Shown here one piece after another: positions 1 to 64,000 of a DNA stretch of 64,000 nt; position 1 is the stretch's first letter; every line of letters starts with the position of its first letter. Source of the stretch: Pseudooceanicola algae. Lineage in GTDB: Bacteria > Pseudomonadota > Alphaproteobacteria > Rhodobacterales > Rhodobacteraceae. The translations under genes and the position numbers were made by a program. The stretch is from positions 1 through 64,000 of the forward strand of contig NZ_CP060438.1 in assembly GCF_003590145.2 (NCBI RefSeq), written 5' to 3'. The notes beneath the pieces are model-generated. The model was not told the DNA's origin. It searched no databases and saw nothing but the letters and a program-made list of their open reading frames with translations.

Positions 1-396
1 GCCGAGGCGATCGCCGCCTGCGATCCCGGCATCACCTGGGTCGGTGGCCTGGCCGAGGTCTGGGCGCCTCCGCTTTACGCCGTCGGCGCGCGCGGCTTTA
101 CCTCCGGGTTGATCAACGTCTGGCCGGAACGCTCCGTGGCGATCCATGCGGCGCTGGACGCGGGCGATTACCCGGCCGCCAATGCGCTGATCGCCGATAT
201 GCGCGCCTTCGAGGACATTCGCGCAGAAGAGCTGAACGGGACAAATGTGACCGGGGTCAAGGCCGCCCTGCAGGCGCTCGGGCTGGATTGCGGCGCAACG
301 CGGCCGCCATCGGCCTGGCCGCTTGACGACAGCCAACAAGCCAAGCTTGGCGCGTTTCTGACCGCGAACGGGCTGAAGGCCCGCGACCCCGCCTGA
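1..396 (+). CDS. Dihydrodipicolinate synthase/5-dehydro-4-deoxyglucarate dehydratase family protein (3' fragment)
   Basis: The reading frame is open from the first base and ends at TGA 394-396, so only the last 131 residues are present. The visible part reads like the C-terminal third of the DapA/KDGDH class I aldolase family, with a 'GARGFTSGLINV' strand-loop that in this family follows the active-site barrel, then a helical C-terminus. The catalytic lysine and the N-terminus lie outside the window. Members of this family cleave or dehydrate 2-keto acids. The sugar-acid subtype is favoured by the GFTSG wording and by the hydroxyacid dehydrogenase that follows, but this is inference. No terminator is visible before the next gene, so the two are probably co-transcribed. 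Confidence 0.7.
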   Translation, partial: AEAIAACDPGITWVGGLAEVWAPPLYAVGARGFTSGLINVWPERSVAIHAALDAGDYPAANALIADMRAFEDIRAEELNGTNVTGVKAALQALGLDCGATRPPSAWPLDDSQQAKLGAFLTANGLKARDPA

Positions 397-430
397 CAAT
401 TTCGAGCCGACGACCAGAAAGGACCGCGCC

Positions 431-502
431 ATGAAATCGAACTGCCAAACCACACCGACGGGCCCCGCCCACGCCACCTTGCCCGCGCGAGGCACAGCAT
501 GA
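431..502 (+). CDS. Possible 23-codon leader ORF overlapping the next gene
   Basis: ATG at 431 is preceded by a good ribosome binding site (AGAAAGGA) and the frame ends TGA at 500-502, overlapping the ATG of the next gene (499) as ATGA. The predicted peptide begins MKSNCQTTPTGP and resembles nothing I recognise. It could couple translation between the two genes or be a remnant of a longer gene. A chance ORF is also possible. Confidence 0.25.
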   Translation: MKSNCQTTPTGPAHATLPARGTA

Positions 503-1446
503 GCGCTCAACGCCCGGGCCTGCTTGTCATTTCCGCCCTGCGTCCCGACCAGATGGCCGCGCTGGAACGGGATTACGATCTTGTCCGGATGGATCAGGCC
601 GATGACCCCCGCGCCCTTGTGACCGAGGTCGGCGGCCGGATCGTCGCCGCCGTGACCACCGGCAGCAAGGGCCTTGCGCCGGATCTTCTGCCGCTGCTGC
701 CCGCCCTGCGCATCCTCGCGGTTTGCAGTGTCGGGGTGGACGGGGTCGATCTGGACGCCTTTCGCGCGCGCGGCATCGTGGTGACCAATACGCCCGATGT
801 GCTGAACGACGATGTGGCCGACCTTGCCATGGGGCTGATCCTGGCAACCCACCGTCAGATCGTGCCGGCGGATGCCTGGGTCCGGTCCGGCAACTGGGCC
901 ACGCAGGGTGCCCTCCCCCTGACGACCGGGCTGGCGGGACGACGGCTTGGCCTGCTGGGAATGGGCGGGGTCGGCAGCGAAATCGCCGCCCGCGCCACGG
1001 CCTTCCGAATGCCGGTCGGTTATTGCACCCGGCATGAGAAACCCAGCGATCATACCTATTTCACCGATGTCACGGCGCTGGCGACCTGGGCGGATGTGCT
1101 GGTGCTCTGCCTGCCGGGCGGCCCGGCGACACGGCATATGGTCGATGCCCCGGTGCTGCGCGCCCTCGGGCCGAAGGGTGTGCTGATCAATGTCGCACGC
1201 GGCAGTGTCGTGGATCAGGAGGCGCTTTGCGACGCCCTGAGTGAGGGCCAGATCGCCGCCGCCGGGCTCGACGTCTTTGAAACCGAACCCTGTACCGATG
1301 ACCGCCTGTTGGGCTTTGACCAGGTCGTGCTGCATCCCCACCATGGCAGCGGCACGGTGGCCACGCGGGATGCCATGTCGCAGCTGGTGGTGGACAATAT
1401 CACCGCGGTCCTCGCCAACGAAAAGGCCCTGACGCCGGTCGATTGA
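499..1446 (+). CDS. D-isomer-specific 2-hydroxyacid dehydrogenase (hydroxypyruvate/glyoxylate reductase type)
   Basis: This is a 315-residue protein, the usual length of the NAD(P)-dependent D-2-hydroxyacid dehydrogenases, which interconvert 2-keto acids and D-2-hydroxyacids in the cytoplasm. The nucleotide-binding motif GMGGVG is at residues 154-159. The catalytic set is present: Arg in NVARGSVVD (about 234), Glu in GLDVFETEP (about 261-263) and His in HPHHGSG (about 282). Closest in style to GhrA/GhrB-like hydroxypyruvate reductases, but the exact substrate cannot be read from sequence. It follows a DapA/KDGDH-type gene, which suggests a sugar-acid or keto-acid catabolic operon. The start at 499 lies in an ATGA overlap with a short leader ORF. 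Confidence 0.85.
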   Translation: MSAQRPGLLVISALRPDQMAALERDYDLVRMDQADDPRALVTEVGGRIVAAVTTGSKGLAPDLLPLLPALRILAVCSVGVDGVDLDAFRARGIVVTNTPDVLNDDVADLAMGLILATHRQIVPADAWVRSGNWATQGALPLTTGLAGRRLGLLGMGGVGSEIAARATAFRMPVGYCTRHEKPSDHTYFTDVTALATWADVLVLCLPGGPATRHMVDAPVLRALGPKGVLINVARGSVVDQEALCDALSEGQIAAAGLDVFETEPCTDDRLLGFDQVVLHPHHGSGTVATRDAMSQLVVDNITAVLANEKALTPVD

Positions 1447-1456
1447 CCCCTTGAAA

Positions 1457-1489
1457 GCGCTGCTGGGGCGGTGTCCGCCCCCGCAGCGC
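1457..1489. terminator. Strong hairpin between convergent genes
   Basis: Nested GC stems GCGCTGC/GCAGCGC and GGGGCGG/CCGCCCC form a long hairpin in the short gap between the dehydrogenase stop (1446) and the glpK stop (1494). There is no long T tract on either side. Its position between convergent genes suggests a bidirectional terminator. Confidence 0.6.
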
Positions 1490-1493
1490 CCTG

Positions 1494-3017
1494 TCAGTTG
1501 TCGGGCGTTCCGCGCGCCTCGGCAGGGGCGCTGAACATCCGCGTGGCCTGAACCGCGCGTTGCCAGGCGGCATATTGGCTGTCGCGCAGGTCCGGCGCCA
1601 TCTGCGGCGTAAACTGGCGGTCAATCTGCCACATCCGGGCAAAGCCGTCCTGATCGGGGTAGATCCCGGCGCGGCTGCCGGCCAGCCAGGCGGCCCCCAT
1701 GGCGGTGGTTTCCTGGCAGGCGGGGCGGTCGACGGCGGTGCCGATGATGTCGGACAGAAACTGCATGGTCCAGTCCGAGGCGCTCATCCCGCCATCCACC
1801 CGCAGCACGGCGTCGCCTTCGGGCGCCCGCCAGTCGCGCTGCATCGCCTCCAGCAGGTCGCGGGTCTGGAAGCCCACCGATTGCAGGGCCGCGCGGGCGA
1901 ATTCCGCCGGACCGGAGCTGCGCGACAGGCCAAAGATCGCGCCGCGCGCCTCGGCATCCCAATAGGGCGCGCCGAGACCGGTGAAGGCGGGCACCATGAT
2001 GATCCCCTGGCCATCCTTTGCCTCTTCCGCCAGGCGCTGGCTTTCGCCGGCCTCGCGGATGATCTTCAGCCCGTCCCGCAGCCATTGCACAGCCGCCCCG
2101 GCGACAAAGATCGACCCTTCGAGCGCATAGCTCGGCTTGCCGTCAAGCTGGTAGGCGATGGTCGTCAGCAGACGGTTCTGCGACACGACCGGCGTGTCAC
2201 CGGTGTTCATCAGGGCGAAGCAGCCCGTGCCATAGGTGGATTTCAGCATGCCGGGGGTGAAACAGGCCTGCCCGATGGTCGCCGCCTGCTGGTCGCCCGC
2301 GACGCCCAGGATCGGGATCGCGCGCCCGAACAGATCGGGGCGCGTGGTGCCGAAATCGGCCGCGCAATCGCGCACCTCGGGCAGCATGTCCATGGGGATG
2401 CCGAGCAGATCACAGATCTCGCGGCTCCAGCATCCCTTGCGGATGTCGTACATCAGGGTGCGGGCCGCATTGGTGGCGTCGGTCGCATGGACCTTGCCCC
2501 CCGTCAGCTTCCAGATGAGATAGGAATCGACCGTGCCGAACATCAGTTCGCCGGCCTCTGCCGCCGCTCTGGCGCCTTCGACGTTGTCGAGAAGCCATTT
2601 CACCTTGGTGCCAGAGAAATAGGGATCGACCAGCAGGCCGGTCACCTTGGTGAACAGGGCCTCGTGGCCTTCGTCGCGCAGGGTCTCGCAAATCGCGGCG
2701 CTGCGGCGGTCCTGCCAGACGATGGCGTTATGGATCGGCTGGCCGCTCTTGCGGTTCCAGACCACGGTGGTTTCGCGCTGATTGGTGATGCCGATGGCGG
2801 CGATCTTTTCCACGTCCAGCCCGGCCTTCTCGATCACCGCGCGGCAGGTCCCGGCGGTGGTGGCCCAGAGGTCGGTGACCTCGTGTTCGACCCAGCCCGA
2901 GTGCGGGAAATGCTGGGGAAATTCCTCTTGCGCGATGGCGGTCACGCCCAGCTTGTCGTCGAACAGGATCGCGCGGGTCGATGTCGTCCCCTGATCAATG
3001 GCCAGAATATGGGTCAT
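1494..3017 (-). CDS. glpK: Glycerol kinase
   Basis: ATP-dependent phosphorylation of glycerol to sn-glycerol 3-phosphate. The protein is 507 residues, a normal length for the FGGY kinase family. It opens with the phosphate-binding signature DQGTTSTR (residues 6-13) and carries the second-domain ATP motif around [10 protein letters not shown] and the RETT segment seen in glycerol kinases. I chose the ATG at 3017 ([10 protein letters not shown]) because it has a GAGG ribosome binding site and matches the family N-terminus. The longer frame would add eight atypical residues. It is the last gene of the glp operon, separated from glpV by a GC-rich hairpin that may lower or decouple its expression. 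Confidence 0.95.
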
Positions 3018-3045
3018 CGGTTGCCTCTGCTGCGGGCGCAAGAAA

Positions 3046-3070
3046 GCCGGGGGGCAACGGGCCCCCCGGC
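3046..3070 (-). terminator. Hairpin between glpV and glpK (attenuator or mRNA stabiliser)
   Basis: A perfect 10-bp stem (GCCGGGGGGC/GCCCCCCGGC, loop of 5) lies just after the glpV stop. Read on the minus strand it is followed by CTTTCTTG, a weak T-rich tract. Such hairpins after binding-protein genes commonly stabilise the upstream mRNA and cause partial termination. Confidence 0.6.
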
Positions 3071-3083
3071 CGGGTTCATGAGG

Positions 3084-4790
3084 TTACTCGGTCCAGGAGG
3101 ACACGAGTTCGTCATAGCTGATGGTCATCGGCTCTTCGTCCTCGTCGGCCAGCGCGGGCTTCGGGGCGCCCGGTTGTTCCAGCCAGTAGGAGGCCTCCTG
3201 CTCGTCGTTCAGCACCGGGCCAAGATCACCCTGGATGCCGGCACGTTCAAGCCGCGACATCACGCTTTCCATGTCGGCGCAAAGCTGGTCCAGCGCCTCT
3301 TGCGAGGTCTTGGCACCGGACATTGCATCGCCGATGTTCTGCCACCACAGCTGCGCCAGCTTGGGGTAGTCCGGCACGTTGGTGCCCGTGGGCGACCAGC
3401 GCACGCGGTCGGGCGAGCGGTAGAACTCGACCAGACCGCCCAGCTTGTCCGCCCGCTGGGTGAAGTGGTCGGAATTGATGGTGGAGTCGCGGGTGAAGGT
3501 CAGGCCTACGTCGGATTTCTTCACGTCGACGGTCATCGAGGTGACGAACTGCGCGTAGAGCCAGGCGGCCTTGGCGCGGTCTTCCGGGGTGGATTTCATC
3601 AGCGTCCAGCTGCCCACGTCCTGGTAGCCGACCTTCATGCCCTCTTCCCAGTAGACCCCGTGCGGGCTGGGCGCGAGACGCCATTTCGGCGTGCCGTCCT
3701 CGTTCATCACCGCATCCGAATCGACCAGCGGCGCGACAAAGGTGGTGTACATGAACATCTGCTGGGCGATATTGCCCTGCGCCGGAACCGGCCCGGCTTC
3801 CGAGAAGGTCATGCCACCGGCGGCGGGCGGGGAATATTCCTCGAGCCACTTGATCGCCTTGTCGACCGCGTAGACGGCAGCGGGCGAATTGGTCGCGCCA
3901 CCGCGCGCCATGCAGGCGCCCACGGGTTGCGAATTCTCGTTCACCCGGATGCCCCATTCATCGACCGGCAACCCGTTGGGTTCGCCCTTGTCGCCCATCC
4001 CGGCCATCGACATCCACGCATCGGTGTAACGCCAGCCAAGGCTGGGGTCCTTCTTGCCGTAATCCATGTTGCCATAGACCTCGACACCGTCGATCTCGCG
4101 GCCCGTGAAGAACTCTGCGATATCCTCGTAGGCGGACCAGTTCACCGGCACGCCAAGATCATAGCCATAGGCTTCCTTGAAGTCGGCCTGGATCTGTTCG
4201 TCGTTGAACCAGTCATAGCGGAACCAGTAAAGGTTCGCGAACTGCTGGTCGGGCAGCTGGTACAGGTCGCCATCCGGCGCGGTGGTGAACTGCGTGCCGA
4301 TGAAATCGTCCAGGTTCAGCGTGGGCGAGGTCACATCCGCGCCCTCGTTCGCCATCCACTCGGTCAGGTTGCGCACCTGCTGATAGCGCCAGTGGGTGCC
4401 GATCAGGTCGCTGTCGTTGACGAAGGCATCATAGATGTTTTCGCCCGACTGCATCTGGGTCTGCAGCTTTTCCACCACGTCGCCTTCGCCGATCAGGTCA
4501 TGGGTGACGTTGATCCCGGTAATCGCGCTGAAGGCCGGGGCAAGAACCTGGCTTTCATATTCATGGGTGGTGATGGTTTCGGACACCACATTGATCGACA
4601 TGCCCTGGAACGGCTGGGCGGCGTCGATGAACCATTGCATCTCGGCTTCCTGGTCGGCGCGGCTCAGCGTCGAGACATCGCCGATTTCGGCGTCGAGAAA
4701 TGCCGTGGCATCCGACATGTCGGCCCAGGCCGGCTGCGAAATCGCCAGCGCCAGCCCGACAGCCGTCGAGGTCTTCAGTAGGACGTTCAT
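3084..4790 (-). CDS. glpV: Glycerol/sn-glycerol-3-phosphate ABC transporter, periplasmic binding protein
   Basis: A 568-residue extracellular solute-binding protein with a clear signal peptide (cleavage near residue 23, after AWA). It is longer than usual sugar-binding proteins, as expected of the GlpV-type binding proteins of the glpSTPQ systems described in Rhizobium. It captures the polyol in the periplasm and delivers it to the GlpPQ permease. The ATG at 4790 begins MNVLLKTSTAVGLALAI. The gene lies between the small membrane protein GlpU and glpK in an unbroken minus-strand operon. Its assignment rests on the full operon context as well as on the sequence. Confidence 0.88.
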   Translation of the reverse strand: MNVLLKTSTAVGLALAISQPAWADMSDATAFLDAEIGDVSTLSRADQEAEMQWFIDAAQPFQGMSINVVSETITTHEYESQVLAPAFSAITGINVTHDLIGEGDVVEKLQTQMQSGENIYDAFVNDSDLIGTHWRYQQVRNLTEWMANEGADVTSPTLNLDDFIGTQFTTAPDGDLYQLPDQQFANLYWFRYDWFNDEQIQADFKEAYGYDLGVPVNWSAYEDIAEFFTGREIDGVEVYGNMDYGKKDPSLGWRYTDAWMSMAGMGDKGEPNGLPVDEWGIRVNENSQPVGACMARGGATNSPAAVYAVDKAIKWLEEYSPPAAGGMTFSEAGPVPAQGNIAQQMFMYTTFVAPLVDSDAVMNEDGTPKWRLAPSPHGVYWEEGMKVGYQDVGSWTLMKSTPEDRAKAAWLYAQFVTSMTVDVKKSDVGLTFTRDSTINSDHFTQRADKLGGLVEFYRSPDRVRWSPTGTNVPDYPKLAQLWWQNIGDAMSGAKTSQEALDQLCADMESVMSRLERAGIQGDLGPVLNDEQEASYWLEQPGAPKPALADEDEEPMTISYDELVSSWTE

Positions 4791-4859
4791 TTGGGTCTCC
4801 TCCCGTGGTTTGAACGTGTGGATCAGCCTCTCCTCGGGCGATCCGGTGATTGGCCCGGT

Positions 4860-5135
4860 CTAGACCCAGCGGAATACCGCGGCGCCGTAGACCAGGCAGA
4901 CGAGCAAGGCATAGGGCTGCGGGCCCAGGCCAAGGCCCAGCCAGGCCAGGTTGATGAAGGCCGAGCCGAGCAATGTGATGTACAACCGGTCCCCCCGCGT
5001 CGTCTCGATCCGAAGGACGCCCTTGCGCGGCACCTCCGGAAAGCGGATCGCGAGGAAGGTGAAGGTCGCCAGCAACCCGGCAATGATCAGAAAGAACGTG
5101 GCCGTGGGCCAGGTCCATGCCATCCAGTCAAGCAT
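4860..5135 (-). CDS. glpU: Small membrane protein of the glp transport operon (DUF2160 type)
   Basis: A 91-residue protein with three hydrophobic segments (about 10-30, 52-70 and 74-90) and a polar loop around residues 34-50. Small DUF2160 proteins of this size sit between the permease and binding-protein genes of the glpDSTPQUVK operon. The function is unknown, perhaps an accessory to the transporter in the inner membrane. It starts with MLDWMAWTWP and lies about 40 bp downstream of glpQ. Confidence 0.8.
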   Translation of the reverse strand: MLDWMAWTWPTATFFLIIAGLLATFTFLAIRFPEVPRKGVLRIETTRGDRLYITLLGSAFINLAWLGLGLGPQPYALLVCLVYGAAVFRWV

Positions 5136-5174
5136 AGCGGGTTCCTTTGCGATATCGGGGGGCGCAACCGGGCA

Positions 5175-6031
<857 letters not shown>

Positions 6032-6035
<4 letters not shown>

Positions 6036-6907
6036 CCCTTGCCATCCCTTTTGTCGAGCGTCGTCATCACGGTGTAGAAGACCCAGCTGATCGCCATGAT
6101 GGTCAGGAAATACATCAGGCTGAAGGCGGCGGCGGGGCCAAGGTCGAACTGACCAAGCGCCATCTTCACCAGGTCGATGGACAGGAAGGTCGTGGCATTG
6201 CCCGGCCCGCCCCCGGTGACGACGAAGGGTTCGGTATAGATCATGAAGCTGTCCATGAACCGCAGCAGGATCGCGATCATCAGCACGCCGGTGATCTTGG
6301 GCAGTTCGATATAGCGGAACACGGCCCACCGGCTGGCCTGGTCGATCCGGGCGGCCTGGTAATAGGCATCCGGAATGGACCGCAGCCCGGCATAGGCCAG
6401 CAGCGCCACCAGCGAGGTCCAGTGCCAGACATCCATCACGATGACGGTCACCCAGGCATCCACGGTATCCCGGGTATAGTTGTAATCGACGCCGAGCGCC
6501 TCCAGCGTATGCCCCAGCAGGCCGATGTCGACCCGGCCGAAGATCTGCCAGATCGTGCCGACCACGTTCCAGGGGATCAGCAGCGGCAGCGACATGGTGA
6601 CCAGGCAGAAGGACGACCAGAAGCCCTTTTGCGGCATGTTCAGCGCCACGAAGATGCCAAGCGGCACCTCGATGGCCAGGATGATCCCCGAGAACATCAG
6701 CTGCCGGCCAAGCGCATTCCACATCCGGTCCGAATGCAGCATGTCATCGAACCAGTCGAGACCGGCCCAGAAGAACTGGTTGTTGCCGAAGGTGTCCTGC
6801 ACCGAATAATTCACCACTGTCATCAGCGGGATAACGGCCGAGAAGGCGACGAGGATCAGCACCGGCAGGATCAGGAACCAGGCTTTCTGATTGACGGTCT
6901 TGTTCAT
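6032..6907 (-). CDS. glpP: Glycerol ABC transporter, permease subunit
   Basis: A 291-residue MalF-like permease with an N-terminal membrane segment (residues 9-31), several further spans and an EAA-type loop ('AARIDQASRWAVFRYIELPKI'), here cut to show the conserved core. The start at 6907 overlaps the glpT stop by four bases (ATGA), so translation is likely coupled. It acts in the inner membrane together with GlpQ. Confidence 0.9.
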
Positions 6908-7986
6908 GCGGCCTCTCCCCCGGCGCTGATCCGCCAGTCGTCGGCGTAGACGTTGACCCCCTCGGGGGCAAAGGTGATGCGGTCGGCACCGGCCGGAATG
7001 GCGGCGCCTTCCGGAGCCAGGGCATTGACCCGTGCGCCATCGACTTCCAGCCGGATGATCTTGTGGCGACCAACGTCCTCGACCCGGCGGATGCGGGCGG
7101 GAATGCCCGCGCCCTCGGCGGCGACGCGGATGAATTCCGGGCGCACCCCGACCTGGGTCCGGCCCTGTGCGGTGTAGTGCCCGTCCAGCGCGACGCTGGC
7201 CCCGGCGATGCGTGCCTGACTGCCCTCGATCTCTGCATCGAACAGGTTCATGCCCGGCGAGCCGATGAAATAGCCCACGAAGGTATGCGCCGGACGTTCG
7301 AACAGCTCCTGCGGGGTGCCGATCTGCACCACGCGGCCGCCGTGCATGACGACGACCTTGTCGGCAAAGGTCAGCGCCTCGGTCTGGTCATGGGTCACGT
7401 AGATCATCGTGTGCCCGAAATCCTGATGCAGCTGCTTCAGCTGGGTGCGCAGTTCCCACTTCATGTGCGGGTCGATCACGGTCAGGGGTTCGTCGAACAG
7501 CAACGCATTCACGTCCTCGCGCACCATCCCCCGCCCAAGCGAGATCTTCTGCTTCGCATCCGCCGTCAGCCCGCGCGCCTTGCGGTCAAGCTGGGCTTCC
7601 ATGTCGATCATCCGGCCGACCTTCTGGACACGGCGGGTGATCTCGGCGGTGTCCATGCCGCGGTTCTTCAGCGGAAAGGCCAGGTTTTCGCGCACCGTCA
7701 TCGTGTCGTAGACCACCGGGAACTGGAAAACCTGGGCGATGTTGCGATCGGCCGTCGGGGCGGTGGTCACGTCGCGGCCATCGAACAGCACCCGCCCCTG
7801 CGAAGGGATCAGCAGACCCGAGATGATGTTCAGCAGGGTCGACTTGCCGCAACCGGAGGCGCCGAGCAGGGCATAGGCCTCGCCGTCGATCCAGTCGTGG
7901 TTCAGCTCCTTCAGGGCGAAATCTTCTTCGACCTTCGGCGCCGGATTGTAGGAATGCGCCAGATGTTCAAGCGTTATGCGCGCCAT
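6904..7986 (-). CDS. glpT: Glycerol ABC transporter, ATP-binding subunit
   Basis: A 360-residue ABC ATPase of the MalK/UgpC class. Walker A is GASGCGKST near residue 38, Walker B ends in LLFDEPL, and a C-terminal regulatory TOBE-like domain follows. The signature loop reads 'QKISLGRGMVRED', which departs from the canonical LSGGQ. GlpS has the canonical form, so the two ATPases may form an asymmetric heterodimer in which this subunit contributes one degenerate site. I start it at ATG 7986 (MARITLEHLAHSY). Confidence 0.88.
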   Translation of the reverse strand: MARITLEHLAHSYNPAPKVEEDFALKELNHDWIDGEAYALLGASGCGKSTLLNIISGLLIPSQGRVLFDGRDVTTAPTADRNIAQVFQFPVVYDTMTVRENLAFPLKNRGMDTAEITRRVQKVGRMIDMEAQLDRKARGLTADAKQKISLGRGMVREDVNALLFDEPLTVIDPHMKWELRTQLKQLHQDFGHTMIYVTHDQTEALTFADKVVVMHGGRVVQIGTPQELFERPAHTFVGYFIGSPGMNLFDAEIEGSQARIAGASVALDGHYTAQGRTQVGVRPEFIRVAAEGAGIPARIRRVEDVGRHKIIRLEVDGARVNALAPEGAAIPAGADRITFAPEGVNVYADDWRISAGGEAA

Positions 7987-7987
7987 G

Positions 7988-9067
7988 TCATGCCGCCTCC
8001 GCGTAGGGGGCCGAAGCGACCAGCAGGCCGTCTTCGCCAAACAGGTAGATCCGCGACGGATCAAGGTAGACGGGCAAGCTCTGGCCCGCCTGCAGGTCGC
8101 GCAGCCCATGCACCAGACCGACCCATCGTGCCTCGCCATGGGCCAGGTGGACGAAGGTCTCGGACCCGGTGATCTCGGTCACGCTCAGCGTGGTGTCAAA
8201 GCAGATCGCTCCGGTGATCGGCTCCAGCGACAGATGATTGGGCCGGAAGCCCAGCTGATAGGCCCCGTCGGGGATCTCGCCGCCAAGCGCGGGCAGGGTT
8301 TCCCCATCCCCGAAATGCATGAGATCGCCGCGCTTTTCGACATGCAGGAAATTCATCGGCGGATCGGAAAACACCCGCGCCGTGGTCGCATCCGCCGGCT
8401 GGCGATAGACCTGCGCCGTGGGGCCGAACTGCGTCACCCGGCCTTCCCAAAGGGTCGCGCAATTGCCACCCAGCAACAGCGCCTCTTCGGGTTCCGTGGT
8501 CGCGTAAACGAAGATCGAGCCTGCCTTCTCGAAGATCCGCGGGATCTCGGCGCGCAATTCCTCGCGCAGCTTGTAGTCGAGGTTGGCGAGCGGTTCGTCC
8601 AGCAACACCAGACCGGCATTCTTGACCAGGGCGCGCGCCAGCGCACAGCGCTGTTGCTGCCCGCCCGACAGCTCCAGTGGCTTGCGCTGCAACATCGGGG
8701 TCAGCTGCATCAGCTCGGCCGTTTCGCGTACGCGGGCGTCGATCTCGTCCCGGTCCAGCCCCATCAGCCGCATGGGCGAGGCGATGTTGTCATAGACGGT
8801 CATGGCCGGGTAGTTGATGAACTGCTGGTAGACCATGGCGATCTTGCGATCCTGCACGCGCTGGCCGGTGACGTCTTCGCCTTTCCAGTGGATGCGCCCC
8901 TCGGTAGGAACATCGAGCCCGGCCATCAGTCGCATCAGCGTCGTCTTGCCAGACGAAGTCGGGCCCAGAAGCACATTCATCGTGCCGGTTTCCAGCGTCA
9001 GGCTGGTCGGGTGGATATACGTCTGACCACCCACGACATAGCTGACCTCCTGCATGTAAAGCGTCAT
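7988..9067 (-). CDS. glpS: Glycerol ABC transporter, ATP-binding subunit
   Basis: A 359-residue ABC ATPase with Walker A GPTSSGKTT (about residues 32-40), a canonical signature 'ELSGGQQQR', Walker B 'LVLLDEPLANLD' and a C-terminal TOBE region. The ATG at 9067 overlaps the glpD stop (ATGA). GlpS and GlpT together energise glycerol uptake; two different ATPases per transporter is the known arrangement for this system. One base separates its stop from the glpT start. Confidence 0.88.
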   Translation of the reverse strand: MTLYMQEVSYVVGGQTYIHPTSLTLETGTMNVLLGPTSSGKTTLMRLMAGLDVPTEGRIHWKGEDVTGQRVQDRKIAMVYQQFINYPAMTVYDNIASPMRLMGLDRDEIDARVRETAELMQLTPMLQRKPLELSGGQQQRCALARALVKNAGLVLLDEPLANLDYKLREELRAEIPRIFEKAGSIFVYATTEPEEALLLGGNCATLWEGRVTQFGPTAQVYRQPADATTARVFSDPPMNFLHVEKRGDLMHFGDGETLPALGGEIPDGAYQLGFRPNHLSLEPITGAICFDTTLSVTEITGSETFVHLAHGEARWVGLVHGLRDLQAGQSLPVYLDPSRIYLFGEDGLLVASAPYAEAA

Positions 9068-10656
9068 GCGATGTCCCTCCTCCGGGCCTGTTGTTCGGCC
9101 ATGTAGGCCTCCAGTGCCTCTGCCTGCGGTTTGCGTAGGCCCAGCTTGCTGCGCCGCCACAGGATATCTTCGGCGCTGCGGGCGAATTCATGGGCCATCA
9201 GCCAGTCGACTTCGGTCGCGGTCAGGGTAGCGCCGAAATCCTGACCAAGATCCGCCGCCGTGCGGGCATTTTCCAGCATCCGGCGTGCGTCGATGCCATA
9301 GGCGCGCACCAGACGACGGGCCCAACGGTCATCCAGGAAATCATGGTCCCGACGCAGTTCCGCGATCAGCTTTTCAACGTCCCCCACCGGAAAATCACCG
9401 CCCGGCAGGGCCACGCCCGCCGTCCAGGGCCCCTGCCCCGGCGCCAGATCCAGCCGCGTGCCGATCTTTTCCAACGCGCTTTCCGCCAGCCGCCGATAGG
9501 TCGTGATCTTGCCGCCAAAGACATTCAGCGCCGGGGCGCCTGCGCTGTCGTCCAGCTTCAGCGTGTAGTCCCGCGTCGCCGCGGTGGCGGAACTTGCACC
9601 TTCGTCATAAAGCGGACGCACCCCGGAATAGCTCCAGATGATGTCCGCATCGCTGATCGGCTGCTTCAGGTAACCGTTCACGAAATCGATCATGTAGCGC
9701 TGTTCTTCCGGCGTGCAGACCGGTTCCTGCCCCAGATCGGCATGTTCCTGATCCGTGGTGCCGATCAGCGTGAAATCGGTTTCATAGGGAATGGCGAACA
9801 TGATGCGCCCGTCGGTCCCCTGGAAGAAATAGCACTTGTCGTGATCGAACAGCCGCCGGGTGACGATATGGCTGCCGCGCACAAGACGCACGTCATCGCG
9901 GCTGTTGGACCCGATCTGCTGGCGCAGGATCTGCCCGACCCAGGGGCCACCGGCATTGATGACCATGCGCGCGCGGTGTTCATGTTGCGCGCCGGTCTCG
10001 ACATCCTGAAGCGTCACGACCCAGATCCCCGCCTCGGCCTTGGCCGACAGGACACGGGTGCGGGTCAGGATGCGGGCGCCGCGATCCTGCGCATCCCGCG
10101 CGTTCAGCGCGACCAGCCGGGAATCCTCGACCCAGCAGTCACTGTATTCATAGGCCCTTTCAAAGGTGTCCTTCAGCGGCGCGCCTTCGGGGCCGTCGCG
10201 CAGATCCAGCGTGCGCGTCGCGGGCAGGATCTTGCGACCGCCAAGGGTGTCGTACATCAGCAGGCCCAGCCGGATCAGCCAGGCCGGACGCCGGCCCTTC
10301 ATCCAGGGCATGAAGGTCGACAGCAGTTTCGAGGTCGGCGTATCGCCCTCGAACCGCATGTCCTTGTGATAGGGCAGCACGAAGCGCATCGGCCAGCTGA
10401 TATGCGGCATGGCACGCAACAGCGTCTCGCGTTCGATCAACGCCTCGCGGACCAGCCGGAATTCAAAGTATTCAAGATAGCGCAGACCGCCGTGAAACAG
10501 CTTGGTCGAAGCGGATGAGGTCGCCGAAGCCAGGTCCGACATCTCGGCCAGGGTCACGCTCAGCCCACGTCCGGCTGCGTCCCTTGCGATCCCGCAACCG
10601 TTGATGCCACCACCAATGATCAGCAGATCGCAGATGCCTGCGTCCTTGTCAGTCAC
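9064..10656 (-). CDS. glpD: Glycerol-3-phosphate dehydrogenase, FAD-dependent
   Basis: Oxidises sn-glycerol 3-phosphate to dihydroxyacetone phosphate, feeding electrons to the quinone pool from the inner face of the membrane. It is 530 residues long with the FAD-binding motif GGGINGCGIARDAAGRG near the N-terminus and the family's typical 'STKLFHGGLRYLE' segment. I chose the GTG start at 10656 because a strong GGGAGGA ribosome binding site lies seven bases upstream and the N-terminus then matches the family; a GTG at 10686 is also in frame but poorly placed. It is the first gene of the glp operon and is divergent from glpR. Confidence 0.93.
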   Translation of the reverse strand: MTDKDAGICDLLIIGGGINGCGIARDAAGRGLSVTLAEMSDLASATSSASTKLFHGGLRYLEYFEFRLVREALIERETLLRAMPHISWPMRFVLPYHKDMRFEGDTPTSKLLSTFMPWMKGRRPAWLIRLGLLMYDTLGGRKILPATRTLDLRDGPEGAPLKDTFERAYEYSDCWVEDSRLVALNARDAQDRGARILTRTRVLSAKAEAGIWVVTLQDVETGAQHEHRARMVINAGGPWVGQILRQQIGSNSRDDVRLVRGSHIVTRRLFDHDKCYFFQGTDGRIMFAIPYETDFTLIGTTDQEHADLGQEPVCTPEEQRYMIDFVNGYLKQPISDADIIWSYSGVRPLYDEGASSATAATRDYTLKLDDSAGAPALNVFGGKITTYRRLAESALEKIGTRLDLAPGQGPWTAGVALPGGDFPVGDVEKLIAELRRDHDFLDDRWARRLVRAYGIDARRMLENARTAADLGQDFGATLTATEVDWLMAHEFARSAEDILWRRSKLGLRKPQAEALEAYMAEQQARRRDIA

Positions 10657-10708
10657 TTCGGATCCTCCCAATCCTCGCAACGGCACTCTTGCAAAGTCGC
10701 TTCAAAAA

Positions 10709-10754
10709 GAAAACAATTATTTTCGTAGATCTTCGCTTTTTCCGGAAACGAAGG
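10709..10754. promoter_or_regulatory. Candidate GlpR operator/promoter region between glpD and glpR
   Basis: The gap between the divergent genes holds an AT-rich stretch with a near-palindrome GAAAACAATTATTTTC (10709-10724, 14 of 16 bases symmetric). It is followed by TTCG/CGAA half-sites and a perfect TTTCCGGAAA palindrome (10739-10748). TTCG-type repeats are usual in DeoR/GlpR operators. Repression by GlpR, relieved by glycerol 3-phosphate, is inferred. Confidence 0.5.
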
Positions 10755-10877
10755 CAATTGCCGCGGCAGCGCAGCGAAATCCCTTGCCTGAGCCGGTAAT
10801 CTTCGGTGAAATGGCAGGACCGCGCGAAACCGCGTATAACCGAACAGCTGCGAAACCATCAGCGGGAAGGCTCGCCA

Positions 10878-11672
10878 ATGTCACAGACCATCCGCCTGCC
10901 GGAGATCCTTGAAATCGCCCGCCGCGATGGCAAGGTCACGGTGGAACAGCTGGCCGACCATCTTGGCGTCACCCTGCAAACCATCCGTCGCGACCTGAGC
11001 GAGCTTGCCGAAGCGGGCAAGCTGGAGCGGGTGCATGGCGGCGCCGTCCTGCCCTCGGGCACCATCAACATCGCCTACGAGGAACGCCGCCAGCTGAATG
11101 CGGAGGGCAAGACCGCCATGGCCCGCGCCTGTGCCGCCATGATCCCCGAAGACTGCGCGATCTTCCTCAACCTCGGCACCAGCACCGAAGCCGTCGCGAC
11201 CGAGCTGCTGCATCACCGCAACCTGCTGGTGGTGACCAACAACATGAACGTCGCCAATATCCTGACCCGCAATCCCGATTGCGAGGTCATCGTCACGGGC
11301 GGCTCCCTGCGGCAATCGGACGGCGGGCTGATCGGGGACATCACCACCGCGGCGATCCGCAAGTTCAAGTTCGACATCGGGATCATCGGCTGTTCGGCCA
11401 TCGATCAGGACGGCGATATCCTCGACTTCGACCTGCGCGAGGTCGGCGTCAGCCAGACCATCCTGCACCAGTCCCGCCGCGCCATGCTGATCGCGGATCA
11501 GACCAAGTTCAAACGCACGGCCCCGGCCCGGATCGGGTCCCTGTCGGACATCGACGTGCTGTTCACCGACGCGCCCCTGACCCGCGGCCTGCAAGACCGC
11601 TGCGCGGATTGGGCGACCCAGATAGACGTCAGCCCCGCCGACCTTCCCCGCAGGGAAGGTTCCGCCGGTTAG
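10878..11672 (+). CDS. glpR: DeoR-family transcriptional repressor of the glycerol operon
   Basis: A 264-residue DeoR-type regulator. An N-terminal winged helix (residues 1-57, with 'VTVEQLADHLGVTLQTIRRDLSELAEAGKLERVHGGAV') is followed by a sugar-phosphate-sensing domain containing the family's GGSLR and GCSAID-type motifs. The ATG at 10878 has GGGAAGG upstream. Divergence from glpD strongly suggests it is the glp repressor. The final codons (DLPRREG) are written in a parS-like palindrome, and its stop overlaps the convergent replication gene by four bases. Confidence 0.88.
   Translation: MSQTIRLPEILEIARRDGKVTVEQLADHLGVTLQTIRRDLSELAEAGKLERVHGGAVLPSGTINIAYEERRQLNAEGKTAMARACAAMIPEDCAIFLNLGTSTEAVATELLHHRNLLVVTNNMNVANILTRNPDCEVIVTGGSLRQSDGGLIGDITTAAIRKFKFDIGIIGCSAIDQDGDILDFDLREVGVSQTILHQSRRAMLIADQTKFKRTAPARIGSLSDIDVLFTDAPLTRGLQDRCADWATQIDVSPADLPRREGSAG
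11641..11660. promoter_or_regulatory. parS-like palindrome, copy 1
   Basis: ACCTTCCC-CGCA-GGGAAGGT: 8-bp perfect arms around a 4-bp centre, inside the last codons of glpR. It belongs to a set of five similar palindromes clustered around parAB and is the most divergent copy. Confidence 0.6.
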
Positions 11673-12340
11673 CAGATGATCTCGACCCCTTGCAGCGCGG
11701 GATCGACCCGGCGCAGGGCTGCCGTCAGCACCTGCTTGCAATGGGTCGCGATATAGCTTTGCTGAAACGACGACCCGGCCGCCAGGACGACCTTGCCGCC
11801 CGAGATCTCGACCTCTGTCAGCCCCGACAACCAGGCCCCGTATAGCCCCGGCTGTTCGGCGGCCAGCAGCGCCTGGGCCCCGGCCCAGACCCCCTGCCCC
11901 TTGGGCGCCGAGACGGGCCGCATCGGCACGACGTTGGTTTCTGCGACACCCTCGGCCGGGCCGAGACGGGCCACGAAATCTTCGCCGACCAGCCCCCAGG
12001 CGGGGCGCGTGTCCTCCAGGATCTGCACAAGGTCCAGCCCATATGTGCTGATCCGCCCCCGCGCACCACGGGTCTTCTGCACCAGCCAGCCGAGGGCGCG
12101 CAGCCGCGCCATCTCGCGCTTGACGGTGCGTTCATCGACCGACCACATCCGCGCGATCTCGCGCTGTCCGACGCAAAGCTCGTCGCGTTGCCAGTTGTAC
12201 CGGGCCGTGATCAGCGAGATCAGCCGCAGCACCCGTCGCTGCGTCCCCGGATCCGCGCCCAGCCCATGCACGCTGAGCGCCGAGAGCAGGTCGTACTTGC
12301 GCGACGCTGCTTCCTTGCCCACCGGTTTGACGATCTGCAT
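11669..12340 (-). CDS. DnaA-like plasmid replication initiator
   Basis: A 223-residue protein (from ATG 12340 with AGGA upstream; the frame extends to 12409 without a convincing ribosome site). Residues about 55-90 form a winged-helix-like segment ('VGQREIARMWSVDERTVKREMARL'). The C-terminal 75 residues, including 'LYGAWLSGLTEVEISGGKVVLAAG' and 'SYIATHCKQVL' (segments shown in part), resemble the N-terminal interaction domain of DnaA. This combination is the hallmark of the DnaA-like replicases that define one class of Rhodobacterales plasmids. The AAA+ ATPase part of DnaA is absent. It is divergent from parAB across an iteron-bearing gap, the usual arrangement. Confidence 0.82.
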   Translation of the reverse strand: MQIVKPVGKEAASRKYDLLSALSVHGLGADPGTQRRVLRLISLITARYNWQRDELCVGQREIARMWSVDERTVKREMARLRALGWLVQKTRGARGRISTYGLDLVQILEDTRPAWGLVGEDFVARLGPAEGVAETNVVPMRPVSAPKGQGVWAGAQALLAAEQPGLYGAWLSGLTEVEISGGKVVLAAGSSFQQSYIATHCKQVLTAALRRVDPALQGVEIIC

Positions 12341-12487
12341 CTCATTGTCCTGTCTTCCCGTCCGCGACCGGGTCTGCTGCCATCTCGGACCCTTGGGGCC
12401 TCTGGTCATTCGGCGCTGTTTTCAACGCTCTTTGTTCGATGTTGGATATTTACGTCCTGAATTCCGATTCTGTCAAGCGAGGGCTGT

Positions 12488-12672
12488 TTCGGACGATCTG
12501 TCCTGCTTCGTCTCAAAAGATGAATCTAGGTATCCCTGGTATAGGGGGACGGACGGGGTGTCCCCTATTCTGGCTCTTTTGTCCCCCAATAGGTGGGGGT
12601 GGCCAGCGGGATGTCCCCCAATATCGGGGGACTCTGCCATCAAATCCTCCATCCGGGCCCGGTTCGGACGAT
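12488..12672 (+). repeat. 10-bp direct repeat flanking the iterons
   Basis: TTCGGACGAT occurs at 12488-12497 and again at 12663-12672, bracketing the iteron cluster. It may be a second protein-binding element of the origin; chance cannot be excluded for a 10-mer in GC-rich DNA. Confidence 0.4.
12540..12632. repeat. Iteron cluster, motif GTCCCCC-N-ATA
   Basis: Five copies of an approximately 11-bp motif: inverted at 12540-12550 (TATAGGGGGAC), direct at 12560-12569 (GTCCCCTATT), direct at 12581-12591 and 12613-12623 (GTCCCCCAATA), and inverted at 12621-12632 (ATATCGGGGGAC). The last two overlap as a perfect 7-bp-arm inverted repeat. Spacing of the direct copies is about 21 and 32 bases. This is a likely binding site set for the initiator. 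Confidence 0.65.
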
Positions 12673-12736
12673 TCGCGGGGCGGGTATGGCCCCAGCGGGT
12701 CAGCCCCTTGGGGCACAGGGCCTTTCCCCGACCGCC

Positions 12737-12752
12737 CTTCCCCACGGGGAAG
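12737..12752. promoter_or_regulatory. parS-like palindrome, copy 2
   Basis: CTTCCCCACGGGGAAG, 7-bp perfect arms, about 90 bp upstream of parA in the intergenic region. It is identical to copy 3 within parA. Confidence 0.7.
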
Positions 12753-12775
12753 ATCTCCTGCCAGTAAACTTCAAC

Positions 12776-12792
12776 TTTGCTTATTTGGCAAA
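12776..12792. promoter_or_regulatory. AT-rich inverted repeat upstream of parA
   Basis: TTTGC-TTATTTG-GCAAA, 5-bp arms with a 7-bp spacer, 47 bp before the parA start. It could be the autoregulatory operator bound by ParA's N-terminal domain. Confidence 0.35.
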
Positions 12793-12838
12793 TTAGGCGT
12801 ATTTCGGGATCAGCAGATGATTTGCGTTGAGGCATAGC

Positions 12839-14134
12839 ATGTATGATCATACCGACCTGGCCCGGCTCCAGTCCCAATCCCTGAAGATGCAGGGATGGAT
12901 CCGCCAGCAGACCTTCAGCCCCGAACACACCAAGCGGCTGCGACGTTTCTCTTCGTGGGAGGTGTCAGAGCTGATCCTGAAGCTGAACCAATCCACCTTT
13001 CGCGGCAAGCTGGCCGCCGACCCCAGCCTGCCCGGCGGCGAGGTGGAAGAGGACGGGCGGCAGCGCTGGTTCTCTCTTGAAGAGATCAACGAGCTGCGCC
13101 GCCGGATCAAGACCAACCGCAAAAGCCTGATGCCCCCGCGCCCGGCGGGCAAGCGCGCCTTCCGCGCGGCGGTCGCCAACTTCAAGGGCGGCGCGGGCAA
13201 GTCGACCGTCGCCCTGCACCTGGCCCATGCCGCCGCGCTGGACGGCTACCGCGTGCTGCTGGTCGATTTCGACCCGCAGGCGACCCTGTCCCATTCCATG
13301 GGCCTCACCGATGTCTCCGAGGATTTCACCGTCTGGGGCATCATGGCCCGTGACCTGATCCGCGAAACCGACCGGATGAACGCGGCCACCACGGGTGCCG
13401 CCAGCGGCACCGCCCTGCCCCTGCGCAAGCTGCCCTCGGCAATCCGCGACATGGGTCTGGACGAATTGCGCCATGCGGATTTCATCCAGAAGACCAGCTG
13501 GTCCACGATCGACATCGTGCCCTCCTGCGCCAATGCGGCCTTCGTTGAATTCGCCAGCGCCCAGTACCGGCACCTGAACCCGGAATGGACCTTCTTTGCC
13601 GCCGTGTCGCGCTATCTCGACGGGATCGCGGATGACGATTACGACCTGATCCTGTTCGATTGCCCGCCCGCGATTGGTTACCAGTCGATGAACGCGGTGT
13701 TCGCCGCGGACATGCTTTATATACCCTCCGGCCCCGGATACTGGGAATATGACAGCACGACCTCCTTCATCGGCCAGCTTTCCGAAGCACTGGAAGACCT
13801 GGCCGCCGGGTTCGAGGGAACCTTCCCCACGGGGAAGATCACCCTGCCCAAGGCCTTCGTCGACGTGCGCTTCCTGATGACGCGTTACGAGGCTGGCAAC
13901 GATCTGCACCGCGCCATGCTCGAGGCGTTCCGCAAGGTCTTTGGCGACCACGTCACTGAACACCCGGTCGAGATGACGCGCGCGGTCGAACAATCCGGGC
14001 GCTTCCTGAGCTCGGTCTACGAGATCGATTACCGCAACATGACCCGCGAAACCTGGCGCCGTGCGCGTGCCAGTTTCGATCGGGCGTACGAAGAATTCCG
14101 CGGCAATGTCATTGCCGGCTGGGACAAGATCTGA
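12839..14134 (+). CDS. parA: Partition ATPase ParA (with N-terminal DNA-binding region)
   Basis: A 431-residue ParA of the type Ia class. The N-terminal 100 residues form a MerR/HTH-like region ('SLEEINELRRRI') thought to bind the par operator. The ATPase domain has the deviant Walker A KGGAGKST (116-123), switch I DFDPQ (143-147) and a later 'LILFDCPPAIGYQS' motif. It moves and spaces plasmid copies on the nucleoid together with ParB. ATG 12839 is preceded by TTGAGG; an in-frame TTG at 12827 would add four residues. A parS-like palindrome lies inside the gene (13822-13837), where it encodes FPTGK. Confidence 0.92.
   Translation: MYDHTDLARLQSQSLKMQGWIRQQTFSPEHTKRLRRFSSWEVSELILKLNQSTFRGKLAADPSLPGGEVEEDGRQRWFSLEEINELRRRIKTNRKSLMPPRPAGKRAFRAAVANFKGGAGKSTVALHLAHAAALDGYRVLLVDFDPQATLSHSMGLTDVSEDFTVWGIMARDLIRETDRMNAATTGAASGTALPLRKLPSAIRDMGLDELRHADFIQKTSWSTIDIVPSCANAAFVEFASAQYRHLNPEWTFFAAVSRYLDGIADDDYDLILFDCPPAIGYQSMNAVFAADMLYIPSGPGYWEYDSTTSFIGQLSEALEDLAAGFEGTFPTGKITLPKAFVDVRFLMTRYEAGNDLHRAMLEAFRKVFGDHVTEHPVEMTRAVEQSGRFLSSVYEIDYRNMTRETWRRARASFDRAYEEFRGNVIAGWDKI
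13822..13837. promoter_or_regulatory. parS-like palindrome, copy 3 (inside parA)
   Basis: CTTCCCCACGGGGAAG, identical to copy 2, embedded in the parA coding sequence. Confidence 0.7.
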
Positions 14135-14145
14135 GGAGGCTGAAG

Positions 14146-15354
14146 ATGGTCAAGAAAAAGCGCCGCATCTTTGATATCGAGATGCCCGAAGACGCGCCCG
14201 AAATCGCACCGGATACCGCCACGCCGCAGGACAGCGCGGCGACCCCCGACAGCAGCGCCGCGCAGCCCGACGCAGAATCCTTCCCCGCGGGGAAGGGTGA
14301 CAGCGGGCCGTCCGCGCCGCAACCGGGCCGCCCCGGCGGCGCCCGACGCCGGGGTCCCATGGCCACGGCCATCGGAGAGACGGCGATTTCCGCGCGCGAA
14401 CGTCAGGAAACCGAGGCCCGCATCCGGGCCGAGAACGACACCCTGGCCCATGAACACATGCGTCTCAAACGGCTGGGCCTCGTGCTGGACCAGATCCCGT
14501 TGCAGGCTATCGACACGACCAAGCTGGTGCGCGACCGCAAGCCGGGTCTTGATCCCGAACTCGAGGATCTGAAGGCCTCGATCACCTCGATCGGGTTGTC
14601 GAACCCGATCCGGGTCGAAGAAGCCGGGCAGGGGCGCTACGAGCTGATCCAGGGCTTCCGCAGGCTGACCGCCTACAAGGCCCTGCTGGAAGAGACCGGC
14701 GATGCCGGGGCCTGGGGAACGATCCCCGCCGCCGTTGCACCGCAGGGCGACGGGATCGAGACGCTCTATCGCCGGATGGTGGATGAAAACCTGGTGCGCA
14801 AGGACATCTCCTTCTACGAGATGGCGCAACTGGCGCTGGACTACGCCGCCGACCCGGCGACGCAGGAAAGCGATCCGGATAAGGCCGTGGCGCTGCTGTT
14901 CAAGTCGGCCCGCTACCAGAAGCGCAGCTATATCCGTAGCTTCATCAAGGTGGTGCAGCGGCTGTCAGGCGTACTGTCCTACCCCGAGGAACTGCCGCGC
15001 GCCCTAGGCCTGGCGCTGGCCCGCAAGGTCGAGGATGACGACGGCACGCTGGCCGCGATCGCCGAGGATCTGAAGGATTGGGACAACCGCAGCGTCACGG
15101 ATGAGATCGGCGTGATCCGCCGCCAGCTTGGCCTGACCGAAGGGGCCGAGGCCGATCCGGCCCCGCGCAGCCCGGCCCGGCGGGCCTCGGGCGGCAAGGC
15201 CAAGACCAGTTTCCAGCTGGAGCGCCGCGAAGGGCGGGCCAAATGCACCGCCGCCGATGGTCGGCTGGAGATCCGCTTGCCGCGCGATTTCACGACCATC
15301 GACCGTCGCCGCCTGGAAGAGGCCGTGCGCCGGATGCTGGATCAACTTGAATGA
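14146..15354 (+). CDS. parB: Partition protein ParB
   Basis: A 402-residue ParB-family DNA-binding protein, 11 bases after parA with a strong GAGGAGG ribosome site. Residues 1-100 are a polar, proline-rich linker. The ParB/Srx domain begins near 115 and includes the nucleotide-binding segment 'YELIQGFRRLTAYKAL' (GFRR, 170-173, in place of the more common GERR). A helical KorB-type DNA-binding region follows (about 195-290), then a C-terminal dimerisation part. It should bind the parS palindromes described here and spread on DNA. One perfect palindrome lies within its own coding sequence at residues 46-50 (FPAGK). Confidence 0.9.
   Translation: MVKKKRRIFDIEMPEDAPEIAPDTATPQDSAATPDSSAAQPDAESFPAGKGDSGPSAPQPGRPGGARRRGPMATAIGETAISARERQETEARIRAENDTLAHEHMRLKRLGLVLDQIPLQAIDTTKLVRDRKPGLDPELEDLKASITSIGLSNPIRVEEAGQGRYELIQGFRRLTAYKALLEETGDAGAWGTIPAAVAPQGDGIETLYRRMVDENLVRKDISFYEMAQLALDYAADPATQESDPDKAVALLFKSARYQKRSYIRSFIKVVQRLSGVLSYPEELPRALGLALARKVEDDDGTLAAIAEDLKDWDNRSVTDEIGVIRRQLGLTEGAEADPAPRSPARRASGGKAKTSFQLERREGRAKCTAADGRLEIRLPRDFTTIDRRRLEEAVRRMLDQLE
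14279..14296. promoter_or_regulatory. parS-like palindrome, copy 4 (inside parB)
   Basis: CCTTCCCCGCGGGGAAGG, an 18-bp perfect palindrome with no mismatches, in the linker-encoding part of parB. It is the most symmetric copy. Confidence 0.75.
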
Positions 15355-15355
15355 T

Positions 15356-15371
15356 CTTCCCCGCGGGGAAG
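15356..15371. promoter_or_regulatory. parS-like palindrome, copy 5
   Basis: CTTCCCCGCGGGGAAG, perfect 16-bp palindrome one base after the parB stop codon. Confidence 0.72.
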
Positions 15372-15396
15372 GTGGCGAAGCAAGGGAAACGCGGGG

Positions 15397-15419
15397 CGGG
15401 GCAGGGATGTCCTGCCCCG
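15397..15419. terminator. Hairpin between parB and the recombinase gene
   Basis: Perfect 9-bp stem CGGGGCAGG/CCTGCCCCG with a GATGT loop, followed on the plus strand by TTTGCCGTTT. It lies in the gap between convergent parB and the integrase and probably ends the parAB transcript. Confidence 0.6.
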
Positions 15420-15432
15420 TTTGCCGTTTCGC

Positions 15433-16521
15433 CTACAGCCCGGCGGCCTTCGTCAGGTTGACGCGGAACCGGTCGCGGCGGCGCTGATAGCGGCGGGTCA
15501 TCTCGGCGCTGGCATGGCCAAGCTGCTTCTGGACATAGCGTTCATCGACCTCGGCGCTGCTGGCCAGACCGGCGCGCAATGAGTGACCCGAATACAGCCG
15601 CGCGCGTTCCTCGTCGGGCAGGTCGGGGCGCAGCCCGGCGTCCAGCACCGTGCGCTTGACCAGGCGGGCGACATGCTTGTCGTTCAGCCGGGCCTCCAGC
15701 ACCCGCTTGCCATCGCGCGAGGTGCGCCGGAACAGCGGGCCGAAATCGATGCGGGCGAAGTGCAGCCATTGCTCCACCGCATGGACCGGGCAGGTCCGAG
15801 GGCCGGAGCCACGCCCGACTTCGACCTCGCGCCAGCCGGTCTTGCCGCGCAGGGTGATCAGCAGGCCGCCCTCGAGGATCTGGATCCAGCCGCCGCTGTC
15901 GGGGGTGTCGTCCTTGCCGTGATCGAGGCAGGTGATCTCGGACCGCCGCAACCCGCCGGCATAGCCCAGAAGCAGGATGGCCCGGTCGCGAAGCCCGCGC
16001 AGGTCATGGGGCAGGGTGGCGACCATGGCGCGGATGTCCTCGGGCAGGATCGCCTCTTTCTGGACCGGGGGGCGGGCGTGCTTGCGCCTGATCCCCGCCA
16101 GCACCGCCGAGATATGCCGGTCGCTTCGGTCAAGAGACAGGCCCCGCTGCCGGTAACCCCAGCAGAGACCGGACAGCCGCCGCTCGATCGAAGCGACGGA
16201 CAGCGCCGGGCTGCCATCGGAAGGCGCGGCCAGGTCGGTGATGTAGAGCCCGATCATCTGCGGTGCGGGGGGCAGCGGGTCGGTGCCCTTCAACCGGCAC
16301 CAGCGGGCGAAATGACGCCAGTCCGCCCCGTAGGCCGCCAAGGTCCGATCAGAGGCGGCCGCCTGGGCATAGCCCTGCGCGGTCTCGACCAACCGGTCCA
16401 CCGTGCCGGACCCTGCGATATGAGAGGGCAGGGGGTCAGGGGTGCCCGTCGCGGGACCCGAGGCCTGATCGTCCCCGACCAGACCGGGCCGGGGCGGCGG
16501 ATCCGAAGGTGTATTCGTCAT
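15433..16521 (-). CDS. Tyrosine recombinase/integrase, probably for plasmid dimer resolution
   Basis: A 362-residue site-specific recombinase. An N-terminal SAM-like core-binding domain (about 45-150) precedes the catalytic domain with the full set of residues: Arg in GGLRRSE (192 or 193), Lys 227 in RGKTGW, His313 and Arg316 in SGHSLRAG, His336 in QLGHAS and the nucleophile Tyr345 in TRRYQ. It sits next to parB in a plasmid maintenance module and no phage genes are near, so resolving plasmid multimers is more likely than prophage integration. A candidate crossover site lies just upstream of its start. Confidence 0.85.
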   Translation of the reverse strand: MTNTPSDPPPRPGLVGDDQASGPATGTPDPLPSHIAGSGTVDRLVETAQGYAQAAASDRTLAAYGADWRHFARWCRLKGTDPLPPAPQMIGLYITDLAAPSDGSPALSVASIERRLSGLCWGYRQRGLSLDRSDRHISAVLAGIRRKHARPPVQKEAILPEDIRAMVATLPHDLRGLRDRAILLLGYAGGLRRSEITCLDHGKDDTPDSGGWIQILEGGLLITLRGKTGWREVEVGRGSGPRTCPVHAVEQWLHFARIDFGPLFRRTSRDGKRVLEARLNDKHVARLVKRTVLDAGLRPDLPDEERARLYSGHSLRAGLASSAEVDERYVQKQLGHASAEMTRRYQRRRDRFRVNLTKAAGL

Positions 16522-16543
16522 GATTGGCTGCCTGCTTCATCGT

Positions 16544-16568
16544 GTCCTATAATGCAATGTTATTGGAC
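16544..16568. other. Candidate recombinase core site
   Basis: Two 9-bp arms (GTCCTATAA and TTATTGGAC, 8 of 9 bases complementary) flank a 7-bp spacer TGCAATG. Arm length and spacer match the architecture of tyrosine recombinase crossover sites. It lies 23 bp upstream of the integrase start codon. It could instead be an operator for the gene. Confidence 0.5.
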
Positions 16569-16659
16569 GCAAATAGCTCTGGCAAGTGGCGGCGCTTTTG
16601 GGGGTCATATCCGGGAATAAGCGCGGTCTGGTCACTGTGTATCGAAGGCATTCTTGCAG

Positions 16660-17577
16660 TCAGAGCACCGGAGAATCCTCTGGCACCTCGGCCGGGGCCG
16701 ACAGGCGGGCCATGTCCAGAAAGGCGCGGGCGGCGGGGGACAGGTCGTGGCGGGCGCGGGTGTATTGCATGAACCGCCGACAGTTTGCCGCCCCCTCGAA
16801 GGGCAGGAAGGTCAGGCCGAAGACCGGCGCGAAGATGCGGGCATAGGCGGGGGCGACGGTGACGTAATCCTCTCGTCCGACGATGGCCAGGGCGCTCATC
16901 ATGCCCAGAACCCGCATGTCACCGGCCCGGGGCGTCATGCCATGGCCCAGCAGGCTGCGGTGCAATACCTCGCTGAAATCATCCGAATAATTGATCCAGC
17001 GGGCCTTTTCGACGGCGGCCATGTCGGGGCGCCCCTCGGCCCCGCAGAGCGGCGATCCTGTTTGCAGCACCAGTTGCATAGGCACGTCCCAGAGGAAATC
17101 TGCGGCAACCCCGGCCACCGGCGCGCGCTCCGGCCCGATGCCGATCTCGGCCTCCCCTCCGGCAACCAGGTCGATCACCCCATCCCCGGCGGTTTCGACG
17201 ATCGAGACCTCGATATCGGGATAAAGGCTTCGAAACGGGCCGAGGACCTGAGGCAACCAGCAACAGCCCAGCATCTGCGGCACCGCCAGTCGCAGGTGGC
17301 CGCGCTGAAGCAGGCGCAGGTCGGAGGCAGATTCGGTTATGTTGTGCAGATCGTCCAGTACCCGCAGGACGGTCGGCAGGATTTCGGTCCCGAATTCGGT
17401 CAGGTGGGCCCCCCGCCCGGTGCGCTGGAACAGGGACAGGCGCAGCTCTGTCTCGAACTGGCGGATCAGGATCGACACCGCCGCCTGGGTCAGCCCCAGT
17501 TCCTCGGCGGCGGCGGTGAAACTGCGCGCCTCGGCGACCGCCCGAAAGGCGCGCAGCTGACGAAGGGAGACTGGCAT
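16660..17577 (-). CDS. LysR-family transcriptional regulator
   Basis: A 305-residue LysR-type regulator: N-terminal helix-turn-helix (residues 4-62, 'QLRAFRAVAEARSFTAAAEE') and a C-terminal effector-binding domain. It is divergent from the DadA-like oxidase gene and the tripartite transporter, so it most likely controls them in response to the transported substrate. An inverted repeat suited to LysR binding lies in the intergenic gap. Confidence 0.85.
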   Translation of the reverse strand: MPVSLRQLRAFRAVAEARSFTAAAEELGLTQAAVSILIRQFETELRLSLFQRTGRGAHLTEFGTEILPTVLRVLDDLHNITESASDLRLLQRGHLRLAVPQMLGCCWLPQVLGPFRSLYPDIEVSIVETAGDGVIDLVAGGEAEIGIGPERAPVAGVAADFLWDVPMQLVLQTGSPLCGAEGRPDMAAVEKARWINYSDDFSEVLHRSLLGHGMTPRAGDMRVLGMMSALAIVGREDYVTVAPAYARIFAPVFGLTFLPFEGAANCRRFMQYTRARHDLSPAARAFLDMARLSAPAEVPEDSPVL

Positions 17578-17589
17578 AATAAAACCTTA

Positions 17590-17630
17590 TGGATCAGTAA
17601 AACCATTTCATTTGTATTATTTCTGATCCA
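17590..17630. promoter_or_regulatory. Candidate LysR operator
   Basis: Perfect 8-bp arms TGGATCAG (17590-17597) and CTGATCCA (17623-17630) separated by 25 AT-rich bases, between the divergent LysR gene and the oxidase gene. Confidence 0.5.
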
Positions 17631-17676
17631 CCCGGACAATCAACTGAAGACGAAATAACGACGAGACCGGAACAGC

Positions 17677-18966
17677 ATGCATATCGCAATCATCGGAACG
17701 GGGATCGTTGGCGCCGCCACCGCAGGCTGGCTGCAACGCGACGGCCACAGGGTGACCTTCATCGACCCGAAAGAGGCCGGAGAGGCCTGTTCCTATGGCA
17801 ATGCCGGATCGCTTTCGCCCAGTGCCGTCTTGCCCGTTGCCATGCCAGGCATGTGGAAAAAGGTCCCCAAGTGGTTGCTGGACCCGGAAGGGCCGCTGGT
17901 GATCCGCAGCCATTACCTGCCCCGTGTCCTGCCCTGGCTGATGCAGTTCCTGCGCCATGCCAACGAAGCCGAGGTGACGCGAATCGCCAGCGCCATGCGC
18001 GGCCTGCTGGCCCCGGTCTTTGATGCCTATACGCCGCTGCTGCAACGGGCCGGGGCGATGTCCCTGCTGCGCCAGAACGGCTGTCTCTATGTCTATTCAT
18101 CGCGTGAAACGGCGCAAAAATGGGCTTGGGGGGCAAATCTGCGCCGCAGCCTCGGGGTCGAGATGCAGGAAGTCGAAGGCGAGGACCTGTTCGATCTGGA
18201 ACCGGCGTTGCGCGGGTCCTTCGAATTCGGCCAGTTCGCCCCGGACAACGGATCGACGCCGGACCCTTCGGCGTTGGTCAAGGCGATCTACGGACAGGCG
18301 ATCAAAGATGGGGCGGTGCATCTGCGCGCCAGCGCCATCGGTTTCCGCAAGACCGGCGGCCGCGTGGACGAGGTGCTGACCGACAGCGCCGGGGCCCTGG
18401 CCGTGGATGGCGTGGTCCTGGCGGCCGGTGCCTGGTCTGGTGTCCTGGCGCGACAGTTGGGCACCAGGGTCCCGCTGGAAAGCCAGCGCGGCTATCACGT
18501 GACGGTCACCGAGCCGGGCATTTCCCTGAGCCGCAATGTCATGGCCGTGGAACAGAACATCATGGTCAATCCCATGACGATGGGCCTGCGCCTTGCGGGG
18601 ACGGTCGAACTGGCCGGGCTGAAGGCGCCGCCCAACTACGCCCGCGCCGAAGCCCTGCTGACGGTGGGCAAGAAGCTGTTTCCCGACATGAACCCCGATC
18701 CGCACGAGGTCTGGATGGGCCACCGCCCCTGCATGCCGGATTCGATGCCGGTGATCGGGCAGGCTCCGGGCATGGAAAACGCCTGGCTGGGCTTTGGCCA
18801 TGGCCATGTGGGCATGTGCGGCGGGGCCACGACCGGGCGCGAACTGGCCAACCTGATCGGCAACCGCCCGCCCGAGATCGACCTGGCGCCCTTTGCCGCC
18901 GACCGGTTCAGCCGGTCCCCCCTTGCCACCAACCGGGTCAGCCGGTCGGGACGCAAAGCCGCCTGA
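17677..18966 (+). CDS. FAD-dependent D-amino-acid dehydrogenase-like oxidoreductase (DadA/DAO family)
   Basis: A 429-residue flavoprotein. The dinucleotide-binding motif GTGIVG is at residues 7-12, and the C-terminus contains 'GFGHGHVGMCGGATTGRELA', typical of the DadA branch of the DAO superfamily, which oxidises D-amino acids or related secondary amines to imino acids. The substrate is not determinable. It heads a plus-strand cluster with a tripartite tricarboxylate transporter and is divergent from a LysR regulator, so uptake and oxidation of one substrate are probably linked. Confidence 0.8.
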   Translation: MHIAIIGTGIVGAATAGWLQRDGHRVTFIDPKEAGEACSYGNAGSLSPSAVLPVAMPGMWKKVPKWLLDPEGPLVIRSHYLPRVLPWLMQFLRHANEAEVTRIASAMRGLLAPVFDAYTPLLQRAGAMSLLRQNGCLYVYSSRETAQKWAWGANLRRSLGVEMQEVEGEDLFDLEPALRGSFEFGQFAPDNGSTPDPSALVKAIYGQAIKDGAVHLRASAIGFRKTGGRVDEVLTDSAGALAVDGVVLAAGAWSGVLARQLGTRVPLESQRGYHVTVTEPGISLSRNVMAVEQNIMVNPMTMGLRLAGTVELAGLKAPPNYARAEALLTVGKKLFPDMNPDPHEVWMGHRPCMPDSMPVIGQAPGMENAWLGFGHGHVGMCGGATTGRELANLIGNRPPEIDLAPFAADRFSRSPLATNRVSRSGRKAA

Positions 18967-19049
18967 GCGCGGTCCCAAGGGCCCCGTCGCCGGGTCCCCA
19001 ACGAAATCAATAAGCCCCAAGGGGCATTCCAACAGACCGGAGAACCAAG

Positions 19050-20051
19050 ATGACCAAGACGATGAAACGGCATTTCCTGAAAGGGCTGGGCGCCATGGCG
19101 CTGGCCCTGACCGCGGGCCTTGGCGCGACGACGGGCGCGCAGGCCGCCAATGGCGCCTTTCCCGACAAGCCGATCACGATTGTCGTGCCCTTCCCGCCGG
19201 GAGGCTCGACCGACCTTCTGGCCCGCAAGATCGGAGAGTCCATTTCCACCACGCTCGGTCAGCCTGTCGTGGTCGAGAACCGCGGCGGGGCCGGGGGCAC
19301 CGTGGGCGCGAACTACGTCGCGAAATCCGATCCCGACGGCTACACGTTGTTGATGGGTGTGACCGGCTCCAACGCGATCAGCGCGGCGTTGCGCGATGAC
19401 CTGCCCTATAACCCGGTCACCGATTTCGACCCGGTCAGCATCGTGATCTCGTCGCCGCTGGCGCTGGTGGTCAATGCCGACAGCGATTTCAACTCGGTCC
19501 AGGATGTGCTGGATTACACCGCAGCCAATCCCGACACCTTTACCCATGGCACGCCGGGCGTCGGCACCTCGATGCATATGGCCGGAGAATTGTTCGCGCT
19601 GGAATCCGGCAACAAGCTGGTGCACGTTCCCTATTCGGGCAGCGCCGCCGCCCTGCAGGATCTGCTGGGGGAACGCATCGACGCCATGTTCGGCGATATC
19701 CTGGTGACTTCTGAATACATCAGCGCGGGCCGTCTGCGGGCGCTTGGCGTGACCGGCGCGCAGGAACATTACCTGCTGGAAGGCGTGCCGACCATCGCCG
19801 AGGCAGGTCTGCCCGGCTATGCCGCCGTGTCCTGGCAGGGTCTTTTCGCCCCCGCCGGCACCCCCGAAGACGTGCTTGCCACGCTTTATGGCGCGGTCGA
19901 GGACGCCTTGCAGACCGATGACCTGCAGACCCTGTTCCGTGAACGCGGTTTCCTGGTCGAAGGCAAGGATCCTGCGACCTCCAAGGACTTCATCGCGACC
20001 GAAGTCGACAAGTGGACCGAAGTCGTGAATGTCGCGGGCCTGAAGCAGTAA
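19050..20051 (+). CDS. Tripartite tricarboxylate transporter substrate-binding protein (TctC/Bug family)
   Basis: A 333-residue periplasmic binding protein with a signal peptide cleaved near residue 32 (AQA). The N-terminal mature region 'FPDKPITIVVPFPPGGSTD' is the Bug/TctC signature that binds a carboxylate of the ligand. It delivers substrate to the TctA/TctB membrane complex encoded just downstream, after a GC-rich hairpin. Confidence 0.9.
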   Translation: MTKTMKRHFLKGLGAMALALTAGLGATTGAQAANGAFPDKPITIVVPFPPGGSTDLLARKIGESISTTLGQPVVVENRGGAGGTVGANYVAKSDPDGYTLLMGVTGSNAISAALRDDLPYNPVTDFDPVSIVISSPLALVVNADSDFNSVQDVLDYTAANPDTFTHGTPGVGTSMHMAGELFALESGNKLVHVPYSGSAAALQDLLGERIDAMFGDILVTSEYISAGRLRALGVTGAQEHYLLEGVPTIAEAGLPGYAAVSWQGLFAPAGTPEDVLATLYGAVEDALQTDDLQTLFRERGFLVEGKDPATSKDFIATEVDKWTEVVNVAGLKQ

Positions 20052-20088
20052 CACCTGCCGGCCGCGCAACGGCCTGTTTCCGAGACCA

Positions 20089-20118
20089 GGGTGCGGGCGG
20101 GTTCGCCTGCCCGCACCC
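20089..20118 (+). terminator. Hairpin after the binding-protein gene
   Basis: Perfect 10-bp stem GGGTGCGGGC/GCCCGCACCC with a 10-base loop, between the tctC-like and tctB-like genes. There is no T run, so partial termination or mRNA protection is more likely than full stop. Confidence 0.5.
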
Positions 20119-20172
20119 TTCGGACCCCCGCGCAATGGGGGCCGCCGATTTACCGCAGCCACGCATCCTGGG

Positions 20173-20655
20173 ATGGCAGCCTTGAACAGATACCTGATTT
20201 CTCACTTCCTGCCCGGTGCCGTCGTGGTCGCGACCGGGGTCGCCATCGCCCTGGTGTCCCTTGGCTATCCGATGGGCAACCTGTTGCGACCGGGCCCCGG
20301 TTTCTTTCCCATGGTCATCGCGGTGCTTCTGTCCCTGCTCGGGATTGGCGTGCTGGCAGAGGCCCGGGTCGCATATCGCGCCCGGTCTGCCGCGCCGGGT
20401 GACACAGAGGCCCAGCCCCCCTTTCCCTGGCGCCCGGTCCTGTGCACCTGCGCCGGCGTGCTGGTCTTTGCCCTGACGGTCGAGCGGATCGGCTTTGTCC
20501 CGGCCTCCTGCCTGCTGATCGCCATCACCGCCTTTGCCGAAACCGAACGCAGCTGGATACGCCTTGCGCTGGTTGCGCTGTTCATCGCGCTGTTCGGCAG
20601 CCTCGTCTTCATCTGGGGCCTCGGCCTGCCGCTAACTGCCTTCGGAGCCTCCTGA
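20173..20655 (+). CDS. Tripartite tricarboxylate transporter small membrane subunit (TctB family)
   Basis: A 160-residue protein with four predicted membrane spans (about 12-32, 43-58, 87-103 and 110-158 as two), matching the size and topology of TctB. It forms the membrane complex with TctA. Its TGA overlaps the ATG of the tctA-like gene by one base (TGATG), so translation is coupled. Confidence 0.85.
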   Translation: MAALNRYLISHFLPGAVVVATGVAIALVSLGYPMGNLLRPGPGFFPMVIAVLLSLLGIGVLAEARVAYRARSAAPGDTEAQPPFPWRPVLCTCAGVLVFALTVERIGFVPASCLLIAITAFAETERSWIRLALVALFIALFGSLVFIWGLGLPLTAFGAS

Positions 20656-22169
20656 TGGACATCCTGCACGGAATTGAGCTTGGGCTGCATACCGCCCTGA
20701 CATGGCATGCGTTGCTCTACTGCCTGATCGGCGTCAGTGTCGGCACCTTTGTCGGGGTCCTGCCGGGGATCGGCGCGCTGGCCGCGATCTCGCTCGCGCT
20801 GCCGCTGACCTACTACCTTGACCCGACCGATGCGCTGATCATGCTGGCGGGGATCTTCTATGGCGCGCAATACGGTGGCTCGACCGCCTCGATCCTGCTG
20901 AACCTTCCGGGCACGGCCACCGCCGCCATCACCTGTCTGGACGGCTATCCGCTGGCGCAACAGGGCAAGGCGCCGCTGGCGATCTTCGTCACCGCCATCA
21001 ACAGCTTTATCGGCTCGACCTTCGCGATCCTGCTGGTCATGGGCTTTGCCCCGCTGATCGCGGAATTCGCGCTGAGGTTCGGCGCCGAGGATTACTTTGC
21101 CGTCATCCTGCTGGGTCTTGTCGCGGCCTCGACCATGACACTCGGCTCGCCATTCAAGGCACTGGCGATGGTGGTTTTCGGGCTGGCGCTTGGCATGGTC
21201 GGCACGGATGTGAACACCGGGCAGTTCCGCTTTACCTTCGGGCTGTTCGAACTGGCCGACGGGTTCAGCATCGTGGCGCTGGCCATGGGCCTGTTCGGTG
21301 TCGCCGAGATCATCGCCAATATCGGCCAGCCCGCCGGCGTCCTGCAGACCGTCGGCAAGATCCGGTTCCGCGACATGCTGCCAAGCCGCAAGGAATGGAA
21401 GACCATCACCTGGCCCACCCTGCGCGGGTCGGCCATCGGGTCTTTCGTCGGCGCGCTGCCGGGCACCGGGCCGGGCATTGCCTCGTTGATGGCCTATGCG
21501 GTGGAAAAGCGGATCTCGAAACACCCCGAGACCTTCGGCAAGGGGGCGCTCGAAGGGATTTCCGCCCCCGAGGCGGCCAATAACGCCAGCGTGCAGGCGG
21601 CCTTCATCCCCACCCTGAGCCTCGGCATCCCCGGTGATGCGGTGGTGGCGGTGTTGATGGGGGCGATGATCCTGCATGGCATCACGCCGGGGCCGAACCT
21701 GATCAACGAACAGCCGCAGATGTTCTGGGGTCTGATCATGAGCTTCTGGGTCGGCAACCTGTTGCTTCTGGTGCTCAACATCCCGCTGATCGGCATGTGG
21801 GTCAGGCTGCTGTCGGTGCCCTATCGGCTGCTCTATCCCTGTGTGCTGATCTTCATCTGCCTCGGGGTCTATTCGGCCAACAACAACGTCTTCGACATCT
21901 TCGTGGTGCTCGGGTTCGGCATCCTCGGGTATCTGATGCGACGCACCGGGTTCCCGGCCACCCCGGTCCTGCTGGGCTTCATCCTCGGCCCGCTCCTGGA
22001 AGAGAACTTCCGCCGCGCGATGCTGTTGTCGAGGGGCGATCTGACGGTCTTCTTCACCAGCCCGATCAGCGCCGTCTTCATGGCGCTCAGCCTGCTGTTC
22101 ATCGCCTCGGTCTTCATGCCCGGATTGCGCGCGCGTCTGACGCGGCGCGCTCCCAAGGCGTCCGAATAA
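20655..22169 (+). CDS. Tripartite tricarboxylate transporter large permease (TctA family)
   Basis: A 504-residue, highly hydrophobic permease with the TctA pattern: 'FVGVLPGIGALAAISLALPLTY' (core only) near the N-terminus, and 'GALPGTGPGIASLMAY' and 'LGIPGDAVVAVLMGA' later. It uses the ion gradient to import the ligand captured by the TctC-like protein. The start at 20655 overlaps the tctB-like stop. It ends at a strong bidirectional hairpin facing the convergent hyuB. Confidence 0.92.
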   Translation: MDILHGIELGLHTALTWHALLYCLIGVSVGTFVGVLPGIGALAAISLALPLTYYLDPTDALIMLAGIFYGAQYGGSTASILLNLPGTATAAITCLDGYPLAQQGKAPLAIFVTAINSFIGSTFAILLVMGFAPLIAEFALRFGAEDYFAVILLGLVAASTMTLGSPFKALAMVVFGLALGMVGTDVNTGQFRFTFGLFELADGFSIVALAMGLFGVAEIIANIGQPAGVLQTVGKIRFRDMLPSRKEWKTITWPTLRGSAIGSFVGALPGTGPGIASLMAYAVEKRISKHPETFGKGALEGISAPEAANNASVQAAFIPTLSLGIPGDAVVAVLMGAMILHGITPGPNLINEQPQMFWGLIMSFWVGNLLLLVLNIPLIGMWVRLLSVPYRLLYPCVLIFICLGVYSANNNVFDIFVVLGFGILGYLMRRTGFPATPVLLGFILGPLLEENFRRAMLLSRGDLTVFFTSPISAVFMALSLLFIASVFMPGLRARLTRRAPKASE

Positions 22170-22174
22170 CCCGC

Positions 22175-22204
22175 GCAGGCCCCCGGCGGTTACCGGGGGC
22201 CTGC
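22175..22204. terminator. Bidirectional terminator hairpin
   Basis: A perfect 12-bp stem (GCAGGCCCCCGG/CCGGGGGCCTGC, 6-base loop) between convergent tctA-like and hyuB genes. The hyuB stop codon lies in the hairpin. Confidence 0.65.
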
Positions 22205-23794
22205 TGGCCGGGCCTGTTCCGGCGCGCGGGCCTCTGGCGGCGTGCCATAGCCGGCCCCGCCCGAACTTTCGATGATCAGCACATCGCCCTTGTTCAGCGT
22301 GATGGCCGAGCGCGCGGTCAGTTCCATTCTGGCACCATCGGCGCGGATCACGGTTGCGGCCGATCCCCTGGGCGACCCGCCGCCATGGGCGCCTTTGGCG
22401 ACGCGGGCAAACCGTTCGCCCCGGATCGAGGCGGCAATCCCGTCGGTCAGCGCCTCGTAGGTCCGGATCACCCCGTCGCCGCCGCGAAAACGTCCCGGAC
22501 CGCCGGATCCGGCCCGGCATCCGGCGGACAGCAGGCGCATGGGGACCAGCGATTCCAGCGATTCAGCCGAGATGTTCATGGCGTTGCCCACATCCGTCGA
22601 AATCCCCGGCGCGCCATCTGCATGGGGCGCGCCTCCGGCGCCGCCCGCGACGATCTCGGTCGACAGGAAGGGTATCCCCTGGGCGTCCTTGCCTGAAAAG
22701 GCGATGACATAGGACATGCCGGAATTGGCGGCCGGCATGCGGTCGGGATCGGCTTCGGCCAGAGCCTGCAGGACGGCCGAGGTAATGCAGCGCACCATGT
22801 TCATCCGCGCATTGACGGCGGCGGGCAGGGCGGCGTTGACGATGCTCTCCTCCGGCAGATCCAGCGTGATCCGCCGCAGGATGCCGCCGTTGCGCAGCGC
22901 GCTATCGCCCATGAGCGTCAGCAATCCGTAGAACACCGCCGACAGGGGCCCCGAACGCACGCAATTGACCGGCGCCTGCACCTGCGGTGAGGAGCCGTGG
23001 AAATCCGCAACCATGTGGCCGTCGCGGATCGCGATGGCAACATGGGCTTCGCAGGGGCCGAGATGTGCGACCGGGTCCAGCGCATCCATGCCGTGAAAGG
23101 GACCCGTGGGCAGGGCCTCCAGGCGGGCGGCAGTTTCCGCCTCGGCCCGGTCCAGCAGGGCGTCGAGCGCCTGAAGGAACGGCGCGGTGCCAAGATCCTG
23201 CGCAATCCGCCGCAGGCCATGGGCGGCACTGCGCCCGGCGGCCAGTTGGGTTTCCAGATCGCCCAGCACCACATCCGGCGCGCGCGAGGCAAAGCGGATC
23301 AGGTTGGCAAAATCCCGGCCGAAGCCATCCGTCTGCCCGGCCCGCATCGGCGGCAGGCGCAGGCCCTCGTGATAGATCTCGGTCGCATCGGGCGGCACGG
23401 ATCCCGCGCGGGTGCCGCCGATGTCCTGATGGTGCAGCAGGCTGGCGGTCAGCGCGATCAGCATGTCGCCTGCAAAGACCGGCTGGACCACCGCGATATC
23501 GGGCAGGTGAGTACCGCCGGAAAACGGGTCGTTGGTGACAAAGACATCGCCGGGCTGCATCTGCTCTGCGGGGTATTCCCGCAGGATCGCGCCCACGGCC
23601 CCGGGCAGCGCGCCAAGCAGCAGCGGGATCGCCTCGGCCAGGGCCAGCAGTTCGCCCTTTGGCGTGAACAGCGCGCAGGAGGCATCCGCGCCTTCGCGCA
23701 CCACGGGCGACACCGCGACGCGCAACAGGGTCTGCTGCATGCCCTCGGCCAGACCATCTAGGCGCAGTTGCAGGATGGAGAGGTCATCGTTCAT
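22190..23794 (-). CDS. hyuB: Hydantoinase/oxoprolinase subunit B (HyuB family)
   Basis: A 534-residue member of the hydantoinase B/oxoprolinase family. The segment 'GDVFVTNDPFSGGTHLPDI' and the C-terminal 'GGAGYGTPPEARA' are characteristic. With HyuA it should hydrolyse a cyclic amide such as a hydantoin, N-methylhydantoin or 5-oxoproline at the expense of ATP. The start at ATG 23794 forms an ATGA overlap with the hyuA stop. The exact ring substrate is unknown. Confidence 0.88.
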   Translation of the reverse strand: MNDDLSILQLRLDGLAEGMQQTLLRVAVSPVVREGADASCALFTPKGELLALAEAIPLLLGALPGAVGAILREYPAEQMQPGDVFVTNDPFSGGTHLPDIAVVQPVFAGDMLIALTASLLHHQDIGGTRAGSVPPDATEIYHEGLRLPPMRAGQTDGFGRDFANLIRFASRAPDVVLGDLETQLAAGRSAAHGLRRIAQDLGTAPFLQALDALLDRAEAETAARLEALPTGPFHGMDALDPVAHLGPCEAHVAIAIRDGHMVADFHGSSPQVQAPVNCVRSGPLSAVFYGLLTLMGDSALRNGGILRRITLDLPEESIVNAALPAAVNARMNMVRCITSAVLQALAEADPDRMPAANSGMSYVIAFSGKDAQGIPFLSTEIVAGGAGGAPHADGAPGISTDVGNAMNISAESLESLVPMRLLSAGCRAGSGGPGRFRGGDGVIRTYEALTDGIAASIRGERFARVAKGAHGGGSPRGSAATVIRADGARMELTARSAITLNKGDVLIIESSGGAGYGTPPEARAPEQARPAGPR

Positions 23795-25545
23795 GGCAGG
23801 CTCCGTTCCAGGATACAGGCGGTCTCGCTGCCGGTCAGGTGCCAGCCCTCGGGGCACCAGATCGCGCCCGCTTCGGTGGCGATCAACCCGGTGGTCGCCG
23901 TCGGCGACAGGGGCGCCATCGGTGGCACCGGCCCGAAGGTATCGCGCCGGACGGAGATCGAGAACAGATACCCCGGTCCCGGCGGCGCAATGCCGTATTC
24001 GGCGCGGAAGGCCGCCGCGAAAGCCTCTGCGATGCTCTGCCCGGAGGTGGGGCGGATGGTCAGCCGCAGGGGCATCGGGTGCATCTGCCGCCGGGCGGCC
24101 AGCATGAGGTCATAGGTCAGGTCTTCGCCGCTGCCCAGATCAGCCTCCAGTCCGTCCAGAAGCGGGTCGAGGGCCTCTGCCGGCAGGTCGTTCAGCGGTT
24201 GGTCGACGCGGGTCAGGACTTCCTTGCGGCGGGCAGCCTGCATCAGCCCGATTGCGCCGGAGGCGCCGGGCGCCCGCGGCAGAAGCACGCGGTCCAGACC
24301 CATGGACGCCGCGATATCCGCCGCCAGCAACGCCCCGGTGCCGCCCATGACGGCAAGGGCCGCGCGCCCGGGATCCATGTTGCGCCGCGTGGCGTAGCGG
24401 GTCAGGGCATGGGCCATCCGGTCGGCGGCGGCGGCCACCACGGCCTCGGGGGGGAAAGGTGCGGTCCAGGGGGTCGTCGCGGGCAACCGGCCAAGGGCGG
24501 CAAGCGCGTCGTCGAGGCGGGGGGCCTGCGGGGCCGTGGTGACAAAGGTCAGGCCCTCGGGCGTTTCCGCAACCCGCCGGGCGCCGCCAAGGGCAATGCT
24601 TTCGATATCGGTGCAAGCCTCGCGCAGGGGCACACCAGCCAGCAGGCCTGTCTCGGACAGACGGGGATCTCCGGCACGGGCAGTGGACAGATCGGCGCTG
24701 AGCGATCCGATATCCGCCGCGATCAGCGGGGCCTGGTCCGACAGCGCCGCGCCTGCACGGGCGGCGGCAGCGGGCGCACCGGCCAGCAGCACGGCGCGGT
24801 GCCGGGCCGCCGCTTGATCCGGCACCAGCACGCCGCGCCCGTCCCCGAACAGCAGTTCGCCGGCAAAGCCGCGTGCCTGAAGGGCGGCGCGCAGATCCCG
24901 CAGGGCAGCATCCATATGGGCGGCCAGCCAGGCGTCGGTCAGGGTCGAAACACTGCGCTCATATTCGCGGGGGCCGGGGTCGACCTGATGCGAAAGGCTG
25001 ACGCTGAGGTCGGGCAGGGCTTCGGTCAGCGCTTTGGCAAGCTGCACTTCCTGCGCGGGGTTCACATGGGCGAACAGCAGGCAGATCGCGACGGACCGGA
25101 TGCCGCGCGCGCGCAGGCTGGACAGCGCGGTCGCGATATCATCCGGATCAAGCGGGATCAGTTCCTGCCCTGCCGCATCGAGGCGCCCGCCGATTTCATG
25201 CACGTCCTGCGGATCGACCAGGAAGGTCGGCGCGGGGGATCGCGCGACGGGATCGTAAAGCGCGGCGCGGTTCTGTCGACCCAGCCGCAGGGTATCGCCG
25301 AAACCGCGTGTCGTCAGCAGCGCCACGGGCTCGGGCCTGCGCGCCAGCAGCGCGTTGAGCGGTGCGGTGGTGACAAGGCGCAGCTCGGCAAGGCGGGCCG
25401 GATCAAGCTCCATGGCTGCCAGTCCATCCATCAGGTCCCCGACCAGTTCCCCGGTCACGGGGCGCTTGAGGATCCGCAGCGCGGTATCATCCCAGGCTAC
25501 GAGATCGGCGAAAGTGGCGCCGAGATCCACGGCAAGGCGGGTCAT
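23791..25545 (-). CDS. hyuA: Hydantoinase/oxoprolinase subunit A (HyuA family, ATPase)
   Basis: A 584-residue protein with an ASKHA-type phosphate loop at the N-terminus ('LAVDLGATFADLVAWD') and 'IAADIGSLSADLS' further on. The family usually shows DxGGTxTD; here Gly-Thr are replaced (DLGATFAD and DIGSLSAD), a departure worth noting. It is shorter than the 680-700 residues typical of HyuA. ATG 25545 overlaps the stop of the upstream lyase-like gene (ATGA). It is the likely ATP-dependent partner of HyuB. Confidence 0.82.
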   Translation of the reverse strand: MTRLAVDLGATFADLVAWDDTALRILKRPVTGELVGDLMDGLAAMELDPARLAELRLVTTAPLNALLARRPEPVALLTTRGFGDTLRLGRQNRAALYDPVARSPAPTFLVDPQDVHEIGGRLDAAGQELIPLDPDDIATALSSLRARGIRSVAICLLFAHVNPAQEVQLAKALTEALPDLSVSLSHQVDPGPREYERSVSTLTDAWLAAHMDAALRDLRAALQARGFAGELLFGDGRGVLVPDQAAARHRAVLLAGAPAAAARAGAALSDQAPLIAADIGSLSADLSTARAGDPRLSETGLLAGVPLREACTDIESIALGGARRVAETPEGLTFVTTAPQAPRLDDALAALGRLPATTPWTAPFPPEAVVAAAADRMAHALTRYATRRNMDPGRAALAVMGGTGALLAADIAASMGLDRVLLPRAPGASGAIGLMQAARRKEVLTRVDQPLNDLPAEALDPLLDGLEADLGSGEDLTYDLMLAARRQMHPMPLRLTIRPTSGQSIAEAFAAAFRAEYGIAPPGPGYLFSISVRRDTFGPVPPMAPLSPTATTGLIATEAGAIWCPEGWHLTGSETACILERSLP

Positions 25546-26114
25546 GCGCGGGTGTCCGTGCAATCCATGGCGTCGGGCCAGAGGATGGCCCAGGGGGCGG
25601 CCAGCGGGCGGAATTCGGTGTCGCGGGCGGCATCGCCGGTCTTCCACATCAGCGAGGCAAAGCAGGCGGCCCGGTCGAGCGCCACGATCCCGTGATGCCA
25701 GACGCCGGGCGCATAGGTCACCACGTCCTGCGGCCCGGCGACAAAGGCCAGCGGCGCGCCTTCGGGGCCATCGGGCCAGACGGCAACCAGCCAGCGGGCG
25801 GCGGTCATCGGGCTGAACATCTGCGCGGAATGCAGGTGCCGTTCGACGGTTCCCGCGATCAGGGGACCCTTTTCCTGCGCAACCTCGTAGAAGTCCAGTT
25901 TCGCCTCTGCCGCCTCGGGGAGATGGGCAAAGCCGGTGTCGCTTTTGCTGAGGCGGACATGACCGTCGCGGATCATCCTGACCGCGCCTAGGCCGGGGCG
26001 GGCGACATGACCGAAGGGGGCAAAGGACCCGGGCGTCAGGGGGCGGGCCCTGATCTGCCGGTCGGACGGGATCGGATCGGCTGGACCGGGGGCGGGTGCG
26101 CTGGTCTGGGTCAT
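25542..26114 (-). CDS. Ureidoglycolate lyase-like protein (AllA family)
   Basis: A 190-residue cupin-fold protein. The AllA signature residues are visible in 'ERHLHSAQMFSPM' (91-103) and 'PGVWHHGIVALD' (136-147). AllA releases urea from ureidoglycolate, the last step of purine/allantoin breakdown. It heads the minus-strand unit AllA-HyuA-HyuB, all joined by 4-nt overlaps, so the protein should act in the same pathway as the ATP-dependent ring-opening enzyme. A related ureido-acid may be the true substrate. Confidence 0.8.
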   Translation of the reverse strand: MTQTSAPAPGPADPIPSDRQIRARPLTPGSFAPFGHVARPGLGAVRMIRDGHVRLSKSDTGFAHLPEAAEAKLDFYEVAQEKGPLIAGTVERHLHSAQMFSPMTAARWLVAVWPDGPEGAPLAFVAGPQDVVTYAPGVWHHGIVALDRAACFASLMWKTGDAARDTEFRPLAAPWAILWPDAMDCTDTRA

Positions 26115-26164
26115 GGTGGGTCCTTCGATCCTATGGATTGTCTCGGGCGGCCGGGCTGTCGCGA

Positions 26165-26614
26165 TCAGGTGGCGAGGCCGTCGATGATCGCGGTGACCCA
26201 GGGCAGGGCCACGTCTTCGGGCAGGTCCGCGCTGGCGGCGTCATGGACGGGGCGTTCATCCAGCGCACGGGCGCCCCGGGCGACCAGCAGTTCGGCCAGC
26301 TTCATCGAACCGAAGCCATAGGTCTCGGCATATTCGCTGTCGCCGAGGCCGAAGATGGCAAAGCGCACGTCCGAGAGGTCGGGCTGGCTGTCGGCGAGTT
26401 GCGCGGCAAAGGGCTTGGCCGAGGCCGGAAGCTCGCCCTCTCCGTACGAGGAACAGACGATGACGTTCAGCTCGGCGACCTTCAGGTCCTCGGGGCTGCT
26501 GTCGGCGAGATCGGCAAGAGAGGTCTCATGCTCGGCTTCAAGCCCGGTGGCGATATCCTCGGCCAGCATCTCGGCGTTGCCGGTTTCGGTTCCGAAAAAG
26601 ATGGCGATCTTCAT
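26165..26614 (-). CDS. Flavodoxin
   Basis: A 149-residue single-domain flavodoxin. The FMN phosphate loop is 'FGTETGNAE' (7-15), and the ring-binding loops are 'SSYGEGELP' and 'FGLGDSEYAETYGFG'. It carries low-potential electrons in the cytoplasm. It starts four bases after the stop of the reductase gene, so the two form a reductase-carrier pair. It is divergent from a Rieske oxygenase, for which it may be the electron carrier. Confidence 0.87.
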   Translation of the reverse strand: MKIAIFFGTETGNAEMLAEDIATGLEAEHETSLADLADSSPEDLKVAELNVIVCSSYGEGELPASAKPFAAQLADSQPDLSDVRFAIFGLGDSEYAETYGFGSMKLAELLVARGARALDERPVHDAASADLPEDVALPWVTAIIDGLAT

Positions 26615-26618
26615 GGGG

Positions 26619-27806
26619 TCAGGCGTCCTCATGGGTTGCGGGATTAAGCAGCTCTTCCCGGCAGGTGATTTTCTGGCGGCAACGGTTGCCCGGCGCGGAG
26701 GAAAGCTCCAGCGCGTCGAGGCGTTGCCAGTGGTCAAAGTCGACGATGCTTTTGTGGGCGGCGAAGATCGCGCGCCCCGGTTTGGTGACATCGGGGGTGA
26801 TGCGATCAAGGATTTCCACGGCCAGGGCCTGTGCTTCGTCCCGGCATTGGGGGATAGCCCCGACCGACCCGGTGCGGAACCAGCCCGCAGTGTAAAGGTT
26901 TCCGGGGGGCGCTGCATCCGCCTCTTGCAAGAGAGCGGCGCGATCAAGCGCCCCGTCGCAGACAAAGCCGATGGCCGAAATCACCGAACTGGCGCTGATC
27001 TGTTCGGGACCTGCCGGGGTTTCGACCGTCAGGCGCAAGGCCCCGTCGACCTGTTCCAGGGCAACCGGGCGGCTTTCAAAGCGGAAGTCGACCGGCAGCG
27101 GGCCGGAGGTGGCCGCAACGGCCGTGTTCAGCGCCTCTGCATCATCAGGAAACCGCAGGCGCAGGTCCACGCGCGACAGCTCGGCCAATTCCTTGATCAT
27201 CACGGGCGAAAACCGCGCAGCCGAGGCGCGGGACCGGCCCACGACGGTGATCTGCCGGATCTCCTGCGCCGCAAGCCAGTCCGTGGGGGCGGGGCCAAGG
27301 TCGCTGCCGTGCAATTCGTCCGGTGTCTTCGCGAGCAGGCGCAGCACGTCGATGGCCACATTGCCCGTGCCGATGATGACGGGATGGGCGCCAAGCGAGG
27401 GTAGCGCGGCGGCGTCGGGGTGTTCATACAGGGCGCGGGTCAGCGCGCCGGAGCCGATGACGCCGGGCAGGCCGTCGCCCGGAATGCCCAGAGCCCGGTC
27501 CCCCGCCAGCCCTGTCGCCAGAACCACCACGTCATAAGCACGGCGCAGATCGGGCAGGGTGATGTGGTGGCCAAGGCGCAGGTTGCCGTGAAACCGGGCA
27601 TTCTGACGGGTGAAAAGCCGGGCGAATTGGCGTGCGACGCCCTTGGTGCCCTGATGATCGGCTGCGACACCGTAGCGGACCAGACCGTAGGGCACCGGCT
27701 GGGCATCGATGATGTCGATCTCAAGATCGGGGGCACGTTTCAGCAGGGCCTGCGCGGTGTAGCAGCCCGAAGGCCCGGCGCCGACAATTGCAATTTTGGC
27801 ACCCAT
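26619..27806 (-). CDS. NADPH-ferredoxin/adrenodoxin reductase-type flavoprotein
   Basis: A 395-residue FAD/NADPH oxidoreductase of the adrenodoxin reductase/FprA class. The FAD motif GAGPSG is at 9-14, 'PYGLVRYGVAADH' is the family hallmark, the NADPH motif is 'GTGNVAIDVLRLL' and the C-terminus has the second FAD contact 'AGWFRTGSVGAIPQCRDEA'. It transfers electrons from NADPH to a ferredoxin or flavodoxin. It is the first gene of a two-gene unit with the flavodoxin and is divergent from the Rieske genes. Confidence 0.87.
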   Translation of the reverse strand: MGAKIAIVGAGPSGCYTAQALLKRAPDLEIDIIDAQPVPYGLVRYGVAADHQGTKGVARQFARLFTRQNARFHGNLRLGHHITLPDLRRAYDVVVLATGLAGDRALGIPGDGLPGVIGSGALTRALYEHPDAAALPSLGAHPVIIGTGNVAIDVLRLLAKTPDELHGSDLGPAPTDWLAAQEIRQITVVGRSRASAARFSPVMIKELAELSRVDLRLRFPDDAEALNTAVAATSGPLPVDFRFESRPVALEQVDGALRLTVETPAGPEQISASSVISAIGFVCDGALDRAALLQEADAAPPGNLYTAGWFRTGSVGAIPQCRDEAQALAVEILDRITPDVTKPGRAIFAAHKSIVDFDHWQRLDALELSSAPGNRCRQKITCREELLNPATHEDA

Positions 27807-28050
27807 GCGATCCCTCGTTCCTCTGCTGCCGCTCCGGCCCGCCGCCTGATGCCTTTTTGATCGCTTCGGCGCGTTTTCCCGAGCAATTCCTTGCCGTTGG
27901 GCAGGTCCGGCAGGTTGAGGGGATCATAGCCATTGACCGAGCGCAAAATCAATGAGAAGTTTGAATAAAGCGCAACTGGGCGATTATCGACCAAATACGA
28001 TGCCCGATCCGGCAGCAAACGCCCCCGGACAGGCCGCAAAGGACAGACAG
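27807..28050. promoter_or_regulatory. Divergent promoter region of the reductase and Rieske genes
   Basis: A 244-bp gap between divergent genes, AT-richer near 27940-28000. It holds TTGACC at 27933-27938 and a small palindrome CGATTATCG at 27981-27989. No convincing -10 box at correct spacing was found. Shared regulation of the two units is plausible. Confidence 0.3.
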
Positions 28051-28449
28051 ATGAGCCAATCGCCCCAAGCCGAGACCCCGACCACGGACTGGGTCAGGAT
28101 CGCCCCCGCCGAGGCCCTCCAGGGGCCGCGCCCTGTCGCGCCGGTGACTGCCTTTGGTCAGAACCTGGTGCTGTTTCGCGATGAAGAAGGCGAGTTGGGG
28201 CTGATCGGGCGCTACTGTCCGCACCGGGGCGCCGACCTGTGCTATGGTCGCCATGAGAACAACGGCATCCGCTGTCCCTTCCACGGCTGGCATTTCAACC
28301 GCGCGGGCCAATGCACCGAACAACCGGCGGAGCCGGAGGATTCCACCATGTACAAGGCGATCAAGCTGCCCAGCTTTACGGTTGCCGAACATGAGGGAGA
28401 GATCCTGGCCTGGGCCGGCGAAGGCCCTCCGCCCCCCATCGCCGGCTAA
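28051..28449 (+). CDS. Stand-alone Rieske [2Fe-2S] protein of an oxygenase
   Basis: A 132-residue protein made only of a Rieske domain. Cluster ligands are Cys56, His58, Cys75 and His78 (C-P-H, 16 residues, C-P-F-H). The surrounding wording ('CPHRGADLCYGR', 'NNGIRCPFHGWHFN', 'CTEQPAEPEDS') is that of the N-terminal domain of phthalate-dioxygenase-type oxygenase alpha chains, not of a biphenyl-type ferredoxin. There is no signal peptide. ATG 28051 has AAAGGA at good spacing. Next comes the catalytic chain that lacks this motif, so the two proteins probably form one oxygenase. Confidence 0.85.
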   Translation: MSQSPQAETPTTDWVRIAPAEALQGPRPVAPVTAFGQNLVLFRDEEGELGLIGRYCPHRGADLCYGRHENNGIRCPFHGWHFNRAGQCTEQPAEPEDSTMYKAIKLPSFTVAEHEGEILAWAGEGPPPPIAG

Positions 28450-28494
28450 GCTGCTGTCCCCTGTTTCCAAGCGTTCCCCCGAAGGAGCAATCCC

Positions 28495-29724
28495 ATGATC
28501 ACCCAGAAACTGAACGACCAGATCACCCGGATCGGCCCGGATGCCCCCGCAGGCGCCGTGCATCGGCACTACTGGCAGCCCGCCGCCCTGACGGATGAGC
28601 TGACCGCCGGGGATCTTATGCTGCCGGTCAACCTGCTTGGCGAACGCCTGGTGATGATGCGCGACGAGGCGGGTGCCCTTATCCTGAGGGCGCGCGAAGC
28701 CAGCGCCGGCGAGGCGCCGTCCCACCACCCCGCGCGCGCAGAGCTGCGCGTGATCGAAGGCGGGCCGGTCTATCCGGTGGTCGAGAAGAACGGCATCTGC
28801 TTTGCCTACATGGGTCCGGGCGAACCGCCCGCCTTCCCCAATTTCGACTGCTTCCGGGCACCCGACAGCCATGTCTTTGCCTTCAAGGGCCTTTGGGAAT
28901 GCAACTGGTTGCAGGCGCTGGAGATCGGCATCGACCCCGGCCATGCCTCTTTCCTGCATCGCTTCCTGCAGGACGAGGACCCCGAGGACAGCTATGGCAA
29001 GCAGTTCCGCGACAAGGCCGCAAACACCGACATGCCGATGACACAGGTGCTGCGCGAATATCCCCGCCCGGATATCGAGGTGGACGAGACCGCCTTCGGC
29101 CTTAAAATCACCGCGCTGCGTCACATGGCCAACGACCTGACCCATGTGCGGGTGACCAATCAGATTTTCCCGTCGGCGATCTGCATCCCGATGTCGCGCG
29201 AGATGATCATCACCCAGTGGCATGTGCCGATCGATGACGAGAATTGCTATTGGTACACCATGTTCACCAGCTTCGACAAACCGGTGAACAAGGACCTGAT
29301 GCGCGCACAGCGCCTGAAGGAACACCGCCTGCCGGATTACGCGCCGCTGAAGAACCAGTCGAACCACTACCATTTCGACCCGGAAGAACAGAAATCCCTG
29401 ACCTATACGGGCATGGGCATGGACATCAACGTGCATGACCAATGGGCCGTTGAAAGCATGGGTGCCATCCAGGACCGGACCCGTGAACACCTGGGCCGGG
29501 GCGATGCAGCGATCATCCGCTACCGCCTGATGCTGCGCAAGGCGATCAAGGCGCTGGAAACCGGCAAGCCGGAGCGTCTGCCGATGCAGGACCGTCAGGA
29601 AACGCCCGCCATCGTGGGGCCGCTGTCCAATGATGCGATCGCGGACAGCGACGACTGGCTGGCCGCAAGCCTTGCCAGCGATATCGAGCGCCGCAAGGCC
29701 GCGCCCTGGAACGCCACGGTATGA
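28495..29724 (+). CDS. Rieske oxygenase catalytic chain lacking its Rieske cluster motif
   Basis: A 409-residue protein homologous to phthalate-dioxygenase-type alpha subunits. The mononuclear iron motif is intact: Glu143, Asp147, His150 and His155 in 'EIGIDPGHASFLH', after Asn137. The N-terminus keeps the family start 'RHYWQPAALTDEL' and the strand 'LLGERLVMMRDEAG'. The next 30 residues (61-90), where CxH and CxxH should be, contain no cysteine, and the family sequence resumes at 'YPVVEKNGICFAYMGPGEP'. The cluster is presumably supplied by the preceding Rieske protein. A GAAGGAG site precedes the ATG. The N-demethylase NdmC, which also lacks a Rieske motif, is a known parallel. Confidence 0.85.
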   Translation: MITQKLNDQITRIGPDAPAGAVHRHYWQPAALTDELTAGDLMLPVNLLGERLVMMRDEAGALILRAREASAGEAPSHHPARAELRVIEGGPVYPVVEKNGICFAYMGPGEPPAFPNFDCFRAPDSHVFAFKGLWECNWLQALEIGIDPGHASFLHRFLQDEDPEDSYGKQFRDKAANTDMPMTQVLREYPRPDIEVDETAFGLKITALRHMANDLTHVRVTNQIFPSAICIPMSREMIITQWHVPIDDENCYWYTMFTSFDKPVNKDLMRAQRLKEHRLPDYAPLKNQSNHYHFDPEEQKSLTYTGMGMDINVHDQWAVESMGAIQDRTREHLGRGDAAIIRYRLMLRKAIKALETGKPERLPMQDRQETPAIVGPLSNDAIADSDDWLAASLASDIERRKAAPWNATV

Positions 29725-30212
29725 TTCCCGCCGGGCCTGGACAGGATGCGGAACCCTTTCACGACATCCTGGACGGCTATTTCACGCTGAAGGAATCGGT
29801 GCGCCAGCTCATGGCGCGCCACCAGTTGTCCTGGGCCTGGCTGGTGCTGCGGCATGCCCCGGTGATGGAGATCGCCGGGCTCGCCCCCGACGCGCCTGTG
29901 CCCATGCATCTGCGTGACGGATACGCGGGCCTGATCGACACGATGGTCCTGACGGTCTCCCGCACGGGCGGCCCGGACAGCGACGAGTATCTATTGGTGG
30001 GGTCCGGCGACTGGCGTTGGCTGGATACCCGCGACGACAGCGCCCTGCCAGCCGACATCCGGCTGGCCGAGCCTGCTTACCTGACGGGTTTCGGCCTGTC
30101 GGCCGAGCCCAATTCCAAGCCCAATGCCAAGCGCACCGAGGCGGAAGAAGTCCTGAGCGAACTGCCGGGCTTGCTGGCCGAGGCCGCCGATTTCCGCCCC
30201 TTCTGCGCCTGA
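29721..30212 (+). CDS. Unknown protein coupled to the split Rieske oxygenase
   Basis: A 163-residue cytoplasmic protein starting in an ATGA overlap with the catalytic-chain gene, so it is probably translated in fixed ratio with it. I recognise no family. Visible features are a helical N-terminal segment (14-50, 'HDILDGYFTLKESVRQLMAR'), 'GSGDWRWLDTRDDS' near residue 93-106 and a polar C-terminus ending FRPFCA. It has no metal-cluster motif. It may be a small subunit or assembly partner of the oxygenase. Confidence 0.7.
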   Translation: MIPAGPGQDAEPFHDILDGYFTLKESVRQLMARHQLSWAWLVLRHAPVMEIAGLAPDAPVPMHLRDGYAGLIDTMVLTVSRTGGPDSDEYLLVGSGDWRWLDTRDDSALPADIRLAEPAYLTGFGLSAEPNSKPNAKRTEAEEVLSELPGLLAEAADFRPFCA

Positions 30213-30313
30213 TGCCTGACCCCGAGAACGGCAGGACCCGTTGGGTCCCGCTCATGCCGCGACAGTTGACCTGTCACGAATAGGGCGTAGGCAGGGGCAA
30301 AAGGGGCCGGCCG

Positions 30314-30814
30314 ATGACAGAGATTCCCACCCTGACAACCGATCGCCTGATCCTGCGGCCCATGTGGGCACAGGACTGGGACGGGTATCACCGCCTCATG
30401 ACATCGACGCGGTCGGTCTACATGGGCGGCCCTTTTTCGCTTTCGACTGCATGGGGCATGTTCTGTGCCGATCATGCGCAGTGGAGCCTGTTCGGCTGCG
30501 GCGCCCTGATGATCGACAGTGCTGCCACCGGCACCTGCCTTGGGCAGGTCGGCATCAATGCGGGTCCCCTGTTCCCGGAGCATGAACTGGGCTGGTGCCT
30601 CTATCCGGACGCCGAAGGACAGGGTTTTGCCCGCGAGGCCGCCATCGCGCTGCGCACCTGGGCGCGTGATGTCAAAGGTCTTGCCACACTGGTCAGCTAC
30701 ATCGACCCCGACAACGCCAGATCCGTCAGACTGGCAGAGCGGCTCGGGGCGACGCTGGACCCAGGGGCGTTACGGCCTGACCCGTCGGATCTGGTCTACA
30801 GGCACTACGGCTAG
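30314..30814 (+). CDS. GNAT-family N-acetyltransferase (RimJ/RimL type)
   Basis: A 166-residue acetyltransferase beginning 'TLTTDRLILRPM', the RimJ/RimL-type opening, with the acetyl-CoA-binding turn around 'EGQGFAREAAIALRTWA' and 'DPDNARSVRLAERLGA' near the C-terminus. It transfers acetyl from acetyl-CoA to an amine; the acceptor is unknown. It stands alone downstream of the oxygenase operon and is convergent with the tautomerase gene. Confidence 0.85.
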   Translation: MTEIPTLTTDRLILRPMWAQDWDGYHRLMTSTRSVYMGGPFSLSTAWGMFCADHAQWSLFGCGALMIDSAATGTCLGQVGINAGPLFPEHELGWCLYPDAEGQGFAREAAIALRTWARDVKGLATLVSYIDPDNARSVRLAERLGATLDPGALRPDPSDLVYRHYG

Positions 30815-30857
30815 GGCACCCCGGCTCAGATGCCCTGTCCGGTTGCCTCCAAGGGTG

Positions 30858-31196
30858 TCAGTCAATCAAAGACTTCTTGTAGCATTCGGGGTTCATGTCC
30901 CGAATGTCGGTGCTGATGCCCCCGACCTGCGGACAAAGGACACGCAGCGCGCCGGTCATTGCCTGCGCCAGTCCCAGCTTGGCCGCGTCCGTGCGCCCCG
31001 TCAGCATCGAAATCGTCACATGCATGAAGGACTTGCGGCCATCGCCCAGCAGGATCGCCTCGGCCGGCAACAAGCGCACCTTGATGTCATCGCGGTTCAT
31101 CACGCCGCTGTCCGCCGCAGTATCGAGCGCGGTTTGCAGCAGGGCCTGCCTGTCCAGCGGGGTTTCGGTGAAATACTCGATCACGATATGGGGCAT
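30858..31196 (-). CDS. 5-carboxymethyl-2-hydroxymuconate isomerase-like tautomerase
   Basis: A 112-residue protein of the tautomerase superfamily, CHMI branch, with Pro2 after the initiator Met (MPHIVIEYF), which is the catalytic base in this superfamily. Known members isomerise keto-enol forms in aromatic acid breakdown. It starts two bases after the stop of a glutamine-synthetase-like gene and is the last gene of the TRAP unit, so its substrate is probably derived from the transported compound. Confidence 0.75.
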   Translation of the reverse strand: MPHIVIEYFTETPLDRQALLQTALDTAADSGVMNRDDIKVRLLPAEAILLGDGRKSFMHVTISMLTGRTDAAKLGLAQAMTGALRVLCPQVGGISTDIRDMNPECYKKSLID

Positions 31197-31198
31197 GG

Positions 31199-32659
31199 TC
31201 AGAAGATCCCGAAGTATTCAGTCTGTTCCCACTCGGTCACGATGCTGAGGTAGCGTTTCCATTCAGCCCGCTTGAGGAAGGACATGTAGTCGACGAAATC
31301 CTCGCCCAGCATCCGGCGATAAAGGTCGCCATCCTCGAAGGCCTCGATGGCGGCGATCAGGCTGGGGGGCAGGGCGGTGGCATCGTTGTCATAGGGGTTT
31401 TCCACCGGTGCGGGGGCGGTCAGCCCCTGTTCCAGCCCCGAGAGGCCCGACAGGATCTGCGAGGCGAAGTAGAAATAGGGGTTGGCGGCGGGTTCGGCCA
31501 CGCGGTTCTCGACCCGGCTGGCCCCGTCGCCCGGCGCCATCAGGGCGCGCACCATGGCGCCCCGGTTGTCATAGCCCCATTCGATGCGGTCGGGGGCCAG
31601 TTGATAGGGCTGATAGCGTTTGTACCCGTTCACCGTCGGCGTGGTCAGCAGGCAGCTTTCCCGCGCGTGGGCCAGCAGCCCGGCGATCCAGGCGCTGGCT
31701 TCGGGTGTCGGTTCGCCGGCGGTTTCGGGGATGAAGACATTGCGCCCTGTGTCATCGACCAGCGATTGATGCAGGTGCCAGCCGCTGGAGGCGCTGTTGT
31801 CCTTCTTGGGGCGGCACATGAAGGTGGCGTGCAGGCCTTCGCGGGCGCAGACCTCTTTCACCATGGTGCGGAACATCACCATGTTGTCGGCGTGTTCCAG
31901 TGCCGAGGCGGGATCGAAGGTGAATTCGAACTGGCTCGGGCCCATCTCGACCTCGGTCGAGCGGACGGGCAGGCCAAGGGCCTGTGCATTGCGGCGCAGC
32001 AGGTCCATGACGGGTTCCAGACGGTCGTAGTTCGCCTCGGCCAGGTATTGATAGCCCTGGTCCAGCAGGGCGGTCGTCGGCGATTGCCCCGGCATCCCGG
32101 CCTGGTGATGGGCCAGGGGCTCTTCGAGGCGCTTGTAAACGTGGAATTCGACCTCCAGCCCGACGGTCAGCGACAGGCCCTTTTTCGCCAGTGCCGCCAC
32201 GGCGCGGCGCAACAGGGGACGCGGCGCGAAGGGCAGGGATTGTCCGTCGCGGGTATAGGGGTCGCAGAACAGCCAGGCGGAATGGGGCGACCAGGGCAGG
32301 ATGCGGAACGTATCGGGATCGGGCACCAGCAGCATGTCCCCGGCACCGGCCATGGATTTCAGCACGCCGGAGGACGCCCCGTCCCAGATCGGAAAGACCG
32401 TGCGGTTCGACGTATCCTTCAACAGAAGCGTACCCGGCAGGTTCAGCCCGGCGCGGAAGATCGACGCGAGGCTGTCGGCGGTCACGGTCTTGCCGCGCAA
32501 CAGCCCGTGCTGATCCGCGAAGACCACCCGCACGGTTTCCAGGTCACTGCCCTCGATCCGTTCCAGCAGGTCGGCGGCGGCGGCCACGGCGCTGGCGCTC
32601 AGCAACTGCTCACGGGCCAGGCGGCCCTCGGCGATCCGGTCGTGATGTGAAGAGGTCAT
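31199..32659 (-). CDS. Glutamine synthetase family protein (gamma-glutamyl ligase type)
   Basis: A 486-residue protein of the GS catalytic superfamily. Metal-binding and ATP motifs are visible: 'GLEVEFHVYKR', 'EVEMGPSQFEFTF', 'SSGWHLHQSL' and 'NGYKRYQPYQLAPDRIEWGYDNR' (shown only as landmarks, the last in the NxxKR region). It lacks the adenylylation tyrosine context of GlnA and resembles the catabolic glutamylating enzymes such as PuuA. Its place between a TRAP transporter and a tautomerase argues for glutamylation of an imported amine or acid rather than for nitrogen assimilation. Confidence 0.8.
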   Translation of the reverse strand: MTSSHHDRIAEGRLAREQLLSASAVAAAADLLERIEGSDLETVRVVFADQHGLLRGKTVTADSLASIFRAGLNLPGTLLLKDTSNRTVFPIWDGASSGVLKSMAGAGDMLLVPDPDTFRILPWSPHSAWLFCDPYTRDGQSLPFAPRPLLRRAVAALAKKGLSLTVGLEVEFHVYKRLEEPLAHHQAGMPGQSPTTALLDQGYQYLAEANYDRLEPVMDLLRRNAQALGLPVRSTEVEMGPSQFEFTFDPASALEHADNMVMFRTMVKEVCAREGLHATFMCRPKKDNSASSGWHLHQSLVDDTGRNVFIPETAGEPTPEASAWIAGLLAHARESCLLTTPTVNGYKRYQPYQLAPDRIEWGYDNRGAMVRALMAPGDGASRVENRVAEPAANPYFYFASQILSGLSGLEQGLTAPAPVENPYDNDATALPPSLIAAIEAFEDGDLYRRMLGEDFVDYMSFLKRAEWKRYLSIVTEWEQTEYFGIF

Positions 32660-32725
32660 GCCTTGTAAGCCTTCCTGCCCGATGTACTTTTTCGCTGATG
32701 TGCTGCCCTGTGACAGATGCCCATC

Positions 32726-34033
32726 CTAGAGCCTGCCGGTCAACAGAAGCGAGATGACCGGGAATGCCAGCAGGATGCCCAGTCGGATGATGTCGGTGAT
32801 GACGAAGGGGACGACCCCCTTCATGATGGTGCCGAGGGAGGTGCCCTGCGACGCGCTTTTCACCATGAACAGGTTCATGCCCACGGGGGGTGTGATCATG
32901 CCCAGCTCGACCGTCACCACCGCGATGACCCCGAACCAGATCGGGTCGAAGCCATTGGCGAGGATGACCGGGAAGAAGATCGGCACCGTCAGCAGGATCA
33001 TCGCCAGGCTTTCCATGAAGCAGCCCAGGATGACGTAGAAGACCAGGATCACGATCAGCACCTGCCAGCTGCCGAAGCCGCTGCCGTTCAGGAAATCCAC
33101 AAGCGCGCTGGACAGTTGCGAAGTCGACAGCACGAAGCCGAAGACCTCGGCCCCGATCAGGATCAGGAAGATCGACCCGCAGGTGACGATTGTCTCGACG
33201 AAGGCCGCGACGATTTCGGACCGGGGCACGCGGCGCCAGAGCGCGAAGATCAGCGACAGCGCAGCCCCGACGCCGCCGGCTTCGGTCGGGGTGAAGAAGT
33301 TGCCGTATAGCCCACCCATGACGAGGCCGAACAGCACGATGGCCGGGGCGAACAGGCGCAGCGTCTCGAACCGGCGGGGGGCGGGCACGTCCTGCGTCGC
33401 GAGCGTCGCAAGGGCGGGATCGGGTTTCCAGATCCGCGACATGATCAGGATCGTGATCGTGTAAAGCACGAAGGCCAGGATGCCGGGCAGGATACCGGCG
33501 AGGAACATGGTGCCCACCGATTGTTCGGTGATCAGCGCATAAAGCATCAGCGCGATCGACGGAGGGATCAGGATGCCGAGGGTGCCACCCGCCGCCAGCG
33601 ATCCTGTCGCCAGACGGGGGTCGTAGCCGTGCTTTTCCATCTCGGGATAGGCGACGCGCGTCATTGTCGATGCGGTGGCCAGCGAGGACCCCGACACGGT
33701 CGAGAAGATGGCGCTGGCCGTCATTCCGGCCGCCGCCAGCCCGCCGGACCAGCCGCGCGTGATCTGCAGCGCCCCCCGGAACAGGTCCGTGGCGACCCCG
33801 GAACGCGAGATCAGGTTGCCCATCAGCAGGAACAGCGGGATCAGCGTGAAGGAGTAATTGGTGATGGTTTCGAAGGTCGCCGTCTTCAGCACGGCCAGGG
33901 CGGGCGCCATGCCGACGATGGCCGAAAACCCGACGAAACCGACGGTGATCATGGCCAGCCCGATAGGGGCGCCCAGCATCAGGATCACGAACATCGAGGC
34001 GATGCAGACATAGCCGATCATCAAGGGGGCCAT
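32726..34033 (-). CDS. dctM: TRAP transporter large permease (DctM)
   Basis: A 435-residue integral membrane protein with about twelve spans, typical of DctM. The N-terminus 'APIGLAMITVGFVGF' and the internal 'ATASTMTRVAYPEMEKHGYD' are hallmark segments. It drives Na+-coupled uptake of the ligand held by the DctP protein. Its ATG shares one base with the TGA of dctQ (TGATG). Confidence 0.92.
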   Translation of the reverse strand: MAPLMIGYVCIASMFVILMLGAPIGLAMITVGFVGFSAIVGMAPALAVLKTATFETITNYSFTLIPLFLLMGNLISRSGVATDLFRGALQITRGWSGGLAAAGMTASAIFSTVSGSSLATASTMTRVAYPEMEKHGYDPRLATGSLAAGGTLGILIPPSIALMLYALITEQSVGTMFLAGILPGILAFVLYTITILIMSRIWKPDPALATLATQDVPAPRRFETLRLFAPAIVLFGLVMGGLYGNFFTPTEAGGVGAALSLIFALWRRVPRSEIVAAFVETIVTCGSIFLILIGAEVFGFVLSTSQLSSALVDFLNGSGFGSWQVLIVILVFYVILGCFMESLAMILLTVPIFFPVILANGFDPIWFGVIAVVTVELGMITPPVGMNLFMVKSASQGTSLGTIMKGVVPFVITDIIRLGILLAFPVISLLLTGRL

Positions 34034-34548
34034 CAGGAAATCTCTCCGTGTTCACCCTGGCTGGTCAGCATCTCGCGCAGGGCAACCACGACGAGCGCCA
34101 GGCTTTGCAGTGCAAAAAGCCCGTAGATCAGGAACATCGGCACGCGCAGGTCCTGGCTTTCTTCGCCACGGGCATAGGTGGCCAGCATGTCTTCGTAAAA
34201 CAGCCAGCACAGCACCAGCGCCAGGGCCGTCAGCACCAGGAACCAGAAGCGCGCGACCAGCGCCTGTCCCTTCGAGGGGAGGCGGGTGACCAGAAAATCA
34301 ACCGCGATCATGCCACGGGACAGCGAGGCGGTCAGCCCCGCAAGCGCCACAACCCCCAGCAGGTAGGACACCTGTTCGATGGCGCCGGGGATCATCAGGT
34401 TCAGGGCGGTGCCCGTCGCGTCAAAGATGATGCGGGCCAGCACGTTCAGCCCGACGACGCAGACCATGTAGAAAAGACATGCCGCCCCAAGGATCAGGCT
34501 TGCGCCCTCCATCACCTGTGCGATCCGCCGGATCATGGCTGTTATCAT
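34033..34548 (-). CDS. dctQ: TRAP transporter small permease (DctQ)
   Basis: A 171-residue four-span membrane protein of DctQ size and layout ('GASLILGAACLFYMVCVVGLNVLARI' core near the N-terminus and a cytoplasmic loop before the second pair of spans). I take ATG 34548 (MITAMIRRIAQVM) as start because upstream residues look unlike the family, though the ribosome site is weak. Confidence 0.85.
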   Translation of the reverse strand: MITAMIRRIAQVMEGASLILGAACLFYMVCVVGLNVLARIIFDATGTALNLMIPGAIEQVSYLLGVVALAGLTASLSRGMIAVDFLVTRLPSKGQALVARFWFLVLTALALVLCWLFYEDMLATYARGEESQDLRVPMFLIYGLFALQSLALVVVALREMLTSQGEHGEIS

Positions 34549-34561
34549 CGGCTTTTCCGTT

Positions 34562-34610
34562 CCTTGGAGCAGAGCGCAGAGACGGGCCGCCATCGGCAGC
34601 CCGTCCAAGG
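34562..34610 (-). terminator. Two-stem hairpin between dctP and dctQ
   Basis: An outer stem CCTTGGA/TCCAAGG (34562-34568 and 34604-34610) encloses an inner stem GACGGGC/GCCCGTC (34581-34587 and 34599-34605, the end sharing two bases with the outer arm). There is no T tract. It is likely a processing or stabilising element downstream of the binding-protein gene. Confidence 0.4.
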
Positions 34611-34625
34611 TCCCGATAGGCGGGA

Positions 34626-35636
34626 TCAGTTCAGTTCGGTGACGCAGTCGCTGACATAGCCCTGAACGGCGGCATAGGTCTCGGTGCCGGGCAGGCCCAT
34701 ATCGTCAAGCTCGGCGATATAGGAATCAGAGGCAGCCTGAGCCGCTTCTTCCCAGACAGCGCGTTCTTCGTCGGACAGTTCGATCACGGTCGAGGTCTCG
34801 CGCAACTCGGCCAGCACCTTGGCGCCGGCTTCGTCATAGCCACGGCCTGCGGTGACCGCCCAGTCCATGCCGGAGTTGGCATCGATGGCCGCCTTGGCTT
34901 CGGGGGAAAGGCCTTCGTACTTGGCCTTGTTCATCGTGGTCACGAAGGCCAGCGCGTAGAAGCCGAACTCGGTGTGGTAATCCGACAGTTCCGCCAGGCG
35001 GAAGCTTTCGACGCTTTCCCAGGGCAGCATGTAGCCGTCGATGGCGCCACGTTGCAGGGCTTCGTAGGTGTTGGGGGCGGGCAGGCCGACAGGCTCTGCG
35101 CCGAGGTTCTCAAGCAGGGTGCCGACGACCTGCGTCGGGCGGCGCAGCTTCAGGCCCTTCATGTCCTCGAGGGTCTCGACGGGCTTGTCGCCGGTGTGCA
35201 GGTGGCCCGGATCATGGGTGTGGACGAACAACACGTGGGTTTCGTCGTATTCCGCGTCCAGTGCGCCGCTGTCATACAGCTTCTGGAAGGCGCAGGAGCC
35301 AACGGCGCCGGTGTCGAACAGGCCCGGCAGTTCCATGATCTGGCTCAGCGGGAAACGTCCGGCGGTATAGCCCTGGACGGTCCAGGCGATGTCGGCGATG
35401 CCCATCATGGCATTGTCGTAACCCGCCGGCGCCTTGCCGAGGGTCTGGGCCGGGAAGATCTGCACATCAAGGTCTTCGCCAGCGGCTTCTTCGACGGCGG
35501 CAGCCCAGTCTTCGAAGATGACCTGGTTCTGCCAGCTGTTGGCGGACATGAAATGTGCGTAACGCAGGGTTTCGGCCTGTGCGCCGGCGGTCAGGGCCAG
35601 GGCAAGCGTGCCGGAAGCGGCGATAGTTCTCAGCAT
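34626..35636 (-). CDS. dctP: TRAP transporter substrate-binding protein (DctP)
   Basis: A 336-residue periplasmic binding protein with a signal peptide (cleaved near residue 22, after AQA). It contains 'KLRRPTQVVGTLLENLGAEPVGLPAPNTYEALQRG', of which GLPAPNTYEALQRG matches the DctP family's PAPEVYEALQRG-type motif and includes the carboxylate-binding region. ATG 35636 gives a proper signal peptide; the frame runs further upstream without one. It is the first gene of the TRAP-GS-tautomerase unit, divergent from an IclR regulator. Confidence 0.9.
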   Translation of the reverse strand: MLRTIAASGTLALALTAGAQAETLRYAHFMSANSWQNQVIFEDWAAAVEEAAGEDLDVQIFPAQTLGKAPAGYDNAMMGIADIAWTVQGYTAGRFPLSQIMELPGLFDTGAVGSCAFQKLYDSGALDAEYDETHVLFVHTHDPGHLHTGDKPVETLEDMKGLKLRRPTQVVGTLLENLGAEPVGLPAPNTYEALQRGAIDGYMLPWESVESFRLAELSDYHTEFGFYALAFVTTMNKAKYEGLSPEAKAAIDANSGMDWAVTAGRGYDEAGAKVLAELRETSTVIELSDEERAVWEEAAQAASDSYIAELDDMGLPGTETYAAVQGYVSDCVTELN

Positions 35637-35717
35637 AAGGTCGAGGTCTCCATGTTGGGATCGCAGCTGGCTTTGATTGTTCAGCGCTTGCTTTATGCTC
35701 CAGCCGTTCGATAATAC

Positions 35718-35727
35718 ACCATGTGGT
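35718..35727. promoter_or_regulatory. Weak candidate operator between dctP and the IclR gene
   Basis: ACCATGTGGT (arms ACCA/TGGT) in the AT-rich part of the 211-bp divergent gap. IclR proteins bind short inverted repeats of this sort, but the site is short and unproven. Confidence 0.25.
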
Positions 35728-35847
35728 TGATATTTCGACCTCCTGTCAAGTCCGACAAAGCTTGCGGGCGGTGGATTTCGTGGGCAATACGTTGGGACGG
35801 TTTTTTTATGCCTGATCCATGGGCGGCAAGGGACGAGGTCAGTTAAC

Positions 35848-36612
35848 GTGCAGTCGGATATTCCCACCAAGGACATTTCCCTGACCTTCATGAAGGGGAT
35901 GACGGTTCTGCGGGCGTTCGACGAGGAACACAGCCAGCTGACCCTTGCCGATATCGCCCGGCTGACCGGGATCGAACGCGCGGCGGTGCGGCGGCTTGTT
36001 CTGACGCTGGTTCATCTTGGCTATGTCAGGAAGGATGAAAACCGCTATTCGCTGACCCCGCGCGTATTGGTGCTGGGGTCGGGATTCCTGCGGGGAAACC
36101 ACTTTGGCCGTCAGGTTCAGCCGCTGATGGAACTATGTGCCCAGGAATTGGGCTACAGCGTCGGCCTGGCCATGCGCGATGGCAATTCTGCCGTCTACGT
36201 CGCGCAATCCGCACAGCGCAACACGCGCTACACTTTCGGCTTTACCGTGGGCAGCCGCCTACCCGTGCTCAGCACCGCCATCGGACGGATGTTGCTGGCC
36301 TGGGGAAACGAGGAGTGGGCCCGCGAGATGATCGAGACCGCCCCCTTGGAGCGGTTCACCTCGGAAACCCTCACGGATCGGACCCGGATCGCGGAGGCGG
36401 TGCAGGCCACCCGCAACAGCGGCGTTTCGGTCGTCGCCGGAGAATTCGAAACCGGGGCGGTCGGGATCTCTGTTCCCGTGGGGGCCATGGGGTCCGCCGA
36501 GGCGGCCCTGGGCTTTTCCGAACCGACAAGCGAGATCCCGACCGGGGAGTATGCCCGCCTGACCGAGATCCTGCTGCGCTACGCCGCCGAGATCGCCAAC
36601 GCCCTGCGCTGA
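35848..36612 (+). CDS. IclR-family transcriptional regulator
   Basis: A 254-residue IclR-type protein: winged helix (residues 8-68, 'LTLADIARLTGIERAAVRRLVLTL') and a C-terminal GAF-like effector domain. It starts at GTG 35848 behind GGGACGAGGT. It resembles the PcaR/PobR branch that responds to aromatic or organic acids. Its divergent position from dctP suggests it governs the TRAP-GS-tautomerase operon. Confidence 0.88.
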   Translation: MQSDIPTKDISLTFMKGMTVLRAFDEEHSQLTLADIARLTGIERAAVRRLVLTLVHLGYVRKDENRYSLTPRVLVLGSGFLRGNHFGRQVQPLMELCAQELGYSVGLAMRDGNSAVYVAQSAQRNTRYTFGFTVGSRLPVLSTAIGRMLLAWGNEEWAREMIETAPLERFTSETLTDRTRIAEAVQATRNSGVSVVAGEFETGAVGISVPVGAMGSAEAALGFSEPTSEIPTGEYARLTEILLRYAAEIANALR

Positions 36613-36660
36613 CGTTCAGGTGACGATCAGGCCCCTGACGATCGGGACCGCTGGCGCGCC

Positions 36661-37242
36661 TTAGCCGCCAAATCCCGACCTTGATCCACCCGCCGAACCG
36701 AAGCCCCCGCGCGACACGGCCGAGGCGGCTGTCATCGGGGCCTTGCCGATCGTCGAGGTGGGGCGCGTGAACTGCGAAGTGTTCAGCTTGGTCGAGCCCT
36801 GGTTGTTGGAAAACGTGCTGGACCGCGAGGCGTCCGTATAGCGCCCGTCCGGGGTCTTGTAGAGTGGCTGCGCGGCGGCCATGCCTGTCCGGCCGCCCAG
36901 CATGTTGCCCATCAGGTAGCCCGCCAGAAGCGGCATGAAGATGCTGCCGGACCCACCTTGTGTGGCGCTGGCTTCGGTGCCGCAGGCATCCACGCCATGC
37001 TGTTCCTGACAGACTTCCAGACTGTCGTAGCGGGGCGCGGATTCGACGTGCAGGGCCTCGGCCTCGGCAAAGGAGGTCTCGCATTCCTGGGGTGTGAACA
37101 TGCCGCCACGGGCGGATTCGTCCAGACAGCTTTGCAGATCCGGGAAGGCGGAGGCGTCGACCTGTTCTTCGCGGCACCCGGCAAGGGTGAAGGCCGCGGC
37201 GCCGACAATCGCGATGGAAACCCGGCTTGAGCGTTTGGTCAT
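36661..37242 (-). CDS. YgiB-like lipoprotein (DUF1190)
   Basis: A 193-residue predicted lipoprotein with lipobox LAGC (Cys23). The mature part contains conserved Cys pairs near residues 39-54 and 78-87, then a glycine/serine-rich C-terminus ending GGFGSAGGSRSGFGG (part shown), as in YgiB proteins. It lies directly downstream of a YgiC-like gene, the same pairing as ygiB-ygiC in enterobacteria. The function of the pair is not established. Confidence 0.75.
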   Translation of the reverse strand: MTKRSSRVSIAIVGAAAFTLAGCREEQVDASAFPDLQSCLDESARGGMFTPQECETSFAEAEALHVESAPRYDSLEVCQEQHGVDACGTEASATQGGSGSIFMPLLAGYLMGNMLGGRTGMAAAQPLYKTPDGRYTDASRSSTFSNNQGSTKLNTSQFTRPTSTIGKAPMTAASAVSRGGFGSAGGSRSGFGG

Positions 37243-37281
37243 GTCATTCGTCTTTCTGCCGAAGGGCGGTGCGCATGGGTG

Positions 37282-38508
37282 TCATGCCACGATATAGTGG
37301 GGTTTGAAGCGGGACAAATCCTGCGTGATGCGGGACCGGTCCTCGCGGATGCCGATGCCCGCACAGGCCTGGCCGACGACCCAGGCACCGACCACCGGGC
37401 GGAACCCGTCGTATTCGGGCAGCGGCGCATAGGCCTGGATGACGCGGGGGTGTTCGCTGTACTCGGTGTTCTTGGACTGCTCGATCACCTCGCCGGATTT
37501 CAGGATCGACACCGAAGCCCCTTCCCGCGACAGGATCGGCTTCAGCACATGCCCGGCAGTCAACCGTGACTCGGCGCGTCCGAAGGCCGCCGCGGTGTCG
37601 GCCGATGCCGCGCCGTTGCCCTGCAGGGCGTCTGCCACATCGGCCTCAAAGAAGGCAGGAAGCAGGTTGGGATGGCCTTCGAACATCTGCCAGAGCACCG
37701 GCAACAGGCCCTTGTTGGACAGCAGGGCCTTCCAGGCGGGTTCAAGGAACAGGCAGCCCGATCCGGTGATGTGGCCGGCATAATCGTCGCGCAACAGGTC
37801 TTCCCAGGGGTAGAGCTTGAACAGCACCGCGATCCGGCGGTCCTCGTCGTCCAGAAACTGGCCATCTGTGCTGAGCGCGATCTTGTCGATGTCGCAGTAA
37901 TGCGCGCCCAGCCCGGCCTCGCGCGCGGCCCAGCCCATGGCCTCGACCGTGCCGTAATCTTCGGGGTTTCCGGCCACAGCGGTAAAGTGCAGGTCGCTTC
38001 CGGTCTCAAAGACTTCGCCGAACCGGGCCACAAGGGCTTCGTGAATGCCGTTGAACTGATCGGAGCCTTCGGGCAGCACGCCGGCGGCAATCTGGTCTTC
38101 CAACCATTGCCATTGGAACGCCGCGCTTTCGTAAAGCGAAGTCGGCGTATCGGCGTTGTATTCCAGCAGCTTGGCCGGGCCTTTTCCGTCATAGGCGAAA
38201 TCGAAGCGGCCATAGATCTCGGGGTCGCCCTGTTTCCAGCTTTCGGCGACAAGATCCCGATGGGCTTCGGGGATCGCAAGGCGTTCCATCAGGCTTTCGC
38301 TGGCGATGATTTCGGCAACCGCCTCGCGGCACATGGCATGCAGTTCCGTTGCCGGGTCTTCCAGGTCGATCTCGATCTGGTCAAGCGTGAAGGCATAGGC
38401 CGAGGTTTCATCCCAATAGGGTTCGCCATGCATGTCGGCGAAGGAAAACCCGACGTCCCGGGCATGATCGCGCCACTGCGGCCGCTCGGGCAAGGTGATC
38501 TTTTGCAC
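37282..38508 (-). CDS. YgiC-like glutathionylspermidine synthase family protein
   Basis: A 408-residue ATP-grasp ligase of the glutathionylspermidine synthase-like family. Landmarks are 'SFADMHGEPYWDETSAY', 'RFDFAYDGKGPAKLLEYNADTPTSLYE' (only fragments of the conserved block) and 'FLEPAWKALLSNKGLLPVLW'. It lacks the amidase half of E. coli Gsp. It starts at GTG 38508 behind GGAGGAG. It presumably ligates a peptide and an amine, but the YgiC subgroup's reaction is unproven. Confidence 0.82.
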   Translation of the reverse strand: MQKITLPERPQWRDHARDVGFSFADMHGEPYWDETSAYAFTLDQIEIDLEDPATELHAMCREAVAEIIASESLMERLAIPEAHRDLVAESWKQGDPEIYGRFDFAYDGKGPAKLLEYNADTPTSLYESAAFQWQWLEDQIAAGVLPEGSDQFNGIHEALVARFGEVFETGSDLHFTAVAGNPEDYGTVEAMGWAAREAGLGAHYCDIDKIALSTDGQFLDDEDRRIAVLFKLYPWEDLLRDDYAGHITGSGCLFLEPAWKALLSNKGLLPVLWQMFEGHPNLLPAFFEADVADALQGNGAASADTAAAFGRAESRLTAGHVLKPILSREGASVSILKSGEVIEQSKNTEYSEHPRVIQAYAPLPEYDGFRPVVGAWVVGQACAGIGIREDRSRITQDLSRFKPHYIVA

Positions 38509-38696
38509 TTGGTTTCTCCTCCGTGTTGCACCTGCATGTAGAGGGATTTGAAATCGACGACCAGACAGGGTTTCGCATTGCTGCGTCTAAGGTGGGGATG
38601 CGACCCGGCTCTGGCTACCCCACAGAATCGTCATTGGACTTTCAGACTGGGCATTCCGAAAATGGCCGGGAATTAAGGGATGCGACAGCTTTGGGC

Positions 38697-39305
38697 ATGG
38701 ACGATGAACAGGCCCTGGTCGGGCGGCTTTCCACGGGCGATCCGGCTGCCTTCGAGACCCTGTACCGCCAGCATACCCCGTCGATGATCCGGGTCTGCAC
38801 CGGGCTGGTGCGCAACAAGGCCACCGCCGAAGAGGTTGTGCAGGACACCTGGGTCGCGGTCCTGAAGGGGATCGGCGGTTTTGAAGGGCGTTCGTCCCTG
38901 GCCGGCTGGATCTATGCGATCCTCATGAACAAGGCGCGGACGCGGGCCAAACGGGACGGGCGCTCGGTGTCCTTCGACGAAGGCGGCGAAGACAGCGACC
39001 TTGCCGCCGCCTTTGACGGCCGGGGCCGCTGGAAGGACATGCCGGAGCTTTGGGAGACGGTCACCCCCGACCGCATCGTCGAGGGCCGCAGCATGCTGGC
39101 CCATGTCCGCGCGGTGATCGACACCCTGGCCCCGGCCCAGAGGTCCGTCCTGATCCTGCGCGGGCAGAGGGAGCTCGACCCCGCCGAGGTCTGCGAGATC
39201 CTGCAGATCAGCGAAGGCAACATGCGTGTCCTGTTGCACCGCGCGCGCCTGTCGGTGCGAAAGGCGCTGGATGATCTTCTTGCCCAGAAGGGGTCCGGTG
39301 CATGA
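38697..39305 (+). CDS. ECF-type RNA polymerase sigma factor
   Basis: A 202-residue sigma-70 factor with region 2 at about residues 15-85 ('LYRQHTPSMIRVCTGLVRNK', 'EEVVQDTWVAVLKG') and region 4 at about 130-190 ('LAPAQRSVLILRGQRELDPAE'). The frame extends upstream, but the ECF start falls at ATG 38697. It is followed by a zinc-finger protein of the anti-sigma kind, so its activity is likely held by that partner until a signal arrives. Confidence 0.88.
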   Translation: MDDEQALVGRLSTGDPAAFETLYRQHTPSMIRVCTGLVRNKATAEEVVQDTWVAVLKGIGGFEGRSSLAGWIYAILMNKARTRAKRDGRSVSFDEGGEDSDLAAAFDGRGRWKDMPELWETVTPDRIVEGRSMLAHVRAVIDTLAPAQRSVLILRGQRELDPAEVCEILQISEGNMRVLLHRARLSVRKALDDLLAQKGSGA

Positions 39306-39390
39306 TGGGAAAGTTTATTTTCAAACCGCTGTAACATATGCCGAAGTCACGGGTCCTCCTTGGGTGAAGCTTGAAGAAGGAGCCACCCCG

Positions 39391-39645
39391 ATGCTGAGTT
39401 GCAAGGACGTTGCCGAGCGCGCGAGCACTCTGATCGACGGGGACCTCGGCCTGTTGGAGTGGCTGCAGATGCGTTTTCATCTGATGATGTGCAAAGGGTG
39501 CGGGGCCTTCATCCGCCAGATGCGGGTGACGCGGGATCTGACCGATGCAGCAACGGGTCCGGATCCAGCGACCGCCACAGGCGACGATCCGGCAGTCACC
39601 TCCATCCTGGCCCGGCTGCGGGACGCCAGGCAAGCGGGTGACTGA
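39391..39645 (+). CDS. Zinc-finger anti-sigma factor-like protein
   Basis: An 84-residue soluble protein with the zf-HC2/ZAS signature: Cys4 near the start and His-Leu-Met-Met-Cys-Lys-Gly-Cys (HxxxCxxC) near residues 30-37. Such small proteins bind the sigma factor encoded just upstream. It has no membrane span. ATG 39391 follows GAAGGAG. Confidence 0.8.
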   Translation: MLSCKDVAERASTLIDGDLGLLEWLQMRFHLMMCKGCGAFIRQMRVTRDLTDAATGPDPATATGDDPAVTSILARLRDARQAGD

Positions 39646-40597
39646 CACCGCTGTGCCGCGCCGTCGGTCCGTGCTGCGTCGTCTGATCCCCGGCGTCTTG
39701 GTGGGCCTTGCGCTGCTGGTGCTTGGAATACTGGCATGGAACGGGCGCGGGGGGCCGGTTCCGCCGCGGGTCGAGGGCGCCTTGCGGGTCGTCACGGCCA
39801 ATACCCATTACATCCTGCTTGATGCGCCCGACGAAGATCCCTGGTCCGTCGCGGGCTGGAACCGGCGCGCCGGGGCGATGGCAGAGGTGTTGAAAGGCCT
39901 CGATGCGGACCTGATTTCCTTTCAGGAAATGGAAAGCTTTCGCAGGGGCGACGATGGGTCGGTGAACCTTGCGCGGGACGATCTGCTGGCCGCCCTGCCG
40001 GACTTCGCAGCGGCGGCCAGTGGCGACTGGAAAAGCTTTCCTTCGACCCAGCCGATCTTCTACCGGCGGGATCGTCTGCGCCTGCTGGATCAGGGTTGGT
40101 TCTTCTTTTCCGAGACGCCCGACGTGATCTATTCGCGGACCTTCAACGGATCCTTTCCGGCTTTCGCCTCCTGGGCCCATTTTCTGGATTTGCAAACCGG
40201 TGAAAGGCTGCATGTCGTGAACCTGCACTTTGATTTCCGCAGTTCCGACAACCGTTTGCGGTCTGCCCGGCTGGTGGCGGAGCGCATTGCGCCCTGGATT
40301 GATGCGGGGGGACAGGTGCTGCTGACCGGCGATCTGAACGCGCGCGCCGGGAGTGCCACGGCGCGCATCCTGACCGACGCGGGACTGCGGCTGACGCCGG
40401 CGCGGGGCTCCACCTATCATCTCAACCGGGGTCTGAACCTGTTCGGGGCAATCGACCATGTGCTGATTGACTGCGCCAGCAGCCTTGCCGAACGGCCCGT
40501 GGCGGTGCGGGTCCAACCTGGGGGGCAATGGCCATCAGACCATTATCCCGTGCTGGCTCAGGTGTTCCCGGACGGGGGTGGCTGCGACCCCTCCTGA
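39638..40597 (+). CDS. Endonuclease/exonuclease/phosphatase family protein, membrane-anchored
   Basis: About 319 residues from GTG 39638, which overlaps the anti-sigma stop by eight bases; GTG 39653 is an alternative. A hydrophobic segment at about residues 16-36 ('PGVLVGLALLVLGILAW') suggests export or anchoring. The rest is an EEP fold with 'VTANTHY', 'DLISFQEME', 'LLTGDLNARAGS' and 'GAIDHVLID...SDHYPVLAQV', the metal and catalytic loops. Members cleave phosphodiesters in nucleic acids or lipids; which is unknown. Its end overlaps the convergent oxidoreductase gene by 40 bp. Confidence 0.8.
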   Translation: MTDTAVPRRRSVLRRLIPGVLVGLALLVLGILAWNGRGGPVPPRVEGALRVVTANTHYILLDAPDEDPWSVAGWNRRAGAMAEVLKGLDADLISFQEMESFRRGDDGSVNLARDDLLAALPDFAAAASGDWKSFPSTQPIFYRRDRLRLLDQGWFFFSETPDVIYSRTFNGSFPAFASWAHFLDLQTGERLHVVNLHFDFRSSDNRLRSARLVAERIAPWIDAGGQVLLTGDLNARAGSATARILTDAGLRLTPARGSTYHLNRGLNLFGAIDHVLIDCASSLAERPVAVRVQPGGQWPSDHYPVLAQVFPDGGGCDPS

Positions 40598-41670
40598 AGG
40601 CCGGACATGAAGCGGCGGTCGATGCGGTTCTTCCATCGCCACAGCCAGGCGCCGCGCAGGGTCAGCCCCTGCCATTCGGCCAGCGCGGTCTTGCCCCCGA
40701 GCGAGATGATCTTGAGGTAATCCCCCTGCGGATCATAGCGGCGCAGTTCCCCGCCGCGTGCGGCGGCAATCAGGTTGGCCGCCAGCACCGGGGCCTGGCG
40801 CACTGCAAAAACCCCGGCCTTGGGACGTGGCGCATGCAGCATGGCCGCGCAATCCCCCACTGCGAACAGCCCGGCCTGCCCGTCGACCTGAAGGGTCGGC
40901 TGGACCGTGACGAAGCCTGCGGCATCCACCGGAAGATCCCGCGCCAGCCAATCATGCGCCCGCGCCCCCGCGATACCGATGGTCAGTCTGCTTGTGATCT
41001 GTTTGCCCTCCTCCAGAAGGACGGAGGTGTCGCGGATCTTTGTGACCCGCGCCTTGGTGTGCCGCCGGATACCGGCCTGATCCAGCGCAGCGACAAGGTG
41101 GCGGCGGGCACGCGGGCCAAGGGCGGCGCCGACGGTCGGGCCGGCCTCGATCAGGGTGACAGGACCTGTCCCGCGATGGCGCAGGGCAAGGGCGATCTCG
41201 ACCCCCGCAACACCGCCGCCGATGATGGCAATGGGGGCTGCGGGATCGGTTCTGCCAAGCCGGGCGACGAAAGCGCCCAACGGCTTGATCGGCACGCCAT
41301 GGGCGGCAAAGCCGGGGATTTCGGGCATGTTGCTGTGGCTGCCCAGATCCAGCGCGGCCAGATCATAGGAAAGGTCCCCTCCGTCGTGAAAGACTACCCG
41401 ACGCGCCACGGGATCAAGGCCGGAGATGCGGCGCTGAAGAAAGTCGATGTCATGACGGGCCGCGAAATCTTTCAGTTCCACGCGCAGGTCATCCGGCCTG
41501 TAGTGACCCGCGATATATCCCGGAAACATGCCCGAATAGGTCGCCTGCGGGGCCGCGTCGATCAGCGTGATCCGGGCCCCGGGCATGGCTCCGCGCAGGG
41601 TGGGGACGGCCAGCACGTTCGCATGACCGGCCCCCAGAAGCTGGATGTGAGGGGTGTCATCGTCTGTCAT
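40558..41670 (-). CDS. FAD-dependent pyridine nucleotide-disulfide oxidoreductase (SelD N-terminal-like/NDH-2-like)
   Basis: A 370-residue flavoprotein with the FAD motif 'LLGAGHANVLAVPTL' at the N-terminus, 'AIIGGGVAGVEIALAL' for NAD(P)H and 'GLFAVGDCAAM' for FAD. It belongs to the family otherwise found fused to the N-terminus of selenophosphate synthetase in some bacteria, related to NDH-2 and sulfide:quinone reductases. Here it is separate and last in a six-gene coupled unit; its ATG 41670 overlaps the ATPase stop. Substrate unknown, probably quinone-linked. Confidence 0.78.
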   Translation of the reverse strand: MTDDDTPHIQLLGAGHANVLAVPTLRGAMPGARITLIDAAPQATYSGMFPGYIAGHYRPDDLRVELKDFAARHDIDFLQRRISGLDPVARRVVFHDGGDLSYDLAALDLGSHSNMPEIPGFAAHGVPIKPLGAFVARLGRTDPAAPIAIIGGGVAGVEIALALRHRGTGPVTLIEAGPTVGAALGPRARRHLVAALDQAGIRRHTKARVTKIRDTSVLLEEGKQITSRLTIGIAGARAHDWLARDLPVDAAGFVTVQPTLQVDGQAGLFAVGDCAAMLHAPRPKAGVFAVRQAPVLAANLIAAARGGELRRYDPQGDYLKIISLGGKTALAEWQGLTLRGAWLWRWKNRIDRRFMSGLQEGSQPPPSGNT

Positions 41671-42311
41671 GTCGCTGGTCCCATGTGGATGACCGGCCCG
41701 CCTGCCGCCTCTGCATCCTGCGGGTCGTGGGTGACCATCAGGGCAGGGATGGCCCGGTCCCGCAGGTGGTCGAAGGTGAAGGCGCGCATCTCGGCGCGCA
41801 AGGCCGCGTCAAGTTTCGAAAACGGCTCGTCCAGCAACAGGGCCAGAGGCTCGGCCAGCAGGGTCCGCATCAGGGCGACCCTTGCGCGTTGCCCCCCCGA
41901 CAAGGTCGCCGGGTCCCGCGCGGCCATGCCCGCCAAACCGGCGGCCTCAAGTGCCTGATCGACCGCCTCCCGGCGGGCGCGGCGCCCGCGAAGGCGCGGA
42001 TCAAGGCCGAAGGCCAGATTGTCCCCGACGCTGAGATGTGGAAACAGTACCGTGTCCTGAAACAGCAGGCCGATCCGGCGCTTTTCCGGGGCGATCCCGT
42101 CCAGCGGGCGGCCGTTCAGAACCACCGAGCCGCTGGCGGTAAACCCATGCGCCAGGTGCCCGCCTATAGCGTCGAGCAAGGTCGATTTCCCGACGCCAGA
42201 CGGCCCCATAACGGTGCAGATCTGCCCGGGTCCGATGGTCAGGGACAGCGTTGCGAACAGGGGCGGATTGCCCCGGAACCGGATGGAAAGCGCGTCGATT
42301 TCAAGGGTCAT
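41667..42311 (-). CDS. YnjD-like ABC transporter ATP-binding protein
   Basis: A 214-residue ABC ATPase: Walker A GPSGVGKST (about 35-43), signature 'LSGGQRARVAL', Walker B 'LALLLDEPFSKLD' and the switch His in 'MVTHDPQDAEA'. It resembles YnjD and ThiQ. ATG 42311 overlaps the permease stop (ATGA). It works with the fused permease and binding protein encoded upstream. Confidence 0.88.
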   Translation of the reverse strand: MTLEIDALSIRFRGNPPLFATLSLTIGPGQICTVMGPSGVGKSTLLDAIGGHLAHGFTASGSVVLNGRPLDGIAPEKRRIGLLFQDTVLFPHLSVGDNLAFGLDPRLRGRRARREAVDQALEAAGLAGMAARDPATLSGGQRARVALMRTLLAEPLALLLDEPFSKLDAALRAEMRAFTFDHLRDRAIPALMVTHDPQDAEAAGGPVIHMGPAT

Positions 42312-44023
42312 GTGCGGATCTCGCCCAGCAAGTCGCGGCGGTTGTGGTGCAGAAGGGCCGGCAGCAGGAAGGCCAGCACGTAGCCCAGGAACGGCAGTGC
42401 GGCCTGCAGGGTGGCGTAGACGCCGACCACCCGGCGGTCCGAGGAAGAGGACAGCGTGACCGCTTCGGTCGTCAGCGTGGCGATGCGTCCGGCCCCCATG
42501 AACAACGTCGGCAGATATTGCGCGACCGAGACGGCGATGCCGATGGCCGCAGCCGTCAGGATCGGCGCCAGCAGCACCGGCAGCTTGACCCGGAACAGCA
42601 GTCGCCATGGCCCCGCGCCAAGGGAGGCGGCGCTTCTGTCCAGCCGCTTGTCGCGCGCTCGCCACGGATCGCTCAGCGCGATCATGACATAGGGAAAGAC
42701 GAACAGGCTTTGCGCCCAGACCACCGCGGAAAACCGTCCCGACAGGCCGAGCCGGTAGAAAAGCACGTTCATCCCGAACAGGAAGGACACCTGCGGGATG
42801 AGCAGTGGCAGGTAGATGATGCCTTCTGCCCAACGGGCGCGTTCCATCCGGGCGCGGTCTTCGCTTTCCAGCCAGGCGATGGCGAGGGTCAGGCATAGCC
42901 CCGTGGCGCAGATCGCGATGGCCAGGGTGTTCCCCATGGCATCGGCCCAGCCCGTGCGGGGCGTCGCCCAGGCTTTGACCGACCAGCTTTCCGGCAGAAG
43001 CATCGGCCAGGTCCAGCGCCAGGCCAGCGACCAGACCGCGATGGACAGCATGGCCAGAACGCCCGTCACGGACAGGATCAGCGCCGCTATGCTGGCGACC
43101 CCCAGCAACGGATCAAGGGCAGTGCCGCGCCCGCCACGTCGGATCCATAGCTGCCCGCCCACCCGGATCAGGCGTTCGGCGGCGATCAACAGGCCCATGG
43201 CGACCCCCGCCAGCACAAGCTGGACCAGCCCGCCGGCCGAGCCGGGCAAGATGCGCGCCAGATCGGGATCGGAAAACAGCCGCGTCAGGACCACCGCCAG
43301 GGTCGGCGGGGTCGATGGCCCGAGGATCATCGCCATGTCCACGACCGAAACCGAATAGGCCAGGACGACCAGCACCGGCAGGCGGATCAGCGGCCAGACC
43401 TGCGGCAGGATGATTTTCAGCCAGGCCAGCCGGCGCCCATAGCCAAGTGACCGGGCCGCCGCCATGTGCAGCCGCGTCGGGATCTGAGACTGGGCCGAAA
43501 GGATCACGAGCAGAAGGAAGGGTACTTCCTTGACCATCAGCCCGACGATCAGCGCGATGCCCCACGGGTCATTGACGGTGGCCAGATCCGGCGGCCTGTC
43601 CCAGCCGAAGGGCAGGGCGAGCGCCCGGGCGATCCAGCCCGAGGGCGCGAGAACGAACGCCAGACCAATGGCCATGGCCGCATGGGGCACGGCCAGAAAC
43701 GGTGACAGAAGCCGCGCTGCCGCGCCGCGCGGCAGGCGTTGGTGCAGGGTGGCGCAGACAGCCACGGCGAGGGCAAGCGACAGCCCTGTTGCCGTCAAGC
43801 CGGTAAACAGGCTCAGCTGCAGGGCCGCGTCCAGCCCCGGCAGGTCAAGAAGCATGGCCCAGGGCTCAAGGGTGAATGCGGTGGCTCCGATGGCGGGAAA
43901 CACGCCGAAGGCCGCTCGGCCCGTTTGCCAGAGGCCGGCGCCTATGGGCAGGATAAGGCCCCCTGCAAGCGCGATCAGCACCGCCGCCCGCAGGCCCGCG
44001 CCGGATTGGAAGGTCTGTTTCAC
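42308..44023 (-). CDS. YnjC-like ABC transporter permease (two fused permease halves)
   Basis: A 571-residue membrane protein with about twelve spans and two permease repeats, like YnjC and ThiP. Each half has a cytoplasmic EAA-type loop ('AAARSLGYGRRLAWLKIILPQ' core in the first, 'SAASLGAGPWRLLFRVKLP' in the second). It forms the channel of the importer. It is coupled by ATGA overlaps on both sides. Confidence 0.88.
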   Translation of the reverse strand: MKQTFQSGAGLRAAVLIALAGGLILPIGAGLWQTGRAAFGVFPAIGATAFTLEPWAMLLDLPGLDAALQLSLFTGLTATGLSLALAVAVCATLHQRLPRGAAARLLSPFLAVPHAAMAIGLAFVLAPSGWIARALALPFGWDRPPDLATVNDPWGIALIVGLMVKEVPFLLLVILSAQSQIPTRLHMAAARSLGYGRRLAWLKIILPQVWPLIRLPVLVVLAYSVSVVDMAMILGPSTPPTLAVVLTRLFSDPDLARILPGSAGGLVQLVLAGVAMGLLIAAERLIRVGGQLWIRRGGRGTALDPLLGVASIAALILSVTGVLAMLSIAVWSLAWRWTWPMLLPESWSVKAWATPRTGWADAMGNTLAIAICATGLCLTLAIAWLESEDRARMERARWAEGIIYLPLLIPQVSFLFGMNVLFYRLGLSGRFSAVVWAQSLFVFPYVMIALSDPWRARDKRLDRSAASLGAGPWRLLFRVKLPVLLAPILTAAAIGIAVSVAQYLPTLFMGAGRIATLTTEAVTLSSSSDRRVVGVYATLQAALPFLGYVLAFLLPALLHHNRRDLLGEIRT

Positions 44024-45216
44024 CGGGTATAGCGCCGGGCCCAGGCCTCGGTCAGGCGGGTCATCCAGCTGGCGTGCGGTTCAAGCAACGTCGGCCCGAG
44101 GTCAGCAAGGGATGGCAGCGCAGGCGCCGTGGGCAGGGCGTCGAAGGCATCCCGCGCCGTCTGGTCCAGCCTTGCCGGATCCAGGACGGAGAAAGACCCC
44201 AGCACCTCGATATTCTGCATGTGCGCCTGGGTCGCCGGGTCGAGCAGGAAGTTCGCGACGACCTCGGCGCCTTCGGCATTTGCGGCGTTATAGGGGATGG
44301 CGACAAAGCTGACATTGCCGATGCTGCCGCCTTCGGGGACGAAGACACGCACAGTTTCGGGCAGCAGCCCTTCGTTGATGGCTGCAGCGGTCGAGGCCGG
44401 GTCGAAGGACATCGCCATGTCTATCTCACCGTCGTTCAGAAGCTGTTGCTGGACGGATTCGTTTTCCGGAAAGACCGTGCCGCCCCGCCAGAGGTTCGGA
44501 CGCAGGGCATCGTACCAGTCCCAGAAGGGGGCCGTCGCGTTGGCGAAGGCCTGCTCCGTCACCGGGGCCTGCAACAGGTCCGGGTCCGGTGTCAGTTCTA
44601 TCAACGCCTGCTTGAGGAAGGTCGCGCCCATGAAATCCGATGGATCGGGATGGGTGAACCGGCCCGGATGGGCCGCTGCCCAGTCCCGGAACCCAAGCAT
44701 GTCAGACGGAGGGGTGTCGACGCGGGCGGTATCGTAGTTGAAGACGAACCGCGCCAGCCGCCAGGGGCTTTCGAAACCCTCGACCGGCACAGTGAAATCC
44801 ACCGAATTGGGGGATGTCGGGGAAAGGTCCAGATAGGCTGCATTTGGCAGATCGGCGACGAAGGGGCCGTGCAGCAGCCCCTGTTCCTGCATCGCCAGGA
44901 AATTGGGGCCGTTCAACCAGACAAGATCGACCGTCCCGTCGCTGTCCCGGCCGGCCGCGCGTTCGGACAGGACACGAGTCACTGCCTCGGCCGTGTTGCT
45001 GAGTTTCACCTGCCGGACCTTCACGTCGAAACGGCGCTCGGTTTCTGACCCGACCCAGTCGATGAAGGCATTGGTGCGCTGATCGCCCCCCCAGGCGTTC
45101 CAATAGACGGTCTGGCCACGCGCCGCAGCGAGGGTTTCTTGCCAGGCATCGGCATCGGCATGGGCTGGGGTGGCGAGGATCAGCGCGGCCAGGGTGGCGG
45201 TCAGTTTCAGGGTCAT
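44020..45216 (-). CDS. YnjB-like ABC transporter substrate-binding protein
   Basis: A 398-residue periplasmic protein with a signal peptide (cleavage near residue 21, AHA). The mature start 'GQTVYWNAWGGDQRTNAFIDW' (core) is typical of YnjB-type binding proteins. ATG 45216 overlaps the upstream phosphatidyltransferase stop; the frame continues upstream as an antisense-free but unrelated extension. The ligand of YnjB systems is unknown; they resemble thiamine and iron importers. Confidence 0.87.
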   Translation of the reverse strand: MTLKLTATLAALILATPAHADADAWQETLAAARGQTVYWNAWGGDQRTNAFIDWVGSETERRFDVKVRQVKLSNTAEAVTRVLSERAAGRDSDGTVDLVWLNGPNFLAMQEQGLLHGPFVADLPNAAYLDLSPTSPNSVDFTVPVEGFESPWRLARFVFNYDTARVDTPPSDMLGFRDWAAAHPGRFTHPDPSDFMGATFLKQALIELTPDPDLLQAPVTEQAFANATAPFWDWYDALRPNLWRGGTVFPENESVQQQLLNDGEIDMAMSFDPASTAAAINEGLLPETVRVFVPEGGSIGNVSFVAIPYNAANAEGAEVVANFLLDPATQAHMQNIEVLGSFSVLDPARLDQTARDAFDALPTAPALPSLADLGPTLLEPHASWMTRLTEAWARRYTR

Positions 45217-45893
45217 CTGGGCTCCGGCGTTGGGGTCTTTTGGGGCAGGTCGTCGGGGGCTGGACGGGATTGGAGGACGTCGTTGGATTGATTGAAGACC
45301 TTCCATCCGTGGGACCATCGCAGGACGGTGGTGACAGCACAGGCCGCCGCGAACAGGAAGGCGATGGCCGGAAAGGCCGCGGGCCAGAGGCACATCGCCA
45401 GGAAGACCGCGATGGTCTCGAACCCCTCGGTCAGGCCGCCAAGATAGTAGATCCCCTTGGTCGGGAAGGCATAGGACTGGATGTTCTGCCGGGCCGCAAT
45501 TGCCGCAAAGGCCAGAAAGGACGATCCCGTCCCGATGAAGGCCGCCAGCAGGACCGCCGCCGGCAACGCGTTGGTGGCCGGGTCCTGCACGGCAAAACCA
45601 AGCGGTATCAGCGCGTAAAAGACAAAATCCAGCGCAATATCGAGAAAGGCCCCACGCTCGGTCGGGCCGGCCAGGCGCGCGACGGCCCCGTCCAGCCCGT
45701 CGAGCAGGCGGTTGGAGAGGATGAACAGCAGCGCCAGCCCCCATTGGCCAAAGCACAGTGCCAGGGTGGCAAGCACGCCGATGCCCAGCCCCGTAAGGGT
45801 CAGCCAGTCCGCCCGGACGTGGCGCGCGTGCAACCATTGCGCGGCCGGCGCCAGCAATTGCGACTGAATCGGCAGAAGGCGGGCGTCGATCAT
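45213..45893 (-). CDS. CDP-alcohol phosphatidyltransferase (YnjF-like)
   Basis: A 226-residue membrane enzyme with several spans and the complete active-site motif D-G-L-D-G-A-V-A-R, eight residues, G, three residues, D, three residues, D (in 'LLDGLDGAVARLAGPTERG' and what follows). It joins a CDP-activated lipid to an alcohol. The same gene (ynjF) accompanies ynjBCD in enterobacteria, which supports the YnjF assignment. ATG 45893 overlaps the upstream reductase stop. Confidence 0.85.
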   Translation of the reverse strand: MIDARLLPIQSQLLAPAAQWLHARHVRADWLTLTGLGIGVLATLALCFGQWGLALLFILSNRLLDGLDGAVARLAGPTERGAFLDIALDFVFYALIPLGFAVQDPATNALPAAVLLAAFIGTGSSFLAFAAIAARQNIQSYAFPTKGIYYLGGLTEGFETIAVFLAMCLWPAAFPAIAFLFAAACAVTTVLRWSHGWKVFNQSNDVLQSRPAPDDLPQKTPTPEPR

Positions 45894-48043
45894 CCGCGCC
45901 TCCAGGCATGGTAACGCTGCACAATGGCCAGGGCCCGTGGGTTCACATGGGCGCGGCGCCATTCACCGGCGGCAAACTTGTTCGCCTCTGCCATGGTCGG
46001 GTAGATGTGGATCGTCCCGAGGATCTTGTTCAGGCCCAACCCGTGTTTCATGGCCAGCACGAATTCGGCGATCAGGTCGCCCGCGTGTTCACCGACGATG
46101 GTCACGCCAAGGATGCGATCCTTGCCCGGTGGTGTCAGCACCTTGACGAAGCCACGGGCAGCGCCATCCGCAATCGCGCGGTCAAGATCGTCGATGCCAT
46201 AGCGCGTGACCTCGACCGGAATGCCCTTTTCGCGGGCTTCGCTTTCGGACAGGCCGACGCGCGCCACCTCGGGGTCGCTGAAGGTGGCCCAGGGAATGAC
46301 GCGGTAGTCGGCCTTGAACCGTTTCACGTTTCCGAACAGGGCGTTGACGGCGGCAAACCATGCCTGGTGCCCGGCGGTATGGGTGAACTGGAAGGGACCG
46401 GCCACATCGCCCGCCGCAAGGATGTTGGGATAGAGCGTCTCGAGATATTCGTTGGTCTCGACAACCCGGTCGATCCTGATCCCGAGGTCTTCCAGTCCGA
46501 ACCCCTTCAGGCGGGGCGCGCGGCCGACAGCAGCGATCAGCTCGTCAAAGAAGATCTTGCGGGTCTCGCCGCCCTCCTCTTCGACCTCGATCCATTTTTC
46601 ACCGTCGGTCACGCCGCAGGACAGAGCCTTGTGTCCGGTGAGCACATTGACGCCGTCCGCTTCCAGCGCGGTTTGGACAATGGCGGAGACATCGGCGTCT
46701 TCCTTCATCATCAGCCGGGGGGACATCTCGACCTGGGTCACCTGCGACCCCAGCCGGGCAAAGCTTTGCGCCAGTTCGGTGCCGATCGGCCCGCCACCCA
46801 GAACCACCATCCGTCCGGGCGCCTCGTCCCGGTTCTTCAGGCGATCCCAGAGTGTGTCCGAGGTCAGGTAGCCAACGTCCTCGATCCCCGGCAGCGGCGG
46901 CACGAAGGGCTGCGCGCCGGTCGCGATAATGATCGCGCGGGTTGTCAGGCGTTGCGTGGTGCCGTCATTCAGGGTGATTTCGACGGTCCAGGGATCAAGC
47001 AGCCGGGCGTAGCCCTGCAGCACTTCGACGCCGAGGTCGGTGTAGCGTTCGATGCTGTCGTGCGGGGCGATGTCGGCGATGACCTGATGCACCCTTGCCA
47101 TGACGCGGGCGAAGGGGATCCGGGGGGCCACGGCTTCAAGTCCGAAATGATCGGCGTGGCGCATGTGATGGGCCTGTTTCGCGCTCTTGATCAGCGCCTT
47201 GGAGGGCACGCAGCCGTAATTCAGGCAATCGCCGCCCATCTTGTGGGCTTCGACCAGGGTCACCTTGGCCTTCGTCGCGGCGGCGATATAGGCCGAGACC
47301 AGACCTGCGGCACCGCCGCCGATCACGATCAGGTTGCGGTCGAAGGTTTCGGGGCGCGACCAGCTGGCATAGACCTTGCGGCGCTTGAACATGGTGAGCA
47401 GCCAGTTGGCGATCCAGGGAAAGATTCCCAGAAGCGCGAAGGACAAAAGCAGCGGTGGCGAGACGATGCCGGAAAGGCTGTCGAGCCGCGCCAGCTGGGT
47501 GCCGGCGTTGACGTAGACGGCCGTTCCCGCAAGCATACCGACCTGGCTGACCAGATAGAAGGTGAGTGCGCGGATGGGGGTCAGGCCCATCAGCAGGTTG
47601 ACCGCAAAGAACGGGATGATCGGGATCAGGCGGAGCGAGAACAGATAGAAGGGACCGTCCCGGCGCATCCCCTTGTCGATGGCTTCGGCGCGGCTGCCCA
47701 ACCGTTTGCGCACCCAGTCCCGCAGCAGGTAGCGCGCTGCCAGAAAGGCCAGGGTCGCGCCGAGGGCCGAGGCAAAGGACACGATCAGCAGACCTTGCCA
47801 GAACCCGAACAACGCCCCGCCGGCAAGGGTCAGCCAGACCGCAAGGGGCAGGGACAGCGCGGCCACCGCGACGTAAATGACGAAGAACAGCAGGACAAGG
47901 GTCCAGCGGTGCGCCTCTTGCCAGCTTTCAAGCTGATCCAGCGCGGTCCGCAGGCTGTCAAGATCCAGGGATTGCCCACGGAGCACCAGGAGAAGGCTCA
48001 GGACCACCGCGACAGCGATGGCAAACAGGATCGGTTTCTTCAA
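45890..48043 (-). CDS. TVP38/TMEM64 membrane domain fused to a mercuric reductase-like flavoprotein
   Basis: A 717-residue fusion. Residues 1-220 form a TVP38/DedA-type membrane domain with several spans and the 'FFAVNLLMGLTPIRALTFY' segment. Residues 235-717 are a class I flavoprotein disulfide reductase: FAD motif GGGAAG (242-247), redox pair Cys273 and Cys278 in GGDCLNYGCVPSK, NAD(P) motif 'VVLGGGPIGTELAQ' and a C-terminal dimer domain with 'HIYPTMAEA'. The N-terminal MerA metal-binding domain and terminal CC pair are absent, so mercury reduction is unlikely. It starts at TTG 48043 behind AAGAGGG and leads a six-gene coupled unit. Confidence 0.85.
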   Translation of the reverse strand: MKKPILFAIAVAVVLSLLLVLRGQSLDLDSLRTALDQLESWQEAHRWTLVLLFFVIYVAVAALSLPLAVWLTLAGGALFGFWQGLLIVSFASALGATLAFLAARYLLRDWVRKRLGSRAEAIDKGMRRDGPFYLFSLRLIPIIPFFAVNLLMGLTPIRALTFYLVSQVGMLAGTAVYVNAGTQLARLDSLSGIVSPPLLLSFALLGIFPWIANWLLTMFKRRKVYASWSRPETFDRNLIVIGGGAAGLVSAYIAAATKAKVTLVEAHKMGGDCLNYGCVPSKALIKSAKQAHHMRHADHFGLEAVAPRIPFARVMARVHQVIADIAPHDSIERYTDLGVEVLQGYARLLDPWTVEITLNDGTTQRLTTRAIIIATGAQPFVPPLPGIEDVGYLTSDTLWDRLKNRDEAPGRMVVLGGGPIGTELAQSFARLGSQVTQVEMSPRLMMKEDADVSAIVQTALEADGVNVLTGHKALSCGVTDGEKWIEVEEEGGETRKIFFDELIAAVGRAPRLKGFGLEDLGIRIDRVVETNEYLETLYPNILAAGDVAGPFQFTHTAGHQAWFAAVNALFGNVKRFKADYRVIPWATFSDPEVARVGLSESEAREKGIPVEVTRYGIDDLDRAIADGAARGFVKVLTPPGKDRILGVTIVGEHAGDLIAEFVLAMKHGLGLNKILGTIHIYPTMAEANKFAAGEWRRAHVNPRALAIVQRYHAWRRG

Positions 48044-48151
48044 GGTCAGGCCCTCTTGTCACTTGCAAATAGCGCACACTTTTGACGCCAACGCATTAAA
48101 GGTCTGGCCAGGATCGAACTTGTTACACCCGGAACGGAATAGTTTTCGCGA

Positions 48152-48784
48152 TCAGCAGGACAATCGCACGATTGCCTCGGCCGCCGCATCCCCGACCGGG
48201 GCAAGCTGAGCGTGGGATTGACCCGACCTGGCGCGCAGGATGATGCCCCGGGCCATTGCGGCCGTCAGGGCCGCCGCATCCGCCAGCGGTACCGCACCGC
48301 GTGCCGCGCAGTCGTCCGCCTTCAGCCGGACCGCGATCCTGCGCTCCAGCGCGATATAGCGGCGCTCGAGCTCGTCGTGATAGGTCTGATTGCTGCCGGC
48401 GGCCTCGGACAGGACACAGGAGATCAGGCAGCCCGGCGTCTGCGGGTCCGAGGTGCCAAGCTGCACGACCTGTGCGAAAAAGGCGGTCAGATCCTCCTTC
48501 AGTGTCCCCTGCGGACCCAGGGCATCAACCACCACACGCAACCGGGTCTCGGTGTAATATGCGATCGCTGCCAGGAACAGCGCGTCCTTGCCACCGAAGC
48601 GGTTGTAAAGGCTGGCCCGTGACATCTGCGAGGCGCGGCACAGGGTGTCGATGGACACGCCATCATAGCCAGAGGCCCAGAATGCCCGCATCGCGCCTTC
48701 CAGCGCGGAGCTTTCGCTGAAACCGCAGGGGCGGCCTTTCGGACGCGGCGCGGCACACCTCTGTTCCATCTGACATTCTTTCAT
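48152..48784 (-). CDS. TetR-family transcriptional regulator
   Basis: A 210-residue TetR-type repressor: N-terminal helix-turn-helix (about 25-70, 'VSIDTLCRASQMSRASLYNRFGGKDALF' region) and a helical ligand-binding domain. ATG 48784 has AGGT nearby; ATG 48769 (MEQRC) is an alternative. A perfect inverted repeat immediately before the gene suggests autoregulation. It may control the neighbouring reductase/transporter unit, which is transcribed in the same direction downstream. Confidence 0.85.
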   Translation of the reverse strand: MKECQMEQRCAAPRPKGRPCGFSESSALEGAMRAFWASGYDGVSIDTLCRASQMSRASLYNRFGGKDALFLAAIAYYTETRLRVVVDALGPQGTLKEDLTAFFAQVVQLGTSDPQTPGCLISCVLSEAAGSNQTYHDELERRYIALERRIAVRLKADDCAARGAVPLADAAALTAAMARGIILRARSGQSHAQLAPVGDAAAEAIVRLSC

Positions 48785-48789
48785 GAAGC

Positions 48790-48804
48790 ACCTGCGGTGC
48801 AGGT
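48790..48804. promoter_or_regulatory. Candidate TetR operator
   Basis: ACCTGC-GGT-GCAGGT, perfect 6-bp arms with a 3-bp spacer, five bases upstream of the TetR start codon. Its position would block translation or transcription initiation when bound. Confidence 0.5.
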
Positions 48805-49006
48805 AATGGTACTGTATGGCGGGTTCAATATGAAGACAGGGTGTTTCATGGGCAGCACGCTGATGCTGCCCGGCGGCGGGCCATCGAACCTGTGCCTGAC
48901 GCTTGACGGGCTGGTGCCCGAACCTACCGAGGCCGGGCTCTTCCAGCGCGATCATGCGGGCGATCCCCTGGCCGGCCACTTGCAAAAGTGGCCCAACCCG
49001 CAGGGA

Positions 49007-49795
49007 TCAGGCGCGTAGCCCCTTGAGCACGCTGGTCATCAGGAAAACCATGGCTGCGACGCAGACGATGGACGGACCAGCCGGGGTATCCAGCACATAG
49101 GCTGCCCGTAGCCCCGCGACGGCAGAGGCACCGCCGATCAGCGCGGCGGTCACCGCCATCTCTTCGGGGGTGCGGGTCAGGGGACGGGCGGCGGCCGCCG
49201 GGATGATCAGCATGGCAGCGATCAGCAGCACGCCCACGACCTTGATCGCGACCGCGACGGTGATCGCCAACGCCAGCGTCAGGACAAGCTGCTCGCGCCG
49301 GGGGTCGATGTCGCTGGCATAGGCCAGTTCTTCGCTGAGCGTCGAAGTCAGCAACGCCGACCAGCGCCAGCCGATCAGCGCCACGACCAGAGCGGCCCCG
49401 CCCCAGATCACCGCCAGATCGCCCCGCGACACGGCCAGGATGTCACCGAACAGATAGGCCATCAGGTCGATGCGGATCCCCGAAAGGAAGGAGACGGCCA
49501 CAAGCCCGAAGGCCAGGGCGGAATGCGCCAGAACGCCCAGCAAGGTGTCCATGGCATAGCCACGGCCTGTCAGCAGCGTGACGGTCAGGGCCATGGCCAG
49601 CGCCACTGCCACCGCTCCGGCGAAGATCGAGACCTGCAGCGACAGCGACAGCGCCACCCCGAGGATCGCGGCATGGGCGGTCGCATCCCCGAAATAGGCC
49701 ATCCGTCGCCAGACGACGAAGCTGCCCAGGGGGGCGGCGGCGCAGGCCACGCCGACCCCGGCCAGCGTTGCACGGGTCATGAAATCGTCCAGCAT
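49007..49795 (-). CDS. znuB: Zinc ABC transporter permease
   Basis: A 262-residue inner-membrane permease of the ABC-3 (metal) family with about eight spans. 'YFGDATAHAAILGVALSL' and 'GVLLIAAMLIIPAAAARPLTRTPEEM' (part) are typical of ZnuB. It conducts Zn2+ delivered by ZnuA. ATG 49795 overlaps the znuC stop by one base. Confidence 0.92.
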   Translation of the reverse strand: MLDDFMTRATLAGVGVACAAAPLGSFVVWRRMAYFGDATAHAAILGVALSLSLQVSIFAGAVAVALAMALTVTLLTGRGYAMDTLLGVLAHSALAFGLVAVSFLSGIRIDLMAYLFGDILAVSRGDLAVIWGGAALVVALIGWRWSALLTSTLSEELAYASDIDPRREQLVLTLALAITVAVAIKVVGVLLIAAMLIIPAAAARPLTRTPEEMAVTAALIGGASAVAGLRAAYVLDTPAGPSIVCVAAMVFLMTSVLKGLRA

Positions 49796-50586
49796 TATTC
49801 GGCGGCCTCGGTCTTTGTTGGATGGGGATGGCTGTGAGCCTCGCCCGGATCGTGTTGGCAGGCACCCGCATCCGCGTGGTCATGGTTGTGGTCATGGTCG
49901 TGGCGGTAAAGCGCAAGCGCTCCGCCGGTGCCGGTGCCGAACAGCGCGCGGTATTCGGGCGCGGCCGAGACGATGTCGGGCGTGCCTTCGCAGCAGACAT
50001 GCCCGTTCAGGCAGATCACGCGGTCAGAGGCGCTCATCACCACGTGCAATTCGTGGCTGATCATCACCACGGCACAGCCGGTGTCCCTGCGGACCTCCTC
50101 GATCTGGCGATAGAAGGCCGCCGATCCAGGCTGATCCAGACCCTGGGTGGCCTCGTCCAGCAGCAGGATTTCGGGGTCGTTGATCAGGGCGCGGGCCAGC
50201 AGGACGCGTTGCATCTGGCCGCCGGACAGGCCTGACATCTGGCGCCGGGACAGCCCCGGCACGCCGGCGCGGGCCAGAACGCCCGAACAGGCGCTGCGCG
50301 GTATGCCACCCGGCAGACGCAGGAACCTTTCGACCGTGATCGGCAGGGTCGGGTCGATATGCAGCTTCTGGGGAACATATCCGATCCGCAGGCCGCCTTT
50401 GCGGATGATCCGCCCGGAAGAAGGACGCACCGCGCCGATCAGCGACCGCAGCAGCGTCGTCTTGCCCGACCCGTTTGGCCCGACGATGGTCACGATCTCT
50501 CCGGGTTCGATGGCAAGGGAGACATGCGCCAACACCGTGTCGGCGCCGTAACCGACGCTGATGTCTTCAACTGTCACAAGGCTCAT
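49795..50586 (-). CDS. znuC: Zinc ABC transporter ATP-binding protein with His-rich tail
   Basis: A 263-residue ABC ATPase: Walker A GPNGSGKTT (36-44), signature 'LSGGQMQRVLL' (120-130), Walker B 'ILLLDEATQGLD'. The last 35 residues are rich in His and Asp (about 229-255, 'HDHDHNHDH' and 'HSHPH'), a cytoplasmic zinc-binding tail also seen in some other ZnuC proteins. It is coupled to zur upstream (ATGA) and znuB downstream. Confidence 0.92.
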   Translation of the reverse strand: MSLVTVEDISVGYGADTVLAHVSLAIEPGEIVTIVGPNGSGKTTLLRSLIGAVRPSSGRIIRKGGLRIGYVPQKLHIDPTLPITVERFLRLPGGIPRSACSGVLARAGVPGLSRRQMSGLSGGQMQRVLLARALINDPEILLLDEATQGLDQPGSAAFYRQIEEVRRDTGCAVVMISHELHVVMSASDRVICLNGHVCCEGTPDIVSAAPEYRALFGTGTGGALALYRHDHDHNHDHADAGACQHDPGEAHSHPHPTKTEAAE

Positions 50587-51104
50587 GCCGCCGGGGCCTT
50601 TTCTGCACAGGCCGGGCAGAGGCCGATGGCTTCGACCATGGTCCGCTCGATCAGGAAACCGGCGGCGCGGGCGGCATCGCCCAGGCTGCCGCGGGCCGGG
50701 GCCGATTGCGTTTCCGCAACGGAATCGCAGGCTCTGCAGATCATGAAGGCAGGGGAGTGGTTGGCACCGGGATGGGCGCAGGCCACGAAGGCGTTCAGCC
50801 GCTCGATCTTGTGAGCGAAGCCGTTGCCGACCAGGAATTCCAGCGCCCGATAGGCCACGGGCGGTTGCGATCCGAAGCCGGCGCGGCGAAGCCCGTCGAG
50901 CATTTCATAGGCCCCAAGGGCGCGATGTTCCTGCAAGAGGATCTCCAGCGCCTTGCGCCGGACTGGCGTGAAGCGCAGCCCATTGCTGGCACAATGCGCT
51001 TCGGCCGCACCCACGGCGGTCGTGATGCAGTCCGCATGGTCGTGCTTGTCGAAACCGACCGGATCTGAGGGCAATTCATGACCTGCCTTCGAGCTACTTG
51101 TCAT
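50583..51104 (-). CDS. zur: Zinc uptake regulator (Fur family)
   Basis: A 173-residue Fur-family repressor: winged helix with 'NGLRFTPVRRKALEILLQEHRALGAYEML' (part), dimerisation domain with structural zinc cysteines CRAC and CPAC, and 'FVACAHPGANHSPAFMICRAC' typical of Zur. When zinc is plentiful it represses uptake genes. ATG 51104 lies next to AGGAAAC. It is divergent from znuA across a 56-bp gap holding a Zur-box-like palindrome. Confidence 0.93.
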   Translation of the reverse strand: MTSSSKAGHELPSDPVGFDKHDHADCITTAVGAAEAHCASNGLRFTPVRRKALEILLQEHRALGAYEMLDGLRRAGFGSQPPVAYRALEFLVGNGFAHKIERLNAFVACAHPGANHSPAFMICRACDSVAETQSAPARGSLGDAARAAGFLIERTMVEAIGLCPACAEKAPAA

Positions 51105-51127
51105 GTTATTACGTTTCCTGTACTCAA

Positions 51128-51143
51128 TGTGTAACGTTATACA
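51128..51143. promoter_or_regulatory. Zur-box-like palindrome between zur and znuA
   Basis: TGTGTAACGTTATACA: perfect TAACGTTA core with TGTG/TACA arms, one mismatched pair. Located in the divergent zur-znuA gap, so it can control both the zur-znuC-znuB and znuA transcripts. Confidence 0.65.
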
Positions 51144-51160
51144 ATCACACGGAGTGGAAT

Positions 51161-52270
51161 ATGTCCAGAAACCTCGCGTCCTTATCTTTTGCGGCGTCCC
51201 TGCTGGCTGGAACGGCCCTTGCAGATGTCCCGAATGTGGCGGTCGACATCTCGCCCGTCCATTCGATGGTCGCACGTGTCATGGAGGGCGTGGGAGAGCC
51301 GTCGCTGATCGTGGCAACTGGGGCGAGCCCGCATGAATACAATCTGCGTCCCTCCGAAGCAAACGCCCTGCAGAATGCGGATCTGGTGTTCTGGGTCGGC
51401 CCCGATCTGACCCCCTGGCTGGATGACGCGATCGCAACGCTGGCCGAAGATGCGACGGTTGTCGAACTGATCGAGGCCGAGGGCACCACCGAATTGCCCA
51501 TGCGGGAAAGCGCCCTGTTCGAGCCGCATGACCACGGGCATGAGGACCACGATGCAGAACATGGGCACGACGATCATGACGGCCACGGTGAAGATCACGC
51601 CGAGGATCATGACGGCAACCACGGACATGATGATGACCACGGGCATGCTGACGAACATGACCATGAAGATGCGCATGGTCACGACGATGAGCACGATCAT
51701 GAAGAGCACGATGACCATGCGGGGCACGACGGCCACGACCACGGCGGCCACGACCACGGCGGGCACGATCCGCATGCCTGGCTGTCCCCGGACAATGCAG
51801 AGGTCTGGCTGAATGCCATCGCGGCCGCCTTGTCGGCGCAAGACCCGGACAACGCCGGCGCTTATTATGCGAATGCCGCGGCCGGTCGCGCGGAACTGGT
51901 GGATCTGCGGACCGAGATCGAGGGAACCCTGGACCAGGTCCGGGGCGAGAACTTTATCGTCTTCCATGATGCCTATCAGTATTTCGAGATGGCTTTCGAC
52001 TTCCCCGCCTCAGGTGCGATTTCCGTTTCGGACGCTTCTGACCCCAGCCCGGCACGCATTGCCGAGATCCAGACGCGGATCGCCGAGCAGAACGTGACCT
52101 GCATCATGTCCGAACCACAGTTCAATCCCGGCATCGTCGCCTCGGTCATGGATGGGTCCGAAGCACATACCGGGGTCATGGATCCCCTCGGCGCGGACCT
52201 CGAGCCGGGAGCAGACCTTTACCCGCAACTTCTGCGCAACCTTGCCACGTCGCTGGCGGAGTGCCTCTAG
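51161..52270 (+). CDS. znuA: Zinc ABC transporter substrate-binding protein
   Basis: A 369-residue periplasmic cluster A-I binding protein with a signal peptide (cleaved near residue 21). Metal ligands are expected at His34 ('SPVHSMVARVM'), His58 or nearby ('SPHEYNLRPS'), the His after the loop ('HDPHAWLSP') and the late Glu/Asp. Residues 123-205 form a His/Asp-rich loop with 29 histidines, far longer than usual and typical of zinc rather than manganese transporters. SD GGAG precedes ATG 51161. Confidence 0.93.
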   Translation: MSRNLASLSFAASLLAGTALADVPNVAVDISPVHSMVARVMEGVGEPSLIVATGASPHEYNLRPSEANALQNADLVFWVGPDLTPWLDDAIATLAEDATVVELIEAEGTTELPMRESALFEPHDHGHEDHDAEHGHDDHDGHGEDHAEDHDGNHGHDDDHGHADEHDHEDAHGHDDEHDHEEHDDHAGHDGHDHGGHDHGGHDPHAWLSPDNAEVWLNAIAAALSAQDPDNAGAYYANAAAGRAELVDLRTEIEGTLDQVRGENFIVFHDAYQYFEMAFDFPASGAISVSDASDPSPARIAEIQTRIAEQNVTCIMSEPQFNPGIVASVMDGSEAHTGVMDPLGADLEPGADLYPQLLRNLATSLAECL

Positions 52271-52282
52271 CGGCTGACATTT

Positions 52283-52312
52283 CCCGCCGCGCCCAGTCCA
52301 GGCCGCGGCGGG
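52283..52312 (+). terminator. Hairpin after znuA
   Basis: 9-bp perfect stem CCCGCCGCG/CGCGGCGGG with a 12-base loop, 12 bases after the znuA stop; a short T run (ATTTTTC) follows about 12 bases later. It probably separates znuA from the CobW operon. Confidence 0.5.
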
Positions 52313-52339
52313 GCCATCTCGATTTTTCGCGAAATTTTG

Positions 52340-52355
52340 GAATGTAATTACATTC
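52340..52355. promoter_or_regulatory. Zur-box-like palindrome abutting the first CobW gene
   Basis: GAATGTAATTACATTC, a perfect 16-bp palindrome ending one base before the ATG at 52356. Its AATGT...ACATT arms fit alphaproteobacterial Zur boxes. Binding here would cover the start codon region, and there is no room for a ribosome binding site between it and the ATG. Confidence 0.7.
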
Positions 52356-53519
52356 ATGGAAACCTCCGACATCCATGCCGACAGGCGCCTTCCTGTCACC
52401 CTTCTGACGGGTTTCCTCGGGGCCGGGAAAACCACCGTGCTGAATGGTCTGCTGCGCAGTCCCGGTCAGGACCGGATCGCCGTGATCGTGAACGAATTCG
52501 GCGAAGCGGGCCTGGACCACGACCTGATCGAGGCGGTGGATGAGGAAATCGTCCTCATGCGCTCCGGGTGCCTGTGCTGTTCCGTGCGCGGCGATCTGGC
52601 GCGCGTGGTGGTGGATTTGCTGAACCGCCGGTCAGAAGGGCACCTGGCGTTTGAGCGGGTTGTTATCGAGACCACGGGCCTCGCCGACCCCGGACCCATC
52701 ATCCAGACGCTTCAGGTGACGCCGGATCTTGCCCGGCTGACACGGATGGATGGCATCGTGACAGTTGCCGATGCCGCTGCCGGGCCGGGCACCCTGGACC
52801 AGCAGTTCGAGGCGGTGTCACAAGTTGCAATGGCGGATCTGGTGATCCTGAGCAAAGCTGATCTGGTCTCTGACGCCGAAGCGACCGATTTCGAACAGCG
52901 GATCAATGCGCTCAACCCCACGGCCTGCGTCTTGCGCGCGACAAGGGGGGACCTGCCCGCCAACAGCCTCTGGGGTTTGTCGGCGGTGCGAAAGGGGGCG
53001 GGCGTCGTCCCTGCCTCGGCCTGGCTTGCCCCGGCGGCGGCACCGGTCGTGGATCCCTTTGCCAATCTGTCCGGAATGGCGTCGCGTTCGCCGGCGAAGT
53101 CCGGGATTTCCCCCCATGACTCCCGCATCGGATCGGCGTCGATCGTGCTCGATGCACCGATCCCCGACACCGTGTTCGACCTGTGGCTGGACACGCTGAT
53201 CGCCCTGCGGGGCCCGGATCTGCTGCGGGTCAAGGGCGTGGTGCATATCGAGGGCGTTCCCGATCCTTTCGTCTTTCACGGCGTACAGCATGTCTTTGAT
53301 ATGCCGGTGCCGATCAAGGACTGGCCGGTCGATGACCACCAGTCGCGCATCGTGGTGATCGCCCGCGACCTGTCGCGCCCCGAGTTGCAGCGCAGTCTGG
53401 ACATGCTGAGAGCCCGGCAACCGCAGAGCAACCAGCCCGCAGAGACATCCGGGGGCCGGGTCCAGTTTCACCAAGATATCCAGAATGTGCTTGGCGCCAG
53501 CGCTTCGCCGGAAAGGTAA
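52356..53519 (+). CDS. CobW/G3E-family GTPase (zinc metallochaperone type), first copy
   Basis: A 387-residue G3E GTPase. Walker [10 protein letters not shown] is at 19-27, the metal-binding CxCC motif at Cys72, Cys74 and Cys75 (GCLCC), and Walker B near 'VVIETTGLADPGP'. COG0523 proteins of this kind are induced by zinc shortage and deliver zinc to client proteins. The start is directly at a Zur-type palindrome, consistent with leaderless or unusually short-leader translation, or a later start. Confidence 0.88.
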   Translation: METSDIHADRRLPVTLLTGFLGAGKTTVLNGLLRSPGQDRIAVIVNEFGEAGLDHDLIEAVDEEIVLMRSGCLCCSVRGDLARVVVDLLNRRSEGHLAFERVVIETTGLADPGPIIQTLQVTPDLARLTRMDGIVTVADAAAGPGTLDQQFEAVSQVAMADLVILSKADLVSDAEATDFEQRINALNPTACVLRATRGDLPANSLWGLSAVRKGAGVVPASAWLAPAAAPVVDPFANLSGMASRSPAKSGISPHDSRIGSASIVLDAPIPDTVFDLWLDTLIALRGPDLLRVKGVVHIEGVPDPFVFHGVQHVFDMPVPIKDWPVDDHQSRIVVIARDLSRPELQRSLDMLRARQPQSNQPAETSGGRVQFHQDIQNVLGASASPER

Positions 53520-53522
53520 GAC

Positions 53523-53687
53523 ATGAACGCCGCGATATTCATCGGCGAAAGCTTTTCCGACATCCCCGCCGACGATCTTGCGCGGCTCATGTCCGATATC
53601 AACTTCGCGCTCGCAGTCGGGGCGCGGGCCTCACGTGCCTCGCCAATATCCCCTGAATTTGTCACTCCTCTGGAGAATGCAGCATGA
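53523..53687 (+). CDS. Unknown 54-residue protein between two CobW GTPases
   Basis: ATG 53523 with GAAAGG upstream, three bases after the first CobW stop; the TGA overlaps the second CobW start as ATGA. The peptide begins [18 protein letters not shown], is acidic in its first half and ends with TPLENAA. It has no membrane span, metal motif or family that I recognise. Two-sided tight spacing in an operon supports real translation. Confidence 0.6.
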
Positions 53688-54895
53688 CCGATCAACGCCT
53701 GCCCGTCACCGTTTTGTCCGGCTTTCTGGGCGCCGGAAAGACCACCCTGCTGAACCGCATCCTCAACAACCGCGAAGGGCTTCGCGTGGCGGTCATCGTC
53801 AATGACATGTCCGAGGTGAACATCGACGCGGATCTGGTGCGCGAAGGGGGCGCCAACCTGAGCCATACGGACGAAACCCTTGTCGAGATGTCGAACGGCT
53901 GCATCTGCTGCACCCTGCGGGACGACCTTTTGCAAGAGGTCCGGCGCCTGGCCGAAGATGGCCGGTTCGACTACCTGCTGATCGAATCGACCGGAATTTC
54001 CGAACCGCTGCCCGTCGCGGCGACCTTTGATTTCCGCGACGAGGCGGGCGAAAGCCTGTCGGATGTGTCGCGCCTTGATACCATGGTGACCGTGGTCGAT
54101 GGGGTGAACCTGCTGCGCGATTATTCCAGCCATGATTTCCTCGGCGACCGTGGCGAAACGATGGGTGAGGAGGACGAGCGCACGCTGGTCAACCTGCTGG
54201 TCGAACAGATCGAATTCGCCGACGTGGTGATCCTGAACAAGGTGGCTGACGCCGCGCCCCATCAGGTGGACGCCGCGCGCAAGATCATCCGCAGCCTGAA
54301 CGCCGATGCGCGGATCATCGAGACCAGCCATTCCGACGTACCGGCAGAGGCGATCCTGAACACCGGCCTGTTCGATTTCGAGAAGGCGCATGAACATCCG
54401 ATGTGGGCGAAAGAGCTTTACGGCTTTGCCGATCACGTTCCGGAAACCGAGGAATACGGCGTCGCCAGCTTCGTCTACCGCGCAAGGGCGCCGTTCGAGC
54501 CGGATCGGATCATCGAGGTCCTGAACGGCGACCTGCCCGGCGTGATACGGGCCAAGGGGCATTTCTGGATCGCCACGCGCCCTGAATGGGTGGCCGAATT
54601 CAGCCTTGCGGGGGCCTTGTCCAGCGTCAAGCCGCTCGGCACCTGGTGGGCTTCGGTGCCTAAGGATCGCTGGCCGGATCATGACGCGGCGCGGGACTAC
54701 ATGGCCGCGCATTGGTCCGAGCCCTGGGGCGACCGGCGTCAGGAACTGGTGTTCGTCGGCGCCGGCATCGACTGGCCTGCGATCAAGGCGCGGCTGGACG
54801 CCTGTCTGCTACCCGAGCACCTCGCGCCCGGGCCCGATGCGCTGCCGGACCTGCCCGATCCCTTCCCCGCCTGGCGACGCGTGGAGGCCGCGTGA
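53684..54895 (+). CDS. CobW/G3E-family GTPase (zinc metallochaperone type), second copy
   Basis: A 403-residue G3E GTPase with Walker [10 protein letters not shown] (13-21), CxCC at Cys73, Cys75, Cys76 (GCICC), Walker B near '[15 protein letters not shown]' and NKVAD for guanine binding. The C-terminal CobW domain is complete ('[18 protein letters not shown]'). It belongs to the YciC/ZigA-like subgroup induced by zinc starvation. Its start overlaps the 54-residue gene, and its stop overlaps a DUF1826 gene as GTGA. Confidence 0.9.
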
Positions 54896-55530
54896 ACCAG
54901 ATCCGCTCCATCCTGAACGCCGGTGTCAGCGGTGTTGCCGCCGCTGACACGCCCACGGGCCTGTCCGCGATCCTAAAGCCGGATTGCGCAGCGGCCATCT
55001 GGCGGCGGCGGCCCTTACCAGCATTGCAAGTCTGGATCGACGCGCTTGATCCGGATCGGCTGCCCGGCGCACGGGTGATCCTGCGCCCCGATGTCGCCTA
55101 CGGGTCGATTCGCCAGACGGTTCTGGGCATTTGCGACGCCGCTGCCACGCCTGATTGCCCTGAAAGAGACCTTTTGATCGACGACATCGTGGCGCAGGTG
55201 GCCATGTTTGCCAGGCTGATGCCGTCGCGCTATCTGCGCCTGCGGCTGGATGTCGTGACGACGAACGCGTGTCGGAAGTTCCATGTCGACATGGTGACTG
55301 CGCGGCTGGTCTGCACCTATCGCGGGACCGGCACGCAATATGGCATCGGTCCCGACCCCGCCCGCATCCACACGGTACCCACGGGCGCGCCGATCCTGCT
55401 GCGCGGTACGCTCTGGCCGGTGGAACCGGACGCCGGTGTGCGGCATCGCTCGCCACCGATCGAAGGCACGGGCGAGGTCCGGCTGGTCCTTGTGCTCGAC
55501 CCGCTCGACGATGCGGAGGAGGCGCAATGA
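54892..55530 (+). CDS. DUF1826 domain protein
   Basis: A 212-residue protein of the DUF1826 family, starting at GTG 54892 in a GTGA overlap with the CobW gene. Landmarks are '[24 protein letters not shown]', given here as [13 protein letters not shown] and NACRKFHVD, and '[11 protein letters not shown]'. DUF1826 genes regularly accompany Zur-regulated CobW genes. The conserved Cys/His set (CRKFH and an HxxP context) could bind zinc. Function unknown. Confidence 0.8.
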
Positions 55531-55892
55531 AACCGACGAACCGAGGCGCGACCAGTCTCAGGACTCGGTCCCGGAACGAAGACCCTATGCAGGCCTTCGA
55601 CGCACTCCCGTCGCCCGTCAGGTCATGGCTGTCCGAAGCGGCACTGCCCTGGTCGCCCGCCTCCTGCCGCAAGATTCTTCGTCAGGCGCGGGCGCGCGGT
55701 GAAAGCCTGAACGATGTTCTGGCGCGGCTTGATCGCGCCCAGACCAAGGCGCTGGCCCGCGACCGCCACGCGCCGCCTCAGGTCGCCGCAGCGCCAGACC
55801 ACGACGAGATCCCGCGACCTCAAGGTGTCGCACCCGCGTTGCGCTCGGCTCCTAAATCAAGCTCATATGGAAACGAAAGAGAATCACCATGA
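55527..55892 (+). CDS. Small conserved protein, possibly DUF6525 family
   Basis: A 121-residue basic protein starting in an ATGA overlap with the DUF1826 gene and ending in one with the next gene. The core 'AFDALPSPVRSWLSEAALPW' and 'KILRQARARGESLNDVLARL' resemble small roseobacter proteins I associate with DUF6525; this family call is tentative. The C-terminal 40 residues look disordered. Function unknown. Confidence 0.65.
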   Translation: MKPTNRGATSLRTRSRNEDPMQAFDALPSPVRSWLSEAALPWSPASCRKILRQARARGESLNDVLARLDRAQTKALARDRHAPPQVAAAPDHDEIPRPQGVAPALRSAPKSSSYGNERESP

Positions 55893-56467
55893 AAACCATG
55901 TACTTCGCTCTTCTGGCCTTTGTCGCCGCCACGCCTCTGATGGCGCAGGAAACCCGTGAAATGGACGCGCATGTGCATGGCGTCAGCACGCTTGACCTGG
56001 CTATCGAAGGCGATGTCGTCGAGATGAACCTGGTGTCGCCCGGCATGGATATCGTCGGTTTTGAATACGCGGCAAGCTCGGATGTGGACAAGGATGCCGT
56101 CGAAGCGGCGATCCGGACGATGCTCGTGCCCGAGAACATCGTGGAACTGCCCGATGCGGCTGAATGCCGTCTGACCGAGGTGCTGGCCCATCTGCACGGC
56201 GGCGCGCATGATGACCACGAAGACCATGCCGGGGATCATGAGCATGGTCATGACGAAGATCACGATCACGAAAACGGCGCGGGCCACAGCGAATTCCATG
56301 TCCGCTACATCTTCGACTGCGAACATGCCGAAGATCTGACCACGATCAGCTTCCCCTTCTTCACACAGTTCGAGAACGCAGAAGAGATCGAAGCACAGTT
56401 CGTCACCGATGCGGGCGCAGGTTCGGCCGAGATTGACCGTGACACCGCCGAACTGACCCTGAACTGA
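55889..56467 (+). CDS. Periplasmic His-rich DUF2796 protein (ZrgA-like)
   Basis: A 192-residue exported protein (signal peptide to about residue 19, LMA) with the DUF2796 start 'HVHGVSTLDLAIEGDVVEM' and a His/Asp-rich stretch at 101-127 (HGGAHDDHEDH...), followed by the conserved 'YIFDCEHAEDL'. DUF2796 proteins are induced by zinc shortage in several bacteria and are thought to bind zinc in the periplasm. It precedes an ABC transporter pair and two DUF3299 genes, the same order as a Zur-regulated operon of Pseudomonas aeruginosa (PA4063-PA4066). Confidence 0.85.
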   Translation: MKTMYFALLAFVAATPLMAQETREMDAHVHGVSTLDLAIEGDVVEMNLVSPGMDIVGFEYAASSDVDKDAVEAAIRTMLVPENIVELPDAAECRLTEVLAHLHGGAHDDHEDHAGDHEHGHDEDHDHENGAGHSEFHVRYIFDCEHAEDLTTISFPFFTQFENAEEIEAQFVTDAGAGSAEIDRDTAELTLN

Positions 56468-56469
56468 CC

Positions 56470-57171
56470 ATGACGGATCCCGCTCTGGCCCTGACCGATG
56501 TGACCTTCGCCTGGCCAGGACAGGGCGGGTTCTTCCTGAGTTGCCCGGATTTCCGGATGGCTATGGGCGAAAACGTCCTGCTGCTCGGCGCCAGCGGATC
56601 GGGGAAATCGACGCTGTTGTCGCTGGTCTGCGGGATCGCCACGGCCAGCGGGGGAAGTGTCAGGCTGGGCAACACGGATCTGGGTTCCCTGCGCGCCGGC
56701 GCGCGCGACGGGTTCCGGGCCGAGCAGATCGGCGTGATTTTCCAGCAATTCAACCTGTTACCCTATGCCCGCGCGCTGGATAATATCCTTTTGCCGCTGC
56801 GTTTTGCCCCGGCACGCAGAGCCCGCGCCGGCGATCCCGAGGCCGAGGCCGAGGCCGCGCGGCTGTGTTCTGCGCTTGGCCTGCCGGATGGGGTTCTGGC
56901 GACCCCCGCGGGGCGGCTCAGCGTCGGGCAACAGCAACGTGTGGCCGTCGCCCGCGCACTGATCGGGGCACCGCCGCTGATCGTCGCGGACGAACCGACC
57001 TCGGCGCTGGATGCCGCCACGCAGGACAGCTTTCTTCGGCTGCTGTTCGAACAGGCGGCGCAGGCGGGCTCCTCCCTGCTGATGGTCAGCCATGACGAAC
57101 GGCTCGGGCAGCGCTTTGATCGCGTGATCCGGCTGGAAGACATCGTGACAACGGAACGGGCTGCGGCATGA
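56470..57171 (+). CDS. MacB/LolD-type ABC ATP-binding protein of the zinc operon
   Basis: A 233-residue ABC ATPase: Walker A GASGSGKST (40-48), signature 'LSVGQQQRVAVARAL', Walker B 'LIVADEPTSALD', switch His in 'MVSHDERL'. It belongs to the LolD/MacB class, which pairs with FtsX-type permeases and powers periplasmic rather than transmembrane transport work. Two bases after the DUF2796 stop. Confidence 0.87.
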   Translation: MTDPALALTDVTFAWPGQGGFFLSCPDFRMAMGENVLLLGASGSGKSTLLSLVCGIATASGGSVRLGNTDLGSLRAGARDGFRAEQIGVIFQQFNLLPYARALDNILLPLRFAPARRARAGDPEAEAEAARLCSALGLPDGVLATPAGRLSVGQQQRVAVARALIGAPPLIVADEPTSALDAATQDSFLRLLFEQAAQAGSSLLMVSHDERLGQRFDRVIRLEDIVTTERAAA

Positions 57172-58415
57172 TCCTGCGTCTTGCTACCCAATCCCTGATG
57201 GCGCGAGCGCTGACGGTCGGGATGACAATCCTCGCCATCGCGCTGTCGGTCGCGCTCTACCTCGGGGTGGAAAAGATCCGCACCAGCGCAAGGGCCAGCT
57301 TTGCCGACACGATTTCGGGGACCGATCTGATCGTCGGCGCGCGCTCCGGTTCGGTCCAGCTTTTGCTTTATTCCGTGTTTCGCATCGGCAATGCGACCAA
57401 CAATGTCACCTGGCAAAGCTATCTTGATATGGCCGAGCGTCCGGAAATTGACTGGATCGTGCCGATTTCCCTGGGCGACAGCCACCGGCAATTCCGCGTC
57501 ATGGGCACCACAGCGGCGTTCTTCGAGCACTACAAATATCGCGGTGGACGGTCGCTGGAGATGGTCACGGGACACGGGCTCGACGATCTGTACGACACGG
57601 TCATCGGGGCGGATGTCGCGACGAGCCTCGGCTATGCCGTGGGCGATCCGATTGTCGTTTCCCACGGCCTCGCCTCCTTCACGGCGCATGACGATCAGCC
57701 CTTCCGCGTTGCGGGCATCCTCGCCAAGACCGGCACCCCGGTGGATCGGACCGTCATCGTCAGCCTCGAGGCTATCGAGGCCATTCACGTGGACTGGCAG
57801 AGCGGAGCCAAGAGCCGGCAAACCACCCCGGTCGAGGTCATCCGGAGCATGGATCTGGAACCGACGGCGATCACGGCGGCGCTGGTCGGTGTGCAGTCGC
57901 GCCTTCAGATCTTCGGCCTGCAACGCTGGATCAATGAATATCCCGAAGAACCCCTTCTGGCGATCCTGCCGGGCGTTGCCTTGCAGGAACTCTGGCAGAT
58001 CGTCGGCGTGGCCGAAATCGCGCTGATCGCCGTTTCGGCGATGGTGGTGGTGACGGCGCTGATCGGCATGATGGCGATGATCTTTGCCAGCCTCAACGAA
58101 CGGCGCCGCGAAATGGCGATCTGGCGGGCCATGGGCGCAGGTCCATCAACGATCCTCGGCTTGCTGGTGGTCGAGGCCATTTTGATGGCGGGCCTGGGCG
58201 CCGTGCTTGGGCTCGGCCTGCTGTACCTCGGCCTTGTCGTGGGCCAGCCACAGGTCGACGCCGCCTTCGGAATCTGGCTGCCGATCGAGCCGCCTTCACT
58301 GCCGGAGCTTCGGGTTCTCGCAACCGTGATCGCGGCTGCGGCGCTTGCAAGCCTGCTTCCTGCAGTTCGGGCATATCGGCTTTCGCTCAGCGATGGCATG
58401 ATGGTGAGGATATGA
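57168..58415 (+). CDS. FtsX/MacB-type ABC permease of the zinc operon
   Basis: A 415-residue membrane protein with one N-terminal span (about 15-37), a large periplasmic domain (38-280) and three C-terminal spans, the FtsX/LolC layout. The last part 'ERRREMAIWRAMGAGPSTILGLL' (core RREMAIWRAMGAG) is the FtsX-domain cytoplasmic motif. It probably couples ATP hydrolysis to handling of the neighbouring His-rich or DUF3299 proteins. ATGA overlaps on both sides. Confidence 0.86.
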   Translation: MILRLATQSLMARALTVGMTILAIALSVALYLGVEKIRTSARASFADTISGTDLIVGARSGSVQLLLYSVFRIGNATNNVTWQSYLDMAERPEIDWIVPISLGDSHRQFRVMGTTAAFFEHYKYRGGRSLEMVTGHGLDDLYDTVIGADVATSLGYAVGDPIVVSHGLASFTAHDDQPFRVAGILAKTGTPVDRTVIVSLEAIEAIHVDWQSGAKSRQTTPVEVIRSMDLEPTAITAALVGVQSRLQIFGLQRWINEYPEEPLLAILPGVALQELWQIVGVAEIALIAVSAMVVVTALIGMMAMIFASLNERRREMAIWRAMGAGPSTILGLLVVEAILMAGLGAVLGLGLLYLGLVVGQPQVDAAFGIWLPIEPPSLPELRVLATVIAAAALASLLPAVRAYRLSLSDGMMVRI

Positions 58416-58927
58416 TGAAACCATTCACACTGACCCGCCGTCGTTTTGGCGGTCTCGCGGCGGCCGGCCTGTTCTTGCCGGAGAGCGCCTTGGCGAAAGC
58501 TCTCCGAGAGATCACCTGGGACGACCTGATCCCGCCGGGCGTGCCCTATTCCGAGATCGTCGGAGAGGGTAACCTGGATGCCGTGAACGACACCTGGAAC
58601 CCGATCTTCGACCAGAACGGTTCCAAGATGAACACCAAGCTTGATGGTCAGCGCATCAGGATGCCGGGCTACATGATACCGCTTGAAAGCGGGTCGAGCG
58701 GCATCTCGGAATTCATCCTCGTGCCTTATGTCGGGGCCTGCATTCACGTCCCGCCCCCGCCGCCGAACCAGCTTGTCTTCGTGACATCTGCGACGCCCTG
58801 GCCCCGCGATCAGCTGTGGGAGGCGATCTGGGTCACCGGTACCATGTCGGTCAAGATGCAGTACACGAGCCTTGGCGATATCGGCTACGAAGTCGCGGCA
58901 GACAGCCTGGAACCCTACGAATGGTAG
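58412..58927 (+). CDS. DUF3299 protein with Tat signal, first copy
   Basis: A 171-residue protein with an N-terminal twin-arginine motif (TRRRFGG, residues 7-13), suggesting folded export. The DUF3299 core includes 'MPGYMIPLESGSSGISEFIL' and 'VPYVGACIHVPPPPPNQLV', with one Cys and one His that could hold a metal. Start overlaps the permease stop as ATGA. Function unknown; conserved in zinc-linked operons. Confidence 0.85.
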   Translation: MMKPFTLTRRRFGGLAAAGLFLPESALAKALREITWDDLIPPGVPYSEIVGEGNLDAVNDTWNPIFDQNGSKMNTKLDGQRIRMPGYMIPLESGSSGISEFILVPYVGACIHVPPPPPNQLVFVTSATPWPRDQLWEAIWVTGTMSVKMQYTSLGDIGYEVAADSLEPYEW

Positions 58928-59433
58928 CGATGGACCCGGCCCGCCGGAACCTGTGCCTCGGTCTGGCCGGCCTGTTTGCCCTGACGGCCAGCGGATTGCG
59001 CGCCGAGGAGGTCTTTGACCTTGAATGGCGCGATCTTGTCCCGCCGGATCAGCCCTATGTCCCGCCCGTGATCCAGAACATCGCGCCCCATGACGAAGGG
59101 TCGATGGCCAGCCGGCAGCCGCTGTCCGCTGGTGTCAGGACGGATTGGAACGGACGCATCGTGCGGCTGTCCGGCTTCATCATTCCGCTGGATTACAAGG
59201 GGACGGGCGTTACCGCCTTCATGCTGGTTCCTTACGTCGGCGCCTGCATCCACGTGCCGCCGCCGCCGGCAAATCAACTTGTCCTCGTCACGACCGAAAA
59301 CCCCTATGAAGTGGATCGGTTGTTCGCGCCGGTCACCGTCACGGGCATGTTCGGGACCGCCGCCATCGCGACCCAACTGGCCGATGTCGGATACGCCTTG
59401 TCCGCCGAAGACATCGCGCCGTACCGGGCGTGA
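58921..59433 (+). CDS. DUF3299 protein, second copy
   Basis: A 170-residue paralogue of the preceding protein (start at ATG 58921, overlapping by seven bases; ATG 58930 is an alternative). It has an ordinary signal-like hydrophobic N-terminus ('LCLGLAGLFALTASGLRAEE'), and the same 'LVPYVGACIHVPPPP' segment followed by 'ANQLVLV'. Two exported copies, one Tat and one probably Sec, next to one ABC pair is unusual. It ends the zinc operon. Confidence 0.83.
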   Translation: MVAMDPARRNLCLGLAGLFALTASGLRAEEVFDLEWRDLVPPDQPYVPPVIQNIAPHDEGSMASRQPLSAGVRTDWNGRIVRLSGFIIPLDYKGTGVTAFMLVPYVGACIHVPPPPANQLVLVTTENPYEVDRLFAPVTVTGMFGTAAIATQLADVGYALSAEDIAPYRA

Positions 59434-59463
59434 CCCGATAGGCGCTATCGTCCTCCCTCCGGG

Positions 59464-59781
59464 TTATTTTGCCCGCGCGGCGGTGCGAGACAGGCGCTTG
59501 GCATTGGCCCGCGTGGCACGCGCGTAAGGTTCCAGGCCGGCAAGCGCGGCCTCTGCCGGCCCCTTGTTGGCGGCGAGGGCACGACCGGACATCTCGGTCG
59601 CCTTGGCAAGCGCCGATACCTTTTCGAACGCCATCCGCGTGGCCTCTTCGGGGCGCATGATCCCGAGGGACATCTGCATCACCCGGATCTGGATCACGGT
59701 GGACGAGGCCATCATCACCTTGGCAGAGCTGAGGGCCAGTTGCTGCCATTGTGTCACAGTCGATAGCATGGTTCCGTACAT
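59464..59781 (-). CDS. Phasin-like small helical protein
   Basis: A 105-residue, all-helical protein (from ATG 59781, GAAAGG upstream; an ATG at 59859 is in frame but lacks a ribosome site). The pattern 'MYGTMLSTVTQWQQLALSSA' and an Ala-rich C-terminus ending TRANAKRLSRTAARAK fit small phasin-related proteins that coat polyhydroxyalkanoate granules. The family is only suggested by composition and helix pattern. It is convergent with the zinc operon and divergent from the SDR gene. Confidence 0.55.
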   Translation of the reverse strand: MYGTMLSTVTQWQQLALSSAKVMMASSTVIQIRVMQMSLGIMRPEEATRMAFEKVSALAKATEMSGRALAANKGPAEAALAGLEPYARATRANAKRLSRTAARAK

Positions 59782-60102
59782 GGGTAAGCCTTTCACGGCC
59801 GCGAAGGCCTGGATCGTTTCGGACAAGGGGTCAGGTGCGCTGGAACAGGGGGCCGGCATGGCCGTGGCCGGGTCACTTGGGCAACGCCCCGCCCCTGAAC
59901 AGGTTCCCGCGCGGCGCGGGTTTCCTGACTTGGTATTCCTGTTGCGGGCGCGCCCGCGGTCTCTTGATCCGCCATGCCCCCGATTTCGCACCCCTCGCAG
60001 CCAAGGCAGGAACCCGCCGGTTTTCAGGGCCGGATCGGAACACTGTCCATTCCTGTCCGTTAGGTAGGCAGACCCCCAACACGAAGGACCGGAGACCCCG
60101 AC
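59782..60102. other. Divergent intergenic region (about 320 bp)
   Basis: Between the phasin-like gene and the SDR gene. It holds the promoters of both, but I could not identify convincing promoter boxes, repeats or an additional gene. The SDR ribosome site (GGAG) lies at about 60092. Confidence 0.4.
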
Positions 60103-60957
60103 ATGGCACATCCACGCCCCCCGTTTCCCAAGCAACCCCAGGACCTGCCCGGCAGTTCGGCGGATATGCAGCCCGCCCCCGACCACGGCGAAGACAGCTA
60201 TCGCGGCTCGGGGAAGTTGGCTGGACTGACCGCGCTTGTCACCGGCGCCGACAGCGGCATCGGGCGGGCCATCGCCCTGGCCTATGCACGCGAAGGCGCC
60301 GATGTGGCGATCTCGTATCTTTCCGAGGACGCCGAGGCTGAGCGCAGCCGCGCCCTGGTCGAAGAGGCCGGTCAGCGCGCGCTCTTGCTGCCCGGCGACA
60401 TCCAGTCCGCGGAACTTTGCCGCCACAACGTGTCCAAGACCAAGGAAACCTTCGGACAGATCGACATCCTTGTGAACAATGCCGCCCACCAGATGCATTT
60501 CGACGATTTCGAGGACATCCCCGACGAGGAATGGGAGATGACCTTCCGCACCAATATCCACGCGATGTTCTATCTGGCAAAGGCCGTGGTGCCGCAGATG
60601 AAGGACGGCAGCGCAATCATCAACACCGCCTCGATCAATTCGGACATGCCCAACCCCGGTCTGCTGGCCTATGCCAGCACCAAGGGCGCGATCCAGAACT
60701 TTACCGCCGGTTTGGCGCAATCGCTGGGGCCGCGCGGCATCCGGGTGAACTGCGTTGCACCTGGGCCGGTCTGGACCCCGCTGATCCCCTCGACCCTGCC
60801 CGCGGACAGCGTGACGGAGTTCGGGGCAAATTACCCCATGGGGCGCCCGGCCCAGCCGGTGGAGCTTGCACCGGCCTATGTTATGCTGGCCGATCCGGCC
60901 TCCAGCTATACATCCGGGGCGACTATTGCGGTGACCGGCGGAAAGCCGATCCTGTGA
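60103..60957 (+). CDS. Short-chain dehydrogenase/reductase (YghA-like)
   Basis: A 284-residue SDR: cofactor motif TGADSGIG (47-54), 'NNAAHQMHFDD', the catalytic Ser in 'NTASINS' and Tyr-Lys in 'YASTKGAIQNF', 'PGPVWTPLIPS' at the C-terminal lobe. An N-terminal 40-residue extension rich in Pro is typical of the YghA/glucose-dehydrogenase-like subgroup, NAD(P)H-dependent reduction of carbonyl groups. It overlaps the P450 start as GTGA. Confidence 0.88.
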   Translation: MAHPRPPFPKQPQDLPGSSADMQPAPDHGEDSYRGSGKLAGLTALVTGADSGIGRAIALAYAREGADVAISYLSEDAEAERSRALVEEAGQRALLLPGDIQSAELCRHNVSKTKETFGQIDILVNNAAHQMHFDDFEDIPDEEWEMTFRTNIHAMFYLAKAVVPQMKDGSAIINTASINSDMPNPGLLAYASTKGAIQNFTAGLAQSLGPRGIRVNCVAPGPVWTPLIPSTLPADSVTEFGANYPMGRPAQPVELAPAYVMLADPASSYTSGATIAVTGGKPIL

Positions 60958-62192
60958 CCCCCGAGACCCTGCCGAGGGACCCCACGCTGGACGCCACCCT
61001 GGCCCTGAGGAAAGAAGGCTACCGTTTCATCCCCGACCGCTGCGCGCGTCTGGAAACGGATGCCTTCCGAACGCGGCTGATGGGGCGTGATGTGATCTGC
61101 ATGACCGGCCCGCGCGGCGTTCGCCTGCTTTACGGGGCGGAGGGGATGACCCGGCAGGGGGCTTTGCCCCCCAAGGTCCTGCGCCTATTGCAGGACAAGG
61201 GCAGCGTCCAGCAAATGGAAGGCGCCGCGCATCAACATCGCAAGTCGCTGTTCGTTCGTCTGCTGGTCGAGGAAGACGCAGCAGACATGCTGGCCCGCGC
61301 TTTCGCCACCACCTGGACACGTCAGCTGGTCGAGTCCGGCGATACCCGGGTGCTGAACAGCGCCAGTGATGCCTTGGCCAAGGTCGCCTGCGAATGGGCG
61401 GGCTTCGGTCCGGACGTCTGCGAAGACGCCCGCCTGCGCGACACGCTGTATCAGATGAGCGCCCGCGCCGGGTCGGTCGGACCCGGCGTGGTTGCCGCCC
61501 TGTTCCGGCGACGCGGGGTCGAACGCCAGTTGGCCCGCGCGCTGGACGACCTGCCGGAGGGCTGCCTGGCCCGCCGGGTGATGGCGTTCCGGGAAAACGG
61601 TCAGGCGATTCCGACCGAGGTCGCGATTGTCGAAATCCTGAACCTGCTGCGTCCCATCGTGGCGGTCGGGCGCTACATCGCCTTTGCCGCGCGGGTGCTG
61701 GCCCTGGAACCCGACTGGCGCCGGACCCTTGCCACGGCAGACACCGCGCAGATAGATTATTTCTGCGAAGAGGTCCGCCGCAGTTCGCCGTTCTTCCCGA
61801 TGACCGGCGGGATCACCACGCAGCCCGTGTCGCACGAAGGGCTTGATCTGCCCGAGGGCCAATGGGTGCTCGCCGATCTCTGGGGTACGTTGCAATCGGA
61901 GCAGGCGTTTTCCACACCCGATGTCTTCCGCCCTGACCGCGCGCTCAGCTGGCGCACCGCCAGCCCGAGCTTCGTGCCGCAGGGCGGGGGAGATGTGGCG
62001 ACAACCCATCGCTGCCCCGGAGAGCGCGTGACCGTCGCGCTGATGATCGCGGCGATGCAGGTGCTGTGCAGCGCGCTTCGCTGGGATCTGCCGCCTCAGG
62101 ATCTGGGGATTTCTCTGAATGACATGCCGACCGCCCCGGCCAGCGGCGTGCTGCTGACGAACATCCGCGCCGCGGCCTCCTCTGGCCCCTGA
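60954..62192 (+). CDS. Cytochrome P450, CYP152-type fatty acid peroxygenase
   Basis: A 412-residue P450 starting at GTG 60954 in a GTGA overlap with the SDR gene. Heme ligand Cys354 is in 'GGGDVATTHRCPGE'. In place of the usual acid-alcohol pair in helix I it has Arg233-Pro234 ('LNLLRPIVAVGRYIAFAA'), the signature of CYP152 peroxygenases, where Arg binds the substrate carboxylate and H2O2 replaces redox partners. 'EEVRRSSPFFPMTGG' also matches. It likely hydroxylates or decarboxylates fatty acids using H2O2. Confidence 0.86.
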   Translation: MTPETLPRDPTLDATLALRKEGYRFIPDRCARLETDAFRTRLMGRDVICMTGPRGVRLLYGAEGMTRQGALPPKVLRLLQDKGSVQQMEGAAHQHRKSLFVRLLVEEDAADMLARAFATTWTRQLVESGDTRVLNSASDALAKVACEWAGFGPDVCEDARLRDTLYQMSARAGSVGPGVVAALFRRRGVERQLARALDDLPEGCLARRVMAFRENGQAIPTEVAIVEILNLLRPIVAVGRYIAFAARVLALEPDWRRTLATADTAQIDYFCEEVRRSSPFFPMTGGITTQPVSHEGLDLPEGQWVLADLWGTLQSEQAFSTPDVFRPDRALSWRTASPSFVPQGGGDVATTHRCPGERVTVALMIAAMQVLCSALRWDLPPQDLGISLNDMPTAPASGVLLTNIRAAASSGP

Positions 62193-62298
62193 CGTTGACG
62201 CCTCGGAAATGCACGAAAACGCGAGGTTCCGGAACAGCCCTGCGCCCCATGGGTTGAGGCAGCAACAGCAAAGACACATGACTGCGAAAGGATGCACA

Positions 62299-63681
62299 AT
62301 GACCGAGCGCACCATCAAGACAGTGAACCCCTTCACCGAAACCGACCTTGCCAGCTACGATCTGATGAGCGACGAACAGATGTTTGACGCGGTAAAATCC
62401 TGCCACGCCGCCTTCGAGGACTGGCGCCTGAAACCCGTCGAGGACCGCGCCGCGATCATCGCGCGCATCGGCGAGGAACTGACCGCCCGCAAGGAGGAGT
62501 TCGCCCAGTTGATGACCGCCGAAGTCGGCAAGCTGATCGGCGACAGCCGGGACGAGATTGACCTTTGCGCCGGCATTTGCGCCTGGACCGCCAAGCAGGG
62601 CCCCGAGGTTCTGGCCGACGAACACCGCTCGCTTCAGGATGGCCGCCAGGGCATCATCACCTATTCCCCGATCGGCGTGATTTACGGCATCCAGCCCTGG
62701 AACTTCCCCGCCTATCAGGCCGTGCGTTATACCATCGCCAACCTGATGGCGGGCAATGGCGTGCTGCTCAAACATGCGGCCAATTGCACCGGCAGCGGCC
62801 TGATGCTGCGCGAGGTCTACGAGGCGGCAGGTCTGCCCAAGAACCTGTTCACCGTGCTGACCATTGATCATGATCAATCCGACAAGCTGATCGCAAATGA
62901 TCTGGTGCGCGGTGTGACCATGACCGGCAGTGCCAAGGGTGGGTCCGTGATCGGCAAGCAGGCCGGCGAGCACCTCAAGAAGGCTGTTCTGGAGCTGGGG
63001 TCCAACGACGCCTATCTGGTGCTGGAAGATGCGGATCTGGATGTTGCGATCAAGACCTGCGTGGCCGGCCGGATCTACAACAACGGCGAAACCTGCGTGA
63101 ACGCCAAGCGGTTCGTGGTGACGGACGCGGTCTATGACGACTTCGTCAAGGGCTACATCGATGCCATGTCGCAGGTGACGACCGGCGATCCGACCAGCGA
63201 CGGCACAGGCCTTGGCCCCATGGCGCGTGATGACTTGCGCCAGACCCTGCACCAACAGGTGCTCGACAGCGTCGACAAGGGCGCCAGCATCGCCTGCGGG
63301 GGCAATCTGCCCGACGGCAAGGGCTACTTCTATCCCGCGACCGTGCTGACCGATGTCGCGCCGGGACAGCCCGCTTACGATGAGGAACTCTTTGGTCCCG
63401 TCGCCTCGGTGATCCGGGCGCGCGATGACGAAGACGCCATGCGCATCGCCAATGACAGTCGCTTTGGGCTGGGCGGCGGTATCTTTTCCAAGGACGAAGG
63501 ACGCGCCGTGGACCTTGCCCGCAAGTATTTCGATACCGGGATGGTGTTCATCAACCACTTCAACCTCGCCACGCCCGAAATGCCCTTTGGCGGCGTCAAG
63601 GATTCCGGTTTTGGCCGTGAACACGGCGGTTTTGGCATGTTGGAATTCGTCAATGCCAAGGCCATCGCGGTCGCTGCCTGA
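62299..63681 (+). CDS. NAD(P)-dependent succinate-semialdehyde-type aldehyde dehydrogenase
   Basis: A 460-residue aldehyde dehydrogenase: Asn in 'QPWNFPAYQ', Glu in 'LELGSNDAYLV' and catalytic Cys in 'NNGETCVNAKR'. The sequence fits the succinate-semialdehyde/aldehyde dehydrogenase subgroup. It oxidises an aldehyde to an acid with NAD(P)+. AAAGGA precedes ATG 62299. It follows the P450 by about 100 bp and could act on its aldehyde products; a separate role in GABA or glycol metabolism is equally possible. Confidence 0.88.
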   Translation: MTERTIKTVNPFTETDLASYDLMSDEQMFDAVKSCHAAFEDWRLKPVEDRAAIIARIGEELTARKEEFAQLMTAEVGKLIGDSRDEIDLCAGICAWTAKQGPEVLADEHRSLQDGRQGIITYSPIGVIYGIQPWNFPAYQAVRYTIANLMAGNGVLLKHAANCTGSGLMLREVYEAAGLPKNLFTVLTIDHDQSDKLIANDLVRGVTMTGSAKGGSVIGKQAGEHLKKAVLELGSNDAYLVLEDADLDVAIKTCVAGRIYNNGETCVNAKRFVVTDAVYDDFVKGYIDAMSQVTTGDPTSDGTGLGPMARDDLRQTLHQQVLDSVDKGASIACGGNLPDGKGYFYPATVLTDVAPGQPAYDEELFGPVASVIRARDDEDAMRIANDSRFGLGGGIFSKDEGRAVDLARKYFDTGMVFINHFNLATPEMPFGGVKDSGFGREHGGFGMLEFVNAKAIAVAA

Positions 63682-63710
63682 GGGTTTCGCGATCTGATGG
63701 ACCAGACGAA

Positions 63711-63746
63711 AATTGCCCGGCTGCGACCTCTTGTAGCCGGGCAATT
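63711..63746. terminator. Hairpin 1 of a tandem terminator
   Basis: Perfect 12-bp stem AATTGCCCGGCT/AGCCGGGCAATT with a 12-base loop, 30 bases after the aldehyde dehydrogenase stop. Confidence 0.65.
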
Positions 63747-63750
63747 GTTC

Positions 63751-63786
63751 AGGACACGCCCTGCAAAGGCAGGGCGTGTCCTTTTT
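63751..63786 (+). terminator. Rho-independent terminator
   Basis: Perfect 14-bp stem AGGACACGCCCTGC/GCAGGGCGTGTCCT with an AAAG loop, followed by TTTT. It is the clearest terminator in the window and ends the SDR-P450-aldehyde dehydrogenase region. Confidence 0.85.
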
Positions 63787-63933
63787 GCGCCTAGCCGTCC
63801 TTTTGAATAGGCGCCCCGCCGCCGGGTCCAGCCCTCGGCCCGGAACATTTCACGCCACCACAGGTTTTGTCAGCAAGCGCGGGCGGATATTTCCCCCGCT
63901 GCTCCTGCGGCTGACATTCGGAAAGGATTTGTC

Positions 63934-64000
63934 ATGACAGATACCCATATCCAACTCGGCGGCCAGGACGCCCCGGCCGAAATTCCCCCCGGCCCGGCGC
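63934..64000 (+). CDS. Start of an unidentified gene (5' fragment)
   Basis: ATG 63934 behind a strong GGAAAGGA ribosome site opens a frame that runs off the window. The 22 visible residues begin MTDTHIQLGGQDAPAE and are too few to identify a family. Confidence 0.55.
   Translation, partial: MTDTHIQLGGQDAPAEIPPGPA

Follow-up and report, generated by a model that had tools for sequence, protein, structure and literature searches.

Rieske oxygenases pass electrons from the cluster of one subunit to the catalytic iron of the next subunit, over a distance of about 12 Å. MpCAO1 and MpCAO2 of Micromonas are reportedly two long degenerate copies, each of which lacks one metal site. The chlorophyllide a oxygenase (CAO) of Micromonas consists of two polypeptides (PMC9615114), and in the demethylases NdmA and NdmB electrons cross between subunits, from a cluster to the neighbouring iron about 12 Å away (PMC10380055). 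In the 7-methylxanthine N7-demethylase NdmCDE of Pseudomonas putida CBB5 the Rieske domain has been separated from the catalytic chain and joined to a reductase, which was described as the first such case on record, and NdmE is postulated to align the Rieske domain of NdmD with NdmC (PMC4408171). Our search of open-licence PMC papers for oxygenases with a separate donor Rieske protein retrieved, among the papers listed, the Ndm and CAO systems and no description of the system reported here.

We analysed a stretch of 64,000 nucleotides from Pseudooceanicola algae (called the window), which lies on a 111-kb contig of a 4.09-Mb genome. A ParA-like AAA gene and a phage-type integrase gene at 12839-16521 of the window suggest that this contig is a plasmid or chromid. 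The locus of interest comprises a small stand-alone Rieske protein, the catalytic chain of a Rieske oxygenase and a third gene, orf3 (Table 1). The original prediction had described the first two as a donor Rieske protein paired with a degenerate alpha chain: the catalytic chain was said to keep the iron-site motif E-x3-D-x2-H-x4-H and the flanking strands of the Rieske domain with no cysteine in between, the preceding gene to encode a complete Rieske domain with all four ligands, and both chains to carry the RDE-G strand. All four features were recovered. The residues E143, D147, H150 and H155 form the motif and are invariant, the scaffold is retained around a 28-residue loop which in the window contains zero cysteines, the small protein matches PF00355 with its CPH...CPFH block intact, and the RDE-G strand is present in both chains. 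The Pfam search gave no PF00355 match in the catalytic chain, and the two proteins together hold all metal ligands. The closest solved chain to the catalytic chain by sequence is 9ina (E 3.1e-42), named isophthalate dioxygenase in the Foldseek listing; its nearest solved chains are phthalate-type dioxygenases, and the cluster region breaks all three printed alignments. Of the features expected of a LigXa/phthalate-dioxygenase alpha subunit, the catalytic domain and iron site are thus present and the cluster ligands in the same chain are absent.

Table 1. Positions of the split oxygenase, its parts and its neighbours in the window.
Feature	Position	Strand	Evidence or remark
Flavodoxin, 149 aa from internal ATG, candidate electron carrier	26165..26614	-	PF00258, 91.2 bits
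FAD oxidoreductase, candidate electron donor	26619..27806	-	PF07992
Small stand-alone Rieske protein, 132 aa	28051..28449	+	PF00355, 74 bits; longest frame, from 27952, 165 aa
Cluster-binding tip, ligands C56, H58, C75, H78	about 28189-28335	+	CPH...CPFH intact
Catalytic chain, LigXa/phthalate-dioxygenase-type Rieske oxygenase without cluster ligands, 409 aa	28495..29724	+	PF19301 (LigXa_C), 97.9 bits
Retained Rieske scaffold, residues 1-64, cluster subdomain absent	28495..28686	+	aligns with N-terminus of 9ina, 7fjl, 7fhr
Replacement loop, residues 65-92	28687..28770	+	28 residues versus 57 in fused relatives
Mononuclear iron site E143-x3-D147-x2-H150-x4-H155	28921..28959	+	invariant in 27/27 split, 73/73 fused
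orf3, 163 aa, proposed assembly/docking subunit	29721..30212	+	ATGA overlap with catalytic gene
Glutamine-synthetase-family ligase	31199..32659	-	PF00120, 272.9 bits

The catalytic chain was used to search 394 genomes of the same family. A close relative was found in 46 of them, end to end in 10 (window included) and in 36 as two blocks that flank the cluster region; the ligand motif was present in all 11 fetched of these 36 genomes. Among the scored matches of the 10 genomes with a split chain there was no close fused copy. Eighty loci (19 motif-less, 61 with motif), two plasmid records and 20 further stretches made up the 102 entries examined, of which 29 lack the motif (split) and 73 carry it in the oxygenase chain (fused). 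The check attached to the original prediction, whether motif-less homologues always sit beside a stand-alone Rieske gene, came out positive in 29/29 entries (26 after three duplicates were dropped): each has such a gene at most 66 nt upstream together with orf3 and a glutamine-synthetase-family gene. Without the duplicates (L035, L041, L042) and with the window, the number of distinct split loci is 27; G496 and G547 are further split loci outside this set, and G440 was not counted apart from L056. The split loci include Pseudooceanicola marinus, Thalassovita gelatinovora, Pararhodobacter, Alloyangia pacifica, Roseobacter sp. GAI101, a Palleronia plasmid and one MAG labelled Granulosicoccaceae. 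The full split unit of this MAG is borne on a short contig (L067), by transfer or mis-binning, and on the Palleronia plasmid (L031) the small Rieske gene, at 11593-11985, falls into a gap of the PLSDB gene table with its frame intact. In 15/27 loci the small Rieske gene and the catalytic gene share a four-base stop/start overlap.

Relatives with 53-67% identity to the catalytic chain are ordinary one-chain oxygenases with all four cluster ligands, and they occur in Rhodobacterales and in other Pseudomonadota, e.g. in Nitratireductor sp. OM-1, Mameliella and Sulfitobacter. Other frames with the ligand pattern were found in 12/73 fused entries, none of which abuts the oxygenase upstream on its strand. 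Additional oxygenase frames near split loci were considered as fused family copies and rejected: one at L088 is 33-35% identical to fused members, and two at L061 (4852-7324), just upstream of the small Rieske gene, have a Rieske pattern of their own and are about 22-27% identical to the split and fused family.

Compared with the fused relatives, the window shows a net deletion of 29 residues. The loop that takes the place of the cluster region has 28 residues in 25/27 split loci and 26 in 2/27, versus 57 in 73/73 fused relatives, and the mean pairwise identity over the loop columns is 42.0% in the split versus 80.6% in the fused chains. A lone cysteine occurs in the loop of 2/27 split homologues and the ligand set in none; the ligand columns are empty or replaced across the 27 rows, save one lone cysteine in one row. 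One split locus (L039) retains RHCP at the position of the first cluster cysteine of the fused relatives, and from its alignment this is likely a remnant of the lost cluster site. The original prediction had named as an alternative that close homologues carry the motif in one polypeptide and that this locus differs from them by a local deletion or a sequencing error. The first part stands, since such homologues exist and the deletion is real; the second does not, because the deletion is common to the whole clade and always accompanied by the partner gene. A deletion, decay or sequencing error at a single locus, which the mere existence of fused relatives at this level of identity might invite, has a negligible probability: the loss is shared by 27 distinct loci, each with an upstream small Rieske gene and orf3, and the same loop length recurs in 25 of them across many genera and assemblies. 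Comparison of the window with five relatives for the small Rieske protein, the catalytic chain and orf3 gave dN/dS values of 0.07-0.33 in 15/15 comparisons, which indicates purifying selection on all three genes. Error and decay were rejected on the shared loop state and on these values.

Beyond the loop, the catalytic chain is conserved as in the fused enzymes. The mean pairwise identity of residues 113-350 is 82.8% among the split chains versus 80.9% among the fused ones. D147, which we take by analogy to be the bridging aspartate, belongs to the invariant motif, and D315, invariant in 27/27 split and 73/73 fused chains, is by its conservation a candidate for the third iron ligand. A reading in which the catalytic chain has ceased to be an oxygenase and the Rieske protein serves something else might draw on the absence of a cluster in the chain itself and on the two other oxygenase-like frames at L061; it is very improbable, given that the iron ligands and the putative bridging aspartate are invariant in 27/27 loci, that residues 113-350 are as constrained as in the fused enzymes, that the small Rieske and catalytic genes are adjacent in 27/27 loci and that the frames at L061 are distant from the family and have their own Rieske pattern. 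The base of the Rieske domain behaves differently, with a mean pairwise identity in residues 27-64 of 61.7% in the split versus 78.1% in the fused chains.

The small protein shows the complementary picture. It consists of a Rieske domain alone (132-165 aa) with no fused reductase, and its ligand block is intact in 27/27 loci. The tip has a mean pairwise identity of 89.5% among the 27 small Rieske proteins versus 86.8% among the 73 fused enzymes, whereas the base parts reach 54.1% (N-terminal) and 53.5% versus 77.5% and 69.0% in the fused enzymes. The constraint on the two proteins is complementary: the small protein keeps the tip, which the catalytic chain has lost, and the base is relaxed in both. 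In a converse search of 390 genomes, 58 had a match to the small Rieske protein at E 1e-15. The six close small Rieske proteins in frames shorter than 200 aa (E ≤1.3e-47) each lie beside a split chain; a seventh short-frame Rieske protein (G607) is 38% identical (E 1.1e-17).

We built trees of both parts, each of which included 40 of the 73 fused sequences. The tree of the catalytic part left out the cluster region; it came from a quick search with no bootstrap, and its outgroup branches reach 10 changes per column. All 27 split rows group there in a single clade (SH-aLRT 99) among the fused rows. In the Rieske-domain tree, which contained no ferredoxins and comprises 109 columns, with many open forks, a long-branch warning and an unsettled bootstrap, all 27 small Rieske proteins share a single clade (100/99) within the fused family, apart from 17 other oxygenases. 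The nesting of both clades inside the fused family depends on a root that is set by long outgroup branches. One fused row (L068) joins the small Rieske proteins with unreliable support (96/0); in the catalytic tree, too, it is placed close to the split clade. A relative of the ligase lies near the oxygenase in 29/29 split and 69/73 fused entries. The split lineage apparently arose a single time, from a one-chain ancestor with a fused oxygenase next to a glutamine-synthetase-like ligase. The simplest history would be that the Rieske domain of the enzyme was duplicated once and that complementary decay followed. The survey of loci, the trees and the regional constraint thus support the predicted pairing of a degenerate alpha chain with a donor Rieske protein as far as sequence comparison can; they go beyond it in that the donor seems to be a duplicate of the oxygenase's own Rieske domain and that the pair never occurs without a third gene.

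The most probable reading, which we hold with good confidence, is that of a Rieske oxygenase with its two metal centres on different polypeptides, in which the small Rieske protein docks by the catalytic iron and orf3 aids assembly; here, we infer the docking, the role of orf3 and the substrate. The catalytic chains would still build the usual trimer, and the small Rieske protein would be made in amounts coupled to those of the catalytic chain. It may be reduced by a reductase or carrier, for which the flavodoxin and the FAD reductase are candidates in the window's subclade. The near-unchanged tip of the small protein would then dock near the iron on the same face of the catalytic domain, about where the cluster of the neighbouring subunit would sit, and would hand the electrons on for O2 activation at the catalytic iron. 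In this scheme orf3 would help to hold the small Rieske protein at the catalytic chain, the role proposed for NdmE. Since the small protein and the catalytic chain each have a base of their own, the former cannot simply refill the hole in the latter. A joint model, in which both proteins were read as one chain, was poor (mean pLDDT 67.8), with residues 54-107, the cluster region, below 50; residues 161-260 (chain residues 13-112) reached block means of 75-95 and form six strands, and Foldseek with this model returned isophthalate and phthalate dioxygenases first. The model shows no docking, and because of its quality the attempt to derive a docking geometry was dropped and we make no claim on it.

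The small Rieske protein might instead be a free shuttle like a Rieske ferredoxin, which contacts the catalytic chain briefly and is not a subunit. Its separate gene, its own base and the base kept by the catalytic chain would fit such a role. We consider it unlikely because the tip is on average 85.4% identical to that of the fused enzymes and because the protein groups with oxygenase domains, both in the tree (which lacked ferredoxins) and among solved chains, where oxygenases match best (7fhr, 3.8e-28) and ferredoxins far more weakly (8jng, 1.6e-7; 2qpz, 4.8e-4). The coupled genes and the constant third gene also speak against a shuttle and suggest a fixed stoichiometry.

orf3 was found in 29/29 motif-less entries and in 0/73 fused ones. 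In the 394 family genomes its profile matched 10, the same 10 that have the split oxygenase, and the remaining 384 have neither; among 385 genomes of the class it matched its own genome and one other weakly (7.9e-4), and among 398 genomes of the phylum there was no match beyond the window's own genome. The unit therefore consists of three genes rather than two. Kinship of orf3 to a known family by sequence was pursued and dropped, as solved chains, profile and Pfam gave no convincing match: the window's protein has no Pfam family match, 26 homologues gave just two families with one member each (E 0.26 and 0.33), and among solved chains the window's sequence had no match up to E 1 and the profile a single one (E 0.14). 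The structural model of orf3 is of good quality (pLDDT 86.4, pTM 0.82), and the best four Foldseek matches are PPC-type (E 4e-4 to 6e-4, probability 1.00) but with TM scores of 0.38-0.44 and rmsd values of 7-12; acetolactate decarboxylases follow lower. PF03479 (PPC/DUF296) was not among the Pfam matches of 26 orf3 members up to E 1 and was absent from 30 relatives. With a TM score of about 0.38, the predicted PPC-like fold is a weak match and a lead only.

Based on co-occurrence, we infer for orf3 a dedicated role as a subunit that serves assembly or docking. It could also be a pathway enzyme or binding protein outside the oxygenase that was merely acquired at the same time, a reading that we regard as possible though disfavoured. 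The order of genes is in part compatible with it, as orf3 comes after the ligase gene in 17/27 loci (small Rieske, catalytic gene, ligase, orf3), but in the other 10/27 (the window's subclade, L065 and L066) the ligase is found at another place, the three genes of the unit are direct neighbours and orf3 directly follows the oxygenase. The nearest folds, PPC proteins and the decarboxylases, and the faster evolution of orf3, whose dN/dS of 0.18-0.31 exceeds that of the other two genes in most comparisons, would suit a pathway protein; yet orf3 tracks the split state across the 394 genomes, and a ligase of the same kind lies near the oxygenase in fused relatives, which have no orf3. Taking orf3 as a subunit, one may go further and propose a three-chain class of Rieske oxygenases, with a removable tip protein that carries the cluster, a trimeric catalytic chain whose hollow scaffold serves as the socket and an orf3 subunit that joins both. 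We offer this proposal tentatively, its prospects being close to but short of even.

The surroundings of the unit look like a catabolic cluster. The divergent pair of FAD reductase and flavodoxin genes lies just upstream in 6/8 loci of the window's subclade; within the stretches fetched, it occurs in 6/27 split loci (window included) and in 0/73 fused ones. A pair that is about 56% identical was observed in Pseudosulfitobacter sp. DSM 107133 (L033, 5975-7632), where the stretch fetched contains no split oxygenase; the pair is therefore not confined to split loci. Next to the split unit, at 22190-26114 of the window, lie hydantoinase/oxoprolinase-type genes (HyuA/HyuB-like) and a ureidoglycolate-lyase-like cupin gene, and HyuA/HyuB relatives lie near the split unit in G208 too. 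A tautomerase-like protein of the CHMI family is encoded at 30858-31196 between orf3 and the ligase; such a tautomerase occupies this position in most of the window's subclade and is found near some fused loci. We also considered homarine as a putative substrate link for the split oxygenase. In the degradation of aniline and 1-naphthylamine, gamma-glutamylation precedes the Rieske dioxygenase (PMC11335346). The ligase neighbour recalls these routes, which makes an amine or other nitrogen-containing compound a reasonable guess: by this analogy, the substrate is probably of this kind and handled together with the glutamine-synthetase-like ligase.

In one-chain Rieske oxygenases the cluster and the iron centre are inseparable, and here evolution seems to have parted them. 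The cluster, the docking face and the catalytic chain could each be titrated, swapped or mutated independently, with fused relatives of up to about 67% identity as natural controls, which would make the split enzyme a natural case for the study of electron passage between the subunits of such enzymes. It also provides a clear example of domain-level subfunctionalisation, and orf3, which belongs to no named family, may be a new oxygenase subunit. If the three-chain reading is true, then this system and NdmCDE would be independent cases of a severed Rieske oxygenase that took up a third protein, unrelated in the two, and so restored electron transfer from subunit to subunit.

As in NdmC, NdmD and NdmE, the catalytic chain lacks a Rieske cluster, the cluster would come from another polypeptide and a third, presumably non-catalytic protein would align the two (PMC4408171, PMC10380055). 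However, the Rieske domain of the Ndm system is fused to the reductase NdmD, whereas here it stands alone and closely resembles the domain of the fused relatives; the Ndm helper is GST-like, whereas orf3 has no Pfam family and no GST was among the 50 fold matches listed for it. Moreover, unlike NdmC, the catalytic chain keeps the base of the Rieske domain. The parallel with NdmC drawn in the original prediction holds for how the split oxygenase may work and not for its ancestry. The fused relatives and 9ina share the catalytic domain and iron site, and the former the ligase neighbour (69/73), but the fused relatives are single chains with four cluster ligands and without orf3 (0/73). The pairing of a glutamine-synthetase-like ligase with a Rieske oxygenase is also known from the aniline and 1-naphthylamine dioxygenase systems (AtdA, NpaA), which are two-component oxygenases of another type (AtdA3A4, NpaA3A4) (PMC11335346). 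With Micromonas CAO, the present system shares the distribution of one Rieske oxygenase over two chains, and the trees and regional constraint agree with a pattern of complementary loss such as CAO reportedly shows. CAO is an algal chlorophyll enzyme, whereas here the donor is cut down to the Rieske domain alone, a third gene is present and the cluster looks catabolic. The split oxygenase would belong to neither NdmCDE nor Micromonas CAO; it would work like the first and resembles the second, and it appears to have arisen separately: its donor stands alone, its catalytic chain is hollow and its third protein is another one.
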